From the NCBI RefSeq assembly GCF_903946935.1, contig NZ_CAJAXH010000071.1:1-64000 (forward strand): a DNA stretch of 64,000 nt, in the 5' to 3' direction. The translations under genes were made by a program, and so were the position numbers. Source of the DNA: an uncultured Thiodictyon sp. (GTDB lineage Bacteria; Pseudomonadota; Gammaproteobacteria; Chromatiales; Chromatiaceae). Positions 1-64,000 of this stretch are shown here, one piece after another (the first letter of the stretch is position 1; every line of letters begins with the position of its first letter). The notes beneath the pieces are model-generated. The model was given only the letters and a program-made list of their open reading frames with translations, was not told where the DNA came from and searched no databases.

Positions 1-64
1 CCGGCCACTTCTCAACATGGAAGTAGCGCAGGATCTTTGCTTCGAGTTCCTGGGAGATGGTCAC
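1..64 (-). CDS. Insertion-sequence transposase, 5' fragment (runs off window)
   Basis: Reading leftwards from a GTG at 64-62 the frame stays open to the window edge and encodes about 21 residues beginning MTISQELEAKILRYFHVEK. This start resembles DDE/integrase-core transposases that begin with a short helix followed by an HTH, from memory of the family. It lies 34 bp downstream of a zinc-ribbon protein on the same strand, an arrangement I associate with this type of element. The rest of the gene lies outside the window, so family and integrity cannot be judged. Confidence 0.5.
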   Translation of the reverse strand, partial: MTISQELEAKILRYFHVEKWP

Positions 65-98
65 GGTCGACTCCTCGTCCGGGCCACGCCCGCGGGAC

Positions 99-551
99 TC
101 AGGGGCTCTGCGCCCGCGCACGGGGTGGCCATTGCATTACTGGCCCATCGCGGCGCTGGCGCAAGAACCCCAGACGGACAAATGCCGAACACCTGCGCCC
201 GCAGAAATGACAGCGCAGACCCTCAGGGGCAGGCGTTGGAGCAGGCTCAGGGGGCGGTGCCCAGGCACGCGACTCGGGGGGCAGTGAAACATCCAGGGGC
301 GGGGCGAGTGAACCCTGATGCGTCACTTTCTGCCGCCGGTTGCGGTAGCGACGCTGGCGTTGGGCGTGCTTCATGCGCCCGCGGCGGCCGCCTTGATAAC
401 GCGCCCCGGCGGCACGGCGCGACGCCCGCCGCGCCGCCTGGGCACAGTCCCGGTCGCAGTAACGATTGCCGTGATCGCAGTGGCGACAGATCGCCACCTG
501 ACGACCGCAATGGGCGCAGTTGAACAACCGGGCAGTGTCCAGCATCGACAA
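99..551 (-). CDS. Small zinc-ribbon protein accompanying an insertion sequence
   Basis: A 150-residue protein with a Cys-rich N-terminus: CAHC, then CRHC, then CDRDC within residues 11-36, followed by a very Arg-rich stretch, and a second Cys cluster CHFCGRRC near residues 112-119. The Cys spacing suggests one or two zinc ribbons and the Arg-rich part suggests nucleic-acid binding. Proteins of this look commonly sit directly upstream of IS transposases, and here the next frame downstream begins like a transposase. The role in transposition is not known to me. Composition is extremely GC-rich, and the opposite frames are also open by chance. Confidence 0.6.
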   Translation of the reverse strand: MSMLDTARLFNCAHCGRQVAICRHCDHGNRYCDRDCAQAARRASRRAAGARYQGGRRGRMKHAQRQRRYRNRRQKVTHQGSLAPPLDVSLPPESRAWAPPPEPAPTPAPEGLRCHFCGRRCSAFVRLGFLRQRRDGPVMQWPPRARAQSP

Positions 552-627
552 CCCCTGCCGATGAATCCTGGATCGTCGCCCACCAGCGGGCGATACTTAC
601 CCACGGTACGTGCCACGCACGCTCCGG

Positions 628-674
628 GGTACGGCACTGGGTAAGACTGTGGCGGTCGCGACCAGTGCCGTACC
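628..674. repeat. 13-bp perfect inverted repeat near the insertion-sequence end
   Basis: Arms 628-640 (GGTACGGCACTGG) and 662-674 are perfectly complementary around a 21-nt loop. A second nested pair, CTTACCCA at 596-603 and TGGGTAAG at 638-645, overlaps it. The position just upstream of the zinc-ribbon gene fits the terminal region of the insertion sequence, but the element's end was not proven. Confidence 0.55.
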
Positions 675-782
675 TGTCTCAACGGCACTGATGCTGTAGA
701 CCATGGCGCGGCCCTTGTCACCTCCCGCGCGCTGCCGCTCGCCCGCGCGGCACCGTCTGCGACCAGGCGCGTGGGCCGCGTC

Positions 783-847
783 GGCTTTGCGCCGGGTCCG
801 TCCCCGGCTGCGCTTCGCTCCGCCGGGGACGGACCCGGCGCAAAGCC
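783..847. repeat. 25-bp perfect hairpin repeat
   Basis: Arms 783-807 and 823-847 match perfectly in inverted orientation with a 15-nt loop (808-822). There is no T-run after either arm, so it is more like a dispersed hairpin repeat than a classical terminator. Confidence 0.7.
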
Positions 848-1014
848 GCAGCCACGCCGCCGCAGGGCCAGATACTCCCCCTTCCCCCCGGCTACCAGCC
901 TCCCTATGTCCCCCAGCGACCCGACCGCTCTTCACCACCCTCGTTGGCGATTACCCACGTCATTCACAAACTATAGGCGGGTTTAGGTAGCCATCGACAT
1001 GCCGAATCTGTTTA

Positions 1015-1712
1015 GCGTTCCCCGCGCCCGCGGGGATGAACCGAATCAGTTCCTGACACCCGGCGGGGGGGGGAGGCGTTCCCCGCGCCCGCGGGGATGA
1101 ACCGTCGCCAGAAGAAGGAAGACCCGTGCCATCTGGGCGTTCCCCGCGCCCGCGGGGATGAACCGCACGGTCGCGAGGTGAAGGCCGACAATCGCGGCGC
1201 GTTCCCCGCGCCGGCGGGGATGAACCGGCGTTGCGCAACGGTTGCGCAACCCCCTGAGCGCGTTCCCCGCGCCCGCGGGGATGAACCGTGGGAGCGGATG
1301 AGTAGCTGGCGCGCGAGCCAGCGTTCCCCGCGCCCGCGGGGATGAACCGGGCGTGTGAGATGTTGGCGACGGGGTTGGAGGGCGTTCCCCGCGCCCGCGG
1401 GGATGAACCGTCATAGGATTTTATCTCCGGGAATTTAGGAACGCGTTCCCCGCGCCCGCGGGGATGAACCGTCGGCGACCGTCGTCGGTCGCGTGTTTGG
1501 GTCTGCGTTCCCCGCGCCCGCGGGGATGAACCGACAGCGAAACCAATACCAATCGAAACGGGGGAGCGTTCCCCGCGCCCGCGGGGATGAACCGGCCATC
1601 TGCCGGCGGTTCATCGCCTCAGCCAACGCGTTCCCCGCGCCCGCGGGGATGAACCGACACCGTCCGGCGCCTGACAATGCCAGCGGCCGTGTTCCCCGCG
1701 CCCGCGGGGATG
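1015..1712 (+). CRISPR. Type I-E CRISPR array, 12 repeats and 11 spacers
   Basis: Twelve 29-bp repeats (GCGTTCCCCGCGCCCGCGGG... ending GATGAACCG) start at 1015, 1076, 1137, 1199, 1260, 1321, 1382, 1443, 1505, 1566, 1628 and 1689. Spacers are 32 bp, except 33 bp for the 3rd, 8th and 10th. The repeat matches the known type I-E consensus (E. coli GAGTTCCCCGCGCC...). Repeat 4 has a single C-to-G change in the hairpin centre. Repeat 12 begins GTG and loses consensus after 1712, which marks the leader-distal end; transcription should therefore run on the plus strand from a leader left of 1015. No cas gene is in the window. Confidence 0.98.
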
Positions 1713-2364
1713 CCGATGCCGCACCCGCATATAGTGAGAATTGCTTTATTGTTCCACAACAATCAACTCTGAACTATACTTGAGGTATCGCGATGGGCGA
1801 GCCCACTTAAGGCCAGCCATGGAGGCACCAAGTTGAGAGGCCTTTGAGGGGTTGAAGTGGCAAGGCGCCCCATCGGCCAGCCTGAGCTTGGCGGGAAAAG
1901 CGCAGGAACCGCACCGTCGGGGGTCCGCCAGGGCCCAGGCGAGACTGGAATCGGACCAATGGGAGGCGCGTCGGTCCAGGTGCAGACCGGGTGAGGACTG
2001 ACGCAAGACGCACTGGGACCAGTGGACGTTGGAACCGTGTGGCTGAGTCCTCCCGCCGTACCATTCCAAGCCTCAGCCGCACCATTCCAAGGTTCAGCCG
2101 TATGGCCAAAAGACAAAGTATTTTATGTTCTTAGGCGGCGTCCACACGGTGTTGCGTTGCAACCGTGCGGCTGAGTCCTGGAATGGTACGGCTGAGTGTT
2201 CCACTGGCGCCAGTGAGCCTTAGAATGACACCAGTGCGCCTTGGAAGGAGACGGCCCGGTTCTGGAATGGTGCGCCGCCAAGGCCGGACGGCCCGCCGCG
2301 ATCCCCGACAGGGGCGAGGGAGCGCCGCAGTGTCCCAGCACAGTCTGTCAGGAGGAACGCCATC
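1713..2364. other. Gene-free region with transposon-like iterated motifs
   Basis: No credible gene in 652 bp after the CRISPR array. 1740-1800 is locally AT-richer. From about 1950 to 2280 it carries repeated variants of a ~20-bp motif on both strands (listed separately). This looks like a remnant of transposon ends or another protein-binding array. A Shine-Dalgarno sequence (AGGAGG, about 2350-2355) near the right end belongs to the next gene. Confidence 0.5.
2027..2280. repeat. Cluster of ~20-bp motif copies, consensus CTTGGAATGGTRCGGCTGAG
   Basis: Copies on the plus strand lie at about 2029-2050, 2156-2178, 2178-2198, 2219-2238 (degenerate), 2239-2258 (degenerate) and 2261-2280. Two further copies on the minus strand occupy about 2055-2095. 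The segments 2033-2051 and 2161-2179 are a 19-bp direct repeat with one mismatch. Multiple ~20-bp binding sites at the termini are typical of IS21-like and Tn7-like transposons, so this is probably a remnant of such an element. No transposase frame is left between the copies. Confidence 0.55.
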
Positions 2365-2985
2365 ATGGCAAAATCCGATTTTGTTCCCAATGCAGATCAT
2401 GATCTGACGGTCTTTACCCGCCATTTTGTCTCAAGACTGGCGCCTGAGGTGGCGGTTTTCGGTGCGACGCCGGAAGATTTGGCCATCGTGAGTGGATTGA
2501 GCGATGCGTTTCAGGCCAAGATCGACCATGCCAGCGATGCCGCCGCCGCGGCCAAAGAGGCGACGACCGACAAGAATGAGACTCGTCACCAGCTTGAGGC
2601 GGAGCTGCGCAGACTGGTCCGGCAAATCAAGTCGCATCGCGGCTATACCAAGAAGCAGGGTGATGCACTCGGGATCGAAGGGCCTGAATACACTGTCGAT
2701 CTCGCTACCGCCAAACCGGACTTGGCCGGGGTCGATCAGACCGGGGGTGTGGTCAGCTTGACCTTCACCCTGTATAAGAGCGACGGCATCAATATCTATG
2801 GCCAACGCGAAGGCGATCCCGATTGGGTCTTGATGGGCCGGGCCGTCGCCTCGCCTTACATCGATCAACGGCCCTTGCTCCAGGTCGGCAAGCCCGAGCT
2901 GCGCCGCTATACCGCGGTATATATGCTGAAGGACAAACAAGTCGGCATATTCAGCGATGACCTCGTGATCAATTGTGCGCCCTAG
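2365..2985 (+). CDS. Uncharacterised 206-residue protein
   Basis: A complete frame with a strong ribosome site (AGGAGG about 10 nt upstream of the ATG). The N-terminal half (about 1-100) is helical and charged, with an Ala/Lys/Glu-rich stretch at 55-90. The C-terminal half contains WVLMGRAVASPYIDQRP and ELRRYTAVYMLKDK, which suggests a small beta-sandwich of the fibronectin type. No signal peptide and no transmembrane segment. I recall similar unnamed proteins in Verrucomicrobia, Planctomycetes and some proteobacteria but know no function. It is monocistronic, with a terminator directly after it. Confidence 0.8.
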   Translation: MAKSDFVPNADHDLTVFTRHFVSRLAPEVAVFGATPEDLAIVSGLSDAFQAKIDHASDAAAAAKEATTDKNETRHQLEAELRRLVRQIKSHRGYTKKQGDALGIEGPEYTVDLATAKPDLAGVDQTGGVVSLTFTLYKSDGINIYGQREGDPDWVLMGRAVASPYIDQRPLLQVGKPELRRYTAVYMLKDKQVGIFSDDLVINCAP

Positions 2986-3026
2986 AAGCAGGTGATTGAT
3001 CGCTTGCATCGCCAGTCAATCAGAAT

Positions 3027-3065
3027 AGGGTAATGGCTCGGGCATCGGGTCATTACCCTTTGTTT
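3027..3065 (+). terminator. Rho-independent terminator after the 206-residue gene
   Basis: AGGGTAATG (3027-3035) pairs with CATTACCCT (3051-3059), followed by TTGTTT. It lies about 40 bp after the stop codon at 2985. Confidence 0.7.
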
Positions 3066-3328
3066 CACGCGCGCCGCTTTAATCCAGTCGCTAGGCATTG
3101 AGCCTTGCGACGCGAACGATCGAGGTTCATGCGCCAGTCTGCCGCAGTTGGGCAACTCGCGAACAGGCGTGAATTGCAATAGCCCTTCGTTTACGGAGTT
3201 GAATTGCAATCCGACTCAAGAACTGATGGTGATCAGCCCAGCGGACTGCGCAAAATATCTGCGGGCCAATGTCAACCCGGCGCTCACGGCCAAGCATGTC
3301 TGCTTAAATTGCCATGACCTAGACAGGG

Positions 3329-3461
3329 CCAAGGCTGAAGCCTTGGACTCCAGAAGGTGGTCGCTGGCCGGAATGACGATCAAGGCCCCGTGGGGCCTTG
3401 ATCATACGCTCCCGGCGCGGAGCGCCGGACACAGGCGTGACACCGCCCGAGCGGTGTCACG
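3329..3461. repeat. Run of four perfect hairpins in a gene-free segment
   Basis: Four hairpins lie within 133 bp: 3329-3335/3340-3346 (CCAAGGC), 3379-3389/3392-3402 (ATCAAGGCCCC), 3412-3418/3422-3428 (CCGGCGC) and 3436-3446/3451-3461 (CGTGACACCGC). The surrounding 3066-3494 has no convincing gene. It also contains a 10-bp direct repeat GAATTGCAAT at 3171 and 3201. The run lies downstream of the minus-strand coiled-coil gene and could end its transcript. Confidence 0.65.
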
Positions 3462-3494
3462 AGAGTCGGGCACGCTAGCCGCAGGCCGCAACGA

Positions 3495-3794
3495 TCAACT
3501 AAAGTAGGACTTGACCCGCTCGATGGAGTCTTTGACGCCAACCTTGAGTTCCTCCCACTTCACCTCGGCCTCGTCTTTGAGCTCCTCCCACTTCTCGTCG
3601 GCTTCGTTCTTGATCTCCTCGCGCCGCGCGTGGCCCTCGTCCCACTTGGCGCGCAGCTCGGTAATCTGCTCCTGGACCTTGACCTTGGCCTCTTCCGAGG
3701 CCTCCGACGCCTTGCTGCCCAGGGCCTCCAGGTCGACCTGCCACTCGTCGAGCTGGGCCTTCATCTTCGCCAGATATTCTTCTTTAGTCAGCAT
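3495..3794 (-). CDS. Small charged coiled-coil protein
   Basis: 99 residues, almost entirely predicted alpha-helix rich in Glu, Lys and Ala with heptad spacing. It includes a near-repeat, DEKWEELKDEAEVKWEELK, close to the C-terminus. The start at 3794 is chosen because AAGAGGAGC precedes it at proper spacing; a frame extension to 3839 adds a non-conserved leader. No signal peptide, membrane segment or cysteine. It resembles the many small stress-type coiled-coil proteins of proteobacteria and cyanobacteria, but I cannot name a family or function. Confidence 0.75.
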   Translation of the reverse strand: MLTKEEYLAKMKAQLDEWQVDLEALGSKASEASEEAKVKVQEQITELRAKWDEGHARREEIKNEADEKWEELKDEAEVKWEELKVGVKDSIERVKSYFS

Positions 3795-4021
3795 GATCTT
3801 AGCTCCTCTTAAGATAGAAATGCGGATCGGGACACCCAAGGCCGCGCCGCGGCCGGGGGCCCATTATATCCGCCCACGCCGGGTCGGCGGTCGATCGCCC
3901 CGCGGCCCGAACCGCTGACGGTCGGGATAGCCCCCCCGGCTAGGGGCTGAGTCGTACCCTAATATCGGTGCATAATGTGCAGATACCAATACCGGCACCC
4001 CGGCACACACGGAGCACGAAC

Positions 4022-5068
4022 ATGAGCACCTCCCCCACACCCACCCCCCAGGTCCAGGTCCCGCCCCACCCGCAGTGGCCGGCCTTGACCGCGGACGCAA
4101 AGGCGCAGTTGACGACGCGAATCAAGGCGCTGCTGGCCGAACAGCAGGCGGTCCTGGTCGCCCACTATTACACCGACGCCGACCTCCAGTCCCTGGCCGA
4201 GGAGACCGGCGGCTGCGTGGCCGATTCGCTGGAGATGGCCCGCTTCGGCGCGGCGAGCGACGCCCGCACCCTGGTGGTGTGCGGGGTGCGCTTTATGGGC
4301 GAGACGGCGAAGATCCTGAACCCCGAAAAACGCGTGCTGATGCCCGATCTCAAGGCCACCTGCTCCTTGGACGAGGGGTGTCCGGCGGACCGCTTCAGTG
4401 CATTCTGCGACGCCCACCCGGACCACACGGTAGTGGTCTATGCCAACACCAGCGCCCAGGTAAAGGCCCGCGCCGACTGGGTGGTCACCTCCAGCATCGC
4501 GCTGCCGATCGTCAAACACCTGAAAGCGCAGGGCGAAAAAATCCTGTGGGCGCCGGACAAGCATCTGGGGCACTACGTCGAGCGCATGACCGGGGCGGAC
4601 ATGCTGCTGTGGGACGGCGCCTGTGTCGTCCACGAGGAGTTTAAGTCATTCGCCCTGGAGCGGGTGCGCCGGTTGCACCCCACGGCGGCGGTGTTGGTCC
4701 ACCCGGAGGCCCCGGATGCGGTGGTCGATCAGGCCGACGTGGTGGGCTCCACTACCCAGTTGATCCGGGCCGTGGTCGACCTGCCTAACCAGGAATTCAT
4801 CGTCGCCACCGACGCGGGCATCTTCTGGAAGATGCACCAGCTCGCCCCCCACAAGACCCTGATCGCGGCCCCCACCGCCGGCGAGGGCGCAACCTGCGAG
4901 AGCTGCGCCCACTGCCCCTGGATGGCCATGAATGCGCTGCAAAGTCTGGAGCAGGTGTTGCTCCGACAGGATCAGGAGGTGCATATCGAAGAATCGGTGC
5001 GCCAGCGTGCCGTGCTGCCGATCCAACGCATGCTGGATTTTGCGCGCGCGCAGGCCACGCGGGGCTGA
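4022..5068 (+). CDS. nadA: Quinolinate synthase A
   Basis: 348 residues, the usual length for the E. coli-type enzyme. NadA condenses iminoaspartate (from NadB) with dihydroxyacetone phosphate to quinolinate in de novo NAD synthesis and carries an oxygen-sensitive [4Fe-4S] cluster in the cytosol. Signature parts are visible: [11 protein letters not shown] near residue 46, [10 protein letters not shown] near 111-120, the central GACVVHEEF, and [13 protein letters not shown] near the C-terminus, supplying the three cluster cysteines. The start at 4022 has GGAG upstream; the in-frame ATG at 3968 would add 18 atypical residues. Its stop is 15 bp from the converging tamB stop. nadB and nadC are not in the window. 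Confidence 0.96.
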
Positions 5069-5083
5069 GACCGCTCCCACCGG

Positions 5084-8000
5084 TCAGCGCTCGAATTTAT
5101 AGAAAATATCCCCGCCGGGGGTATCGCCGGTCTCGGTCTGGAGTTCGATGCTGTGGCTCAAGTCATAGCGCAACTTGACCGAGTCTTTGCTGTCGCCGAT
5201 GCCGCTCACATATTCCATATAGATCTTGGGCGCCACATAGGTCCCCACCGAGAGTGATTGCCCCCCCCCCGCGTCACCGCTGGGTGCGACCCCGGTCAAC
5301 AGATATTTGGTGATGTCTGCCTGATTCATCCCCGGGTCGCTGTCGGAGAAGAAGGCAAGTTTGGAGCGACGCAGGGTCCCGACCACCCGGACCCCGGCCG
5401 TGAGGCTACCGCTCTCGCGCTGGGCCATCAGCAGGAGCCCGGGGTTGCCGATGGGGCTCTTGGCATAGACCAGCCGCCCCTGGGTGATGGTGAGCGGCAC
5501 GCCCAGATCGGCGCCCAAGCCGCTCAACAGCGGGATCAGGTCGGTGCCCAGTGCGGCCCCGGGGGAGAACCGGTAACTCCCGTCCACGATCCCTAGTTGA
5601 CCGTCGCCCAACATCTCCTGGCCTGGGGCCTGGAGGACCCGCAGGTCGCCGACCAGCCGCCCGCGCACCCCGAAGGCGTCGATGGTCACGTTGTCGCCCA
5701 AGACCAGGCGCAGGTTGAGATCCAGCGGAAAGGGGGGCTTGCCGGCCCCGGCCTGGTCGACCAATACCACGTCCGGGGAGGGCGTGAGGGTCCCCGCCGG
5801 GATCTTACGCGGCCGGATGCGCGCCTCAGGGACGGCGATCTCGCCCCGCACCTCGGCGCCCGTCGGGCTCAGGTTGACCTCGATGGCGGGCGAGACCAGG
5901 ACAAAATATTCTTTGGTATCGGCCACCCTGAGCCGGTTGCCCGTGATCTTTAGCTGGCCGCTCACGCCACTGGCGGCGGTGTGGGCCTCGCCGGTCAGCG
6001 TGAGTGGACGCCCGCCGATGCCACCCTGGCCCTGGATGGTCAGGTGCTCCAGGTTCGGCGCGATGACCGTCACGTCCAGGTTGGCGATCTTGGTCCCGGT
6101 CAATGGCAGCTCGGCGCCGAAGCCGTGCAGACTGCCCCGGCCCTTGACGCCGGGCCGACCCAGGGTGCCGCCGAGGGCGAAGTCGAGTGCCAGGGTGCCA
6201 GTTACCCCGGTCAGGTCCGGTACCAGGTTGGCGATCCGCGCGAGCCCGCCGATGTTCCCCTGGACCCGGCCGCCCAGCGGCTGATTCGGGCGCGCCGGGG
6301 CGTCCAGCCGCCAGCCCGGCAGGTCCACCGTGCCGCCGAGTTGGCCCAGGCCGGCGAGCGGCAGGTCGAGCCGGGCCCCGAGCCCCCGGGCGCCCGCGTC
6401 CACGGTGAGACGGGTGCGCGAAAAATCCAGGTCTTCGGAGCGGCCGCCGGCCATCGCGAGCCGCAGCAGTCCCTGCGGGACCTCGGCCACCAGGCGGCCG
6501 GTGAGCACTGGACCCTTGGCCGCAAAGCGCCCCTTGACCCGGGCGCTGCCCTGCGCGGCCAGCGTCGGCGGCAGCAGCCCCTGGACCAACTCGGCCCGCA
6601 GTGGGTCAAGATCGATGTTCGCCGACCACTGACCGGCCTGCGTCTGCTCAAAGCCGACACAGCCACCGGAGCCCTGGCCGTCGCGCAGACACAAGGGGCC
6701 AGCCGCCATCTGGGCTCCCGCCAGGCGCACCGGCATCGGCTTCTGGAGACGCCAGTTGCCATAGGACTGGCTGTCCAGTTCCAGCCGGCTCAGACTCCCC
6801 TGATAGACCGTCTCCTTGAGCCCGCCGGTCGCCTCCAGGCGGATCGTCAGCGGTTGGCCGGTGGCCGCAACGCTAAGACGATGGCTCGGCAGGCTGCCAT
6901 CGCCGCGCACCTGCAACCGGTCCCAGCGCAGACCCCCGGCCGCCAACCCCTGGCCGTCCAATTGGATCCGCAAGGGTCCACTGGGGCCGAGCGCCAGGTT
7001 CAGCGAGCCGCTCAAGTCAGCGATCCCCTGGCCGTTGAACTCCGCGTCCTTGGCCTTGAGCTCCAGGCTCAAGCTCGGCGCCTTGACCGCCCCTTGCACC
7101 TGGCCCTTGGCCTGGAAGCTCCCCTTGGCCCCCGGCAAGAGACTTGCGAGGTTCGGCGAGGCCAGGTCAAAGCGCACATCCAGTCGCTCGGCGATCACGC
7201 CATCCACCCGCGCGGTGCTGGGGCCGGAGGAGGCGTTGAACCCCTCGATCCGGATCGTCCCCTCCGCCATCCGGACTTGGCCGGCGGCGGCGATGGGATA
7301 GCCGCGCAGGGTGCCCTGCAAACCCGCAAGCACCGCGGTCAGATTCGGTCCCTTAGCCTCCAGGGTGCCGCGGCTCGTCACGCGACCGTCGATCCGGCCC
7401 GGCCAAGCGGGTGCATAGGACCCGGGGTCGAGACCGGTCGCTGTCAGGTCCGTCTCCCAAGTCACCGTTGGTGCCCAAGTCGCGCGGCCGCGCCCCTCGA
7501 TCCGGCCCTTGAAGATATCCAGACGCAGCGACTGGACGTCGGTCCCCTGCGCATCGCCCTTCCCTCCCACCGCCAGCCGGGCCGGGGGCAGGCCGGGCCC
7601 CTGAGAACTCAGCATCAGGTCATAGCCGAAGCCGGCGAGCCCTCCCTTGGTGTCCAGCTTGAGAAAGATCCGATCGGTCACGCCGGGCGCGAGGTTGGCC
7701 GGGTTCAGGTCCTGGCCCCGCACCTTGAAGTCCCAGGCCAGGTCCGGCGCCCAGTTGAGCGCCCCGGACGCCTCCACGGCCCCATCCAGGGTAACCAGCT
7801 TCAGCGCCGCGATCCGCGTCCCCTTGGCATCCCCCTGGCCCTTCAGCGTCAGGTCAACCGTCGGAAAGGCGGGACCCGCCACCGCCCATGCAAGGTTATA
7901 GTCATAGGCATCGAAGGTCCCGGAGGCGTCGAACCGCCCCTGGGGTGCCGTGGCGACCAGGTCGCCGGTTAGCGGCCAACGCAGCCGCTCCCAGTCGCCC

Positions 8001-9169
8001 GCCATCTGGAAGGTGCCGGGGCTGGCCTTGAGGTCGAGACCGCCCTTGGCATTGAACCGCGCCCCGGAGACCGACTCGGTCAAGGTCAGGGTACGCAAAT
8101 CGAGCCGCTGGTCCTGCCAGCCGGCATCCAGGGCCACCTGGAGGTGGCCGAAGTCCGCGCGGTTCGGGGCCGTACCGTCCAGGTTGCCGGTGAGGGTGGA
8201 CGCGTCGAGATCGCCATGGGTCTCGAGCCGCCCGCGCACCGCGATCTCCGGTGCGTCCGCCTGAAAGTCCGGCACCCGTACCCCTTTGACCTGCACCACC
8301 GCGTCCCAGCGCGGGCGCCCCAGTATGTCATCGAGATGGGCCGCCAACCCGAGCTCGACCGAGCCGGTCAGGTCGGACGCGACGGTAAGCCGGGCCAGGT
8401 CCCCTTTAAGGTGTCCCCCGCCGTCTATCCGAACCTTCGGCAATTGCGTCAGGGTCCAGTCCAGCGTCAGGTCCAGCGGATATTGGTCAGTCAGTTGGGC
8501 CTGGCCCACCACCTTGGCCGTCAGCCGCGACTCCGGCAGGACCAACTCCAGTGCCGCCACGTCGAGTTCGCTGCCCTTCAATCGCGCCGCCAGGGTGCCC
8601 CGCTCCAACACGAACAGTGGCTGCGCGGCCCCGCGTTGCAGCACGCGCAGGTTCTCCACCACCGCCTCCCCGAGCTCGACCTCCAGGGGTAGCGCGATCT
8701 GCGGCAAGGTGATGAGGGTGAACTCGGCGGCCTGGCTGGGGGTCGTCACCACCTCGATATCGCTGGCCGCGATCCGCGCGATGCGCAATGTCCCGGTGAC
8801 TGCGGCCAGCGGCGACCAATCAAGGTCCACGCGGCCCAGGTGCAGGTCCATGTCGACCAACTTGATCGCCACGGACTCCAGATGCAGCGGTCCCAGGACC
8901 CGCCCATCCGCCTGGCCCACCTCGATTACCCCGGGGGCCAGCTCCGCCGCCAGCGCCAACGCCGTGCGCAGTCCGGTCTGGGTGCCGAGGAAGAACCCCA
9001 GCAGCACGACCGCCAGCAACAGCAATTCAAAGGTGAACAGGCCGAGCCACCGCAGGACGCGGATAACTGGATGGCGACGGCGCCGACCGGGCGGGGTGGC
9101 GGTGTCGGCCGCCGCCGCTTCGGCCGGCGGTGGGGCTGAGTCGACGGGTTCCTCAGTGTCCTGGGTCAT
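5084..9169 (-). CDS. tamB: TamB, inner-membrane-anchored lipid/outer-membrane biogenesis protein
   Basis: 1361 residues. The N-terminal cytoplasmic tail is Pro/Ala-rich and ends in Arg residues, followed by one transmembrane helix at about 38-62. The long periplasmic part is built of repeating beta-strand segments (AsmA/TamB-like groove). The C-terminal DUF490 region ends YKFER, as in known TamB proteins. The family links inner and outer membrane, working with the Omp85 protein TamA in outer-membrane protein assembly and phospholipid transport. tamA is usually adjacent, but no tamA is seen here: upstream is a 266-bp gap and then the DyP cluster on the other strand. The opposite strand shows long open frames caused by GC bias. 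Confidence 0.93.
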   Translation of the reverse strand: MTQDTEEPVDSAPPPAEAAAADTATPPGRRRRHPVIRVLRWLGLFTFELLLLAVVLLGFFLGTQTGLRTALALAAELAPGVIEVGQADGRVLGPLHLESVAIKLVDMDLHLGRVDLDWSPLAAVTGTLRIARIAASDIEVVTTPSQAAEFTLITLPQIALPLEVELGEAVVENLRVLQRGAAQPLFVLERGTLAARLKGSELDVAALELVLPESRLTAKVVGQAQLTDQYPLDLTLDWTLTQLPKVRIDGGGHLKGDLARLTVASDLTGSVELGLAAHLDDILGRPRWDAVVQVKGVRVPDFQADAPEIAVRGRLETHGDLDASTLTGNLDGTAPNRADFGHLQVALDAGWQDQRLDLRTLTLTESVSGARFNAKGGLDLKASPGTFQMAGDWERLRWPLTGDLVATAPQGRFDASGTFDAYDYNLAWAVAGPAFPTVDLTLKGQGDAKGTRIAALKLVTLDGAVEASGALNWAPDLAWDFKVRGQDLNPANLAPGVTDRIFLKLDTKGGLAGFGYDLMLSSQGPGLPPARLAVGGKGDAQGTDVQSLRLDIFKGRIEGRGRATWAPTVTWETDLTATGLDPGSYAPAWPGRIDGRVTSRGTLEAKGPNLTAVLAGLQGTLRGYPIAAAGQVRMAEGTIRIEGFNASSGPSTARVDGVIAERLDVRFDLASPNLASLLPGAKGSFQAKGQVQGAVKAPSLSLELKAKDAEFNGQGIADLSGSLNLALGPSGPLRIQLDGQGLAAGGLRWDRLQVRGDGSLPSHRLSVAATGQPLTIRLEATGGLKETVYQGSLSRLELDSQSYGNWRLQKPMPVRLAGAQMAAGPLCLRDGQGSGGCVGFEQTQAGQWSANIDLDPLRAELVQGLLPPTLAAQGSARVKGRFAAKGPVLTGRLVAEVPQGLLRLAMAGGRSEDLDFSRTRLTVDAGARGLGARLDLPLAGLGQLGGTVDLPGWRLDAPARPNQPLGGRVQGNIGGLARIANLVPDLTGVTGTLALDFALGGTLGRPGVKGRGSLHGFGAELPLTGTKIANLDVTVIAPNLEHLTIQGQGGIGGRPLTLTGEAHTAASGVSGQLKITGNRLRVADTKEYFVLVSPAIEVNLSPTGAEVRGEIAVPEARIRPRKIPAGTLTPSPDVVLVDQAGAGKPPFPLDLNLRLVLGDNVTIDAFGVRGRLVGDLRVLQAPGQEMLGDGQLGIVDGSYRFSPGAALGTDLIPLLSGLGADLGVPLTITQGRLVYAKSPIGNPGLLLMAQRESGSLTAGVRVVGTLRRSKLAFFSDSDPGMNQADITKYLLTGVAPSGDAGGGQSLSVGTYVAPKIYMEYVSGIGDSKDSVKLRYDLSHSIELQTETGDTPGGDIFYKFER

Positions 9170-9293
9170 CGGTGGCGCCGTGGTCAGTGATCAAGAGTCA
9201 GTTGCAGCGGATGCGTGCGGCGGGGCCGGTCGGCAAGCCGGAGCCGCTCGTCGGAATAAAGGATAACAGATGACCTTGTTTTGCGACCCGCAC

Positions 9294-9336
9294 AAGCCCC
9301 GAAGGGGCGCGACATACCAACCCAGGGCAACGCCCT
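9294..9336. repeat. Double-hairpin intergenic repeat
   Basis: GCCCC-GAA-GGGGC (9296-9308) is followed by AGGGC-AAC-GCCCT (9324-9336), with ACATACCAACCC between. From memory this arrangement recurs in intergenic DNA of several bacterial phyla. It sits between the tamB start and the DyP-cluster start. Confidence 0.55.
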
Positions 9337-9375
9337 CTCGGAATTTTACTTGAAAACTTTACGGGTATTTCGGGC

Positions 9376-9405
9376 TTGACAACCCACGGCGCCGTTCCAT
9401 ATTCG
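9376..9405 (+). promoter_or_regulatory. Candidate sigma-70 promoter of the DyP cluster
   Basis: A perfect -35 hexamer TTGACA (9376-9381) is followed 17-18 nt later by a weak -10 (ATATTC/TATTCG, 9399-9405). It lies about 30 bp upstream of the first gene's chosen ATG, so the leader would be short. Confidence 0.4.
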
Positions 9406-9435
9406 ACCAAATCAATCAACTTCTCGGGGATGTCG

Positions 9436-10116
9436 ATGTCAAACATAGCCGGCAAAGCCTATGCAATGAATGTGATCACACCCGTACGACCCTATTTGGT
9501 CTGGGTCAATAAGGTCATCTTCTGGGCGGCCCTCAAGCTTCCCAGCACCTTGAAAGGCCTGATCACGCTGTCGCTGATCCATTATGCGCGCTGGGTCATC
9601 ATCGGGAAGAACCAATTTCCGCACCTGGCGCCGGAGCAGCCGAAGGAAGACTTGAGCTACTGCTACATGCTGTTCTTCAGCAATTTCAACGGCAGTTGGG
9701 ACCAGTATGTCGACTCATTCACCTTTGCCATCCCCTCCGGGCTTGATATGTTTTGGAAGTGGAATATCCGCTACCCGAAATCCGTGGCGCTCACGCCGTT
9801 CCACAAATACATCCAGTACAACCAGATCGAAACCCTGCACTACTACAACGGCTATCCGCTAGCCACCTCCAACGACGTGAAGAGTGCCAGCGCGGTGAGG
9901 GACGCATTGATCGCCTTCGACCAGACCGCGGACCAAGGGACCGACGCCGAATTTATCAAACGCTATCACACACTGTTGCGCGGTTTGCAGCACGACCTGG
10001 GCGACATGTATCCCACACCCATCGTCAGCATGGCGGCCTACCAGGTGGAAAAACGCACACGGTGGCACGCCAGTCAGTTGAGCGCCCTTACAGCCGATCG
10101 AGTGCAGCAATCATGA
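9436..10116 (+). CDS. Uncharacterised protein, first paralogue of the DyP cluster
   Basis: 226 residues starting MSNIAGKAYAMNVITPVRP, which aligns with the start of the next gene (MTNISGNAYALTILSPIR). That alignment and a GGGG ribosome site support the start at 9436 over 9376 or 9430. The protein has a hydrophobic segment around 20-45, a motif YCYMLFFSNFNGSWDQYVDSF near 80-100, and no signal peptide. The paralogue has the matching RYLVFSSNFYGGPQGDVDGY. The gene overlaps the next by 4 bp (ATGA). I know no function; the shared N-terminal motif and the DyP neighbour suggest a role linked to the peroxidase, perhaps as partner or substrate-handling protein. Confidence 0.8.
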   Translation: MSNIAGKAYAMNVITPVRPYLVWVNKVIFWAALKLPSTLKGLITLSLIHYARWVIIGKNQFPHLAPEQPKEDLSYCYMLFFSNFNGSWDQYVDSFTFAIPSGLDMFWKWNIRYPKSVALTPFHKYIQYNQIETLHYYNGYPLATSNDVKSASAVRDALIAFDQTADQGTDAEFIKRYHTLLRGLQHDLGDMYPTPIVSMAAYQVEKRTRWHASQLSALTADRVQQS

Positions 10117-10814
10117 CCAATATCAGCGGTAATGCGTACGCCTTGACCATCCTCTCCCCGATCAGGACGGGCGTGGTGAAGGGCGAGGAAATCGAATATG
10201 CGGACAAGGTCAGAGACCTGTTGGAGAGCTGGAACCTGTTACCCAACAGCCCCATGACGCAGGTGCCCCAGACCTATTTGTGCCGCTTCTTTGTGTTGGA
10301 CGATGTGTACACCGAGTCGCTGCCCGGCGCCAGCGTGATGGACACCTTTGCCGATGTGCTGCCGGTGGTCCCGGACGGGGTGCGTCGCCGCATCTTGCCC
10401 AAAGAGGATCGCCTGAAATCGCGGTATCTGGTGTTTTCCAGCAATTTTTATGGCGGCCCTCAGGGCGATGTGGACGGCTACCTGCGCGGCATGTGGAATG
10501 CCATCGGCGAGCACATCAAGGACCTATGGGGCTATTGCTACGGCTTCGATCAGGTACGCGATGCCGCCACCTTTGTCAGCTACATGAAAAAGTGCCAACT
10601 GCCTGTCACGCTGTTCTTTGTCGGCGCCAACGACGAACCGCTGCCGGCGCAGTTGAAGGCGCTCTATCTCAAGCAGGAATTCGCCAGGTTTGCGGTCGCG
10701 AATCAGGGGTTGGAGGCGGCCGTCTTGAGGGCAAACTACCAAGCCTTCATCGCGCGCGTGGCGCCAACCAATCTGAGCGGCCCGACCTGGGAGCCCGGCC
10801 AGTACCGGCTATAG
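10113..10814 (+). CDS. Uncharacterised protein, second paralogue of the DyP cluster
   Basis: 233 residues, a paralogue of the preceding protein through its N-terminus (TNISGNAYALTILSPIR) and the central FSSNFYGGPQGDVDGYLRGMW. The ATG overlaps the upstream stop (ATGA), so the two are probably translationally coupled. The C-terminal part differs, with FVGANDEPLPAQLKALYLKQEF near 165-187. No signal peptide, clear membrane segment or known catalytic motif. The DyP peroxidase gene starts 39 bp downstream, consistent with a single transcript. Function unknown. Confidence 0.8.
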   Translation: MTNISGNAYALTILSPIRTGVVKGEEIEYADKVRDLLESWNLLPNSPMTQVPQTYLCRFFVLDDVYTESLPGASVMDTFADVLPVVPDGVRRRILPKEDRLKSRYLVFSSNFYGGPQGDVDGYLRGMWNAIGEHIKDLWGYCYGFDQVRDAATFVSYMKKCQLPVTLFFVGANDEPLPAQLKALYLKQEFARFAVANQGLEAAVLRANYQAFIARVAPTNLSGPTWEPGQYRL

Positions 10815-10853
10815 CGGCGCATCGCGGCTCAGTCAACCACCCGTCAGGAGTCA

Positions 10854-12428
10854 ATGATCGTGACCAAAGAACTGGATCTGCTCGATATTCAGGGCAATGT
10901 GCTGCGGGTATACGGACGCTTTCGCTACCCGGTGGCGCGCTATGTCTTCTTGAACCTGAGAGACTCGGCCAAAGGCCGCGCATTTGTCGGCGCGGTGACC
11001 GGGCGGGTAACCACCTCCGCCAATTGGGGTCCGGGCCCGGACCAGGTCCCGCAACCCGACTGGACGGTCAATATTGCCTTCACCTACCAAGGCTTGAAGG
11101 AACTGGAACTGCCCAGGACCTCGCTGATCGGCTTCTCGCCCGAGTTCGTCGCGGGAATGAAGGGCCGCAAGGACATTCTGGGCGATGACGGTCCCAGCTC
11201 GCCGCAGTACTGGGACCCAATCTGGCGTGAGAACCGCGAAACGCGCGAGCAAGACGTGCATGTCTTTATCTCGCTCAACGCACACACTAAGGGCCTGCTG
11301 GAAGACGGCTATGCGTGGTTGAAAGGTGTTATTGAGGCAACGCAAGGCGGCGTGGTCTTGCTCAGTGGCCATCTGGGCGACAACCACGCGGTCATGGACT
11401 ACCAGGACGGCCAGGCCGTGATGGAGAACGGTCAGCCCTCGGCCAAAGAACATTTCGGCTACACCGACGGCATTGGCGACCCGGTGTTCGAGGGTCTGCC
11501 GCGCGGTTCGGCGTCGGTGCTGGGGCGCGGCAAACAAATGGCAGATGGCAGTTGGGCGCCGCTGGCCGTCGGCGAGTTTCTGCTGGGCCACATCGACGAG
11601 GCGCAGGAGTATCCCCCCGCCCCCAATCCCATCCTGCTGTCGCGCAACGGCACCTATATGGTCTACCGTAAGCTGCATGAGAACGTGGGCACCTTCAACG
11701 CCTATCTGGACGAGCACGCCAAGCACTTCCCCGGCGGCAAGGAACTGCTGGCGGCCAAGTTTGTGGGGCGCTGGCGCGACAACGGCGCACCGCTGGTCAA
11801 GGCGCCGGACCAGGCCAGCAAGGCGGCGTTCGACGCCCAACTGGCCGCCGCCGACCCGCAAGGCCAGGACGCGCTGTTGAGCAGCTTCACTTATGACGAT
11901 GACATGAGCGGCGGCCGCTGCCCATTCAGCGCGCATATTCGGCGCATCAACCCGCGTGCCTCATTGGAGTTCACGCGCGACCCAACGGATGTACCCGGCT
12001 CATTGAAGGTCAGCAAGGACGCGTTCGACACGCCCGGTGCGTTGACCAACCGGCGCCGCATCCTACGCCGCGGCCTACCCTACGGTGAGGTCAAGGACCC
12101 CACCCGCGACGATGGTAATCATGGTATCATCATCATGATATTGAACGTCGACATCAACCGCCAGTTCGAGTTTGTGCAGCAGCAGTGGATCAACTACGGA
12201 AACGACTTCAAGGCCGCCAACGACAAGGAGATTCTGCTGGGCAACCACAGCGCGGACGAACGCTTCGCCAGCAAGGCCGTGATCCAGGTGGACCCGAACG
12301 GCGACGACCCACCGTATTTTCTGTCCAAGATTCCGCGGCTGGTGGAAACGCGTGGCGGAGACTATTTCTTTGTGCCAAGCATGACGGCCTTGCGAATGAT
12401 CGCCAAGGGCTTGGTTGACCCGACTTGA
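10854..12428 (+). CDS. DyP-type heme peroxidase
   Basis: 524 residues, matching the longer DyP classes rather than the ~310-residue bacterial class B. Dye-decolorising peroxidases use heme and H2O2 to oxidise dyes, phenols and other substrates. Diagnostic features are the GXXDG motif at 202-206 (GYTDG, with catalytic Asp205), the proximal-heme His361 in CPFSAHIRRINPR, and the conserved RRILRRGLPYGE near 390-400, likely carrying the distal Arg. There is no Tat or Sec signal, so it is probably cytosolic; no encapsulin gene is nearby. It follows two paralogous unknown proteins and precedes a 2OG oxygenase. Confidence 0.93.
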   Translation: MIVTKELDLLDIQGNVLRVYGRFRYPVARYVFLNLRDSAKGRAFVGAVTGRVTTSANWGPGPDQVPQPDWTVNIAFTYQGLKELELPRTSLIGFSPEFVAGMKGRKDILGDDGPSSPQYWDPIWRENRETREQDVHVFISLNAHTKGLLEDGYAWLKGVIEATQGGVVLLSGHLGDNHAVMDYQDGQAVMENGQPSAKEHFGYTDGIGDPVFEGLPRGSASVLGRGKQMADGSWAPLAVGEFLLGHIDEAQEYPPAPNPILLSRNGTYMVYRKLHENVGTFNAYLDEHAKHFPGGKELLAAKFVGRWRDNGAPLVKAPDQASKAAFDAQLAAADPQGQDALLSSFTYDDDMSGGRCPFSAHIRRINPRASLEFTRDPTDVPGSLKVSKDAFDTPGALTNRRRILRRGLPYGEVKDPTRDDGNHGIIIMILNVDINRQFEFVQQQWINYGNDFKAANDKEILLGNHSADERFASKAVIQVDPNGDDPPYFLSKIPRLVETRGGDYFFVPSMTALRMIAKGLVDPT

Positions 12429-12521
12429 AAGGGTACGGCCGCGGATAGCCGTCTCACCATCGGCTGTCCGCGGCGCCTGCTTGCTGCATTTGACTTAACA
12501 ACGCCCTATGAAGAGAGTTCC

Positions 12522-13511
12522 TTGCTCGCCAATCCCATCCATCATGAACACCCCTACCCCTTCTTCAGCGTCGAGCCGGCCTTTTCCACGATAGACTGCG
12601 CCCATCTGGAGGGGATTTTCGAGCAGGACCTGCCCTGGCTGGCGCATGGGGGCTCGTTCTACGAGGTCCGCAATTGCGACGCGACCGACCGCTTGGCCCC
12701 GGAGTTTCTCGCCGCACTGGCGCGGCGCATGCGGACCCTGACCGGCCTGCCGCTCACCGACCGGATCGCCGCCACCGCGCAGACCATGGCGCCCGGTGCG
12801 CGCATCGGCGTCCACACCGACCGGCCCTTGGTGGGATGGGAGGCCGCCCGGCTCGTGGTGCAATTCAATCGCGGTTGGCAGCCGGCGGATGGCGGTCTCC
12901 TACAGGCGCATGATGACGAGGCCGGCACCCGGGTCTGTGCCAGTGCGCCCCCGCGGTTCAATAGCGCATTCGGCTTCGGCATGCACCAGGGCTCCTACCA
13001 CTCGGTAACTGAAACGACGCGGCCACGACGGACCTTCGTATTCAATTTCTGGCATGCAGGCAATTCCCAGGAACTGGCGGACGCGGTAAAGACCTTGTTC
13101 GCCGCAATGCAGTTCGGCGCACTCCCAGGGCTATTGGACCCGGATCGCGTTGCGGCCGAAGAATCACTCCCCGAAGAGCAGACCTACCGGGCGCTGGCCG
13201 TCGCCACCGCACTCCAGCGCTGGGGCCTGCCGGAAGCGGTCATACGCGGCGGCTATCGGGCTGCGACGGGTCTCCAGGCAGCACCGGCCACGGACTGCGC
13301 CGACGGGGTGGCGATTGCCCTGGCCCAGTGGGCCGCACAACTCTATGTCGAGGACTTCGATCTGACACAATGGCAACGATTGAGCCTCGCGCTGGCGGCG
13401 CCCCCAGCGACCCATCGGTCGCCGCTCGCGGCCTTTAGTCAGATCGCATTCCCGGGACTCCGGCCAATGGAGGTCGAGGCTTTAGCCGGTCCGGCCCGCA
13501 GGCGCCACTGA
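12522..13511 (+). CDS. 2-oxoglutarate/Fe(II)-dependent oxygenase-like protein
   Basis: 329 residues from a TTG start preceded by GAAGAGAG; no in-frame ATG fits. The double-stranded beta-helix signature is visible: IGVHTDRP (His and Asp iron ligands, near 95-102), RLVVQFNRGW, then YHSVTETTRPRRTFVFNFWH, containing the distal His and the Arg that binds 2-oxoglutarate. Residues beyond about 185 form a helical extension that I do not recognise. It lies 93 bp after the DyP gene on the same strand. The last codons lie in the left arm of a 22-bp inverted repeat, so the C-terminus may have been remodelled by that repeat. Confidence 0.75.
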   Translation: MLANPIHHEHPYPFFSVEPAFSTIDCAHLEGIFEQDLPWLAHGGSFYEVRNCDATDRLAPEFLAALARRMRTLTGLPLTDRIAATAQTMAPGARIGVHTDRPLVGWEAARLVVQFNRGWQPADGGLLQAHDDEAGTRVCASAPPRFNSAFGFGMHQGSYHSVTETTRPRRTFVFNFWHAGNSQELADAVKTLFAAMQFGALPGLLDPDRVAAEESLPEEQTYRALAVATALQRWGLPEAVIRGGYRAATGLQAAPATDCADGVAIALAQWAAQLYVEDFDLTQWQRLSLALAAPPATHRSPLAAFSQIAFPGLRPMEVEALAGPARRRH

Positions 13512-13560
13512 TATCTATTGGATATGTCAGGAGCCGCCACCGGCTAAAGCCTCGACCTCC
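13469..13560. repeat. 22-bp perfect inverted repeat between convergent genes
   Basis: Arms 13469-13490 and 13539-13560 are perfectly complementary with a 48-nt loop. The left arm lies inside the end of the 2OG-oxygenase gene. Being between converging genes it may end transcription in both directions, but the T-run is absent. Confidence 0.75.
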
Positions 13561-13587
13561 GGTTGCAGAACTAGCGGGGGCAGCGGA

Positions 13588-14976
13588 CTATTTCTTGTCG
13601 TCTTCGTCCTCATCCTCGTCGTCCTCTTCTTCGTCCTCCTCCTCCTCCTCCTCCTCATCATCATCATCATCCTCATCCTCATCCTCATCGGTCTCTTCAC
13701 TGTCCGCCGGGGCCTGCCAGCGCTCAATGAGTGAGTCGATGAATTTGCGCTCGGCCCGCTCGAGTCCATCGGCCGCGGCGGCCTCCTCGATCTGGTGAGC
13801 GATACCCGCGAGTACGTCGTAGTCGAACCATTCCCAGATCAGATCGATGGACTCATCCAGCAGGTCCTCGTCAGCAAGCAGGCGCCGCGCCTGCTTGAGG
13901 ATGCCGGCGGCATTGCGGTTACCGCCGGTGAACTCGATCACTGGCTCCAGGTATTGCTTGACCACCTCCAGTTCATCGTCGCTTACCTCACCGTCCGCAC
14001 CGACCGCGGTGAGGAAGATCAGCGCCAGCCGCTGCTCGAACGGGCACTGGCCCATCGCCTCGAGGAAGTTCCCGTAGGTTTCCTCATCCATCGCCGCGAG
14101 CGCGTGCGCCGCCTCCTCGAGCACGGACTCATCGTCGTCGCTCCAGGTCGCCTCGTCCCGTGGCAATTCGTCGACCCGCTCGATGATCCAGCAATCGCCA
14201 TCGTTGTATTCCGGGCTCATCAGGTAGCGATAGGGGATATAGCAGTAGCCCTGATCGCCCCACGCCGTCCCCCAGGAATTGCGTACGATAAAGACCTCAT
14301 CGGGATCGGAATAACCCACGCAGAGCATCGCATGGCCGGCGTGGGTCCCCCGTGCCACCTCGGCCCCGGACGGTGTGGGCACCAGGCCGGGCTTGCGGTG
14401 TTTGTCGAATGAATCGAAGAGCTCGAGCCCGAAAATGATCGGATTGCCGGCGGCCAGGGCGGTCTTCCATGCCGCGAGTTCGACCGGCACGAGCCGGGCG
14501 TTTTCGACCACGAAGCAGGCGCCTTCGTCATAGGCATCCGCTTCCGGCTCAGTATTGACTGCCGACTCGTCGAAGACCCAGGTCGTCTCGGTACAGGCCC
14601 CGTATTGTTTGAGCCCATCGATCACATCCGAGATAGTCGCGCCTTCATCGTCGATCTCATCCGGGTCCGCAACATAGCGCGCATTGTAATAGATATAGAG
14701 CCGGCTGACGTCCTGCGCGACACCCTGATGGCGCTTGAATAGATACTCGAAGGCGCCGGCCGTGGCGTTGGCGGTACAGCTATTGGTCTGGCCCTGATCC
14801 TCGACGCTGGTCATCTGCGGCCGCAGGTCCACCTTGGCCGGCAGGGTACTCAGCCCGGCGCTGTGCTTGTTGTAGGTCTGGATTCCGGCCTTGGGCTGGG
14901 AGCGTTGGTAGCCCTTGATGACGCGCTCTGCGCCATCGGCCGCCACCAGTTTGAACATCTCGGATAAGATTCCCAT
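13588..14976 (-). CDS. Papain-like (C1A) cysteine peptidase fused to a TerB-like domain with polyacidic tail
   Basis: 462 residues. Residues about 45-270 carry papain-family landmarks: oxyanion Gln in VEDQGQ (about 61), catalytic Cys67 in NSCTANA, His215 in THAGHAMLCVGY, and Asn233 in VRNSWGTAWGDQGY. Residues about 315-420 resemble the TerB/DnaJ-N helical fold, with LTAVGADGEVSDDELEVV and a later ADGLERAERKFIDSLIERW. The last ~36 residues are nearly all Asp/Glu. There is no signal peptide or obvious propeptide, so an intracellular protease is likely. Papain-like enzymes without export signals are unusual in bacteria. The tail is encoded by a simple-sequence tract prone to slippage (13594-13690). 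Confidence 0.85.
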   Translation of the reverse strand: MGILSEMFKLVAADGAERVIKGYQRSQPKAGIQTYNKHSAGLSTLPAKVDLRPQMTSVEDQGQTNSCTANATAGAFEYLFKRHQGVAQDVSRLYIYYNARYVADPDEIDDEGATISDVIDGLKQYGACTETTWVFDESAVNTEPEADAYDEGACFVVENARLVPVELAAWKTALAAGNPIIFGLELFDSFDKHRKPGLVPTPSGAEVARGTHAGHAMLCVGYSDPDEVFIVRNSWGTAWGDQGYCYIPYRYLMSPEYNDGDCWIIERVDELPRDEATWSDDDESVLEEAAHALAAMDEETYGNFLEAMGQCPFEQRLALIFLTAVGADGEVSDDELEVVKQYLEPVIEFTGGNRNAAGILKQARRLLADEDLLDESIDLIWEWFDYDVLAGIAHQIEEAAAADGLERAERKFIDSLIERWQAPADSEETDEDEDEDDDDDEEEEEEEDEEEDDEDEDEDDKK

Positions 14977-15041
14977 CGCGATGAGGCCTCGTCTATAGGG
15001 AAAGGTGCGGCGCTGGGCCGGTAATCCTGGAAAGAATCATT

Positions 15042-15183
15042 GTCCGCAAATGAACGCAAAAAACGCAAATAAGATCAGGCTCTTTACCTCAGCCGCACCA
15101 TCACCCGCGAGGAGACTTGGTGGCCTGGTCCAACTGAATAGTTATTGCCTTTCATTTGCGTTCATTTGCGTTTATTTGCGGAC
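15042..15183. repeat. Two inverted copies of the dispersed GCAAATGAACGC element
   Basis: 15042-15072 reads GTCCGCAAATGAACGC and continues with further GCAAA steps; 15151-15183 is a copy in the opposite direction. The same element recurs at about 23806-23828, 23914-23955, 29042-29070 and 56387-56450, always between genes. Several copies share an AAGAAT flank. Confidence 0.8.
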
Positions 15184-15195
15184 GAACAGTTCATG

Positions 15196-16272
15196 TCAGG
15201 CCACCGGCTCCGGGCGTTCATCCAACCAGGCCAGGAACAGTTTGTATCCCAGCACCAGCACCACGGCACCGACAAAGAGTCCGATGATGCCGCCGCTGAG
15301 GAACCCGCCGATAGCCCCGACAAAGATCACTGCCATCGGCACCTCCACCCCGCGCCCGAGCAGGATGGGCTTGAGGATGTTGTCGATGGTGCCGACAAAG
15401 ACGGTCCAGACCAGGAAGGCCACAAAGGTCAGGGTGCTCGTATGGAAAAAGACATAAACCAGGATCGGCAGGGCCACCGGAAGTATCCCGATCTGCACCA
15501 CACTCAACAGCAAGGCCAACAGCGCCCAGACCCCCGCGAGCGGGACCCCGACTGCCAGCCAGCCAAGACCCGCCAGGAGCGACTGGATGAGTGCCACGCC
15601 CAGGATGCCGCGGGTGACACTACGCACGGTGGCGGTGGCGAGCGCGGCAAACTCCACCCCCCGCTCCCCGGCCAGCCGATGGGCGATGGTCTGGGTGGCC
15701 CGCCGCGCGGCGCCCTCGTGGGCCAGCATCACACCGGCGATGGCGATGGCAAAGATGAATTGCACGATGCCCATCCCCGCCCCGGCCGCCATCCGGCCCA
15801 GCCAATGTAGGACCATCTTGATCTCAGGCAAGGCCCGACGCATGGAGTCCACCAGATTGTGCGAGGCCTCGCGCCAGAAGCTGTCGACGGTTCCGCCCAC
15901 CACGGGCAGGCCCGCCACCCAATCCGGCGGCAGCGGCACCTGGAGCTCGCCCTCGCCATAGTCACGCATCAGCGCGTGGATGCCATCCACCACCGATCCG
16001 CTGAGGAGCACCGCCGGCACCATCAGGGTCGCGAACGCCAGCAAGGACAGCAGGGTGGCGGCCAGCCCGGGCCGGGCGCCCAAGAGGTCGAGTAGCCGCC
16101 CGTGGAGCGGGTGCAGCCCGATGGCGATGATCATGCCCCACAGGGAGGGGACGATGAAGGGTCGCACAATATCGAAGCACCAGGCCGCCAACATCGCGAT
16201 CAGGGCGAGGCGGATGAAGGTCTCGATCGCCCGGTCCATAAACTGTCGGTCGGCTGGGGTCTCTGGCGCCAT
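15196..16272 (-). CDS. AI-2E family (PerM/TqsA-like) permease
   Basis: 358 residues with about seven to eight transmembrane helices in the AI-2E arrangement. A hydrophobic N-terminal pair is followed by a soluble loop (about 100-150), then helices around 165-185 and 225-340. The family includes E. coli TqsA (autoinducer-2 export) and Na+/H+-linked members, so the substrate cannot be inferred. The conserved segment VGTIDNILKPILLGRGVEVPM is the clearest family hallmark. It lies downstream of the CHAT gene on the same strand but separated by about 170 bp with a hairpin repeat. The CHAT reading frame overlaps its start only after that gene's frameshift. Confidence 0.9.
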   Translation of the reverse strand: MAPETPADRQFMDRAIETFIRLALIAMLAAWCFDIVRPFIVPSLWGMIIAIGLHPLHGRLLDLLGARPGLAATLLSLLAFATLMVPAVLLSGSVVDGIHALMRDYGEGELQVPLPPDWVAGLPVVGGTVDSFWREASHNLVDSMRRALPEIKMVLHWLGRMAAGAGMGIVQFIFAIAIAGVMLAHEGAARRATQTIAHRLAGERGVEFAALATATVRSVTRGILGVALIQSLLAGLGWLAVGVPLAGVWALLALLLSVVQIGILPVALPILVYVFFHTSTLTFVAFLVWTVFVGTIDNILKPILLGRGVEVPMAVIFVGAIGGFLSGGIIGLFVGAVVLVLGYKLFLAWLDERPEPVA

Positions 16273-16395
16273 GGCGTTGCATCCTCGTGGTGTCAGTGCA
16301 TGTCAGGGGCGCCCAGTTTAGCCCGGCGACGCGCGCCGCGCATGGGAACGCCGACATTTGTCGGCGACGGCGCACAGCGCCGCGGTGCGGCGGCA

Positions 16396-16416
16396 TCCCC
16401 ACGCGGCGCGTGGGGA
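16396..16416. repeat. Short hairpin between the CHAT gene and the permease
   Basis: TCCCCACGC (16396-16404) and GCGTGGGGA (16408-16416) form a perfect stem with a 3-nt loop. A further GCGTGGGGACG copy follows at about 16429-16439. Confidence 0.6.
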
Positions 16417-16446
16417 CGAGGGGGTTGCGCGTGGGGACGCGGGGGC

Positions 16447-19400
16447 TTACACGGCGGCCAGTGCCTGGGCGATGGTGTCGATGAGTTGCTGCGTGCGGGC
16501 CTCGTCGGCGGCGGCGCGGCCCTGGTAGTGGCGGTAGTCGCGCAGGGCGGCCTGGGCGTAGGCCTGGGCGCGGCGCAGCAGGTCGCGGCGGCGGGGTTGG
16601 GATTGTTCGTGTTCGGAGGCGTTGAGATACAGGAGGGACAGGTTGCCGCGCGTCTTCCCGGCGTTGTAGCGGTTGCCGGTCTGCTCGAACAGGTGAGCGG
16701 CCTGCTCGCAGTGGCCGCGGGCGGGCTCGGTCTGGCCGACTGCCGCATATAAGACGCCCAACGTTTGGTGCATCGGCCCGAGGTCTGTGATGGCGTCGGC
16801 CGGGCAGAGGTACAACGCCTGCCGATACTGCGCCTCCGCCGCCCTGGGCGTGGCAGAGCAGCACCCCTCGTCCCTGGTAGCCATAGAGCGCCCACAACCC
16901 CTGCATGGCGGAGGTGACCGGCGACCACCAGCCCAGCCGCCGGGCCAGCCAGCGGGCGTGCAGCAGGTTGGACTCCTCAAGTGCCAGGGGCTTGATCACC
17001 TCCCGGTTACCTTCGTTGTGCTGCCTATGGTAGTAATCGCCCAAGGCCCCAACCGCGTCGACCCAGGCGCGCTGGGCGGCCTCGGTGCCGGAGCGCCCGC
17101 CCTCACCGTCATAGTGCCGCCCGAAGACCTGCCGCAGGAACCAGGGCAGGGCCGGGTGGATGCCGTACCAGGTGCCGCCCAGCGGGGTCAGCAGGCCGGT
17201 CTCGGCGGCGCGGCTCAAGAGGCCGGTGAGGCGGGCCTCGTCCTGGCCTTGCAGTTCCGGCAGGGCGTGGTCGCCTTCGCCCATCATGCGCAGTGCGCGA
17301 ACATCCACCACCCCCTGAAACAAATGCAGCAGCGCGATGACCGGAAGTTCCTCCGCCGTGAAGGCATGCCGAAAGCCATAGTCCAGCGAGGCCCCCAGCG
17401 AGCGGTCGCGGCCCTGGGCCGCGTCGGCGTCCTGGATGCGCTGCTCGCCGTCGCGGATGGCCTGGATGAACACGGCGATCGGCCCCCGACCGCGCAGCCC
17501 CTGGCGGATCGCCTGGCCGATGAGGACCCGCAGCGTCAGCGGGTTGCCGGCGCAGTAGTCCAGCAGCGGCTGCCAGTCGGCCAGCTCGGCGCGGTTGAGT
17601 CCCCGGTCCTGGCCGAGCGTCAGGGTCAGGGCGGCGGCGTCCGGGCCGGTCATGCGCGGCATGGGGATGCGCCGCGGGATGCCGCCGAGCCAGCCCTGCT
17701 CGTCGCGTCGGGAGGTCAGGAGCAGCCGGGCCTTGGTCGCCGGGTCCAGCGCGACCTGCTTGAGGAAGGCGGCGAGCTCGGCCTGCTCGGCGTCAGTCCA
17801 GGCGGACTCGGTGCCGGCGGGGAAGCCGGCGACCTGTTCCAGGTTGTCCCAGACCCAGAGCACCGGGACCTGCCGCAGCACTTGCAGGATCAAGCGGCGG
17901 CGCTGGTCGGGGTCGTTGACGGCGTGCCACTCGATGCCGTTGGCCTGCAACAGTGGGGCGACGTGGCGACCGAGCTGGTTGAGCGCGTCGGTGAGATCGG
18001 TGTGGGTCTCAAAGGAGGTCAGGAGGACCAGCTGCGCATCGCCCAGCCCGCCGGTCTGGGCGTACCAGCGGGCGAACTCGACCGCGGTGCTGGTCTTGCC
18101 CTGGCCGGCATAGGCGTGCAGCAGCACAACTTTCGCCGAGTCGAAGGCACGGTCGAGCAGCAGCAGGGTCTCGTCCCGGCCGATGAAGCCCTGGTCCGGG
18201 ACATAGCGCAGCAGGTCCGGGTTGCGCTGGACCGGGTCGAGTTCCGGGTGCTCGCCAAGGGCCAGCGGCTGGTCGGCCGGGAGCAGCGGGCGGTCGAGCG
18301 CCTCGTAGACCACCGGGACGAACCAGTCTTGCAGCGGGCGCGGTTGCAGCCCGACCCAGCGCTCGGGGTTGCGGTGCAGGTGCTTGCGCGCCTCGCTCGC
18401 CGCCTGGCCGAAGCCGCGGCCCTTGGCGAGCGCAGCATAGAGCTCGCCGACATACTGGGCGGCGGTGACGACAAAGACGCTGTAGCGCATGCCGAGTACG
18501 GCGGGGATACCCTGGTCGACCACGGCTTGGGCGAGCGAGCCGATGGCGCGGACCTCATCGTGGACGGTGGCCGTATCGGTGGGGCTTTCGGTCGCCTCGT
18601 GCATGGCGGACTGGCAGGCGTTGAGTACCAGGACCGGGACGCCGGTGTCGTGCAGCAGTTGGCCGAGTGCGGCACCCGGGACCGGGCGCATCTTGCGCTT
18701 GGCCGTCGGGTGCTCGAAGAGCAGATAGCCGTGCTTGCCGGTGCCGTTGGCGCCGAGCGTGAGGGCTGAAAGGTCAGCCAGGCCCAGCTCGGTCAGCAGG
18801 GCCTGATCGGCATAGACGCCGTGCCCGTCGAAGTGGACGCAGTGGAAGGGGCGGCCGGCCTCCTTGGCGTCGGTCAGCACCTGCTGGAGTTGCTCATAGG
18901 TCGGCGGGCGGAGCGCCGTGATGGCGACGCGCTGGCGGTTGTCGCCCAGGCCTTGCAGCAGGCGGTTGGCCACCGCGCGCAGGCCCACGTCGTCGGTACC
19001 GTTGGGGCGGCAGACCACATAGAGCAGCCGGATGCGGCCGTCGTCCACCGGCGGCACCGGGACGAAGCCGATGTTGGGGTCGGACTGGACGCGGACGAAG
19101 GCGCGCACCCGCAGCGCGATGGCCGAATCGGACTCCGGGTCGCGCATCAGCTCCCAGGGGATGCTGGCGGCCTGGGCGATGCCGGTGCTGATCTCGATGC
19201 GCAGGTCCTCGAGCTGGTCACGGATGGCAAACCAGATGGCCTGGGTGTTGCGGTTGGCGGCGAGGACCAGGTCATAAAGCGCCTCGCCCTTGGCCTTCAT
19301 CAGGTGTTCGATCTGCTCGACCTGGACGGCCTCGGTCGCTGCGGCGTGCTGGAGATAGTCCTCCAGATACCAGCGCAGTTCCGCCTGCTCCTGGTCGGTG

Positions 19401-19522
19401 AAGGCAAAGGCGATGGTCGCCTCGGCCTCGATCTCCGGCTGATCGGGGCGCAGCAGGCGCAATTGAATCGGAAACCGGCCGTCGACCGGCGGCCGTTGGC
19501 GAATGCGCAGGGTGGCGGACAT
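16447..19522 (-). pseudogene. CHAT protease - STAND NTPase - TPR protein, frameshifted
   Basis: The ATG at 19522 has AGGAG upstream. Residues about 1-410 form a CHAT (caspase-like) domain with His234 in HFDGHG and Cys303 in LNACQSA. Residues 440-800 form an NB-ARC-like STAND ATPase, with P-loop AYAGQGKTS at 470-478 and Walker B-like VLWVWDN. Near 16840-16880 the TPR-type frame breaks: the open frame continues with low-complexity Arg/Pro-rich sequence, while real TPR sequence (YRQALYLCPADAI...LGVLYAAVGQTEPA) resumes in another frame and stops at 16447. The TPR region is also much shorter than in relatives as I remember them, which suggests a deletion. Intact relatives act in bacterial immunity or regulated cell death. 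Assembly error remains possible. Confidence 0.8.
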
Positions 19523-19639
19523 CCTCTCACTCCTGATCCTCTGGGGGTTTCGATTCGATCACGCTGGGCATTCTACCGGAAGGCGGCAAGGGGCACGATG
19601 GCCGCGCGTCGCGGCGGCGAGCGGTCCGCGCAGCGGACC

Positions 19640-20275
19640 CTACGGGCTGCCGTGGGCCGCGCTCGGCGCCAACATCCCCTGTTGCACGATAAAGGCGGCG
19701 ATCTCTTCCACCCCCTGCCCCACCCGCAGATTGGTGAAGAAGAATGGACGCTCGCCGCGCATCCGCCGGGCATCGCGGTCCATCACCGCCAATGACGCGC
19801 CCACCGCGGGCGCCAGGTCGATTTTGTTGATCACCAACAGGTCCGAGCGCGTGATACCGGGGCCGCCCTTGCGCGGGATCTTCTCGCCCCCGGCCACGTC
19901 AATGACATAGAGTGTGAGATCGGCCAACTCGGGGCTGAAGGTGGCGGCCAGGTTGTCACCGCCGCTCTCGATAAAGATGAGATCCAGGTCCGGGAAGCGC
20001 GCCTGCAGGTCCTCCACCGCCGCCAGGTTCATACTGGCGTCCTCGCGAATGGCGGTATGGGGACAGCCGCCGGTCTCCACCCCAATGATGCGCTCCGCCG
20101 CCAGGGCCTGGGAGCGAATCAGGAACTCGGCGTCCTCCCGGGTATAGATGTCATTGGTGACCACCGCGATCTCATAGCGGTCGCGCAGGTGCTTGCAGAG
20201 CGCATCGAGCAGCGCCGTCTTGCCGGACCCCACGGGTCCGCCGACGCCGACGCGCAGGGGGGTTGAATCGGGCAT
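19640..20275 (-). CDS. ureG: Urease accessory GTPase UreG
   Basis: 211 residues. A SIMIBI GTPase that drives GTP-dependent nickel delivery to apo-urease together with UreF and UreD/H. Features: P-loop [14 protein letters not shown] near residue 10; the nickel-binding Cys-Pro-His in [16 protein letters not shown] near 66-80; ESGGDN near 103; and the guanine-specific NKID near 148. It is the last gene of ureDABCEFG. A GGTCCGC hairpin (19623-19639) abuts the stop codon. Confidence 0.97.
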
Positions 20276-20293
20276 AGGAACCTCGTCTTGGTT

Positions 20294-20968
20294 TCAGGAT
20301 CTGAACAGGCGCGTGTATTGGGTCTCGTGGGCGCTGCTGGCAATGGCCAGCGCCGCGCAGGAGGCGCCGATGTCTTCATCGGGCAGGGCCAGCGCCGCCG
20401 CCACCGTGCCCGGGATCAGGGCCGCGAGTCGCGCCAGCGCCTGTTGACCCTGGGTCTGACCCAGTGGGACACACTTGACACCCGCCAGCACCAGGGTCTC
20501 GATCCAGGACCAGGCATAGCCGGCGGCGACACTCCGCGGTTCGATCTGCCAGGCGGACGCCGCAAAGGCGAGCCCTGCCGTGCCGCTTCGGCCCAGCAAT
20601 CCCCGCCAGTCGCGTGCCCCGGGCAGGTCCCAGGCAATCAGCAGGTCCGCCAGTGCGCGCCCGCGGTTGGCCTCCTCTAGGCGCAATTCGGCGGTCTCGC
20701 GACTGGCGATCAGGCGGTCGATCAGGCTGGCCATGGCCGCCGGGTCCAGCGCCCCGGCCGCGGCCTGCATCCGCACCAGCAGCGGCAGGTCGACCCGCGC
20801 CAGTGCGGCGCCCAGTTGGTCGCCGACCCAGGCCTCCAGGTCCGCCGCGGTGCGCAGCCAACCGGCATCCACCGCCCACTCGATGCCCTGCGAATAGGTG
20901 AAGCCGCCGACCGGCAAGGATGGGCTTGCCAGTTGCAGCAGCCGCAACAGTGGCAGGTCAGTGGTCAT
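20294..20968 (-). CDS. ureF: Urease accessory protein UreF
   Basis: 224 residues from the ATG at 20968, which lies inside the end of ureE (11-bp overlap). It is all-helical and typical of UreF, with LLQLASPSLPVGGFTYSQGIEWAV at the N-terminus and the C-terminal SSAHETQYTRLFRS tail. UreF acts as the activator that bridges UreG and UreD on apo-urease. The longer frame to 21247 is rejected because it runs through ureE in another frame. Confidence 0.96.
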   Translation of the reverse strand: MTTDLPLLRLLQLASPSLPVGGFTYSQGIEWAVDAGWLRTAADLEAWVGDQLGAALARVDLPLLVRMQAAAGALDPAAMASLIDRLIASRETAELRLEEANRGRALADLLIAWDLPGARDWRGLLGRSGTAGLAFAASAWQIEPRSVAAGYAWSWIETLVLAGVKCVPLGQTQGQQALARLAALIPGTVAAALALPDEDIGASCAALAIASSAHETQYTRLFRS

Positions 20969-21401
20969 GCCCGTGGCCCTGGCCACCGTAGGCGCCGGGT
21001 TCCGGCTCGAAGGGGCCGTCGTCGACCCGGACTGGTAGTCCCAGACCCAGCACCAGGTCGTCGAGCACATGGTCGTGCAGATAGGAGAGCCGCCCCGGCT
21101 CGATCTGGAGGGCCACATGGCGATTGCCCAGGTGATAACAGGCGCGCGCCAGCGCCAGTGCGTCACCGCACTCCACCCGGGAGAGGCACTCCGGCGCGGC
21201 TCGAACCAGCACCGACTGACCGTCCTCGCTCGCCAGGCAGTCGCCATCGCGCAGGGTGGTGCCCCGCGGCAGCCGGATGCCCGCCTCCCGTCCGTCGTCC
21301 AATACCACCACCAGCCGGCTGCGCCGGCGTTGGTCGAGGGTGAGTGTGACCCTGGGGGCGCCGGCGGGCGCTGAGTCGGTCTTGCGGGTGAATTGGATCA
21401 T
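20958..21401 (-). CDS. ureE: Urease nickel metallochaperone UreE
   Basis: 147 residues. UreE dimers bind nickel and pass it to UreG. Its central conserved region ACYHLGNRHVALQIE (near 87-101) holds the His that binds nickel at the dimer interface, and YLHDHVLDDLV follows. The C-terminus ends GHGHDH, a short version of the His tail. It starts 3 bp after the ureC stop and overlaps the ureF start, so translation is tightly coupled. Confidence 0.95.
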   Translation of the reverse strand: MIQFTRKTDSAPAGAPRVTLTLDQRRRSRLVVVLDDGREAGIRLPRGTTLRDGDCLASEDGQSVLVRAAPECLSRVECGDALALARACYHLGNRHVALQIEPGRLSYLHDHVLDDLVLGLGLPVRVDDGPFEPEPGAYGGQGHGHDH

Positions 21402-21404
21402 GGC

Positions 21405-23108
21405 TCAGAAAAGAAAATACCGCTGCGCAAAGGGCAGCACCGCCGCTGGTTCGCAGGTGAGTAACTGGCCGTCGGCGCGGACCTGGTAGGTCTGGGGGTC
21501 GACCTCGATGGCGGGTTGCCAGTCGTTGTGGATCATGTCGGACTTGCGCAGTGTACGGGTCCCTCGCACGGTGCCGATCAGGCGCCGCAGCCCCAATTCG
21601 CGGGCGACATCGGCGTCGGCGGCCCAACCCGAGAGGAAGGTCATGCACGTGGCCTGGAGCGCCCTGCCGAAGGCGCCGAACATGGGGCGATAATGGACCG
21701 GCTGAGGCGTCGGAATGGAGGCATTGGGGTCGCCCATGGGGGCGGCGGCAATCAGCCCACCCTTGACGATCAGGCTCGGCTTGGTGGCAAAGAAGGCGGG
21801 ACGCCACAACACCAGGTCGGCGAGCTTACCCACCGCCACCGATCCCACCTCATGCGCAACGCCATGGGCGATGGCCGGATTGATGGTGTACTTGGCCACA
21901 TAGCGCTTGGCCCGCGCATTGTCATGCGTCGCCGGGTCGCCGGCCAGCGCGCCGCGCTGCACCTTCATCTTGTGGGCGGTCTGCCAGGTGCGGGTGATCG
22001 ACTCGCCCACCCGGCCCATCGCCTGGGAGTCCGACGAGATCATGCTGAAGGCGCCCAGGTCGTGCAGTATGTCCTCCGCGGCGATAGTCTCGCGTCGGAT
22101 ACGCGACTCGGCAAAGGCCACGTCCTCCGGGATGGACGGCGACAGGTGATGGCAGACCATCAGCATGTCGAGATGCTCATCCACAGTATTCACCGTATAG
22201 GGTCGGGTGGGATTGGTCGATGAGGGCAGCACATTGGGCAGCCCGGCCGCCTTGATGATATCCGGGGCATGGCCGCCGCCGGCACCCTCGGTATGATAGG
22301 TATGGATGGTGCGGTCCTTGAAGGCGGCAATCGTGTCCTCTACAAACCCGGACTCATTCAGGGTGTCGGTATGGATGGCGACCTGTACGTCATAGCGATC
22401 CGCCACCCCCAGGCAGCAATCGATGGCCGCCGGGGTGGTACCCCAGTCCTCATGGAGTTTGAGCCCCATGGCCCCGGCGCGTAGCTGCTCCTCCAGGGGG
22501 CACGGCTGGCTGCCGTTACCCTTGCCCAGGAAGCCCAGATTGACCGGCAAGCCCTCGGCCGCCTGCAACATCCGGTGGATATTCCAGGGCCCCGGGGTAC
22601 AGGTGGTGGCATTGGTGCCGGTGGCCGGACCGGTGCCGCCGCCGATCATGGTCGTCACCCCCGACATCAGTGCGTCCTCCACCTGCTGGGGGCAGATAAA
22701 ATGGATGTGGCTGTCGATCGCGCCGGCGGTGAGTATCTGACCCTCACCGGCAATGATCTCGGTCGCCGGGCCAATCAGGATATCGACCCCGGCCTGGGTG
22801 TCCGGATTGCCCGCCTTGCCGATGGCTGCAATGCGCCCATGCTTGATACCGACATCGGCCTTGACGATGCCCCAGTGGTCCAGTATCAATGCGTTCGTGA
22901 TGACCAGGTCAGCCACGTCGGCGGCATGGCGTTGGCATTGACCCATCCCATCGCGAATCACCTTGCCGCCGCCGAAGGTGACCTCATCGCCATAGACGGT
23001 GCGGTCCGCCTCGACCTGGATGATCAGTTCAGAGTCACCCAGGCGGACCCGGTCGCCGGTGGTGGGACCATAGAGTGCGGCATAGGCGGTGCGAGGGATG
23101 CGACTCAT
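21405..23108 (-). CDS. ureC: Urease subunit alpha
   Basis: 567 residues, the standard alpha-subunit length. The catalytic subunit hydrolyses urea to ammonia and carbamate at a dinickel centre in the cytosol. Visible features are HIHFICPQQ (nickel-binding His pair), the carbamylated Lys in GLKLHEDWG, further ligands in [10 protein letters not shown] and [14 protein letters not shown], and the mobile flap with the catalytic Cys/His in [13 protein letters not shown]. The ATG overlaps the ureB stop by 4 bp. All key residues are present, so the enzyme should be functional once nickel is loaded. Confidence 0.98.
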
Positions 23109-23425
23109 GGTTTCACTCCGTCCACTGCGCCCATGATCCGGGCATTGAAGCCATAGACCTGACGGTCTCCGGCATAGGGTACCAGGTCGACGGTGCGGGT
23201 CTGGCCCGGCTCGAATCGCACTGCGGTGCCGGCCGGGATGTCGAGGCGCTGGCCACGGGTGGGTTCCCGGTCGAAGCGCAGCGCGCTATTGGTCTCATAA
23301 AAATGATAATGCGAGCCGACCTGGATGGGCCGGTCGCCGGTATTGGCGACCGCCACGGTCAACGCCGGTCGCCCGGCATTGAGCTCGATCTCACCGGGGG
23401 CGGTGAGGATTTCGCCTGGAATCAT
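23105..23425 (-). CDS. ureB: Urease subunit beta
   Basis: 106 residues, with the beta-subunit start MIPGEI and the conserved [11 protein letters not shown] and GTAVRFEPG segments. Forms the (alpha-beta-gamma)3 urease with UreC and UreA. It overlaps ureC by 4 bp and follows ureA after 19 bp. Confidence 0.97.
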
Positions 23426-23444
23426 GTAGAGTCTCCAGCAACCA

Positions 23445-23747
23445 TCAGACGATGGGGTCGTGGACCGTCACCAGCTTGGTGCCGTCCGGAAAAGTGGCCT
23501 CCACCTGGACCTCGTGGATCATCTCCGGGATGCCATCCATCAGGTCCTCGCGCGTGAGCAGGGTCCGGCCATAATCCATCAACGCGGCGACCGAGCGGCC
23601 ATCGCGGGCGCCCTCCAGGATGGCACAACTGATATAGGCCACGGCCTCCGGGTAGTTGAGCTTGACCCCGCGCGCCTTGCGCCGTTCAGCGACCAGGCCG
23701 GCGGTGAACAACAGGAGTTTGTCTTTCTCTCTGGGGGTGAGTTCCAT
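23445..23747 (-). CDS. ureA: Urease subunit gamma
   Basis: 100 residues from [20 protein letters not shown], the universal gamma-subunit start. The frame extends to 23780, but the extra 11 residues are not conserved. The [11 protein letters not shown] and [15 protein letters not shown] segments are typical. It is separated from ureD by about 265 bp of repeats, which may place a separate promoter or processing site before the structural genes. Confidence 0.97.
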
Positions 23748-23805
23748 GGCCGCCTCCGGGACGGAATCAGTGGCTAGCAAACAAAAAAGCAGTTAAGCCG
23801 CACAT

Positions 23806-23955
23806 GAACGCAAATCGACGCAAAATAAACCATGGACTATTGATTGACCATGAAAATGCGTGGCTCGCCCGCCGAGTGAACGGGTCGCTTCAACAGACTA
23901 TGGATAACCTTATATTCATTTGCGTTCGTTTGCGTTCGTTTGCGTTCATTTGCGG
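23806..23955. repeat. GCAAATGAACGC-type element between ureD and ureA
   Basis: A short degenerate copy at 23806-23828 and a long copy on the other strand at 23914-23955 (TTCATTTGCGTTCGTTTGCG...) lie in the gap inside the urease gene cluster. The long copy is followed by AAGACATTCTTTC, the inverse of the AAGAAT flank seen at other copies. Confidence 0.75.
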
Positions 23956-24012
23956 CAAGACATTCTTTCTAGCATAAGGGCTCCGAGCGAGCAGGCCCGG
24001 GCACCCGATCCG

Positions 24013-24936
24013 TCAGGTACACCAGATGCGTGGCGGGCAGGCCGGGCGCCCGAGCAGTCTGGGCCGAAGTATGCCCCAAAGCAGGGTGAAAAGGCGATTG
24101 ACCGGCTCGGTCCCAATGGCCAGACACCGGGCAATCAGCAGGTCGCCCACCAGGGTCGCGCCCCAGAGCAGGTCGGTCGGCGGCACCGCCTGGGTGCGCA
24201 CGGCGGCCAGGTCTGGCGCAGCGGCACCGGTAGCCAGCAGGGTGCCGGTGACCGGATGGCCGCGAAGCCCGGTGGGTCCATCAAGCCCAACCCCGTCGCC
24301 GATCCACAACCGCTCCAGGAGCAAGGGGACGCCCGCGCGTCGCAGCGACAGGCGCAGGTCCGCACAGCCGCTCTCGAAGCGCTCCCCCACCGCCGGCCGC
24401 CCCAGGCTATGGACCTCCCAGCCCAGAAAGCGCGCGTCCGCCGTCAGTTCGACCTGGGTGTTGAGCCGCAGGTTCGCCCCCGGGAACAGGATGTTCTCCT
24501 GCGGGAACCATTCCAGCACCCCGCCCGCGGCCACGCTCAGACGCTGGGTCAGCTGTGCGCATGGACCGGCGCTGCGATAGAACTTGGTGGCCCCCGGGGT
24601 GGTGAACAGCGTATGGGCGCCCTCCCCGACGTCAACCGCAACATCTAACCGGTCGCCACCCACCACGCCACCGGGCGGGTGCAATAGATAGATGTGACAG
24701 GGGCCACCCTCGGGGTAGAAAGGGCGCTGGACGGTGAGCGGGCCGAACTGGCGCTTGTGGGCCAGGACGGTACGACCGCCGCGCTCGGCCAGGCCAAGCT
24801 CGAGGCTGGCTTGCCAGCCGGGGGTTTCCGTGGGGATTGCGGTCTGGCCGGGGTCAAGGAGGCTGGACAAAGACGCTGGATCTCCTTGGCGAATGGCGCG
24901 AGACGTTGGGGTAAGATGGGCGAGCCAATCAGCCAC
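24013..24936 (-). CDS. ureD: Urease accessory protein UreD
   Basis: About 307 residues from a GTG at 24936. UreD (UreH) is the scaffold that binds apo-urease and, with UreF and UreG, forms the nickel-insertion complex. Conserved segments: GWQASLELGLAERGGRT, YPEGGPCHIYLLHPPGGVVGGD, HTLFTTPGATKFYRS and LEWFPQENILFPGA. The start is uncertain: the GTG has no ribosome site and sits only 16 bp from the divergent Uma2 start. An in-frame TTG at 24870 is preceded by AAGGAG and would give 285 residues, with an N-terminus nearer the family norm. Confidence 0.94.
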   Translation of the reverse strand: MADWLAHLTPTSRAIRQGDPASLSSLLDPGQTAIPTETPGWQASLELGLAERGGRTVLAHKRQFGPLTVQRPFYPEGGPCHIYLLHPPGGVVGGDRLDVAVDVGEGAHTLFTTPGATKFYRSAGPCAQLTQRLSVAAGGVLEWFPQENILFPGANLRLNTQVELTADARFLGWEVHSLGRPAVGERFESGCADLRLSLRRAGVPLLLERLWIGDGVGLDGPTGLRGHPVTGTLLATGAAAPDLAAVRTQAVPPTDLLWGATLVGDLLIARCLAIGTEPVNRLFTLLWGILRPRLLGRPACPPRIWCT

Positions 24937-24952
24937 CGCGAGCGATCAGACG

Positions 24953-25519
24953 ATGGAAGCCCTGAAACTGCAAACAGTCGATGACCTGTTCCAGGCGGAC
25001 GACGAGCGCGTCGAGTTGATCGACGGGGAGATCGTCTACCGCCCCATGGCACGCTTCGAGCATGGACTCGCCCAACTGGCCGTGTACGATGAGGTCCAGG
25101 TGTTCAAGCGCCGATCCGGCCCGGGCGGCTGGTGGATTGTCACCGAAATCAGCGTCCGCTACAGCGAGCATCAATGCCCCTCTCACGACCTTGCCGGCTG
25201 GCGCAAGGAGCGGGTGCCGGAACGCCCCAGCGGTATCATGACCCTGTCCCCGGACTGGGTGTGTGAGATCCTCTCACCGGGCCATGAGCGCAAGGACACC
25301 GTCCATCACCTGCTACTGCTCCAGCGCGCCGCCGTGCCACACTATTGGATTCTGTCGCCGGAGGACCGCACCCTCATCGTCTATGCACTGGATGGCGACG
25401 CCTACCGCTTGTGTTGGTCGGTCGCCTATCGGCCGCCGGAGACCCCGAATCGGGCGCGTATCCCGCCCTTCGATTCGATTGACATCGACCTGGGTTACCT
25501 CTTCGGGGAGTCGGAGTAA
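24953..25519 (+). CDS. Uma2-family PD-(D/E)XK nuclease-like protein
   Basis: 188 residues starting at the ATG with conserved MEALKLQTVDDLF. The Uma2 pattern is present: ERVELIDGEIVYRPM near 20-35, YSEHQCPSHDLAGWRKER near 75-92 with the acidic residue, and DWVCEILSPGHERKDTVHH near 103-122 giving the D...E-X-K-type core. The VPHYWILSPEDRTL segment is also typical. The family is abundant in cyanobacteria and purple sulfur bacteria as scattered singletons. Its biological role is unknown, although the fold is that of restriction-type endonucleases. It diverges from ureD by 16 bp and sits between the urease and transporter clusters. Confidence 0.88.
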   Translation: MEALKLQTVDDLFQADDERVELIDGEIVYRPMARFEHGLAQLAVYDEVQVFKRRSGPGGWWIVTEISVRYSEHQCPSHDLAGWRKERVPERPSGIMTLSPDWVCEILSPGHERKDTVHHLLLLQRAAVPHYWILSPEDRTLIVYALDGDAYRLCWSVAYRPPETPNRARIPPFDSIDIDLGYLFGESE

Positions 25520-25542
25520 ACCAGATCAAAGTGCCTTGCTGG

Positions 25543-25623
25543 TCAGCCGGGCTTTTTCGGGCAATCCTTGCAGCGTTTGCCTTCTTTGTACTTCTTACAG
25601 CATTTATCGGATTTCTTGCTCAT
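25543..25623 (-). CDS. 26-residue Cys/Lys-rich peptide coupled to ferritin
   Basis: The ATG at 25623 overlaps the ferritin stop (ATGA). The 26-codon frame encodes four cysteines and about eleven lysines (MSKKSDKCCKKYKEGK, later CKDCPKKPG). The CC and CxxC spacing suggests metal or iron-sulfur binding, and the charge suggests binding to an acidic surface or nucleic acid. I have a vague memory of similar tiny frames after ferritin genes, which would argue for reality. A longer frame to 25779 is antisense-like shadow within ferritin and is rejected. Confidence 0.6.
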   Translation of the reverse strand: MSKKSDKCCKKYKEGKRCKDCPKKPG

Positions 25624-26141
25624 GGCGCGGCGCCGGTCGTCGTGCCCACCTGCTTGGCCAATGCCGCGAGTTCGTTGTCGATCATCAACAGGCCATAGCC
25701 TTGGTCGCCGAAGAGCCGCAGGCGACCGATGATGTCGTTGACCGTCGCTTCCTCCTCGATCTGCTCGGTGACGAACCACTGTAGAAAGATCGCGGTCGCA
25801 TGGTCCTTCTCGCTCAGCGCATGATCCAGTATGGTATTGATGGCGCTGGTCACTGCGCGCTCGTGTTCGAGGGTGCGCTCGAAGATACGCAGCACACCGT
25901 CAGTCCCCGTCTCCGGTGCCGCGACCCCCGTCAGGACGACCGCGGCATTCTGATCGATGAGATACCGGTACATTTTCAAGGCATGGGTCAACTCTTCGCC
26001 ATGCTTGGCCATGAACCAGGCGGCAGTCCCCTTGAGGTTCATGGTTTCAGCCCGCGCCGACAGCGCCAGATAAAAATAGGCTGAATAGAACTCGCGATTG
26101 ATCTGTGCGCCGATCAGCGCGGCCATGTCTTGTGAAATCAT
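25620..26141 (-). CDS. ftnA: Non-heme ferritin
   Basis: 173 residues forming a four-helix ferritin. It stores iron as a ferric mineral in a 24-subunit shell, with a ferroxidase centre in each subunit. Ligand-bearing segments are present: INREFYSAYFYLAL (Glu, near 15-28), WFMAKHGEELTHALKMY (Glu/His, near 43-59), TLEHERAVTSAIN (near 90-102) and WFVTEQIEEEATVN (near 122-135). The start at 26141 gives the conserved MISQDMAALIGAQINREF; the frame to 26198 adds unrelated residues. It is followed, with 4-bp overlap, by the Cys/Lys peptide gene. Confidence 0.93.
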   Translation of the reverse strand: MISQDMAALIGAQINREFYSAYFYLALSARAETMNLKGTAAWFMAKHGEELTHALKMYRYLIDQNAAVVLTGVAAPETGTDGVLRIFERTLEHERAVTSAINTILDHALSEKDHATAIFLQWFVTEQIEEEATVNDIIGRLRLFGDQGYGLLMIDNELAALAKQVGTTTGAAP

Positions 26142-26220
26142 CGGGGTGGTCCTGCTCAAAAATCGTGGTGTATAACGCAACGGGTCTGGGTGCCACATTC
26201 AACCCAAATCCGGGAATTGC

Positions 26221-26351
26221 TCACGCCAAGGCGCCAAGCCCGCCAAGAAATATAGATGGGGTAGACCCAGCATCCAGATCAACCGCCGGGTGAATCGCCC
26301 AGCACAGATAACGCACTGGAAAACCTTGGCGAGCTTGGCGCCTTGGCGTGA
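26221..26351. repeat. 27-bp imperfect inverted repeat after urtE
   Basis: Arms 26221-26247 (TCACGCCAAGGCGCCAAGCC...) and 26325-26351 match at 26 of 27 positions with a 77-nt spacer. It lies between the end of the urt operon and the ferritin gene, on whose upstream side it also falls. Confidence 0.7.
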
Positions 26352-26415
26352 CAACCGCTCTTTCCAGGTCTAAACCTTCACGTATGAAGATGCCCTCGGG
26401 TGCCGCCTTTTCAAG

Positions 26416-27111
26416 CTAGACGTTCAGATACTGCCGCACCAGATCGTCGCCAAGCTCGGCCATCGCCCCGCTCGCCATCAGCCGGCCGCGGTCGAGGATG
26501 ACAAAGCGGTCGGCAACGCGGCGGGCGAACGGGAGTTTCTGCTCCACCAGGATCACTGTAAGACCCAACTCGTCGATCAGACGCCGTATGATGTCGCCGA
26601 TCTCGGCCACGATATTGGGCTGGATGCCCTCGGTGGGCTCGTCCAGGATCAGTAACTTGGGGTCGATGACCAGCGCGCGCCCGATCGCCAGTTGCTGCTG
26701 CTGACCGCCGGAGAGGTCGCCGCCGCGGCGCCCGAGCATCTGTTTGAGGACCGGAAAGAGCTCGTAGATGAAGGCCGGCACCTGGCGCTGGCCATCCCGT
26801 CTGGCCGGCAGCCCGATGCGCAGGTTCTCCTCGACCGTCAGCAACGGGAAGATCTGCCGGCCCTGAGGGACATAGCCCAGACCCAAGCCGGCGCGCCGCT
26901 CGGCCGGCAGCCGGGCCAGGTCCTGCCCCTGGTAGAGCAGCGCCCCGGAGCGCACCGGCAGCAGCCCCATGATGCACTCCATCAGGGTGGTCTTACCCAC
27001 CCCGTTGCGGCCCATGACACAGGTACACTCACCGGCCGGCACCGCGAAACCCAGGTCCCAGAGGGTGTGACTCTCGCCATAGAACTGGTTCAGCCCTTGG
27101 ATGTTCAGCAT
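26416..27111 (-). CDS. urtE: Urea ABC transporter ATP-binding protein UrtE
   Basis: 231 residues, starting MLNIQGLNQFYGESHTLWD, which is typical of UrtE. The NBD motifs are complete: Walker A GRNGVGKTT near 36-44, Q-loop YVPQGRQIFP, signature LSGGQQQQLAIGRAL, Walker B LLILDEPTEGIQPN, and a switch region near VILVEQK. It pairs with UrtD to power the UrtBC permease. The EGIQP variant and LivF-like length mark it as the branched-chain/urea type. The start at 27111 sits 4 bp after the urtD stop. Confidence 0.95.
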   Translation of the reverse strand: MLNIQGLNQFYGESHTLWDLGFAVPAGECTCVMGRNGVGKTTLMECIMGLLPVRSGALLYQGQDLARLPAERRAGLGLGYVPQGRQIFPLLTVEENLRIGLPARRDGQRQVPAFIYELFPVLKQMLGRRGGDLSGGQQQQLAIGRALVIDPKLLILDEPTEGIQPNIVAEIGDIIRRLIDELGLTVILVEQKLPFARRVADRFVILDRGRLMASGAMAELGDDLVRQYLNV

Positions 27112-27115
27112 CGGG

Positions 27116-27925
27116 TCACTCACCAAGATAGACCTCGACCACCCGCGGGTCATGCTGGACCTCGTCCATCGAGCCCTCGGCGAGCACGGCCCCCTGATTC
27201 AGCACCGTCACCCGCTTGGCGATGGAGCGCACGAAGTCCATGTCGTGCTCCACAACGACCACCGAGTGCTTGCCCTCCAGTGACAGGAGCAACTGCGCGG
27301 TGCGCTCCATCTCCTGGTGGGTCATGCCGGCCACCGGTTCGTCGACCAGCAACAGGAGCGGATCCTGCATCAACAACATGCCGATCTCCAGCCACTGCTT
27401 CTGGCCGTGGGAGAGTGCGCCGGCTGGGCGTCCGGCGTGCTCGTTGAGGCCGATGATGGTCAATACCTCGTCGATACGGTCGCGCTCTTCGCCCGAGAGT
27501 CGGGCGAAGAGTGTGGGCCAGACCCGCTTGTCGCCGGCCATGGCGAGCTCCAGGTTCTCAATCACCCGATGCTGCTCAAAGACCGTCGGTTTCTGAAACT
27601 TGCGGCCGATACCGGCCTGGGCGATACGCGGCTCGTCCAATTCCAACAGATTGATCGACTGACCGAAAAAGACAAAGCCCCGATCCGGCTTGGTCTTGCC
27701 GGTTACCACGTCCATCATGGTGGTCTTGCCGGCCCCATTGGGTCCGATCACACAGCGCAACTCGCCCACGTCGACATAGAATGACAGGTCGTTGAGGGCG
27801 CGAAAGCCATCGAAACTGACCGTGACCCCTTCCACATAGAGCAGGGTCTGGTGCGAGATATCCAGGGTCTCGGCCAGCGTCTTGCCCGGATTGAGATATT
27901 GCCAACGCTCCACCTGTCCGCCCAT
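27116..27925 (-). CDS. urtD: Urea ABC transporter ATP-binding protein UrtD
   Basis: 269 residues. LivG-type nucleotide-binding protein with Walker A GPNGAGKTTMMD near 60-71, Q-loop IGRKFQKPTVFEQ, signature LSHGQKQWLEIGMLL, Walker B LLLLVDEPVAGMT and switch His in VVVEHDMDFV. The LSHGQKQWLEIG signature is characteristic of UrtD rather than LivG. The first base overlaps the end of urtC by one nucleotide, so the permease and ATPase genes are coupled. Confidence 0.96.
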   Translation of the reverse strand: MGGQVERWQYLNPGKTLAETLDISHQTLLYVEGVTVSFDGFRALNDLSFYVDVGELRCVIGPNGAGKTTMMDVVTGKTKPDRGFVFFGQSINLLELDEPRIAQAGIGRKFQKPTVFEQHRVIENLELAMAGDKRVWPTLFARLSGEERDRIDEVLTIIGLNEHAGRPAGALSHGQKQWLEIGMLLMQDPLLLLVDEPVAGMTHQEMERTAQLLLSLEGKHSVVVVEHDMDFVRSIAKRVTVLNQGAVLAEGSMDEVQHDPRVVEVYLGE

Positions 27926-29010
27926 CAGCCGGCCCTCCGCAGGGTCATCAGACCCGCGATGCCACGTGGCAGAAAGAGCGTGACCAACACAAACAGCCCG
28001 CCCAGCGCAAACAGCCAGGCATCGGGAAAGATACCGGTGAAGACGGTCTTGCCATAATTCACCAACAAGGCCCCGGCCACCGCCCCGTAGAGCGTGGCGC
28101 GCCCGCCGACCGCAACCCAGATGACCAGCTCGATCGAGTTCAATGGCGAGAATTCGCCGGGATTGATGATGCCCACCTGCGGCACATAGAGCGCCCCGGC
28201 CACCCCCGCCAGCATGGCGGAGAAGGTGAAGATGGCAGCCTTGGCCCGCTCCACCCGGTAACCGATGAAGCGGGTCCGCGACTCGGCATCGCGAATGGCC
28301 ACCGCCACCCGTCCCAGGCGTGAACTGACGATGTAGCGGCTCGCCAGATAGCCCAGTGCCAAGGCCAGGGCGGAGGCGATGAAGAGCCCGGCACGGGTGC
28401 CATCCGCCTGGAGGCTGACACCCAGGATATCCTTGAAATCGGTCAGGCCATTATTGCCTCCGAAGCCCATCTCATTGCGAAAGAAGGCGAGCATCAAAGC
28501 ATAGGTGAGTGCCTGGGTGATGATCGAGAGATAGACCCCGGTAACCCGCGAGCGGAAGGCGAGATAGCCAAAGCAGTAGGCCAGGACCCCGGGCACCAGG
28601 ATGGCCATCAGGGCGGCGAACCAGAACCGATCGAAGCCATGCCAGAACCAGGGCAACTCCGGCCAGTTGAGAAACACCATAAAGTCGGGCAGGGTCGGAT
28701 TGCCATAGACCCCACGATCCCCCACCTGGCGCATCAGATACATGCCCATCGCATAGCCGCCTAGGGCAAAGAAGGCCCCATGACCCAGGCTCAGGATCCC
28801 CAGATAGCCCCACACCAAGTCGACGGCCACCGCGAGCAAGGCATAGGTGAGGTACTTGCCGAGCAGTGTCACCGTATAGGTGGAGACATGCCAGGGGCTC
28901 GCCGCCGGGACCGCCAGGCTCAGGATGGGGACCAGGATACCCACCGCCAAGAGTACGGCGAGCATGACCTGACCGCCCGTATCGCCTCTCAATGCCTTGA
29001 CTATCCTCAT
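27925..29010 (-). CDS. urtC: Urea ABC transporter permease UrtC
   Basis: 361 residues with about nine to ten transmembrane helices (LivM type). The typical UrtC segment DLVWGYLGILSLGHGAFFALGGYAMGMYLMR lies near 64-94. A soluble loop with NPTLPDFMVFLNW follows, and VGGRATLYGAVAGALLVNYGKT lies near the C-terminus. Forms the membrane channel with UrtB. It is separated from urtB by about 70 bp containing one GCAAATGAACGC element. Confidence 0.95.
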   Translation of the reverse strand: MRIVKALRGDTGGQVMLAVLLAVGILVPILSLAVPAASPWHVSTYTVTLLGKYLTYALLAVAVDLVWGYLGILSLGHGAFFALGGYAMGMYLMRQVGDRGVYGNPTLPDFMVFLNWPELPWFWHGFDRFWFAALMAILVPGVLAYCFGYLAFRSRVTGVYLSIITQALTYALMLAFFRNEMGFGGNNGLTDFKDILGVSLQADGTRAGLFIASALALALGYLASRYIVSSRLGRVAVAIRDAESRTRFIGYRVERAKAAIFTFSAMLAGVAGALYVPQVGIINPGEFSPLNSIELVIWVAVGGRATLYGAVAGALLVNYGKTVFTGIFPDAWLFALGGLFVLVTLFLPRGIAGLMTLRRAG

Positions 29011-29041
29011 GCCGGTATACTCGAAGCGCTTGGGATGAAGA

Positions 29042-29070
29042 ATTTGCGTTCATTCGCGTTCATTTGCGGA
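29042..29070. repeat. GCAAATGAACGC-type element between urtB and urtC
   Basis: ATTTGCGTTCATTCGCGTTC and continuing to 29070, with GAAGAATT directly before it and ACCATCATTCTGTTC after it. This is the same element class as at 15042, 23914 and 56387, here inside the urt operon. Confidence 0.75.
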
Positions 29071-29082
29071 CCATCATTCTGT

Positions 29083-30699
29083 TCACCCCTCCGCCGCCCG
29101 ACCGCGTTGGGGGAAGAGCCCGCGGGGTCGCTTCTGAATAAACAGGATAATGAAGACCAGCACCAGGATCTTGGCCAGCACGGCGCCGGCCCAGGGCTCC
29201 ATGAACTTATTGGCAACCCCCAGCACGGTGCCGCCGATCAGGGTTCCCCACAGGTTACCCACCCCGCCGAAGACTACTACCATAAAGGAGTCGATGATGT
29301 AGGCCTGCCCCATGTTGGGACCCACGTTGGTGAGCTGTGACAGGGCCACCCCGGCAACCCCTGCGATCCCGGCGCCGAGCCCAAAGGTGAGGGCGTCGAC
29401 CCGCGCGGAGCGCACCCCCATGGCGCGGGCCATGGCCCGATTCTGCGACACCGCCCGCACCTGGAGCCCCAGCGCGGTGCGCTTGAGGATCAGCAGCAAT
29501 GCCAGGAAGACCAGCATGGCAAACACCAGGATATAGAGCCGGTTGAAGGTCAGGGCCAGCCCCGGGTTGAGTTGCCAGGAGCCGCTCATCCAGGAGGGAT
29601 TCTCCACCGTCACGTTTTGCGCCGACACGGTAGTGCGGACCAGTTGTTGGAGGATCAGACTGATGCCGAAGGTGGCCAGCAGCGTCTCCAACGGGCGACC
29701 ATAGAGGAAGCGGATGACGGTCCGCTCAATGGCGACGCCGAAGAGTCCGGCGACGATGAAGGCGGCCGGGATGGCGATGAACAGCGAATAATCGAGCAGC
29801 CCCGGCATCGCCTGCTGGACCAGATAGGTGGTATAGGCCCCGAGCATCATCAATTCACCATGGGCCATATTGATCACACCCATGACGCCGAAGGTGATGG
29901 CCAGCCCGATGGCCGCCAGGACCAGGACCGACCCCAGGCTCAAGCCGAAGAAGAGGGTCTCAGCCCGAGCGTTCCAGGCTACCCGCGCATCGATGCCGGC
30001 CAGCGCCTGACGGGCGGCGACCGCCACCGCGGGGTCGAGCGCGTCGGTCGCGAGCAGGGTCGCCAATGCATTGCGCGCCTCGGGATAGAGGCTGCCGTCC
30101 AGGTGGGCGATGGCCGCGCGTTGAGACTCGGCGGTGCCGACCTGGAGGTCTGCCACCGCCATCGCCAGGTCGAGCGTTGCACGCACCCGCGTGTCCCGCT
30201 CCTGCCCCAGGCGGGCGCGCAGGGCCGCCACCGCCGCCGGGTTAGGGTCCTGCATCAGCGCCCGCGCCGAATGCAGCCGCACCTGCGGATCGGGACTGCC
30301 CAGGCTTAGTGCGGCGATGGCACCGCGCAGCTCGGTGCGCAGCGCGTTGGTCAGCGTAATCTTTTTGATTGAGGCGCGGTCGACCTCTCCCAGGTCCGCC
30401 CCGGTGATGGGGTGGATCGACCGAACAACAGACCCCGCTGAACGCACCAGGACGACGGGCGGATCGCCCTCCCTGGCATAGAGGTCGCCTACCAGCAGAC
30501 CCTCGAGGATCGGGAGGGCCCGCACCTCACCGGCCGCAACAATGGCCGCCACCGCCTGCTTCTTCACCGGCAAGGCACGGTCGGCCAACCCCGGCAAGGC
30601 GTCTTCCAGTGTGTCGGCGGCCGCCGCACCCAGCCAGAGCAGACCAAGGAGGGCTATGGCCGTGATGGCCCGACTGATTCGGCAGTGACTGCGTGGCAT
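29083..30699 (-). CDS. urtB: Urea ABC transporter permease UrtB
   Basis: 538 residues. A cleavable signal peptide (residues 1-28, ending AAAADT) is followed by a periplasmic helical extension of about 200 residues and then the LivH-type permease with about eight helices (about 240-530). The segments GVMGVINMAHGELMMLGAYTTYL and FGGVGNLWGTLIGGTVLGVANK are typical. The long exported N-terminal region is usual for proteobacterial UrtB. The start at 30699 is chosen because it begins the signal peptide; the frame extends to 30969 through a hairpin repeat and the urtA 3' end, which is not plausible. Confidence 0.94.
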   Translation of the reverse strand: MPRSHCRISRAITAIALLGLLWLGAAAADTLEDALPGLADRALPVKKQAVAAIVAAGEVRALPILEGLLVGDLYAREGDPPVVLVRSAGSVVRSIHPITGADLGEVDRASIKKITLTNALRTELRGAIAALSLGSPDPQVRLHSARALMQDPNPAAVAALRARLGQERDTRVRATLDLAMAVADLQVGTAESQRAAIAHLDGSLYPEARNALATLLATDALDPAVAVAARQALAGIDARVAWNARAETLFFGLSLGSVLVLAAIGLAITFGVMGVINMAHGELMMLGAYTTYLVQQAMPGLLDYSLFIAIPAAFIVAGLFGVAIERTVIRFLYGRPLETLLATFGISLILQQLVRTTVSAQNVTVENPSWMSGSWQLNPGLALTFNRLYILVFAMLVFLALLLILKRTALGLQVRAVSQNRAMARAMGVRSARVDALTFGLGAGIAGVAGVALSQLTNVGPNMGQAYIIDSFMVVVFGGVGNLWGTLIGGTVLGVANKFMEPWAGAVLAKILVLVFIILFIQKRPRGLFPQRGRAAEG

Positions 30700-30738
30700 G
30701 GCATGACCTAAATCGGGAAACGCAATGGCTCTTTCTCG

Positions 30739-30808
30739 TTCCCACGCTCCAGCGTGGGAATGCCGTGCGGGCGCTGCGCGTCCGCTCTGGCGACGGGACG
30801 CGCAGCGC
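30739..30808. repeat. Two hairpins between urtA and urtB
   Basis: TTCCCACGCT (30739-30748) pairs with 30751-30760, and GCGCTGCGCGTCC (30771-30783) pairs with 30796-30808. The first belongs to a TTCCCACGC family also seen at 58171-58193. The pair may cause partial termination or protect the 3' end of the urtA message, which would allow more binding protein than permease. Confidence 0.7.
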
Positions 30809-30821
30809 GAGCCCCATCGCC

Positions 30822-32120
30822 CTACTTCGCCTTGGTCCCCAGACAGGTCTTGGTCTTGGTGTTGTAGTTGCCGCAGTTGATCGGTGCGGTCCAGTCGGCC
30901 TCCAGGTCCTTGGAGCCCGGCAGGTAATTGGACCAGGCGTCGCCGGGGACGGTGCCCTTGGTCTGCCATACCACGGCGAACTGACCGTCATCCTGAATCT
31001 CGCCGATCAGCACCGGCTTGGTGATGTGGTGATTGGGCAGCATCTTGGCGATCCCGCCCGTCAGATTCGGTGTTTCCAGCCCGATGATCGCCGCCGCCAC
31101 CTTGTCCGGATCGGTGCTGCCGGCCTTCTCCACCGCCTTCACCCACAGGTCGAAGCCGATCATATGGGCCTCCATCGGATCGTTGGTGACCCGCTTGGGG
31201 TCCTTGATGAACTCATGCCACTGCTTGATGAAGGCGGCATTCTCCGGCGTATCCACACTCATGAAATAGTTCCAGGCGGCGAGGTGCCCGACCAGCGGCT
31301 TGGTATCGATGCCGGAGAGTTCCTCTTCACCGACCGAGAAGGCCACCACCGGGATCTTCTCGGCCGACACGCCCTGATTACCCAGCTCCTTATAGAATGG
31401 GACATTGGCGTCGCCGTTGATTGTCGAGACGACCGCGGTCTTCTTGCCGGCGGAGCCGAACTTCTTGATCTCCGAGACGATAGACTGCCAGTCGGAATGA
31501 CCGAAGGGCGTGTAGTTGATCATGATGTCCTTGGCGGCCACCCCCTTCTGCTTGAGATAGGCCTCCAGGATCTTATTGGTGGTGCGCGGGTAGACATAGT
31601 CGGTGCCCGCCAGGACCCAGCGCTTGACCCCCTGGCTCATCAAATAGTCCACCGCCGGGATCGCCTGCTGATTGGGCGCCGCACCGGTGTAGAAGACATT
31701 CTTGGAGGACTCCTCGCCCTCGTACTGAACGGGGTAGAACAGCAGCCCGTTCAACTCCTCGAAGACCGGCAGGACCGATTTGCGCGACACCGAGGTCCAA
31801 CAGCCGAAGACCACCGCCACCTTGTCCTTCTCCAGCAGCTCGCGGGCCTTCTCGGCGAACAACGGCCAGTTGGAGGCCGGGTCCACCACCACCGCCTCCA
31901 GTTGCTTACCCAACAGACCGCCCTTCTTATTCTGTTCGTCGACCAACATCAGGACCGTATCCTTGAGCGTGGTCTCGCTGATGGCCATGGTGCCGGAGAG
32001 CGAGTGCAGCACCCCGACCTTGATCGTGTCATCCGCGGCCTGCGCCGGGACCAGGCTCGACAACCCCAGGGCCAGGCCCGCGCCCAGCACCAGCCGCTTG
32101 ATAAAATCGCGTTTCCGCAT
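30822..32120 (-). CDS. urtA: Urea-binding protein UrtA of the urea ABC transporter
   Basis: 432 residues, usual for UrtA. N-terminal signal MRKRDFIKRLVLGAGLALGL with an Arg-rich start and AQA cleavage site near 28; it could use Tat or Sec. The type I periplasmic-binding fold begins IKVGVLHSLSGTMAISE, with conserved WTSVSRKSVLPVFE and the C-terminal NCGNYNTKTKTC. It captures urea in the periplasm for UrtBCDE. The frame extends to 32555, but the signal peptide fixes the start at 32120. It is first in urtABCDE; the 236 bp upstream should hold the promoter, but I could not pick reliable hexamers or a nitrogen-regulator site. Confidence 0.96.
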   Translation of the reverse strand: MRKRDFIKRLVLGAGLALGLSSLVPAQAADDTIKVGVLHSLSGTMAISETTLKDTVLMLVDEQNKKGGLLGKQLEAVVVDPASNWPLFAEKARELLEKDKVAVVFGCWTSVSRKSVLPVFEELNGLLFYPVQYEGEESSKNVFYTGAAPNQQAIPAVDYLMSQGVKRWVLAGTDYVYPRTTNKILEAYLKQKGVAAKDIMINYTPFGHSDWQSIVSEIKKFGSAGKKTAVVSTINGDANVPFYKELGNQGVSAEKIPVVAFSVGEEELSGIDTKPLVGHLAAWNYFMSVDTPENAAFIKQWHEFIKDPKRVTNDPMEAHMIGFDLWVKAVEKAGSTDPDKVAAAIIGLETPNLTGGIAKMLPNHHITKPVLIGEIQDDGQFAVVWQTKGTVPGDAWSNYLPGSKDLEADWTAPINCGNYNTKTKTCLGTKAK

Positions 32121-32356
32121 CGATGTGACTCCCCCGGTTGTGGCGATGAAGACAGGGGCCGCAAATTGGACCCGCACCAAGTCAATTAGCAAATCTTGGG
32201 CCAATCGGCGTACACCGCTGATCTGCTTGCACCCTACCCCCCTCGTGGGGGAATACTGGGGTGAGGCGCAGCGGCTCGCGGGAATAATGGTCCGGCGGAC
32301 AAGCGGCAGTCGCCCTGTTTTGGTGCGACCGCTCGGTTCGGGTGCTGCAATGCGCC

Positions 32357-33145
32357 TTACGACCGCCGCGCCAATACCGCCGACATCCGCTCCAGTTGCC
32401 CGGACCACCAGCGATCGGCCACGGGGTCGTGATTGGTCGACAGGGACCAGAGCTTGAGACGGGGATGGACCTCCAGCATGGAGAGTGCCGCGCTGGGGTC
32501 GTCGCTGACCACGGCACCCGAGTCCAGGAACCAGAAGTCGCCCCAGCGAATGCAATGACTCATGATGTTATGACCGACCAGGACCAGGTCGACCCCGGGC
32601 ACCTGCCGTCCCGGCAAGCCATGGATCGCCTGGTTGGCGCTCGTGCGCGACCAGAGGGCGATTTGGCGGGCCTGACCCCGATCGTCCTCCAGGGCCGCGA
32701 GCCATTGCGCCCAGTCATAGCCCGGGGTCACGTCCGCATGAACCAGGCCGATCCGCCCCACCCCGGTGGTCAGTTGGCAGGCCCACGGCAGGGCGGCGAG
32801 CTGGGCGCGCACCTGGGGGGAGTCCCAGGGATAACCGGCGGACCAGTCGCCGCCGTTGATGATCCATTGCAGCCAAGCCCCACGGTCCTCGACTGCATCG
32901 AGCATGAGCTGCTCGTGGTTGCCGCGAAGGGCCCGGAACCAGGGTTGCTCCAGGAGTGCGAGACACCGCTCAGAGTAGGGCCCGCGGTCGATCAGGTCGC
33001 CCAAGGACCAGACCAGATCGCACCCCGGGTCAAAGCCGGCGCGCTCCAAGAGCGATTCGCAGGCATGGGCCATCCCGTGGAGGTCGCCAAGTACGAACAC
33101 GCGGCCAGGATGCGAAGCAAGATCAAGACGTACGACAGGCGACAC
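32357..33145 (-). CDS. PPP-family metallophosphatase (bacterial Ser/Thr phosphatase type)
   Basis: 262 residues from a GTG. The phosphoprotein-phosphatase motif series is present: FVLGDLHGMAH (GDxHG) near 17-27, WSLGDLIDRGPYS (GDxxDRG) near 45-57, and RALRGNHEQLM (GNHE) near 70-80. Later metal-binding histidines lie in GLVHADVTPG and VLVGHNIMSH. Such PrpA-like enzymes dephosphorylate proteins or small phosphoesters using Mn2+ in the cytosol. The neighbours, urtA upstream and a glycosyltransferase, do not suggest a substrate. Confidence 0.88.
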   Translation of the reverse strand: MSPVVRLDLASHPGRVFVLGDLHGMAHACESLLERAGFDPGCDLVWSLGDLIDRGPYSERCLALLEQPWFRALRGNHEQLMLDAVEDRGAWLQWIINGGDWSAGYPWDSPQVRAQLAALPWACQLTTGVGRIGLVHADVTPGYDWAQWLAALEDDRGQARQIALWSRTSANQAIHGLPGRQVPGVDLVLVGHNIMSHCIRWGDFWFLDSGAVVSDDPSAALSMLEVHPRLKLWSLSTNHDPVADRWWSGQLERMSAVLARRS

Positions 33146-33214
33146 GGGGTTTCACTGCATCAGGTTGCGGACCGTTGGGGTGGGATCTGAGCGGAAACCC
33201 CCTCGCGGTCCAGA

Positions 33215-34396
33215 CTAGGAGGTGCGCCCTGGGCCAGCTAGCCGGCGGCCCGCGACGATGGTCGCATAGAACGCGAGCAACCGCTCTGCCATCGCCGGCG
33301 CGGACCAGGATTGGGCGTAGGCCGTACCTGCCCGACCCAGGGTCGCGCGCCGCTGCGGGTCCGCCAGCAGCAGCGCCGCCTGGTCGGCGAACGCCTGCTC
33401 CTCTTCCGGGGCAATCAGGCAGCCGGCCCCCTCCACCAACACCTCAGCGGTTCCCATCACTGCGGTGGAGACCACCGGTACCCCCAGCGCCAGGGCCTCC
33501 AGCAGCACCAGCCCCTGAGTCTCGGTGTTAGAGGCGAATATGAAGGCGTCACCCGCCCGATAACAGTCCTCCAGCTCACCATTACGATCCAGATAGCCGA
33601 CGAACAGGGTGTTCTGTGCGAGCCCCAAGGCCTGCGCCTGGTCCTGGAGTTCACGCCGCGCCGGACCCTCGCCCGCCACCACCAGGAGGACATCCGGAAT
33701 TGCCTGCTTGACCCGTGCCAGCACCCGCAGCAGAAAGTCGACATTCTTCTCGAAGGCGAGTCGGCCCACATGCACCAGCACCGGGCGCTGCAAGGGAATG
33801 CCGTGGCGGGCGCGGAACGCGGCCCTATCCCCCCGGCCGAATTGATCCAGCTCGATCCCGGTGGGGATGACGGCGCAGCGGGTGGTTACCCCGTAGCGTT
33901 GCAGGATCGAGAGCATTGCCTGGGACGGGACCACCAGTGCGTCCACGTCGTTGCATTGGGCGGCGGAGAAGCGCCGGGCGGCAAAACGCAGCCAGGCGGG
34001 GGGGATGAGGGGGACATACTTGTCCAGGTATTGCTCGAAGAAGGTGTGGTAGCTTTCCACCGTCGGCACGCCGAGCCGCCGCGCCAGGGCGACCCCGCTA
34101 TAGTGGGCGATGAAGGGGGTATGAATATGCACCAGATCGAAACCCCGACTCGCCAGGTCCAGCCGGTGTCGGCGCAAGGCGCGCACCCGCAGGAGGCGAT
34201 CCTCCGGGTCCAGGGGTAGCGCCCGCGAGGGGATGCGCAGGACCTCGAATGGCTCGGGCGCGCAGCGTCCGTAGTCCGGCGCGATCAGGGTCACCGCGTG
34301 CCCCTGCTCCACAAACTCGCGGGCAAAGGTCTGGATTGAGGTCGAAACCCCGTTTACTCGCGGGAAATACACGTCGGAGATCATCAACACGCGCAT
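33215..34396 (-). CDS. GT4-family glycosyltransferase
   Basis: 393 residues with a GT-B fold. The N-terminal acceptor domain starts MRVLMISDVYFPRVNGVSTSI, which is typical of the GT4 subgroup acting on lipids such as diacylglycerol or phosphatidylinositol. The C-terminal donor domain includes PVLVHVGRLAFEKNVDFLL, ASNTETQGLVLLEALALGVPVV (the E-X7-E nucleotide-sugar motif) and a helical C-terminus. No signal peptide; such enzymes are membrane-associated. The sugar and acceptor cannot be deduced. Confidence 0.88.
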   Translation of the reverse strand: MRVLMISDVYFPRVNGVSTSIQTFAREFVEQGHAVTLIAPDYGRCAPEPFEVLRIPSRALPLDPEDRLLRVRALRRHRLDLASRGFDLVHIHTPFIAHYSGVALARRLGVPTVESYHTFFEQYLDKYVPLIPPAWLRFAARRFSAAQCNDVDALVVPSQAMLSILQRYGVTTRCAVIPTGIELDQFGRGDRAAFRARHGIPLQRPVLVHVGRLAFEKNVDFLLRVLARVKQAIPDVLLVVAGEGPARRELQDQAQALGLAQNTLFVGYLDRNGELEDCYRAGDAFIFASNTETQGLVLLEALALGVPVVSTAVMGTAEVLVEGAGCLIAPEEEQAFADQAALLLADPQRRATLGRAGTAYAQSWSAPAMAERLLAFYATIVAGRRLAGPGRTS

Positions 34397-34472
34397 GGAG
34401 GGACGCCCCGATCATGGGTAAACTTCTAATGGTATCGTCTTGCCCCCGCTCCCGTCTTGAAGGAATGATGAC

Positions 34473-34880
34473 ATGACCCCTGTGCCGCCCCCTCCAGTCA
34501 AGTCCCAACCCGTCTGCGGCGCCAGCCGCGCCGCCTTGGCCCTGGCCCTCGGCCTGACCACTGCCGCCGCCGCCGCCGGCCCGACCATCTGGGGCTATGG
34601 CGTCAAGCCCTGCCGCGACTTTCTGGCCGCCGCCCCCGGCGACACGGCGCCGAGCGCGGTCGGCGGCAACGAGTATCTGCGCTATCGCGAGTGGCTCGCC
34701 GGGCTCGTCACCGGACTCAACCTGGCGACCGCCACCGACGTCCTGAGCGGCGCCGAGCTGGACGCCGCGCTCAACAGCATCCGCGCCCGCTGCCAGGCCC
34801 GCCCCAGCGACGACTTCTTTAGTGCCACCATGAATCTGGTCCGTTCACTGAGCCGGACCAAGGGCAAGGCCCCCAAGTAA
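34473..34880 (+). CDS. Small secreted protein with two cysteines
   Basis: 135 residues from an ATG with AAGGA upstream. A signal peptide occupies about residues 17-35 (ALALALGLTTAAAAAG), followed by GVKPCRDFLAAAP, YREWLAGLVTGLN and RARCQARPSDDFFSATMNLV. Two cysteines (about residues 49 and 110) could form a disulfide. The pattern vaguely resembles small periplasmic HdeA/Rap1a-like proteins, but I would not assign either. Divergent from the glycosyltransferase gene and upstream of coaD, with about 120 bp between. Confidence 0.75.
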   Translation: MTPVPPPPVKSQPVCGASRAALALALGLTTAAAAAGPTIWGYGVKPCRDFLAAAPGDTAPSAVGGNEYLRYREWLAGLVTGLNLATATDVLSGAELDAALNSIRARCQARPSDDFFSATMNLVRSLSRTKGKAPK

Positions 34881-34993
34881 TCGTCCGCTTGACCCGGCGG
34901 CACCCCATGCGCCGGAGTGCCCGCCTGTGCTATCGTGCGCCCCAGTTTGCGGTTGCGGCCCCGGAGGCGCACCGGCCATCCATCCGGAGTTGA

Positions 34994-35893
<900 letters not shown>

Positions 35894-35949
35894 GGCAGCG
35901 GGCGGCGGGTTCCCGCGGCGGGACCCGCGCCGCGCCCGTCTCGCACCAG

Positions 35950-35975
35950 GGGCGCCGCCGGGCGCCCTTTTTTTT
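35950..35975 (+). terminator. Rho-independent terminator after fdx
   Basis: GGGCGCC (35950-35956), loop GCCG, GGCGCCC (35961-35967), then eight T (35968-35975). Confidence 0.93.
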
Positions 35976-36173
35976 ATCATAGAAATTACGTATCCCGCGC
36001 TGGGCGCGGTTTAGATGCAGGCGTGACGGGAGTTGGAGGTCGCGAAGCGGGCAGTGGGTCGAGCGGTCGAGCGCGAGGTCGCACCGCGGGCGGCGCGGCG
36101 AAGCAGACGAAAGACCACGGCTTCCCCAATGGGCAGTACCCCCACCGCGCTGTCATCGCTACGCTGTCGCACC

Positions 36174-36548
36174 ATGGCCAAGAACAGCTTGAGCAAAGTA
36201 CGCGTCGCGATCGTCGAAGATGACGAGAGCGCTCGACGCTCGCTCGCGCGGCTGTTGCGCGCGGCCGGGATGCAGCCGACCACCTATGCGTCCGCCGAAG
36301 ACTTTCGCGCGGATCTGCCGCAACCGTGGTTTGCGTGCCTGTTGCTCGACGTGCAGTTGCTCGGCATGTCCGGGCTCGACCTGCAACGGCAACTGGCGGC
36401 GGAGGGCGTGGCGACGCCGGTGTTCTTTATCACCGCTCACGACGATCCCCGGGCGCGGGAGGAGGCGATGGCCGGCGGGTGCGCGGGGTTTTTCCGCAAA
36501 ACGGACGCCGGGAGCGCTCTACTCGACGCCATTCGGCGCGTCGTCTAA
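36174..36548 (+). CDS. Single-domain response regulator
   Basis: 124 residues from the ATG at 36174 (MAKNSLSKVRVAIVEDDES); the longer frame from 36033 adds an Arg-rich leader I regard as non-coding. It is a receiver domain only: acidic pair EDD near 14-16, phospho-acceptor Asp in LLLDVQLLGMSG near 59, Thr in FFITAHDD and Lys in FFRKTD. There is no output domain, so it probably works as a phosphotransfer or protein-interaction element for the adjacent histidine kinase, 9 bp downstream. Confidence 0.85.
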   Translation: MAKNSLSKVRVAIVEDDESARRSLARLLRAAGMQPTTYASAEDFRADLPQPWFACLLLDVQLLGMSGLDLQRQLAAEGVATPVFFITAHDDPRAREEAMAGGCAGFFRKTDAGSALLDAIRRVV

Positions 36549-36557
36549 TATTCCGCC

Positions 36558-38042
36558 ATGAATTGGATCACCATTGCCTGGCCGATGGTAGCGTCCGCCT
36601 GCCTCACACTGGGGCTGATCGAGTTGCGCATCGGCCTGACTCAACCGCCGCGTGCGGCCCGCCTGCTGTTTGCGCTCAGCGCCTTTGCCGTCGCCGGCAT
36701 TGCCGGTTTGGAGCTGGCGTTGACGCGCGCCGACAGCTTGGCCGACTGGTGGCCGTTGATGCGTTGGCTGGACATCGCGGTCGGCGTGATGATGGTCTCG
36801 CTCACCGCGTTCATCTGGGTCTATTTCGGCACTGGCAACACGTGGCTCGCGCTCGCCGTACCGGGCCTCTATGCCGTCGGATTGGCGTTCGACTATTTGT
36901 CCGGATCGGGGCCCGGGTCGGGCATGACCTACCAGCAGATCACCGGTTTCAGAACGGTCGAGACCTTCGGCGGGGTCACCTTCAACCTGGCCGAGGGTGT
37001 GCCAAACCCCTGGAATGTCTTCCCCTATCTGGCGGTCCTGGTGCTGATCGTGTTCGTGGTGGATGCCTCCGCGCGATTGTGGCGCCGCGGCGGGCGCTGG
37101 CGCGCGGCGGTGGTCGGGGGCGCCGTCGTGGTGTTCTTCCTGGTGGGCGGCGGCCAGGCAGCCTTGATCGAAACGGGGGCCGTGCAGATGCCCTACCTGA
37201 TCAGTTGGGCCTATCTCGCCATCCTGGTGGCGATGGCCAGCGAACTGCACGCCGACGTGTTGGCGGCGGCACAGCTTGCCTCCCGATTGCAGGACAGCGA
37301 GATGGTTCTGCAACGGTTGCGCAGTCAGTTGGCCCACGCCAGCCGTGTCTCGCTGTTGGGACAGCTCGCCTCCGCGCTCGCCCACGAGCTGAACCAGCCG
37401 CTCGGGGCCATCCTGCGCAACGCCGAGGCTGCCGAACTATTCCTGGCACAGGAACCGCCGGATCTGGATGAACTGCGTGCCATACTGGTCGACATCCGCC
37501 AGGACGACCTGCGCGCCAGCGGCGTGATCGAGCGGCTGCGCAGCTTGCTCAAACGCCGCAGCCTCGCCCCCTGCGCCTTGTCGGTGGGCGACCTGTTGAG
37601 CACTGTTGCCGCACTGACGCGCGGCGATGCGACGGCACGCAAGACCCGCCTGGAGATCGCGGCCGCCCCCGGGTTGCCGCTGGTCATGGGCGATGCCGTA
37701 CACATCCAGCAGGTGCTGCTGAATCTCGTGCTCAACGCGATGGATGCCGTGGGACACCTGCCCGCCGAGCGGCGGCAGGTCACGGTGGGGGCGCAACGCC
37801 GCGACGAGCGCGACCTTGAAATGACCGTCAGTGACGGCGGGCACGGGATCGCGCCAGAGCAACTCGGGCAACTGTTCGAGCCGTTCTTTACCACCAAGCC
37901 GCATGGCATGGGCATCGGGCTCGCAATCTCACGCACCATCATCGAGGCCCACGGTGGGCGCATCTGGGCGGAGAACAACACCTCGGCAGGCGCGACCTTC
38001 CGCTTTACGCTCCCGTTGGTGGAGGAATCAACCGCACCGTGA
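36558..38042 (+). CDS. Membrane-bound sensor histidine kinase
   Basis: 494 residues. The N-terminal part (about 1-230) has about seven hydrophobic helices and may be the sensor in the membrane. The HisKA motif is ALAHELNQPLGAI, with the phospho-His near 279, followed by LLNLVLNAMDAVG (N box), VSDGGHGIAPEQ (G1), FEPFFTTK (F box) and GMGIGLAISRTIIEAHGG (G2). HELNQPLGA is typical of kinases paired with FixJ-type regulators, and such a gene follows with a 4-bp overlap. A lone receiver lies upstream. Confidence 0.92.
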   Translation: MNWITIAWPMVASACLTLGLIELRIGLTQPPRAARLLFALSAFAVAGIAGLELALTRADSLADWWPLMRWLDIAVGVMMVSLTAFIWVYFGTGNTWLALAVPGLYAVGLAFDYLSGSGPGSGMTYQQITGFRTVETFGGVTFNLAEGVPNPWNVFPYLAVLVLIVFVVDASARLWRRGGRWRAAVVGGAVVVFFLVGGGQAALIETGAVQMPYLISWAYLAILVAMASELHADVLAAAQLASRLQDSEMVLQRLRSQLAHASRVSLLGQLASALAHELNQPLGAILRNAEAAELFLAQEPPDLDELRAILVDIRQDDLRASGVIERLRSLLKRRSLAPCALSVGDLLSTVAALTRGDATARKTRLEIAAAPGLPLVMGDAVHIQQVLLNLVLNAMDAVGHLPAERRQVTVGAQRRDERDLEMTVSDGGHGIAPEQLGQLFEPFFTTKPHGMGIGLAISRTIIEAHGGRIWAENNTSAGATFRFTLPLVEESTAP

Positions 38043-38698
38043 ACGACCCCAGCGCGAGAGACCACGGGCCGGTGGTCCATGTCGTTGACGACGACGCCTC
38101 CTTTCTGGTCGCCGTCGGGCGCCTGCTGCGGGCGGCGGGCTGCACGGTGCGGACCTTTGCCTCGGCCGCCGAGCTGCTCGCCCAGCTTGGTGACACCGCG
38201 GGTTGTGTCATCGCCGATCTGCGGATGCCGGTGATGGACGGCCTCGACCTACAGCAAGCGCTGTTGCGGCAGGCGAATGCGCTGCCGGTGATCTTTCTGA
38301 CCGGCGAAGGTGATATCCCCACGAGTGTGCGTGCAATGCGCCACGGTGCCGAGGATTTCCTCACCAAGCAAGCGCCTCAGGAGGACCTGCTGGCCGCCGT
38401 GGACCGGGCGATCGCCCGCGACGCCCGCCAGCGTGCAGAAGGCGCCCGTTTGCGCGCGCTGCGCGCCCGGCTCTCTACCCTCAGCCTGCGCGAGCACGAG
38501 GTGCTACAGCACGTCGTGCGGGGACGGCTGAACAAGCAGATCGCGGCCGACCTCGGGATCGGCGAGCGCACCGTCAAGCTACATCGCACGGCCATCACGA
38601 CCAAGCTCCAGCTGCGCTCGGTGGCCGAGCTGACCCGTCTGGTCCAGGAGTTGGGTGTATTAGTGGAGCACCCGCCGACCTGCCCTAAAGGGCAGTAG
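38039..38698 (+). CDS. FixJ/NarL-type response regulator with LuxR HTH
   Basis: 219 residues from a GTG overlapping the kinase stop; GGAGGAA lies 12-18 nt upstream. The receiver domain (about 12-125) has VVDDD, phospho-Asp in VIADLRMPVMDGL, and Lys in FLTKQAPQEDLL. The LuxR-type HTH (about 145-205) has LSLREHEVLQHVVRGRLNKQIAADLGIGERTVKLHR. As the last gene of the two-component operon, about 110 bp before the sulfatase gene, it may control that gene; this is inference from position only. Confidence 0.9.
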   Translation: MNDPSARDHGPVVHVVDDDASFLVAVGRLLRAAGCTVRTFASAAELLAQLGDTAGCVIADLRMPVMDGLDLQQALLRQANALPVIFLTGEGDIPTSVRAMRHGAEDFLTKQAPQEDLLAAVDRAIARDARQRAEGARLRALRARLSTLSLREHEVLQHVVRGRLNKQIAADLGIGERTVKLHRTAITTKLQLRSVAELTRLVQELGVLVEHPPTCPKGQ

Positions 38699-38809
38699 TC
38701 GCAGCGCGGGCGTGCGGCTAGGCTGCCAGGAGCGGCGCCGGCTGAACCGGCTGAACGTGCCTGCAAACTCTCACGGCCATGCCACTCCATCTGTTTGAGG
38801 AACGCGTGT

Positions 38810-40786
38810 ATGCAACGCAAGAAACCATCGGTCGTTGAATCGGCCTTGACCCCCGGGCTGAGGACGGCGTGCTCGGTCCTTGCCTTGACGGTCTGTCTGA
38901 GCGCCGTCAGCGCCCAGGCCGCCGACCAGGGCGCGCGCCGCCATGCCCGCGGCGCCTACGACACTGTCACCGCCACCTACGCGGTGGTCGACGGCGACGA
39001 GATCGATGTCATCAGCGAGCGTTTCGAGATCCCGGTCGCGGATCTGAAGGCGCAGAACAAGCTGTCTTCAGACGCGGTCAGGAAGGGGCAGAAGCTGGTC
39101 ATCGGCACCGCCACCGAGGCGGCCCCTGTTGCGCACAGCGTCGCGACCGCGGGCGACGGGAAGAAGCCCAACATCCTCTTCATCATGGGCGACGACATCG
39201 GCATTATGAACGTCGGCGCCTATCACCGCGGGCTGATGGTTGGAGAGACGCCCAATATCGACCGCATCGGTCGGGAGGGCGCGCTGTTCCAGACCTATTA
39301 CGCGGAACAGAGCTGCACGGCTGGACGCACGGCCTTTTTCACCGGCATGCACCCGCTGCGGGCGGGCATGGTGATGCCCCAACTGCCGGGTGCCACGAGC
39401 TCCCTGCTGCCCGACACGCCGGCGCTGGCCAAATTCCTGCACGATCTCGGGTACAACACCGGCGAGTTCGGCAAGAATCACTTAGGCGACAAAACGGCCT
39501 CGCTGCCGACGGCGCATGGCTTCCAGGAGTTCTGGGGCTACCTCTATCACTTGGATGCGATGCAGGGGGTGAGCTTCCCCGACATCAACAAATCCCCAAC
39601 CGATCAGACGGTCGTGCCGCCCTGTAAGAACAGCCCGGTCCCCGTGCTCGCCGACCCGCCCGGCGCGGTCGATCCGCGGACCACCCTCTGCCTGACCCCG
39701 CCGCGGCCCATCATCGCCTGCAAGTCGTCCGACGGAACGGAAAAGAACCAGAGCTGCAAGGATGAAGGGCCCCTGACGCTGGAGCGATCGAAGACCGTCG
39801 ACGAGGAGATCTCGACCAAGGTGATCGACTATCTGGAGCGTAACGACCCCAAGAAGACCGGGAAGCCCTTCTTCGTCTGGTACAACCCGGCGCGTATGCA
39901 CATCACCACCATGCTCTCGCCCAAGTACGAGGCGATGCTGGGCGAGCAGGGCGGCAAGGACTGGGGCATCAACGAAGTCGGCATGAAGCAACTCGACGAC
40001 AATATCGGCTATGTCCTGAAGAAACTAGAGGAGATGGGCGAGCTCGATAACACCATCGTCGTCTTCACCACCGACAACGGTGCCGAGGCCATCACCTACC
40101 CGGACGGCGGCGTCACGCCCTTCCGGGGCGGTAAGCTCACGACCTGGGAAGGCGGAATGCGCGCCCCGCTCGTGGTGCGGTGGCCGGGACACATCAAGCC
40201 CGGGACGGTCAACGACCAGATCGTCTCCGCGCTCGACTGGCTGCCGACCTTCGTGGATATCGCGGGCGGCCCCAAGGGGGACGGACTGAAAAAGCAGATC
40301 GAGGCCGGCAAGTACCCCGGTATCGTCAAGACGACGCTCGACGGCGTCGACCAGCGCGACTATCTGGAAGGCAAGGGCGACTCGGCACGCGACTACTTCT
40401 TCTATTACACCGGCGTGCATCCGTCCGCGGTGCGCTACAAGAACTGGAAGTTCTACTACACGATGGCACCCTCGTCGTCGACCGGCGGCCTGACGGGCGT
40501 CGTGACCTATCACTGGACCCAGGTCAACAACATCAAGCGCGATCCCTTCGAGCAGGCGGTCGCCGAGGATCAGAAGACCCTCCTGGGCTATGGGGGCGCC
40601 CTGGCCGCGCCGAGCACGGCCTATATCTATGACTGGAACCTGCTGCCCATCGGGCAATTGATGTGGCTGAAGGAACTGGAGACCTACCGGGCGTTTCCGC
40701 CGCTGCAAACGCCGGCGAGCTACAACCTTGATCAGGTGATCGAGGCGATGAAGGAGGCAAAGCACATCAGCCACGCGGGGGAATAG
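38810..40786 (+). CDS. Exported type I sulfatase with N-terminal LysM-like domain
   Basis: 658 residues from an ATG with GAGGAA upstream; the in-frame TTG at 38795 is less likely. A signal region (about 15-38, ends AQA) is followed by a LysM-like domain at about 55-98 (TYAVVDGDEIDVISERFEI...GQKLVIG) and then an alkaline-phosphatase-superfamily sulfatase from KKPNILFIMGDD. The formylglycine motif is CTAGR at 169-173, the Cys-x-Ala-x-Arg variant of the usual CxPxR. Metal ligands D128/D129 and VVFTTDNGAE further along also fit. It should hydrolyse sulfate esters in the periplasm. No maturase gene is nearby. Confidence 0.9.
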   Translation: MQRKKPSVVESALTPGLRTACSVLALTVCLSAVSAQAADQGARRHARGAYDTVTATYAVVDGDEIDVISERFEIPVADLKAQNKLSSDAVRKGQKLVIGTATEAAPVAHSVATAGDGKKPNILFIMGDDIGIMNVGAYHRGLMVGETPNIDRIGREGALFQTYYAEQSCTAGRTAFFTGMHPLRAGMVMPQLPGATSSLLPDTPALAKFLHDLGYNTGEFGKNHLGDKTASLPTAHGFQEFWGYLYHLDAMQGVSFPDINKSPTDQTVVPPCKNSPVPVLADPPGAVDPRTTLCLTPPRPIIACKSSDGTEKNQSCKDEGPLTLERSKTVDEEISTKVIDYLERNDPKKTGKPFFVWYNPARMHITTMLSPKYEAMLGEQGGKDWGINEVGMKQLDDNIGYVLKKLEEMGELDNTIVVFTTDNGAEAITYPDGGVTPFRGGKLTTWEGGMRAPLVVRWPGHIKPGTVNDQIVSALDWLPTFVDIAGGPKGDGLKKQIEAGKYPGIVKTTLDGVDQRDYLEGKGDSARDYFFYYTGVHPSAVRYKNWKFYYTMAPSSSTGGLTGVVTYHWTQVNNIKRDPFEQAVAEDQKTLLGYGGALAAPSTAYIYDWNLLPIGQLMWLKELETYRAFPPLQTPASYNLDQVIEAMKEAKHISHAGE

Positions 40787-40866
40787 TCGCAGGCAGTGCC
40801 TGGCACCTCGGGGATTGGGCGGCCCGCACGGGTCGCCCGCTGTCACCTATAGCGGAGAGACCACCG

Positions 40867-41895
40867 ATGAAACCCATACCCACCCTGGCCGCGTTCACGC
40901 GCCTCTTGGCATTGGGCGCTCTGCTCCTCCTGGCAGCCCGCGCCCAAGCGGCGACCGATCCGCTACCCTCGTGGAACGATGGCCCCGCTAAACAGGCCAT
41001 CGTTGCCTTCGTGAATGAGACCACCGACCAGTCGAGTGCGACGTTCGTGTCGCCCGCGCAGCGCATCGCCACCTTCGACCAGGATGGCACCCTGTGGGTC
41101 TCGCACCCGATCTACACGCAGGTGATGTATTGCCTGGATCAAGTCCCCAAGCTGGTCGAGAAAAAACCCCCGTTGCGCGAGATCGAGCCGTTCAAGACCG
41201 TCTTATCCGGCGACCGTGAGGCCATCGCGAGCCTCCCGATGAAGGACCTCGAAACGATTCTTGCCGCGACGCTGACCGGCATGTCGACCGACGCGTTCCA
41301 GGCCGAGGTGAAGGCGTGGCTCGCCAAGGCCCGCGACCCACGCTGGCATCGACCCTTCACCGCGTTGACCTACCAGCCGATGCAGGAGCTTCTGCACTAC
41401 CTGCGCGATCATGGCTACAAGACCTTCATCGTCACCGGCGGCGGTCAGGACTTTGTGCGCGTCTATTCCGATGCGGTCTACGGCATCCCTCCGGAACAGG
41501 TCGTGGGCAGCGCCGGTGTGACCAAATACGAATACGACAAAGACGGCAGGCCGTTCCTGATCAAGGAGCCCAAGCTCCTGCTCAACGACGACCATGCCGG
41601 CAAGCCCGAGGGCATTCATCTCATGATCGGCCAGCGTCCCCATGCCGCCTTCGGCAACTCCACCGGCGACCGCCAGATGCTGGAATACACCAAGGCCGGT
41701 GACGGGGCGCGGCTATCCATGCTCGTGTTGCACGACGACGCCGCGCGCGAATATGCCTATGGCCCGGCGCAAGGGCTGCCTGATACCAAGGTCGGCAGCT
41801 TCAGTCAGGCGCTGTATGACGAGGCGACGCAGGCGGGCTGGACGGTCATCAGCATCAAGAACGATTGGAAACGCGTCTTCGTTTTTGATCAATAA
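40867..41895 (+). CDS. Secreted HAD-superfamily phosphatase
   Basis: 342 residues with a signal peptide (about 1-29, ending ARAQA) and GGAGAGA upstream. The HAD motif I is IATFDQDGTLW (DxDGT/L, near 68-78). Motif II lies in TFIVTGGGQDF and motifs III/IV lie around the Lys-rich segment and AAFGNSTGDRQML. It is 80 bp downstream of the sulfatase on the same strand, so the pair may release sulfate and phosphate from exported substrates. I know this type as periplasmic haloacid-dehalogenase-like hydrolases without assigned substrate. Confidence 0.88.
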   Translation: MKPIPTLAAFTRLLALGALLLLAARAQAATDPLPSWNDGPAKQAIVAFVNETTDQSSATFVSPAQRIATFDQDGTLWVSHPIYTQVMYCLDQVPKLVEKKPPLREIEPFKTVLSGDREAIASLPMKDLETILAATLTGMSTDAFQAEVKAWLAKARDPRWHRPFTALTYQPMQELLHYLRDHGYKTFIVTGGGQDFVRVYSDAVYGIPPEQVVGSAGVTKYEYDKDGRPFLIKEPKLLLNDDHAGKPEGIHLMIGQRPHAAFGNSTGDRQMLEYTKAGDGARLSMLVLHDDAAREYAYGPAQGLPDTKVGSFSQALYDEATQAGWTVISIKNDWKRVFVFDQ

Positions 41896-42067
41896 CGCCG
41901 GGGGGCAAGCAATATCAGGCCTACCAGCAATTGCGCCATTACTATCCGAAGGACACGACCCAATCGACGATAACACCGAATATACACAAGAGCGACAGTT
42001 GGGTGGTTGGCGGGTTCGGTATTGGCGAGCGCGCTGTTTTCGACCGCGCCGACGCTGGCCGAGACGA

Positions 42068-45000
42068 TCAGAGTGTGTGGGTCATGAGCCCCCGCTCGCC
42101 CAGGGTGTCGTGCGCCAAGTCCAACAGGTGCCGATGGTGGGTGAAGAGCAGCACCTGGCCACCCGCGGCGAACCGGGCGAGCGCCGCCAGACACTGGGCG
42201 GCACGCGTGTCGTCCGAGGTCACCAGGACATCGTCCAGAATCAGCGGCAGTTGGGGGTGGGAGCCGCGCCGCAGTTCCAGCGCCGCCAGGCGCAGGGCCA
42301 GATAGAGCTGATCGGCGGTCCCCTCGCTCAGTGCCTCCACCCCCAGCGCGACGGCATCGTCCCGCACGGCGCGCAGCACCGCGCGCTCACTGCCCTCGTC
42401 CGCCACCAACCGGACATAACGGCCGCCAGTCATGAGTGAAAAATAGGTCGAGGCCAAGGCGACCATGGGCGCCTGGGCGCGCTCGCGGAACTGCTCCAAG
42501 GCCTGCGCGAGCAGCGCGTGGGCGAGCTTGAGTTGCGCCCACGGCCGGATGGCACCGCGGTAGCGGGCGGCGGCGGACTCCATCGCCTCGCGCGCACGCG
42601 CCGCCCGATCCGAGGCGTCGATGGCCTCCAGCGCCTGGCGCGCCGCAACCTCGGCCTGACGGGCCTTGGCCTGCTCCCGTTCCAGGCGTGCAATCTCGCC
42701 CTGGCAACGCTCGCGCTCCGCGTCGATGGCCATGCCGTCCTGGTCGTTCAGGTCCGCACGCAGTGCTGCCTCGGGCCGCGGTGAGGCCAGGGCCAATTGC
42801 TCGCGCTGACGCTCCAGGGCAGCGCGCACCAGGCGTTTGCGCGCGGCGCTGTCCTCGATCGCCGGCAGTTGCGCGACCTGCGCTGCGCCGGCCAGGTTAC
42901 ACAGACGTTGTAGAACGGCGGTCTGGGCATCCTGTTCGGCGGCCGCCCGCTGCCGGGTCTCCAGTGCCCGGGCGCGCTCGCGGGTGAGCGTGAGCCTGTG
43001 CTGGTCCTGGGTGCGGGAGTCGGCGAGCCGCTGTTTGAGGCGCTCGGCCGTGTCCTCCGGGAGCCCCGGCGCGGCCTCGCCCAAGACGGCCGCCAGTCCG
43101 GCCGCCTGGGCCGCGAAGTCGTCCACCTGCGCTAAGTGTTCGGATTGGCGCCGCTGCGCCTCCGCGAGCTCGGCGGACTGGCGCCCCAGGGCATCCAACT
43201 CGTCGAGCCGGGCCTTCAGCGCCGCGGGGGGACTGCCCGGGGCCAGTCGCAGCCGTCCATACCAGACCTGCACCGCCGCCAGGTGCCCAGCGAGTTCAGC
43301 CACAGCCGGTTGGATCGACCCAGCCACCTTGTCCGCTTCCAACTGGCGCTGGCGTGCCGCCTTGAGTCGACTCTCGTGCTGCGCCTCGGCCTTGGTCGCG
43401 CCCCGCTCCCAGACCGCGGCGCGCTGGATCAGTGCAGCGAGCTCGGCACCCAGGACGCTCTCGCCAGCGGACTGAAGGGCCGCGGCCAGGGCCGTGCGGG
43501 CGCCGTCCAGATCGGCTCGCCACTGCGCGCGCTCGGTGCGCGCCTGCGCCAGCCGCTCGGCACCCTCCAGCGCGCTCTGGCGCATCGCCTGCCACTCCAG
43601 CAGTGCATCGGGGTCCAGGTCCGGCAACTGGGCACGCACCAGGCGTGCCGACCAGTCAGCGAGCAGTGCCTGCCGCTGCCCGCCGAGCACACCCAGTTCC
43701 GCGGCGATCGCCTGGCGCCGCTGCTGCATGTCACTGAGCCGCCCGACGCATTCTTCATAGGTCGCCGCACGCGCCGCGTCGGCGCGCAGCAGGTCGGCCT
43801 GGCGGTCGGCCTGCTCCTGGGCGGACTCGAAGGCCTCCGGCAGCGGCCGCTCGGGGTCGAAGACCGGACCCAGCACGCCGGGCTGCGCGCTGCGCTCGAT
43901 ATAGGCGCGGCGGATCAGCCCCCACCCCTGGTCGCGGCGCTCGCGGGCCTGACGCAGGGTCGCGGCGGTGACCACCTCACCGGCGGCGGCCAGGGTCGCT
44001 TGGCGCCGCCGCTGCACGTCCATATCCTGGATCAGTCGGCGGTCCTCCTCGCGCAGCGCGGACTCCGCCTGGTCGAGCCCGATCCGCTCCGCACGGGCCG
44101 CCGCGATGGCGGTCGTGAGCTGCGGACGGGCCTGCCGCAGGGCGTCGACGCTGCCCGCGCCGAGATCGGCCAGGGCCTGGGTGAGGTGGGCACTGAGCCC
44201 GGCAATGCCCTGATCCAGATCGGCGCCGCGCCGATGCGTGTCACCCAGCCCCTGGGCCTGGCGCAAGGCCAACCCCAGCGCCTCGCGGGTCTGGGCGTCC
44301 GGCGGGGGCGGCCCCTGCTCCTGTGGCCCGGCCTGCGCCAGTTCGGCCGCCCGCTCGCGCAGGCTGGCCAGGCGTTCGCCCAAGAGCGCAATGGCCCCCA
44401 GGTGGCCGTCCAGGGTGATACGGTCGGCCGCCGCGGGCGCCGCCTTGACCAGGTCGGCCGGCGACTCGCCCGGGGCAATCTGCTCGGCCCGCGCGGCGAG
44501 CTCCTGGGCGATCTGCGCCGCACGCGCCCCCTGTCGGCGCGCCTCGACCCGGCCCTGCGCCGTGCTCTCCAACCGGGCGGCCAGGCGCTCGATGGCCTGG
44601 GCGTGTTCCAGCAGGGGCGCCTCGATCTTGAGGCCAGCCAGGGCATCGGCACAGCGCTTGAGCTCAAGCTCGGCGCCCCGCAGGTCCTCGCTGGCGCGCC
44701 CGAGCGCCTGCTCGGCGGCCAAGCGCTCCTCCCGGGCGTGCTCGGGGAGGTCGGGGACCTGGCCCAGGGCGGTCAGTTCGTCCGCCGCCCGGTCGTGGTC
44801 GCGCAACAGCGGGGCGACGGTGCGCAGTTCGGTCAGGGTGTTCTCGCGCCGACGCTGGGTCAAGAGTGCCTGGTCGATGGCGGCCAGGGAGTCGCACGCG
44901 CCATCGTGCGTACGCTTGAGCGACTGCCAGTCGGCGGGCTTGGTCAGCGCCTGTTTCCAGGCATGTCGTTGCTCATCGAGTTGCCGCTTCGCCTCGTTCA

Positions 45001-45568
45001 TGACGGCGTTCACGGAGCGGGGGCTGTAATACTCCTTGGCGTCCGCCTCCAGGCCAGCCAGGACGGCCCTGATGTCGCGGGTGCCGGCGCTGGCCTCGAA
45101 CAGCGCCGCCCCCAATTCGCCCTCGCCCTTCAATAGTCGGTCGCCGCCGGCGCGCAGGCGTTCGTGGTTGAGGCCGAACATCGACTCGAAGTCGGCCCGG
45201 GTGAGACCGCCGGTGAGCGCCAGTTCCAGTTCCGATCCGGCCTCGGCCGGCTCGCCCGGGGCATCGGCCGCAGGGTCGAAACGCGACAGGGTCGCACGGT
45301 TGCCCTTGCGGCGCAGCAGCCCAAGGGTGCGTCCGGCATCGTCAACAAAGACCCCGGCGATACGCAGTTGCTTGTATGGATGGATGAATCCGTCCGGGCT
45401 TTGCGCCGGGATGCCGAAGCGCAGGTCGGTCATTGCGCGCAGCGCCGAGGACTTGCCGGCCTCGTTGGGGCCATAGATCAGGTGCAGATTGGCGGGCGTG
45501 CCGGTGAAATCGATGACGCAGTCGGTGAATGGGCCGAAGGCATGCAGCCGCAGTTGCACGAGTCTCAT
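42068..45568 (-). CDS. yhaN: SMC-like AAA ATPase of the YhaN/SbcC type
   Basis: 1166 residues. N-terminal YhaN-type ABC ATPase half starts MRLVQLRLHAFGPFTDCVIDF with P-loop IYGPNEAGKSSALRAM near 31-46. About 800 residues of Gln/Ala/Glu-rich coiled coil follow. The C-terminal half has Walker B LPLILDDVLVTSDD and VLLFTHHRHLLDLA. These proteins form Rad50-like complexes with a Mre11-like nuclease for DNA end processing or repair. It overlaps the nuclease gene yhaO by 4 bp and is coded after it. B. subtilis YhaN is the reference member. The opposite strand has long open frames from GC bias. Confidence 0.9.
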   Translation of the reverse strand: MRLVQLRLHAFGPFTDCVIDFTGTPANLHLIYGPNEAGKSSALRAMTDLRFGIPAQSPDGFIHPYKQLRIAGVFVDDAGRTLGLLRRKGNRATLSRFDPAADAPGEPAEAGSELELALTGGLTRADFESMFGLNHERLRAGGDRLLKGEGELGAALFEASAGTRDIRAVLAGLEADAKEYYSPRSVNAVMNEAKRQLDEQRHAWKQALTKPADWQSLKRTHDGACDSLAAIDQALLTQRRRENTLTELRTVAPLLRDHDRAADELTALGQVPDLPEHAREERLAAEQALGRASEDLRGAELELKRCADALAGLKIEAPLLEHAQAIERLAARLESTAQGRVEARRQGARAAQIAQELAARAEQIAPGESPADLVKAAPAAADRITLDGHLGAIALLGERLASLRERAAELAQAGPQEQGPPPPDAQTREALGLALRQAQGLGDTHRRGADLDQGIAGLSAHLTQALADLGAGSVDALRQARPQLTTAIAAARAERIGLDQAESALREEDRRLIQDMDVQRRRQATLAAAGEVVTAATLRQARERRDQGWGLIRRAYIERSAQPGVLGPVFDPERPLPEAFESAQEQADRQADLLRADAARAATYEECVGRLSDMQQRRQAIAAELGVLGGQRQALLADWSARLVRAQLPDLDPDALLEWQAMRQSALEGAERLAQARTERAQWRADLDGARTALAAALQSAGESVLGAELAALIQRAAVWERGATKAEAQHESRLKAARQRQLEADKVAGSIQPAVAELAGHLAAVQVWYGRLRLAPGSPPAALKARLDELDALGRQSAELAEAQRRQSEHLAQVDDFAAQAAGLAAVLGEAAPGLPEDTAERLKQRLADSRTQDQHRLTLTRERARALETRQRAAAEQDAQTAVLQRLCNLAGAAQVAQLPAIEDSAARKRLVRAALERQREQLALASPRPEAALRADLNDQDGMAIDAERERCQGEIARLEREQAKARQAEVAARQALEAIDASDRAARAREAMESAAARYRGAIRPWAQLKLAHALLAQALEQFRERAQAPMVALASTYFSLMTGGRYVRLVADEGSERAVLRAVRDDAVALGVEALSEGTADQLYLALRLAALELRRGSHPQLPLILDDVLVTSDDTRAAQCLAALARFAAGGQVLLFTHHRHLLDLAHDTLGERGLMTHTL

Positions 45569-46818
45569 GGTTGCGCCCCCGCCAGCCGGGCCAACACGGT
45601 TGCCTCGGCCGCGCGCAGCAGCTCGTGCAGATCGGCGCCACGATCGAGCCGCGGGACCTCCTCGCCCGTCACCTCCGGCGGCAGTGCATTGAGTAGGCCG
45701 CCCAATTGCGCCTGCGCCAGCTCGGCCAGTGCGGCCGGGTCGGCATGCAGCGCATCGACCAGCCGGACCAATTCGCCCATCGCATCCTCCCGCCGGGCAA
45801 TCCGGTCGCGGTCCAGGGGCGGGGTCAGGTCCAGGCGGACCTGTTCGATCCAGACCTCGGCCGCGGCCACGTCCTGGGCGGCGGCCCGGATGGCGGCGTC
45901 CAGGGTGCCGGGGCGGTCGGCCTCCAACGCATAGAGCCCGGTGCAGCCGGTGAGCGTCACACGCACGGCATGCAGCAGGTCACCGGCGCCCGCCAAGCGG
46001 GGGGCCAGCGCCTCGCGGAAGGCTGCGCCCACGGACTCCAACCCCTCCATGCCCGTCAGGTCCAGCGTAAGCCGATGCCAGCGCACCAGGTCCAGCGGCA
46101 CGAATTCGGCGGCGATATGCCCCGCCTCCACCCGCACCAGCTCGCAGCCCTTGGTGCCGGTCTCATTCGCATGGCGCCCCTGGAGATTGCCGGGGTAGAG
46201 GATCCGCGGGGTTTCCAGCACCTGCTCGCGGCAATGGACATGGCCCAAGGCCCAGTAGTCGTAGCCCTTGGCGACCAGGGTGTCGACGGTGGTGGGAGCA
46301 TAGGTGTCGTGGCCGGGCCGCCCGCTCAGGCTGGTGTGCAGCAGGCCGATGTTGAAGAGCCCCGGCACGGCCTCCGGATAGCTGGGCACCAGGTCCGCAT
46401 CCTCGGCCCGCTCACGGAAGCTGCGCCCGTGGATCGCCACCCCTAGTGCGTCCAGGCGCTCGGTATGGGCGCCGCGACTCTTAAACACCATCACATTGGG
46501 CGGCAGCGTCAGTTGACGCGAGATGACTCCCTGGGCATCGTGATTGCCCTGGACCATGAAGACCCGGATGCCGGCCCGATCCAATCGGACGAGCTGTTCG
46601 CGAAAAAAGAGCCCGGTGTGGAAGTCCTGCCAATCGCCGTCATAGATGTCTCCGGCGAGCAACACAAAGTCCACCGGTTCAGCCAGGGCCAGGTCGATCA
46701 GTCGCTCCAGTGCGCCGCGGGTGGCGGTGCGCAGACGCTCCAGCGGGGCGCCCGCATAGCGCGTCAAGCCCCGCAAGGGGCTGTCGAGGTGGAGGTCGGC
46801 GGCGTGGATAAAGCGCAT
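45565..46818 (-). CDS. yhaO: YhaO-type DNA exonuclease (Mre11/SbcD-like metallophosphoesterase)
   Basis: 417 residues starting MRFIHAADLHLDSPLRGL; the frame extends to 46908, but the conserved start is here. Metallophosphoesterase motifs: DLHL near 8-11, LAGDIYDG near 52-59, VQGNHDAQG near 88-96, and GLLHTSL then WALGHVHCREQ (GHxH) near 195-205. The C-terminal part is helical and probably binds the ATPase partner. It is coded directly upstream of and overlapping yhaN, so the two gene products likely form one nuclease complex. Confidence 0.92.
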   Translation of the reverse strand: MRFIHAADLHLDSPLRGLTRYAGAPLERLRTATRGALERLIDLALAEPVDFVLLAGDIYDGDWQDFHTGLFFREQLVRLDRAGIRVFMVQGNHDAQGVISRQLTLPPNVMVFKSRGAHTERLDALGVAIHGRSFRERAEDADLVPSYPEAVPGLFNIGLLHTSLSGRPGHDTYAPTTVDTLVAKGYDYWALGHVHCREQVLETPRILYPGNLQGRHANETGTKGCELVRVEAGHIAAEFVPLDLVRWHRLTLDLTGMEGLESVGAAFREALAPRLAGAGDLLHAVRVTLTGCTGLYALEADRPGTLDAAIRAAAQDVAAAEVWIEQVRLDLTPPLDRDRIARREDAMGELVRLVDALHADPAALAELAQAQLGGLLNALPPEVTGEEVPRLDRGADLHELLRAAEATVLARLAGAQP

Positions 46819-46841
46819 GGGTTCAGCCTGAGCACCAGCCC

Positions 46842-48503
46842 CTAATGGCCCGGCTGAGGATAGGTTCGGTCGAGCAGGTCCGGATAGACCGACCGCCAGA
46901 AGCCGCACCGGTGCGCCTGGCCCGCGTCGAACCAGCCGGTCTTATAGGGCTCCAGCCGCAAGACCGCGTCTGCGTCTGCAAAGGGCGTCCACTGCGGGAC
47001 GCCGACCGCCGACGGGGTTCCGGTACGGGCAAAGCTGGTCCAATAGGCCATCATCTGTGCAGCCAGCGCCTGCTGCGATTGAGTCAGCGGGGCGGCGTCG
47101 CGTTTCATGGTATTGGAGAAGCCGGGGAACTGATAGGGCAACTCGGACGAATGCACCGCGCCCATCGCAATCCCCGGGTTGGCCACCACGTCGGGTGGAT
47201 TGGGATCGGCAAACTCGTATTCATAGACAGGGACGTATTGAGCGGCCAGTTGCGCCGTGCGCAGATAGATACAGTGGTTGAGCCCAACCGACGGATTGAA
47301 GTCGGACTGCATGGACCCGAGCTGGGACGCCGCGGACACGCGATTGTCCAATGGATATTGGGCAGCGACGCGCTCGCTGCGCTCGCCATAGGTCTGCGCC
47401 AGGCGTGCGGCGAAATTGTCGCGGGTCGTCAATTGGCCGGCGATCAGCTCATAGGCGACATACAGTCGCTGCTCCTGGGTATTGCCGCCCTGGATCATGG
47501 GCACCCGGACGAACCGGCCGGTGGCCAGCGCCTCGTCCCCTTGCAGTGGCTGCGAGCGGGTCCCGTAGACGGGGGCGAAGGCCAAGAGGTCAGTGCCCGC
47601 CGCCGCGGTCCCGGCCGCAAGCAGGTCGGCCACCGGCTGCTGGCGCAGGCAGGCGAGCACACCATCGCCCGTACAGCCGCGGATCTCAGCCACCCGCCGG
47701 CCGACGCTCTGGGCCGCCACGTCGACGTGACGCAGCCGGTGCGTACAACCGCCGCTCTGGATAATCGCCTTGTGAAACAGTCCCTGGGTCTGTTCCGGCG
47801 CCATCAAGTGCATGCACACGCTGGACGCGCCCGCGGATTCGCCGGCGATGGTGACATTGTCCGGATCGCCCCCAAAGGCCGCAATGTTGCGTTGGACCCA
47901 GCGCAACGCGGCGCGTTGATCCAACAGACCATAGGCCCCGTCGGTGTCGGGATCGAATGCCGGGTGGGGCATGAAACCGAAGACCCCGAGACGGTAGTTC
48001 ATCGACACCACCACCGCGTCACCCGTCTTGGCCAGTGCGCTGAGGTCGTAGAGCCCGCTGGACCCGCCGACGAAGGCGCCGCCGTGAATCCACACGATGA
48101 CGGGCCGTCGACCCGCCGGGACCTGTCCGCCGGGCGCGGGCGTCGTGACGTTGAGATACAGACAGTCCTCGTCGGTACTGTCCTCAGGAATGCCATAGCG
48201 CGCCGCCTGGGGACAGAGCCCGCGATAGCGCGTGGCGTCGAGCACGCCCGACCAGGGCGCGAGCGCCTGCGGCGGCGCCCACCGCCGCTCGCCCACCGGG
48301 GGTGCCGCGAAGGGGATACCCTTGAATTCGCGGACGCCGGCGCCGATGGTCCCCGCCACGGCGCCCGTATCGGTCACGACCACCGACGGGTCCGCCGGGA
48401 CCGCGCCGGGGTCTTGCGCATGCGCACCGAGGATTCCAGTCAACAGCAAACACGCCGCCAAGGCCGTCTGGGCCGCTCGACTTAAACCGGATGGGTCATG
48501 CAT
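46842..48503 (-). CDS. Secreted type-B carboxylesterase
   Basis: 553 residues with a signal peptide (about 1-30, ending AHA) and GGAG upstream of the start. The carboxylesterase/lipase alpha-beta hydrolase fold is shown by FKGIPFAAPPVGERRW and EDCLYLNV near 110-120, and by the oxyanion VIVWIHGGAF. The nucleophile Ser is in TIAGESAGASSVCMH near 220-234, and a likely catalytic His is in GAVHSSELPYQF. It hydrolyses ester bonds outside the cytoplasm; substrates are unknown. It ends 23 bp before yhaO on the same strand. Confidence 0.92.
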   Translation of the reverse strand: MHDPSGLSRAAQTALAACLLLTGILGAHAQDPGAVPADPSVVVTDTGAVAGTIGAGVREFKGIPFAAPPVGERRWAPPQALAPWSGVLDATRYRGLCPQAARYGIPEDSTDEDCLYLNVTTPAPGGQVPAGRRPVIVWIHGGAFVGGSSGLYDLSALAKTGDAVVVSMNYRLGVFGFMPHPAFDPDTDGAYGLLDQRAALRWVQRNIAAFGGDPDNVTIAGESAGASSVCMHLMAPEQTQGLFHKAIIQSGGCTHRLRHVDVAAQSVGRRVAEIRGCTGDGVLACLRQQPVADLLAAGTAAAGTDLLAFAPVYGTRSQPLQGDEALATGRFVRVPMIQGGNTQEQRLYVAYELIAGQLTTRDNFAARLAQTYGERSERVAAQYPLDNRVSAASQLGSMQSDFNPSVGLNHCIYLRTAQLAAQYVPVYEYEFADPNPPDVVANPGIAMGAVHSSELPYQFPGFSNTMKRDAAPLTQSQQALAAQMMAYWTSFARTGTPSAVGVPQWTPFADADAVLRLEPYKTGWFDAGQAHRCGFWRSVYPDLLDRTYPQPGH

Positions 48504-48654
48504 ATCGGGACTCCTGGGGCATCGAAGTTGCCGCCTAGTCTACGCCGACGACAACAGACAATGCCCCTAAGGTCAGCGCGATTGGTAGTGGCGGGTTAAA
48601 AAAGCTGCCCCGCCATGGGCATCCCCGGGTGGACGGTCGTGCCGACCGCCCCCC

Positions 48655-49311
48655 TCACTCCGGTGGCTGCGTGAGCACTGACCCCGGGCCTGCACCCTCG
48701 CCCCAGGTCTCGAGGTGCCAACCCTCGCCGTCGCAATGGAACCAATTGAGCGACCCATTGGGAATCCTGAAATCGCGCGGCGCGCTCAACACCCGGCCGG
48801 TGGCGCGGCGATAGACCACGTCGAGCACACCGCTGTGGCACATCACGGCGACCGTCTGCCCGCGGTGTTGCAGCACCAGCCAGTCGATCCCCGCGGTCAC
48901 GCGCGCGGCGAAGCGGCACAGTGACTCCCCGGTCTCAAAGTCGTATTCGGGATCGCGCGCCAGGTAGTGTAGATAGGCGCCCGGATAGCGCTCGGCCCCC
49001 TGTGCTGCGGTGAGGCCCTGGAAGATGCCGAAATGGCGCTCGCGCAATTGGGGCAGCAACCGCACGGCATGACCTTCGCGGTGCGCCAGCACCTGCGCGG
49101 TCTCGGTCGCCCGGGCCAGGTCGCTGCTGTAGATCGCGTGGAAGCGCTGGTGCGCCAGCTTGAGGGCCAACGCCTGGGCCTGCGCGCCCCCGGCGGCGTT
49201 GAGCGGGATATCGGTATGACCCTGGATGCGCCCTTGCGCATTCCACTCGGTCTCACCGTGGCGGATGATGCAGAGACGCGTCGGGACCGGTTGGGAAGGC
49301 CGCGTGGACAT
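48655..49311 (-). CDS. Histidine phosphatase superfamily protein (phosphoglycerate-mutase-like)
   Basis: 218 residues from MSTRPSQPVPTRLCIIRHGETEWN; the frame extends upstream through a repeat. The phospho-His motif RHGETEWN (near 15-22) leads the fold. YSSDLARATETAQ, the acid-base Glu in ERHFGIFQG and the second His in MCHSGVLDVV follow. This pattern fits GpmB/CobC-type phosphatases, which act on phosphorylated metabolites. It is not clearly a glycolytic mutase. The adjacent hairpin repeat separates it from lysS. Confidence 0.9.
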   Translation of the reverse strand: MSTRPSQPVPTRLCIIRHGETEWNAQGRIQGHTDIPLNAAGGAQAQALALKLAHQRFHAIYSSDLARATETAQVLAHREGHAVRLLPQLRERHFGIFQGLTAAQGAERYPGAYLHYLARDPEYDFETGESLCRFAARVTAGIDWLVLQHRGQTVAVMCHSGVLDVVYRRATGRVLSAPRDFRIPNGSLNWFHCDGEGWHLETWGEGAGPGSVLTQPPE

Positions 49312-49429
49312 GGCGATTTTGGTGGGCAAGTGTAAGGCTTTGCTGGGCGGACGGCTATGACCGCCATGCAGTGTTGCCACCCCCTCCGGCTGAAGCCTCG
49401 ACTGTTGCATGCAGGTCGCGCAGCGACCT

Positions 49430-49497
49430 CGTGGGAGCGGCTTCAGCCGCGACGGGGCGCGGCACTGCCGCGCGTCGCGGCTGAAGCCGCTCCCACG
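49430..49497. repeat. 25-bp perfect hairpin, GTGGGAGCGGCTTCAGCC family
   Basis: Arms 49430-49454 and 49473-49497 are perfectly complementary with an 18-nt loop. A lone half copy of 24 bp occurs at 58548-58571. Repeats with this core are common as REP-like elements in gammaproteobacteria. Here it lies 19 bp after the lysS stop and could act as its 3' barrier. Confidence 0.8.
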
Positions 49498-49515
49498 GTG
49501 GACGATTTGCGGCGA

Positions 49516-51051
49516 CTAATCCTCCGGCCGCATGTGCGGGAAGAGCAGGACATCGCGAATGGAGGGCGAGTCGGTAAAGAGCATCACCAACCGGTCGATG
49601 CCGATGCCCTCCCCCGCCGTGGGCGGCAGGCCATATTCCAGGGCGCGGATGTAGTCGGCGTCATAGAACATGGCCTCGTCATCGCCGGCATCCTTTTGCG
49701 CCACCTGTTCGCGGAAGCGCTCGGCTTGGTCCTCGGCGTCGTTCAGCTCGGAGAAGCCATTGGCGATCTCGCGTCCGCCGATGAAGAACTCGAAGCGGTC
49801 GGTTACCAGCGGGTTCTGGTCATTACGACGCGCCAGCGGTGAGACCTCGGTGGGATATTCGGTGATGAAGGTGGGGGCAATGAGCTGGTGCTCGCCGGTC
49901 TGCTCGAAGATCTCGATATGGATGCGGCCAAGCCCCCAGTCGTCCTTGGGCTTAATCCCTAAGGTCGCGGCGCTGCGGCGAGCGGCGTCCAGGTCGTCGA
50001 TGTCCGCCGGCGTAAACTGCGGGTTGAAGCGCAGGACCGCCTCGCGCACCGTCAGCCGTTCGAAGGGCTGGCCGAAGTCGAAGGCAGTGCCCTGGTAATT
50101 GAAGGTGGTGCTACCGATGACCGTCTCGGCCATGCCGCGCAGCAGGTCTTCGGTGAGATCCATCAGGTCGCGGTAATCGGCATAGGCCTGATAGAACTCC
50201 AGCATGGTGAATTCGGGGTTGTGCCGGGTCGACAGCCCCTCATTGCGGAAGTTGCGGTTGATCTCATAGACCCGCTCGAAACCGCCGACCACCAGCCGCT
50301 TGAGATACAACTCCGGCGCAATCCGCAGATACAGCTTCATGTCGAGCGCGTTGTGATGGGTGACGAAGGGACGCGCAACGGCGCCACCCGGGATCACGTG
50401 CATCATCGGCGTCTCGACCTCAAGGAAGGCACGCTCATTGAGATAGCCGCGGATATAGGCGATGATAGCAATGCGGGTGCGGAAGGTAGCGCGGGTGGAC
50501 TCATTGACGATCAGGTCGACATAGCGCTGGCGGTAGCGGGTCTCCATATCCGCCAGCCCATGCCACTTCTCAGGCAACGGCCGCAGGGCCTTGGTGAGCA
50601 GGCGAATGGATTCGCAACGCACCGACAGCTCGCCGGTCTTGGTCTTGAACAGGGTGCCTTCACAGCCGACGATATCGCCGATGTCGAGCTCGTGCTTATA
50701 GCCGGCATAGGCCACTTCGCCAAGCGCCTCACGGGTCACGAAGAGCTGGATACGCCCGGACATATCCTGCAGGTGCGAAAAACTCGCCTTGCCCATCACC
50801 CGGCGGCTCATCAGCCGACCGGCCACGGCGACCCGCACCGGCGTATCATTCGCGGCCCCGGCCGGCCAATACTCATACTCGGCATGGAGATCAGCGGCCA
50901 GCGCATCGCGCCGAAAATCGTTCGGGAAGGCCTCACCGCTGGCCCGCAACGCGGTGAGCTTCTCGCGCCGCTGGGCGATCAGCTTGTTGTCGTCCTGGCC
51001 GTGCTCCGCCGCGAGCGCCGCGGTTGCCGCTGCGTCAATTTCCTCATGCAT
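49516..51051 (-). CDS. lysS: Lysyl-tRNA synthetase, class II
   Basis: 511 residues from the ATG at 51051, chosen because GGAG lies nine bases upstream; a GTG at 51057 would be too close. The N-terminal helix and OB-fold anticodon domain (about 60-180) are followed by the class II core. Motif 2 is [23 protein letters not shown] and motif 3 is [30 protein letters not shown]. It charges tRNA-Lys in the cytosol. It lies 19 bp after prfB, the classical prfB-lysS pair. Confidence 0.97.
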
Positions 51052-51070
51052 CGCCACTCACTCCGTCCGG

Positions 51071-52169
51071 TTACAGGCCGCTCTTCAGGCTTGCTTCAAT
51101 AAAGGGATCGAGATTGCCATCGAGCACCCCTTGGGTGTTGGCAATCTCCACATTGGTGCGCAGGTCCTTGATCCGGGACTGATCCAGCACATAGGAGCGG
51201 ATCTGGCTACCCCAGCCGATATCGGACTTGCTGTCCTCGACGATCTGCTGGGCGGCGCGCCGCTTCTGCATCTCGAACTCGTAGAGCTTGGCCTTGAGCT
51301 GCTTCATGGCCTGGTCCTTGTTCTTGTGCTGCGAGCGCTCGTTTTGGCACTGGACCACGATGTTGGTCGGGTTGTGGGTGATGCGTACGGCGGACTCGGT
51401 GCGGTTGACGTGCTGGCCGCCGGCCCCGCTTGCCCGGTAGACGTCGATGCGCAGGTCCGCCGGGTTGATCTCCACCTCCACCGTGTCGTCGATCTCCGGG
51501 GAGACGAACACCGACGCAAAGGAGGTGTGACGGCGGTTGCCGGAGTCGAAGGGCGACTTGCGCACCAAACGATGGACGCCGATCTCGGTCCGCAGCCAGC
51601 CGAAGCAATACTCCCCTTGGAAGTGGATGGTGGCGGACTTGATGCCGGCCACCTCGCCCTCGGAAACCTCCAGCAGTTCAGTCTTGAAGCCGCGCCGCTC
51701 GCCCCAACGCAGGTACATACGCAGCAGCATCTCGGCCCAGTCCTGGGCCTCGGTCCCGCCGGAGCCGGCCTGGATGTCGACATAGGCGTTCTTGTCATCC
51801 ATGGGGTTTGAGAACATGCGACGGAACTCAAGGCCAGCCACCCGCACCTCACAGCGGTCCAGGTCGCGGAGCAGGTCGGTCGCGGTCGCCTCGTCGTCTT
51901 CCTCGGCGGCCAGGGCCAACAGGTCATCGGCATCGGTTAGGGCGGCCTCCATGTCGTCCACGGTCAGCACGACCGCCTCCAGGGCTGCGCGCTCCCGGCC
52001 GAGGGTCTGGGCGCGCTCGGGATCGTTCCAGACCTGGGGGTCGGCGAGCTCGCCCAAGACCTCAGTCAGCCGCTCCTGGCGTTCCGCGTAGTCAAAGATA
52101 CCCCCTAAGGGACGCTACGCGCCCCTTCAGGTCATTGATCTGGTGGGCGATCGGGTTGATGTCGAGCAT
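51071..52169 (-). CDS. prfB: Peptide chain release factor 2 with programmed +1 frameshift
   Basis: 365 residues encoded in two frames. The first 25 codons run 52169-52095, ending TAT CTT before an in-frame TGA. The ribosome slips +1 (T at 52094 skipped) and continues from GAC at 52093 to 51071. The site AGGGGGTATCTTTGAC has the internal Shine-Dalgarno-like AGGGGG and slippery CTT-TGA that autoregulate RF2 in most bacteria: low RF2 favours frameshifting. RF2 releases peptides at UGA and [15 protein letters not shown] carries the catalytic GGQ. Simple gene calling would start it wrongly at 52057. Confidence 0.96.
52092..52106 (-). promoter_or_regulatory. prfB programmed frameshift site
   Basis: On the minus strand: AGGGGG, TAT, CTT, TGA, then C. 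The TGA at 52094-52092 is the in-frame stop; shifting +1 gives CTT-GAC. The G-rich stretch pairs with the anti-Shine-Dalgarno just upstream of the slip. Confidence 0.95.
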
Positions 52170-52310
52170 GATTCACTCCGGTGGGTCGAACCGCTAAGTA
52201 TACGTGCAGCGAGTGGTTTCGCGCCACGGAAAGCGCCAACACTAAACCGACAGAGTGCCACGGTCGGCTATACTCAGTCCCATGCCAATCAACCGTATCC
52301 GACCCTAATC

Positions 52311-53027
52311 ATGGCACGCCTACCTCGCTTTGTCCTACCCGGCTTCCCCCAGAACGTGATCCAACGCGGCAACAATCGCCAGCAGATCCTGTTCAAGGAG
52401 GAGGACTACTGGTTTCTGCGGGAGAAGATCGGCACTGCCGCGGCGAAATTTGACTGTAAAATTCACGCCTATGTCTTGATGCCCAACCATTTTCATCTAC
52501 TCCTGACCCCGTTGAGCGAGGACGGCATCGGCAAGATGATGCAGTATGTCGGGCGCTACTATGTCCAGTATTTCAACGAAGGCAACGACCGCACGGGCAC
52601 CCTGTGGGAGGGCCGCTATCGCGCCACCCTGCTCGACCCCGCCGACTGGCTGATCCCGGTCAGCCAGTATGTGGAGAACAACCCGGTGCGCGCCGGACTG
52701 GTCAGCGACCCCGCCGACTACCCCTGGTCCAGTTTCGCGGCCAACGCCAACGGCGCCGAGGACCCCATGGTAACCCCACACGCCGCCTATGAGCGCTTGG
52801 GCCGCAGCCCGAAAACGCGCCAGGCGGCCTACGCCAAGGGGTTCAAGACACCCCTGGACGAGCCCAGATTGACCCGCATCCGCGACGCGACCAACAAGGC
52901 CTGGGTGCTCGGCGATCCCGCCTTCTGCAACCTGGTGGAGGAGCGGTTGAACCGGCGCGCCACCCCCCGGGCACGCGGCGGCGACCGGCGCTCCGCCGCT
53001 TACCGGGAGGCCGCCGGGCGCGCCTGA
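52311..53027 (+). CDS. REP-associated tyrosine transposase (RAYT, Y1_Tnp family)
   Basis: 238 residues starting MARLPRFVLPGFPQNVIQRGNNRQ, typical of RAYT/IS200-like HUH enzymes. The HUH metal motif is PNHFHLLLTPL near 58-68. The catalytic Tyr should lie in the YVGRYYVQYFNE region, and GTLWEGRYRATLLD plus VENNPVRAGLV are family hallmarks. These enzymes are single-copy housekeeping-like transposases thought to move REP hairpins rather than themselves. The many hairpin repeats in this window are plausible substrates, but no flanking pair was found at this gene. Confidence 0.92.
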   Translation: MARLPRFVLPGFPQNVIQRGNNRQQILFKEEDYWFLREKIGTAAAKFDCKIHAYVLMPNHFHLLLTPLSEDGIGKMMQYVGRYYVQYFNEGNDRTGTLWEGRYRATLLDPADWLIPVSQYVENNPVRAGLVSDPADYPWSSFAANANGAEDPMVTPHAAYERLGRSPKTRQAAYAKGFKTPLDEPRLTRIRDATNKAWVLGDPAFCNLVEERLNRRATPRARGGDRRSAAYREAAGRA

Positions 53028-53048
53028 GCGAGCCCGGGGAACCGCGTC

Positions 53049-53624
53049 ATGACACCCGAGGCGATCGCCGCCGTCTTCCACCTCTATGACGTGCCCCTGT
53101 GGCTGGTTACCGCCAGTCACGCCGGCCGCCGGGGCGGTCTGATCGCCACCTCGGCGGTACGCGCGTCCATCGTCGCCGAGTTGCCGCGGATGCTGATCGC
53201 CATCGCCCGGCAGCACCACACCTGGGGCCTCATCGAGGCCAGCGGGCGCTTTGCACTGCATCTGCTGGCGGAGTCCGATCTGGACGCGGTCTGGCGCTTC
53301 GGTCTCCAGAGCGGTCATCAGGTCGAGAAGTTCGCGGACCTGCCGACGCTCAACACGCCCGACGGCAACCCCCGCTACCCCGGTTGCGCGGCCTGGCTCG
53401 ACTGCCGGGTGGAGGAGCGTCTGGAGATCGGCGACCGCAGCGTCTATCTGGCCCAGGTCACCGGGGGCGAGGTGTGCGGCGAGGCACCGGTGCTTGGCGT
53501 CGCGGACCTGCTGCGCGCCGCCCCGCCAGCGCAGCGCGCAACGCTCGATCGACTCTATGCCGTGGATGCCGCCAGCGACGCCGCCGCCATCCGCGCCTGG
53601 CGCCAGGCCAAGGGATCACCGTGA
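53049..53624 (+). CDS. Flavin-reductase-like (FMN-binding split barrel) protein
   Basis: 191 residues. The segment VPLWLVTASHAGRRGGLIATSAVRASI fits the start of the flavin reductase domain, with PRMLIAIARQHHTWGLIEASGRFALHLL following. A C-terminal helical part includes LLRAAPPAQRATLDRLY. Such proteins bind FMN and often reduce it with NAD(P)H. It starts 21 bp after the RAYT gene on the same strand and converges with clpB; partners unknown. Confidence 0.8.
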   Translation: MTPEAIAAVFHLYDVPLWLVTASHAGRRGGLIATSAVRASIVAELPRMLIAIARQHHTWGLIEASGRFALHLLAESDLDAVWRFGLQSGHQVEKFADLPTLNTPDGNPRYPGCAAWLDCRVEERLEIGDRSVYLAQVTGGEVCGEAPVLGVADLLRAAPPAQRATLDRLYAVDAASDAAAIRAWRQAKGSP

Positions 53625-53739
53625 GAGTCGCGCCGGGAGCGCGCTCCAATCCCCCCGCTTTTTTGTGGGGCGGGGTGGGGGAGCGCCCGGCATGAAGCGG
53701 TCGATTACGCGACGGTCGCGATGATCTCGCCGACTAGAC

Positions 53740-56349
<2,610 letters not shown>

Positions 56350-56386
56350 CGACTGTCTCCGGAGCTTTAACCTGAAAAGAATCTCT

Positions 56387-56450
56387 GTCCGCAAATGAAC
56401 GCAAAAAACGCAAAAAAAACGTCCGCAAATCAACGCGAATCAACGCGAAG
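56387..56450. repeat. GCAAATGAACGC-type element upstream of clpB
   Basis: GTCCGCAAATGAACGC starts at 56387 and runs through poly-A-like GCAAAA steps; a second GTCCGCAAATCAACGCG follows at about 56421. AAAGAATCTCT precedes it, as at 15031. Confidence 0.8.
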
Positions 56451-56502
56451 AGACGGCCTGGGCGTCGAGCGTGCCGACTCGACGCTCCAGGCCGGGCGGC
56501 CC

Positions 56503-57546
56503 TTATTTGGGCGTCTCGATCGTGGCCGTCTTCTTTAATTCCTGCACCTTGGCCATGACCTGTTCCTTGGTTTGCACATCCTTCAGATACTGTTCGATCT
56601 TACCCTTGACCTGATCGAATGGCAGGACACCGGCCGCGGTCTTACCCGTCGTCTTGATGATGTGATAGCCAAACTGAGTCTCAACGACACCGCTCACTTC
56701 ACCCGGCTTGAGGGTAAAGGCGACATCCTCGAACGGTTTGACCGTCTGGCCCCGAGCGAGCTCACCCAAATCGCCACCCTGTGGGGCACTGGGGCAACTG
56801 GACTCTTTCTTGGCCAGTTCGGCAAAGTCGGCACCGCCAGTGACCTGCTTAAGGATACCCTCGGCCTTCTCTTTCGCCTTCTGCTTCTCTTCGGGCGTGG
56901 CCTTGGGATCGACCCCGATTAGTATATGGCTGGCATGGATTGATTCAGGCGTCTTGAACTTGTCAAGATTCTCGTCATAGAACTTCTTCGCCTGCTCTTC
57001 GGTGATCGTGATCTTGGAAGAGACCTCCTTCTCGATGTATGAGCTGATCACGACATCGCGCTGCATAAAGTCCTTGAGGTCCTGCTCCGTGATCCCGTTG
57101 GCGACGAGTGCCTTATCAAACTCTTCGGGGCTGGGGAACTGGGCCTTGGCCGCCGCCAGTTGATCCTCGACCTTCTTGTCGAGGTCGGCGGGCGACTCCT
57201 TCTTGGCCGCCTGATACAGCAGTTCCTCAGAGATCATCTGGTTGAGCGCCGCCTCCTCCATCTTCTTTTTCTGGGCGGGGTCTGTGGGGGCCTGCGTGTG
57301 GGACTGACCCAGCAGCGCCTCGGTGGCACGGTCCAGTTCGGCTCGGGTAATCGCCGCGCCGTTGACCGTAACTATGACCTGGGCGGGGTCAGCGGCAGGC
57401 GCCGCCGGCGCGGCGGGTGCGGCAGGCGCCGCGGCAGGGGCCGCAACCGCCTCCTTAGGCGGCGCATCGGCGGCAGCGGCGATGCCTGCGCCGCTCAGGG
57501 TCGCCGTCAAGGCGGTCACTGCAATCAATCCGGTGGTGGAACGCAT
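56503..57546 (-). CDS. Parvulin-type peptidyl-prolyl isomerase (PpiC/SurA-like), exported
   Basis: 347 residues from MRSTTGLIAVTALTATLSG with GGAG upstream (start 57546). The signal peptide ends about residue 26, followed by an Ala/Pro-rich linker. A SurA-N-like helical domain occupies about 60-200. The PPIC domain (about 205-310) is marked by IHASHILIGVD, GGDLGELARGQTVKPFEDVAF and ETQFGYHIIKTT. It assists folding of periplasmic and outer-membrane proteins by cis-trans isomerisation. The in-frame ATG at 57573 is less likely. Confidence 0.92.
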   Translation of the reverse strand: MRSTTGLIAVTALTATLSGAGIAAAADAPPKEAVAAPAAAPAAPAAPAAPAADPAQVIVTVNGAAITRAELDRATEALLGQSHTQAPTDPAQKKKMEEAALNQMISEELLYQAAKKESPADLDKKVEDQLAAAKAQFPSPEEFDKALVANGITEQDLKDFMQRDVVISSYIEKEVSSKITITEEQAKKFYDENLDKFKTPESIHASHILIGVDPKATPEEKQKAKEKAEGILKQVTGGADFAELAKKESSCPSAPQGGDLGELARGQTVKPFEDVAFTLKPGEVSGVVETQFGYHIIKTTGKTAAGVLPFDQVKGKIEQYLKDVQTKEQVMAKVQELKKTATIETPK

Positions 57547-57863
57547 GCGGGAAATCTCCATGGCAAGGGGCATTGGTAAACCATAACTATAACAATCTTA
57601 GATGACCGGGCGAAAGCTGTTTTTTCATTCCCAGTCATCCCCATCGGCGGCGCCAACACGTTGACAGGCTTAGTGGTGTCTGACCAAAGGGTCGCATTGG
57701 CAGACCAGAACCGATCGCACTCGCTCCCGGCGCCAGCCGCTCCGACATTGTTTCGCAGACCGCGCACGACCGCGGCGCCTAAGTCCCCGCGGCAGGCGGC
57801 GAAACCTGCCGCGGGATGCCGGCAGCCGAGGACGGCCGCAACGCAAATCCACGAGCCAGATAA
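57547..57863. other. Gene-free stretch upstream of the PPIase gene
   Basis: About 317 bp with no convincing gene. It should hold the PPIase promoter (AT-rich TTATAGTTATGG near 57583-57594 on the minus strand). It also contains ATTGGCAGACCAGA at 57696-57709, which recurs at 58521-58534. Confidence 0.4.
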
Positions 57864-57962
57864 ATGGCGATGGTTGACAAGAAAACAATCGCGATCCTGG
57901 GTGCCACCGGCGCCCAAGGCGGCGGCTTGGTCCGGGCGATCCTGGACGATCCACACAGACCG
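57864..57962 (+). pseudogene. NmrA-like NAD(P)-binding protein, 5' fragment
   Basis: Encodes MAMVDKKTIAILGATGAQGGGLVRAILDD in total: a Rossmann start with the GATGAQGGG dinucleotide-binding loop as in NmrA-family reductases. Homology ends after about 30 residues, and the frame runs on into the next fragment. Only the 5' end of the gene remains. Confidence 0.65.
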
Positions 57963-57989
57963 ACTGCAAGACTTCCGCAGGAGTCTGCC

Positions 57990-58217
57990 ATGGCCAACTG
58001 CTTCCTCTGCCACCGCAAGTCCGACGCCGCACTGGTCGAGCGCCTCGCCGTCGAGCTGCGCAACGCCGGCCATCAGGTCTGGTTCGACGAATGGGAGATC
58101 GGCATCGGCGGGTTCAAGGCTTGCTCAGGGCCATGCGATGAGTGTCAAGGTCTTGATCGCCCACGCCAAGATGCATTCCCACGCGGAGCGTGGGAACGAG
58201 TAGCAAGCAACCATTGA
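57990..58217 (+). pseudogene. TIR-domain protein, 5' fragment
   Basis: An ATG at 57990 with AGGAG upstream begins MANCFLCHRKSDAALVERLA and continues to VWFDEWEIGIG, the N-terminal third of a TIR_2 domain (SH...A/SD..., DEWEI). After about residue 40 the sequence turns into unrelated DNA and reads through a hairpin repeat (DAFPRGAWERV) to a stop at 58217. The catalytic Glu region and any effector part are missing, so it is probably inactive. Confidence 0.65.
58171..58193. repeat. TTCCCACGC hairpin repeat
   Basis: A short hairpin, TTCCCACGC-GGA-GCGTGGGAA, lies inside the tail of the TIR fragment. It is the same family as 30739-30760. Its translation (DAFPRGAWERV) is often seen as a false C-terminus in related genomes, from memory. 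Confidence 0.7.
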
Positions 58218-58227
58218 GAGGCAAGCA

Positions 58228-58539
58228 ATGTACGTCATCGCACAATTCACGGTCATCCCCATCGGTACCAGCACCTCACTCTCAGGCTATGTGGCCGCCT
58301 GCGAACGCGTCCTGGCAGCGACGACCGGCATCAATTATGAGATGCACGCCAACGGGACCAACCTGGAGGGCGAATGGGAGGCAGTCATGGACGCGATCAA
58401 GCGCTGTCATGATACCCTGCACGGAATGGGTGTCCCGCGCCTCTCGACCAATGTCACCCTCGGTACGCGCACCGACCGCCCCCAGCGCATGGTTGAGAAG
58501 CTATCCAGCGTGCGGGCGAAATTGGCAGACCAGAGCTGA
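58228..58539 (+). CDS. MTH1187/YkoF-type thiamine-binding protein
   Basis: 103 residues with GAGG upstream. It matches the MTH1187 family (formerly UPF0045): MYVIAQFTVIPIGTSTSLSGYVA at the N-terminus, INYEMHANGTNLEG near 36-49, and LSTNVTLGTRTDR near 74-86. The ferredoxin-like fold forms tetramers, and members of the family bind thiamine or a pyrimidine moiety. Stands alone between gene debris and the SNF2 gene. Confidence 0.9.
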   Translation: MYVIAQFTVIPIGTSTSLSGYVAACERVLAATTGINYEMHANGTNLEGEWEAVMDAIKRCHDTLHGMGVPRLSTNVTLGTRTDRPQRMVEKLSSVRAKLADQS

Positions 58540-58547
58540 CGTGGCTT

Positions 58548-58571
58548 CGTCGCGGCTGAAGCCGCTCCCAC
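58548..58571. repeat. Lone half-copy of the GCGGCTGAAGCCGCTCCCAC repeat
   Basis: 24 bases identical to the right arm of the hairpin at 49473-49497, lying at the 3' end of the SNF2 gene. Confidence 0.75.
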
Positions 58572-58572
58572 A

Positions 58573-61500
58573 TCACGCAGGGCCATCCGCCCCCCGCACC
58601 AGCGCCAGCATGTCCGCATAGCTCAACCGCCCGCCGTCGCCGGCGCCTTCAAGCAGGCCGTCGGCCAGGTCGCGCTTGGCGGCATGGAGCTTGAGGATCT
58701 GCTCCTCGATGGTGTCCTTGGCCACCAGCCGGTAGACGGTCACCGGGCGCTCCTGACCGATACGATGCGCTCGGTCGCTGGCCTGGTCCTCGACCGCCGG
58801 GTTCCACCAGGGGTCCATGTGGATCACATAGTCGGCGGCGGTGAGGTTGAGCCCGACCCCGCCGGCGCGCAGGCTGATCAGGAACAGATCGCCCTCCCCC
58901 GCCTGGAAGGCGGCGACGGCGGCGCGGCGCTGGGCCTCGGGGGTGGAGCCGTCCAGGTATTGATAGCGGATACGGCGGGCGTCCAGGTGCGCGCGAATCA
59001 GCCGCAGGTGATCGACGAACTGGCTGAACACCAAGGCCTTGTGCCGGTTCTCCAACAGTTCCTCGACGATCTCGGCGAAGGTATCCAGCTTCGCGCTGGG
59101 CAGGTCGCTGCCGGGCAGGGCCAGTTGCGGATGGCAGCAGGCGCGGCGCAGCCGCATGATCTCCGCCAGCAGTTGCATCCGCTGCTGGCCGGGATTGGTC
59201 TCCGGGTTCTCGGCGAGCCGCGCGAGGGCCTGCCGGCGCGTGGCCTCATAGAGCGCCTGTTCGCCCTCGCTCAACTCGATCTGCAAGGTGATCTCGGTGC
59301 GCGGCGGCAGTTCGCATAAGACCTCGCTTTTCAACCGGCGCAGGATGAAGGGACGCAGCAATTGGCGCAGGCGCGCCCGGGCGCCCTGATCCTTGTTCAA
59401 CTCGATCGGGTTGGCGAAACGCCGGTTGAAGGCCTCCAGTGACCCGAGTAGCCCCGGGTTGATGAACTGGAACAGGTTCCAGATCTCGCCCAGGTGGTTC
59501 TCGATCGGGGTGCCGGTGGCGATCATGCGGAAGCCGGCGGACAGGCGCATGATGGCCTGGGAGCGCTTGGTCAGGGCGTTCTTGAACGCTTGGGCCTCGT
59601 CGGCGACGATGGTCTCCCACTGCACCCCCGCCAGACCCTCGGCCTCGGTCTGCAAGAGCCCGTAGCTGCACACAATGAGATCAAAGGGACCGGCGTCCTG
59701 CAACACCGCGGCGCGATCCCCGGGGCCGAAACGCTGGGGCCGCAGCGTCGGGGCAAAGCGCCGCGCCTCCTCGACCCAGTTGGCACAGACCGACATCGGC
59801 GCCAGCACCAGGGTCGGGCCTTGGGGCGCCCGCGACAGGATCAGAGCGAGGGCCTGGACGGTCTTGCCCAGGCCCATGTCGTCCGCCAGACAGGCCCCGG
59901 CGCCCCAGAAGGCCAGCCGGGCGAGCCAACGGTAACCCTCCGCCTGGTAGTCGCGCAGCTCCGCCTGGAGGGTCGAGGGCAGCACCGGCTCCAGGTCGCG
60001 CATGGCCTCCAGGCGCGCCAGCAGGGCCTTCCAGACGGGCGCCTTCTCCACCGCCATGCCGTCGACCAGCTCGGCGATGGCCGGGGCCGCCAAGGGATGG
60101 AAACGACCGGCGTCGGTGAGTCCCCGCAGGCCGTCGAGGCGGCGGCGCAGCGCCTGACTCAGGACCAGAAAATCGTCCTCGCCCAGCCGCACGAACCGGC
60201 CGCGGGACGCCGCCGCCAACTCCAGCAGCTCGCGCATGGCCAGCACCCGACCGTCGGACAGCGTCAGCCCGCCGCTGATGGCGAGCCAATCACCCTGTTT
60301 TTTCATGGCGACGCGCATCTGCCCCACCTGGGCCTCGGCGCTCAGCGCGATGCGTTTGCCCTGCGGCCAGTCCAGCACCACCGAATCGCCCAGCGCGTGG
60401 ACCTGCTCCAGCGCGCTCAAGGCCAACTCCGGGTCGTCCAGGTGCCAGCTCCAATCCTCGCTCCCGGCCAGCTCCGGACAACGCGTCGGCACCGTCGCGG
60501 CCGCGGCCAGTTCGTCCTTCAGGTCGCGGGTGCAGCGCACGGCATGCCCGGCGCGCTCGATGAACAGGGTCGCGCCGCCCTGGCCCGGGCGCAGCTCGGG
60601 CCCGTCCTCGCCGAAGGGGTGTACATACAGATCCAGGCTCAAACCACCGTCGGCGGGGCTCAGGTGCAGGTGCGGGCGGGGATCGGCGGGGACCGTCTCG
60701 GCCGTGCCGGCAGCACCGCCGATGTCGGAGTGGACCGTCAGCATCGGCGCCACCGCGGTCAACCCCTCCAGCAGCCGCGCCTCGCCGCCCTTGGGGACCA
60801 GCAGCCCGGCGGCACCCAGGATGTGGGCAATCTGCCGATGTCGGGCGTCGAACTCGACCAAGCGGATGCGCTGCGGCGTCTCCTCCACCGGGAGGATCGT
60901 GCGGTCCTCGGGCGGAAAGGGCTCGATGCTCACCCGGATGTCCTTGCGTTGGCGCACCGCGGCCAGGGTCGGGCCGCTGTGGACCAACACCACCGGGGCC
61001 TCGCTTGCGCGGCGCAACACCACCGGGTGGCCGACGGCGGCCAGCAAGGCGCGGTCTTGGTCCATCCGATAGAGGGTCCGCTCCGTCCCGTGATACCAGC
61101 TCTGCTCGCGCTCGCGCACGATACAGGCGCAGATCGCCCGGTCCTGCGCCGTCAGATAGGGGAAGCTGTCCGTCTCATCGGCCAGCCGCGCAAGCGACAC
61201 CGGACGGCCCAGCGTCCAGCCGCCGCGCTTCATGCGCTTCTGCTCCCGGGGCTCCAGGGTCGCCAGGCCCGCGTACAGGGTGAACAGCCAGGCCATGCGC
61301 TGGTCCGACCCCACCGCGGCATCGGCACCGGTCTCGCCCGCGGCCGGCTGCTCGCCGAGCCCCTTGAGGGCCTCCAGTGCAATCTCCCAGGCCGGTTTGG
61401 GTGTGAGCAGATCGGTCATCGGGACCAGACCGACCGGCGGCTCCCCGAGCGCTGGGAGCTTGCCGTTGAAACCGCCGGCCCGCAGCACCGCCGTGGCCTC

Positions 61501-62721
61501 GTGGGCATACCAGTCCAATCCGGCGGCGGCCGCCTTGCCCGCCCAAACCGCCAGGGCCTGCTGTGCGTCCGCCCCCAGGCGCTGGTCGAGCCAGCGCAGC
61601 GCCAGGGCCTGAAACAACAGCGCAAAGGCGCTGCGCGCGCCCAGTTCGCTGCGCAGCCAGACGCTCGCCTCCAGGCGCAACTGTCCGGCCAGGACCGCTG
61701 CCAGGTCGCCGAGCACCCGATAGGCATGGACGACCGGGTCGGTGACACTGGCGCGCAGGCAGAGGGCCACCTGCTTCTGGACCAGTTCAAAGTCGCCCCG
61801 CCCGCTGCGGCGCAGCAGGGCGATCAGGTACAGCACACCCGGAATGCCCGGGGTATAGACATTGCGCTTGCGGGTGAGCTTGCGGACGCCGAGTTCAGCG
61901 GTCTCGAAGCTCTCGATGGCCTTGGCATAGTCACCCTGCATGAACAAGCGCCAGCCATGCATAGTGAGGACCGCGGGGTCGCCGCGCCCAGCGAGCAGCG
62001 CTGGCACCTCGGCGACCCTGCCGCGCAACAGCCGCTGCTCGACCAGGGCGTCGGCGGCGTCCGGATGGGCGGCGGCCAAGGGGGACAGGAGCCGCTCGGC
62101 CAGCGCATAGGTCGCGGGGTCAGCCACCAGGTCCATGGCCGCCTCGCGCAGGAGCGGGCACAGGCCCAGGATCAGCAGCCGGGGCGGCAGCCCCGCCAGC
62201 CAGACGGGATCGACCGAGCGGGTGCAGACGCGGGCCAGCAGGTCCACCTGGGCGTAGCGGACCTGGCTCACGGCGACCTTGGCAGCAAGGCCAAGGAATT
62301 GCAGTACCTTTTGCTCCTCCCCGGCATAGAGTGCCACGCGCAGTATGCGCAAACGGCGCCCCTCGCTGGGCTGCTCCCAATGATGGATCGTCTTGGTGGA
62401 GATGACGGACTCGGCCGCCGTGGCGATGGCGGGAAAGGTCCCATCGGCCACGCTCTCGCGGGTCAGCGGCTCGAGCAGGTCCGGGTGACAGGTCAGGTTG
62501 TTTTGGCGCTGCTCGATGAAACCACCGGCGAGGAGTCGCTCGCGCAACGGCTTGACCATCAGTCGGGAGAGCGGGGCGCCGCCCTGGTCGCGCCAACCCA
62601 GGGCATCCAGGACCAACTGGAAGAGGGTCTGAGCGACCGGCTCGCAGACCACCGACAGCACGCGCAGGATGCGCCGCTCGTCGGTATTCAAGGCCGCATA
62701 GCGCGTTTGCAGATCATCCAC
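58573..62721 (-). CDS. Large SNF2-family helicase with long N-terminal extension
   Basis: 1382 residues from a GTG at 62721 that overlaps the upstream stop by 8 bp. The C-terminal ~480 residues are a complete SNF2 motor: motif [20 protein letters not shown] near 940-958, motif [12 protein letters not shown] (DEAQ box) near 1040, motif [22 protein letters not shown], and the C-lobe with [57 protein letters not shown]. The first ~850 residues are helical, Ala/Leu-rich and possibly TPR-like, with no domain I can name. SNF2 proteins translocate on double-stranded DNA and remodel bound complexes. The next gene upstream is its likely partner. Confidence 0.93.
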
Positions 62722-64000
62722 GGACAGTCTCCGGTAGTATTAGGCCAAGCTTGGCGAGCCCCTTGCGGAAGGCCGTCAACTTGGGCTCGGGCACACACAG
62801 CAGCCGCTCCCCGGCACGGGCACAATGGGGCGCGGTGACCGGGTCGGACGCGAGCAACGCCGCGGTGGCCGGGTCGCGGCATTGGATCAGGCGGGCGGGA
62901 CCGGCATCGACCAGGGCCGTGGCGCGCTCCTCAACGGTCGCCAGCAGTTGGCTAACTGCCGGCGGCAAGGCCGCGTCCGCGGCGGACTCGATAAACGCTC
63001 CGATCCGGGCGCGCTCGTCGGCCTGCGCACTCTGGTTCAGCACGGCGTCCGGGTCCAGGCGCCACAACTCGCCCGACACCGGCTTGGCAATCCGCTCCAA
63101 CAGCAGCCGTTCACCGGGCTCCGGCTCGCGCAACAGGTTGAGCCCCAGGTCCGCGCCGATCGCGAACAGGGGCCGACGCGCCTCAATCACCGCGCGGTAC
63201 TCGGTGGCGAGCCCCAGACAAAAGGCGCCGAGCGGATTGATACGCAGATACCGCAACCCGTCGTAACGGCTCAGGAACAGAAAGTCGTCGGTGCCCCAGG
63301 CGCCGCTATAGTCACCCCGCGCATGGTAAGGCAGGGTGTAGGCGACATCGATCATGCCGAGGGTGGCCAGATACTCGAACAGATAGACCAGGCAATAGCG
63401 CGCCTCCAGGACCTCGAACCCCCCGTTGCTCCCCAGGCTGCCGTATTGGGGATCGCAGAGATACAGGCCCCACGGGTTCTCGCTCACCGCGAAGACGTGG
63501 CCACGGGAGCGCATCTCGCGGAAAAACTCGTCAATGTCGATCCACCGGCCCGCCGGGCAGTCGCGCAGCGCCGCGGCGATCACCTGGCGGCGTTCGGCCA
63601 CCGGGCTCAAGCGCACGCCCTTGGCGGTTTGGCCCTTGATCAGATCGATGCGGCGCAGCTCGTCCGGGGCACCCTTGCGCTGCCAACGCTCAAACAGTTG
63701 GGCGACGGTCTCCTCGATGGGGCGCGACAGGGCCTTGTTGCCCCGGGCGGTCAGGCTGAGCTTGCCGCCCTCCTGCTTCACCAGCCCCCCGGACTGGAGC
63801 AGCAGCGGCCAGGCAAAGGGGCGGATCGGGCGGATCGGCCCACCAGCCCAGCGCTCGGCACCCTGATCGTCCTGTGCCCCATACCAATCGCCGCCGAGCA
63901 GGACCGACTCGAGCCGCACCACCGCCGCACTACCCGGCAACCCGGTCTTGGCCCCGACCGTGATGCCGCCCTGCCCGATGAGGCGCAGCACCGCCGGCAG
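62714..64000 (-). CDS. Uncharacterised partner of the SNF2 helicase (5' end outside window)
   Basis: At least 425 residues; the frame is open to the window edge, so the start lies beyond 64000. It contains winged-helix-like segments, including LLLQSGGLVKQEGGKLSLTARG (a wHTH ending in a strand-turn, as in XPB/Ssl2 N-terminal or helicase-associated wHTH proteins) and a second WIDIDEFFREMRSRGH near the middle. The C-terminus has a basic helix, LTAFRKGLAKLGL. No nuclease or ATPase motif is visible in the part present. The 8-bp overlap with the SNF2 gene strongly suggests a functional pair. Confidence 0.75.
   Translation of the reverse strand: MPAVLRLIGQGGITVGAKTGLPGSAAVVRLESVLLGGDWYGAQDDQGAERWAGGPIRPIRPFAWPLLLQSGGLVKQEGGKLSLTARGNKALSRPIEETVAQLFERWQRKGAPDELRRIDLIKGQTAKGVRLSPVAERRQVIAAALRDCPAGRWIDIDEFFREMRSRGHVFAVSENPWGLYLCDPQYGSLGSNGGFEVLEARYCLVYLFEYLATLGMIDVAYTLPYHARGDYSGAWGTDDFLFLSRYDGLRYLRINPLGAFCLGLATEYRAVIEARRPLFAIGADLGLNLLREPEPGERLLLERIAKPVSGELWRLDPDAVLNQSAQADERARIGAFIESAADAALPPAVSQLLATVEERATALVDAGPARLIQCRDPATAALLASDPVTAPHCARAGERLLCVPEPKLTAFRKGLAKLGLILPETVRG

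Follow-up and report, generated by a model that had tools for sequence, protein, structure and literature searches.

Two overlapping genes on the reverse strand of an uncultured Thiodictyon contig may encode a two-subunit, double-stranded-DNA translocase, in which a SNF2 motor equipped with a sensor is regulated by a p52-like subunit. The probability of this reading is put at about 50%. The window referred to below is the whole stretch of DNA analysed (64,000 nt); its relevant features are given in Table 1. The human transcription and repair factor TFIIH contains the XPB motor and its controlling subunit p52, which also binds p8 and p34 and stimulates the motor's ATPase. Two published studies (PMC6422496, PMC7708078) describe p52 as a clutch, one that also activates XPB and caps its speed. 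By analogy with p52 on XPB, we infer that the partner protein would bind the SNF2 motor and hold its ATPase active but limited. The motor would act on double-stranded DNA and be gated, upon contact with a ligand or partner, by a TPR superhelix of the STAND-sensor type, and the overlapping stop and start codons would hold the two subunits at a fixed ratio. The biological task would be either DNA repair and remodelling or the handling of foreign DNA.

The pair is worth testing because a 2012 paper states that bacterial p52 homologues 'have not been found', and it would offer a two-protein system in which to study the control of a translocase by a clutch subunit. A bacterial protein of this predicted module order, encoded next to XPB in some lineages and next to a SNF2 motor in others, would also be a lead on the origin of the TFIIH module. 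A literature search, outside subscription papers and preprints, turned up no account of p52-like proteins in bacteria or of the pair.

Table 1. Features of the gene pair and its surroundings (window coordinates).
Feature	Position	Strand	Evidence or remark
NmrA/TIR fusion debris, outside the pair	57864..58217	+	Pfam
SNF2-family ATPase	58573..62721	-	1382 aa, GTG start; ORF, Pfam, NCBIfam, helicase motifs, dN/dS
Helicase_C domain, residues 1217-1322	58756..59073	-	PF00271, E=2.5e-24
SNF2-related domain, residues 925-1200	59122..59949	-	PF00176, E=6.1e-61
SNF2 pre-motor region, residues 441-900	60022..61401	-	model mostly pLDDT <50
SNF2 residues 1-440, predicted helical/winged part and TPR superhelix, proposed sensor	61402..62721	-	model, Foldseek, VIA
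8-bp overlap between the partner stop codon and the SNF2 start codon	62714..62721	-	suggests translational coupling
p52-like partner (599 aa), of which the window covers the C-terminal 428	62714..64000	-	gene runs on to C71:64513
Clutch-like domain, partner residues 445-537 (XPB NTD / p52 clutch fold)	62903..63181	-	VIA, PF13625, hhalign

Overlapping genes conserved as a pair

The initial annotation described a coupled pair with a short overlap, and this agrees with the codon positions: the last base of the partner stop codon is 62714, and the SNF2 gene begins, with GTG, at 62721. Of the 35 distinct loci in which the partner is coupled to a SNF2, 32 have a start codon within the partner gene, at exactly -8 or -4 bp, an arrangement that points to translational coupling. 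This SNF2 adjoins the partner in 32 of the 33 partner-bearing genomes of the family, and the contig of the remaining genome ends at that point. Pairwise distances of partner and SNF2 are correlated across 28 loci (r=0.964), which is in part expected from shared descent.

Both genes are under purifying selection, with dN/dS values of 0.18-0.39 in all 12 comparisons (four genomes of the genus, giving six for each gene) and of 0.19-0.26 in the six for SNF2. Because dN/dS is low in every comparison, and relatives are found in other phyla, the two are not chance ORFs. The partner gene had been seen to run off the window; contig C71 (81136 bp) carries on past the window end, and the whole gene occupies C71:62714-64513, starting with ATG and encoding 599 aa.

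Predicted fold of the partner

The partner model is that of an orthologue with 86% identity (L015), built from 8 sequences (mean pLDDT 70, pTM 0.53), and its predicted winged-helix content backs the earlier description of a wHTH-like protein. The top Foldseek matches were TFIIH chains (9pd3_D, E=9.3e-6; nine chains at E<=0.001), and entries titled p52 were among the matches (6trs_B, E=1.6e-4; 6tru). By VIA, two winged-helix modules superposed together on 6tru_D (Z 10.2, 151 residues, 3.3 Å), and the clutch-like domain on the clutch/XPB-NTD of 6ro4_A (Z 11.1, 87 residues, 2.6 Å). The match to 8ebs_D had a Z of 11.0 over 256 residues at 9.1 Å, the domain arrangement being different, and the best row outside TFIIH reached Z 5.9. 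The predicted module order is that of TFIIH p52/Tfb2, with winged-helix modules (residues ~139-440) followed by the clutch, while the N-terminal ~135 residues gave no match to p52.

Aligned by hhalign with the N-terminal domain of the three bacterial XPBs encoded next to partner relatives, the partner C-terminus gave 24% identity over 113 columns (E=1.5e-5). A weak match to Helicase_C_3 (PF13625) overlaps the clutch-like domain; in the window's partner it scores E=0.0092 and 16.4 bits, under the cut-off of 34.2, and it was present at E<=0.1 in 14 of 18 relatives, at least one of which (L027, 1.1e-11) was above the cut-off. Pfam Tfb2 gave no match at E<=1 in the window's fragment or at E<=0.1 in 18 members, in HMMER searches whose filters drop weak matches. 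A PDB search with profile A1 returned five eIF3h matches (E 0.22-0.28) that were taken as chance, and profile A3 had no match.

The p52 match might be a mere chain of common winged-helix folds plus Helicase_C_3, the partner then being an ordinary DNA-binding helicase-associated protein that plays no p52-like part, as the abundance of winged helices, the loose full-length superposition (9 Å over ~250 residues) and sequence profiles giving Helicase_C_3 alone would allow, but this is improbable given that TFIIH chains top all structures (Z 10-11 versus 5.9), that two modules fit 6tru jointly, and that the clutch is independently confirmed by hhalign with XPB, next to which the gene lies in three loci.

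Relatives of the partner and their motors

A tree of 43 partner relatives contains 31 coupled to this SNF2, one to another SNF2, three to a bacterial XPB and eight to neither; because of these eight, the partner may need no motor, or may use one whose gene lies elsewhere. The tree leaves out a distinct, truncated locus (L075), copies shorter than 550 aa (L028, L030, L096, L097 and L103), the duplicates L015, L017 and L020, and the plasmid matches H9-H12. Two long branches (L101, L026) are of unsafe placement, and the Thiodictyon copies form one or two clades, the deciding node having support of 89/96.

The XPB and partner genes overlap by 4 bp in L099 and are 1 bp apart in L025, and in L102 the XPB gene comes first. 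The motor in these loci is an XPB whose N-terminus has the matching clutch domain, and it carries Helicase_C_3 (E=4e-33 to 1e-27). The resemblance to p52-XPB of TFIIH comprises the predicted module order of the partner, a clutch fold common to the partner and the XPB N-terminal domain, and bacterial relatives encoded next to XPB. The window's pair differs in that its motor is a SNF2, its partner lacks a Pfam Tfb2 match and has an unmatched N-terminus, and the genome yielded no XPB scoring above the family cut-off. Searches for an XPB-NTD/clutch in the pre-motor and N-terminal regions of SNF2 were negative (hhalign E 0.35 and 0.93), so p52-type docking, clutch to clutch, has no support here and the two proteins would have to meet through a different interface.

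Actinobacterial Helicase_C_3 proteins, annotated as 'helicase-associated domain-containing protein', are also related: those of Rhodococcus plasmids align with partner residues 153-595 at 36-37% identity, but in neither of the two Rhodococcus loci opened is the gene flanked by this SNF2 or by XPB. A tentative and rather unlikely extension is that a p52-like regulator circulates among SF2 motors, accompanying XPB in some lineages and a SNF2 with a STAND-type TPR in Chromatiaceae and Accumulibacter; joined in this way, it would form a compact, mobile, TFIIH-like translocase responding to invading or damaged DNA. If so, the p52-motor module would predate TFIIH or have evolved alongside it.

The SNF2 protein

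The large ORF matches the SNF2 protein originally described, and above the Pfam cut-off it carries the SNF2-related and Helicase_C domains alone, with helicase motifs GLGKT at residue 950, DEAQ at 1041 and an 11-residue motif at 1313. About 850 N-terminal residues had been left unassigned. This holds for Pfam, which upstream of residue 925 gives two sub-threshold matches only (TPR_2, E=0.02; Urocanase_N, E=0.03), but not for residues 1-440, which could be modelled and include the predicted TPR superhelix. The pre-motor region is also kept in plasmid relatives of SNF2.

The N-terminal model matched 6mfv_A by Foldseek (E=4.1e-5), and residues 132-442 superposed on 1hz4 by VIA (Z 17.4, 272 residues, 3.8 Å); many unrelated helical-repeat proteins matched the same superhelix at Z 10-15. 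The N-terminus is predicted to resemble domain III of MalT, or a STAND TPR domain. Unlike STAND proteins it has no STAND NTPase by Pfam, and the SNF2 motor stands in its place.

Every score against the NCBIfam helicase equivalogs was far under its cut-off, consistent with the initial view that the pair matches no named system. The best were the SCO1167/SCO6262 family helicase (480 bits, cut-off 1200) and the 'pilus expression-regulating' Snf2 (390 bits, cut-off 1100), which share the motor type. The SNF2 motors of the Dpd, DISARM and Zorya defence systems gave high PADLOC scores, up to 625 bits for 'DpdE' models. By NCBIfam, they were rejected: DpdE scored 38.6 bits against a cut-off of 500, ZorD 230 against 1500, and DrmD 88 against 950 and 49 against 610. 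DpdA had no match at E<=0.001 in the window's genome.

Distribution and standalone relatives

Partner-bearing genomes number 33 of 194 in the family, 5 of 369 in the class and 2 of 398 in the phylum, and many carriers are Chromatiaceae. The pair is scattered in the manner of accessory genes; a widespread core gene set, the outcome named at first as counting against a novel module, was not seen. Decayed copies occur (L096, L097 and a remnant in G022).

Plasmids carry SNF2 relatives annotated as 'DEAD/DEAH box helicase' (~1350-1410 aa). Four from cyanobacteria align end to end (residues 3-1376, 42-43% identity) and three from enterobacteria align from residue 247, 252 or 442 onwards, but none of the seven loci opened has either a p52-like partner or an XPB within 7 kb. 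Because these partner-less relatives lie on plasmids, the pair unites two parts that also exist apart. A p52-like regulator, with relatives beside bacterial XPB, probably joined a mobile SNF2 motor that is also found alone, and the joined unit probably then spread horizontally.

The partner had no match in 50,697 phage records, and in IMG/VR there was one relative, a stretch of ~140 residues with 37% identity, located towards one end of locus L104. SNF2 matched 145 phage records, none covering 80% of the query, and in the ten listed only the motor was covered, at 32-34%. In E. coli, candidate relatives of SNF2 amounted to no more than a motor motif of 107-108 bp, present in 8 of 5426 genomes. 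An empty site was sought via G007 and could not be demonstrated, as clpB and ppx are not neighbours there.

Defence, repair and the genomic neighbourhood

PADLOC was run on 139 proteins neighbouring 22 SNF2-coupled loci (139 of 171 selected ORFs, 22 of 25 loci; four of the remaining 32 ORFs were scanned with Pfam only). Seventeen models each matched one protein at E<=1e-15, as raw, uncontrolled counts, and no defence system recurred. No repair gene recurs among the neighbour clusters seen in at least three mapped loci.

The pair could be an undescribed anti-phage or anti-plasmid defence, its TPR superhelix sensing an invader and freeing the SNF2/p52-like translocase onto foreign DNA. The patchy distribution and decayed copies would fit, as would the STAND-like TPR, which lies in the fastest-evolving part of SNF2 (dN/dS 0.39 for residues 1-450, 0.27 for 451-900 and 0.125 for the motor, in the single comparison G000-G007). 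One paper (PMC13316683) describes a precedent in Druantia III DruH-DruE, where a helicase and a toxic partner make up a two-protein defence system; no Druantia model matched SNF2 among the 25 of 36 PADLOC families listed. Partner relatives also adjoin Wadjet on three related Cupriavidus plasmids and Hachiman on one Polaromonas plasmid, but these relatives are without this SNF2. With no recurring system nearby, neither protein showing a nuclease or toxin domain (Pfam, thresholds used), and Dpd excluded by the absence of DpdA, a defence role is possible but unlikely. The initial annotation stands in describing a coupled, unmatched, accessory pair; its defence link, with enrichment near defence genes, was not borne out, and, because the window cut the partner gene, it missed both the p52-like fold and the XPB-adjacent relatives.

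It is similarly doubtful that the pair is an accessory for DNA repair or transcription remodelling, of TFIIH/XPB-like or RapA/CSB-like type, that helps phototrophs and their relatives withstand UV or oxidative stress. The p52-like fold and XPB-linked relatives of the partner argue for it, as do the Chromatiaceae among the carriers and the precedent of RapA and CSB, SNF2 motors that in other organisms work on RNA polymerase and in repair. Against this, 161 of the 194 family genomes have no match, repair genes do not recur nearby, and no RNA-polymerase-binding domain was identified.

The TIR and NmrA gene debris reported beside the two translocase candidates is a local decayed fragment, not seen as their constant neighbour. 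It proved to be a single fused ORF of 117 aa, in which an NmrA-like stretch (residues 6-32, below the Pfam cut-off) is joined to a TIR_2 domain (E=4.6e-8) of which just the initial ~36 residues are left.

Organisation of the gene pair

The window comes from a 6.0 Mb genome in 321 contigs, the contig concerned (C71) being 81,136 bp long and the window its bases 1–64,000. The initial annotation had described a 1382-residue SNF2 protein overlapping by 8 bp a partner gene that continued beyond the window, and the ORFs on C71 confirm this: the overlap joins the partner stop and the SNF2 GTG, and extension past nt 64,000 gave a complete partner ORF. The N-terminal stretch of the SNF2 protein said to lack an assigned domain also stands, as Pfam gave two sub-threshold matches ahead of residue 925 and nothing more. 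The TIR and NmrA debris reported nearby proved to be a single decayed ORF, in which an NmrA-like start is fused to a truncated TIR domain.

Two small overlapping ORFs upstream of the partner, divergent from it and outside the window, resemble by eye an antitoxin of AbrB/MazE type and a PIN toxin. Beyond them, on the partner strand, is an exopolyphosphatase-like gene (named by eye). The pair is flanked by clpB and ppx in the window's genome (G000) and in G003; in G007 the pair, clpB and ppx are far apart, at about 2.88, 2.05 and 3.84 Mb.

Features of the gene pair and of related loci (L-numbers; L004 surrounds the window's own pair). Positions without a prefix are in the window.
Feature	Position	Strand	Remarks
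SNF2 ORF	58573-62721	-	1382 aa, GTG start
SNF2-related domain	SNF2 residues 925-1200		Pfam
Helicase_C domain	SNF2 residues 1217-1322		Pfam
Partner gene	C71:62714-64513	-	599 aa
NmrA/TIR debris	57864-58217		one ORF
Antitoxin/toxin-like ORFs	L004:3575-4239	+	by eye
Partner + XPB, directly adjacent	L099:8613-12160		
Partner + XPB, directly adjacent	L102:542-6257		
Partner + XPB, directly adjacent	L025:11983-15547		
CcbP-type protein	L021:3189-3554		Pfam
CcbP-type protein	L029:9392-9760		Pfam
CcbP-type protein	L027:11675-11995		record annotation
Recombinase to SNF2 relative	L128:2288-9802		plasmid
Recombinase to SNF2 relative	L129:2384-9811		plasmid
Partner relative	L104:35-454		IMG/VR

Predicted structures

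The partner was modelled with AlphaFold2 from an eight-sequence alignment led by the L015 protein, 86% identical to the window's copy (mean pLDDT 69.9, pTM 0.53). TFIIH chains ranked first against the PDB by Foldseek (9pd3_D, E = 9.3e-6; nine chains at E ≤ 0.001). Entries 6trs and 6tru bear p52 in their titles, and the other top chains are taken, from entries and ranges, to be p52/Tfb2 or XPB. VIA-align matched the model to 8ebs_D (Z 11.0, 256 residues, 9.1 Å), 6tru_D (Z 10.2, 151 residues, 3.3 Å) and, over model residues 445–531, 6ro4_A (Z 11.1, 87 residues, 2.6 Å), the best non-TFIIH row reaching Z 5.9. The p52 clutch (residues 306–399) is described as having the fold of the XPB N-terminal domain (NTD), with which it dimerises, alongside winged helices and a p8-binding end elsewhere in p52 (PMC6422496). 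Helicase_C_3, a Pfam domain whose match overlaps the predicted clutch, was found at E ≤ 0.1 in 14 of 18 partner relatives (best 1.1e-11; the window's copy is below the cut-off), and the partner C-terminus aligns with the N-terminal part of three bacterial XPBs encoded beside partner relatives (hhalign, E = 1.5e-5). With the structure matches, these make the predicted clutch homology a matter of sequence and fold, and the putative likeness to the whole of p52 one of fold alone.

The SNF2 model is confident at residues 1–440, with pLDDT below 50 over most of residues 441–900. The N-terminal model best matches a STAND TPR protein (6mfv_A, E = 4.1e-5) and MalT domain III (1hz4; Z 17.4, 272 residues, 3.8 Å), with many other helical repeats also at Z 10–15. 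A search of the protein for an XPB-NTD or clutch domain detected none. PADLOC labels it DpdE, an identity not to be trusted.

Distribution and selection

The close relatives are from a Thiodictyon-labelled MAG, from Thiocapsa and Thiorhodococcus and from two Accumulibacter, and a more distant one is from Parabeggiatoa. The partner is present in seven of eight genomes of the genus, the window's included; the exception is the smallest (3.0 Mb). It matched 33/194 genomes and 11/61 genera of the family sample (E ≤ 1e-10), and 5/369 and 2/398 genomes of the class and phylum samples, the window's own counted in each. This SNF2, in pieces in decayed copies, adjoins it in 32 of the 33 family genomes; the remaining one (G445) has a contig that stops at the partner. 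Together with two Accumulibacter loci and one from another family (G285), this gives 35 distinct coupled loci. A candidate SNF2 start codon is placed exactly 8 bp inside the partner in 14 of them and exactly 4 bp inside it in 18; L038, L094 and L097 have none at either distance.

Six comparisons for each gene gave dN/dS of 0.18–0.39 (partner) and 0.19–0.26 (SNF2); by region, in one comparison, SNF2 values were 0.39 (residues 1–450), 0.27 (451–900) and 0.125 (motor). The first ~200 SNF2 residues are absent or unalignable in L080, L081 and L083–L093, which retain the remainder. Broken pairs were seen in L096 (partner split), L097 (both genes in pieces), L100 (SNF2 in two frames) and L039 (remnants only).

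On a 43-row partner tree, two label changes account for the 31 SNF2-coupled rows, and none of 500 shuffles gave so few. Horizontal transfer is indicated by two placements: Accumulibacter L016 is nested in an 11-row clade whose other members are Chromatiaceae (support 100/99), and G285, from another family, groups with G456 (100/100).

Partner and motor apart

XPB with a strong Helicase_C_3 N-terminus is the neighbour in L099 (G090), L025 (a Gloeocapsopsis plasmid) and L102 (G682). Upstream of XPB in L102, with a 4 bp overlap, is a 760 aa protein without a Pfam match (E ≤ 0.01), possibly a third subunit. A highly divergent partner in L101 (G254) follows a different, 930 aa SNF2. Neither this SNF2 nor XPB adjoins the partner in eight tree rows, among them L024, with a Hachiman helicase nearby on the opposite strand, and L026, with a nearby ORF resembling (by eye) a restriction-helicase fragment.

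In each of the three Cupriavidus plasmids found (L022, L023, L029), a partner gene lacking this SNF2 lies just upstream of a Wadjet operon. Three distant lineages have a small calcium-binding protein of CcbP type beside the partner.

SNF2 residues 1–900 as query matched 18 plasmid records. Of the seven loci examined, four encode cyanobacterial proteins that align over the full length (42–43% identity) and three encode enterobacterial proteins whose alignment begins at residue 247, 252 or 442; neither partner nor XPB was seen within 7 kb at these seven loci. Since partners without this SNF2 also exist, the pair is a combination of parts that each occur separately. ParA/ParB partition genes directly adjoin the stand-alone relative in the cyanobacterial plasmids L125 and L126. 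In two enterobacterial plasmids (L128, L129) the identical order of recombinase, transposase, AAA ATPase and SNF2 relative suggests transposon cargo.

Possible function

In TFIIH, the XPB ATPase is described as activated and speed-limited by p52/p8 (PMC7708078). By analogy, the pair most likely shares out the work as TFIIH does, with another motor: anchoring and control would fall to the p52-like subunit, tracking along dsDNA to the SNF2 subunit, and gating of the motor to the TPR superhelix. XPB, however, offers p52 an N-terminal clutch and this SNF2 has no detectable one, so the interface is the weak point of such a mechanism. According to a 2012 paper, no p52 homologues had been found in bacteria. 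A 2026 review (PMC13024598), where it treats archaeal and bacterial XPB, calls their function elusive and names archaeal Bax1, and no other protein, as a partner; a bacterial p52-like protein was not found described in the literature searched. The pair can be read as a p52-type regulator combined with a different motor.

The pair may be a defence system, given its accessory distribution, the decayed copies, the fast-evolving SNF2 N-terminus and the Wadjet or Hachiman genes adjoining partner relatives without this SNF2. However, enrichment beside known defence genes, the suggested check, was not seen, no defence system recurring among 139 neighbouring proteins from 22 SNF2-coupled loci, and Pfam found no nuclease domain. 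Alternatively, its role may be in repair.

In IMG/VR the sole partner relative found is a stretch of about 140 residues close to an end of its locus (L104).
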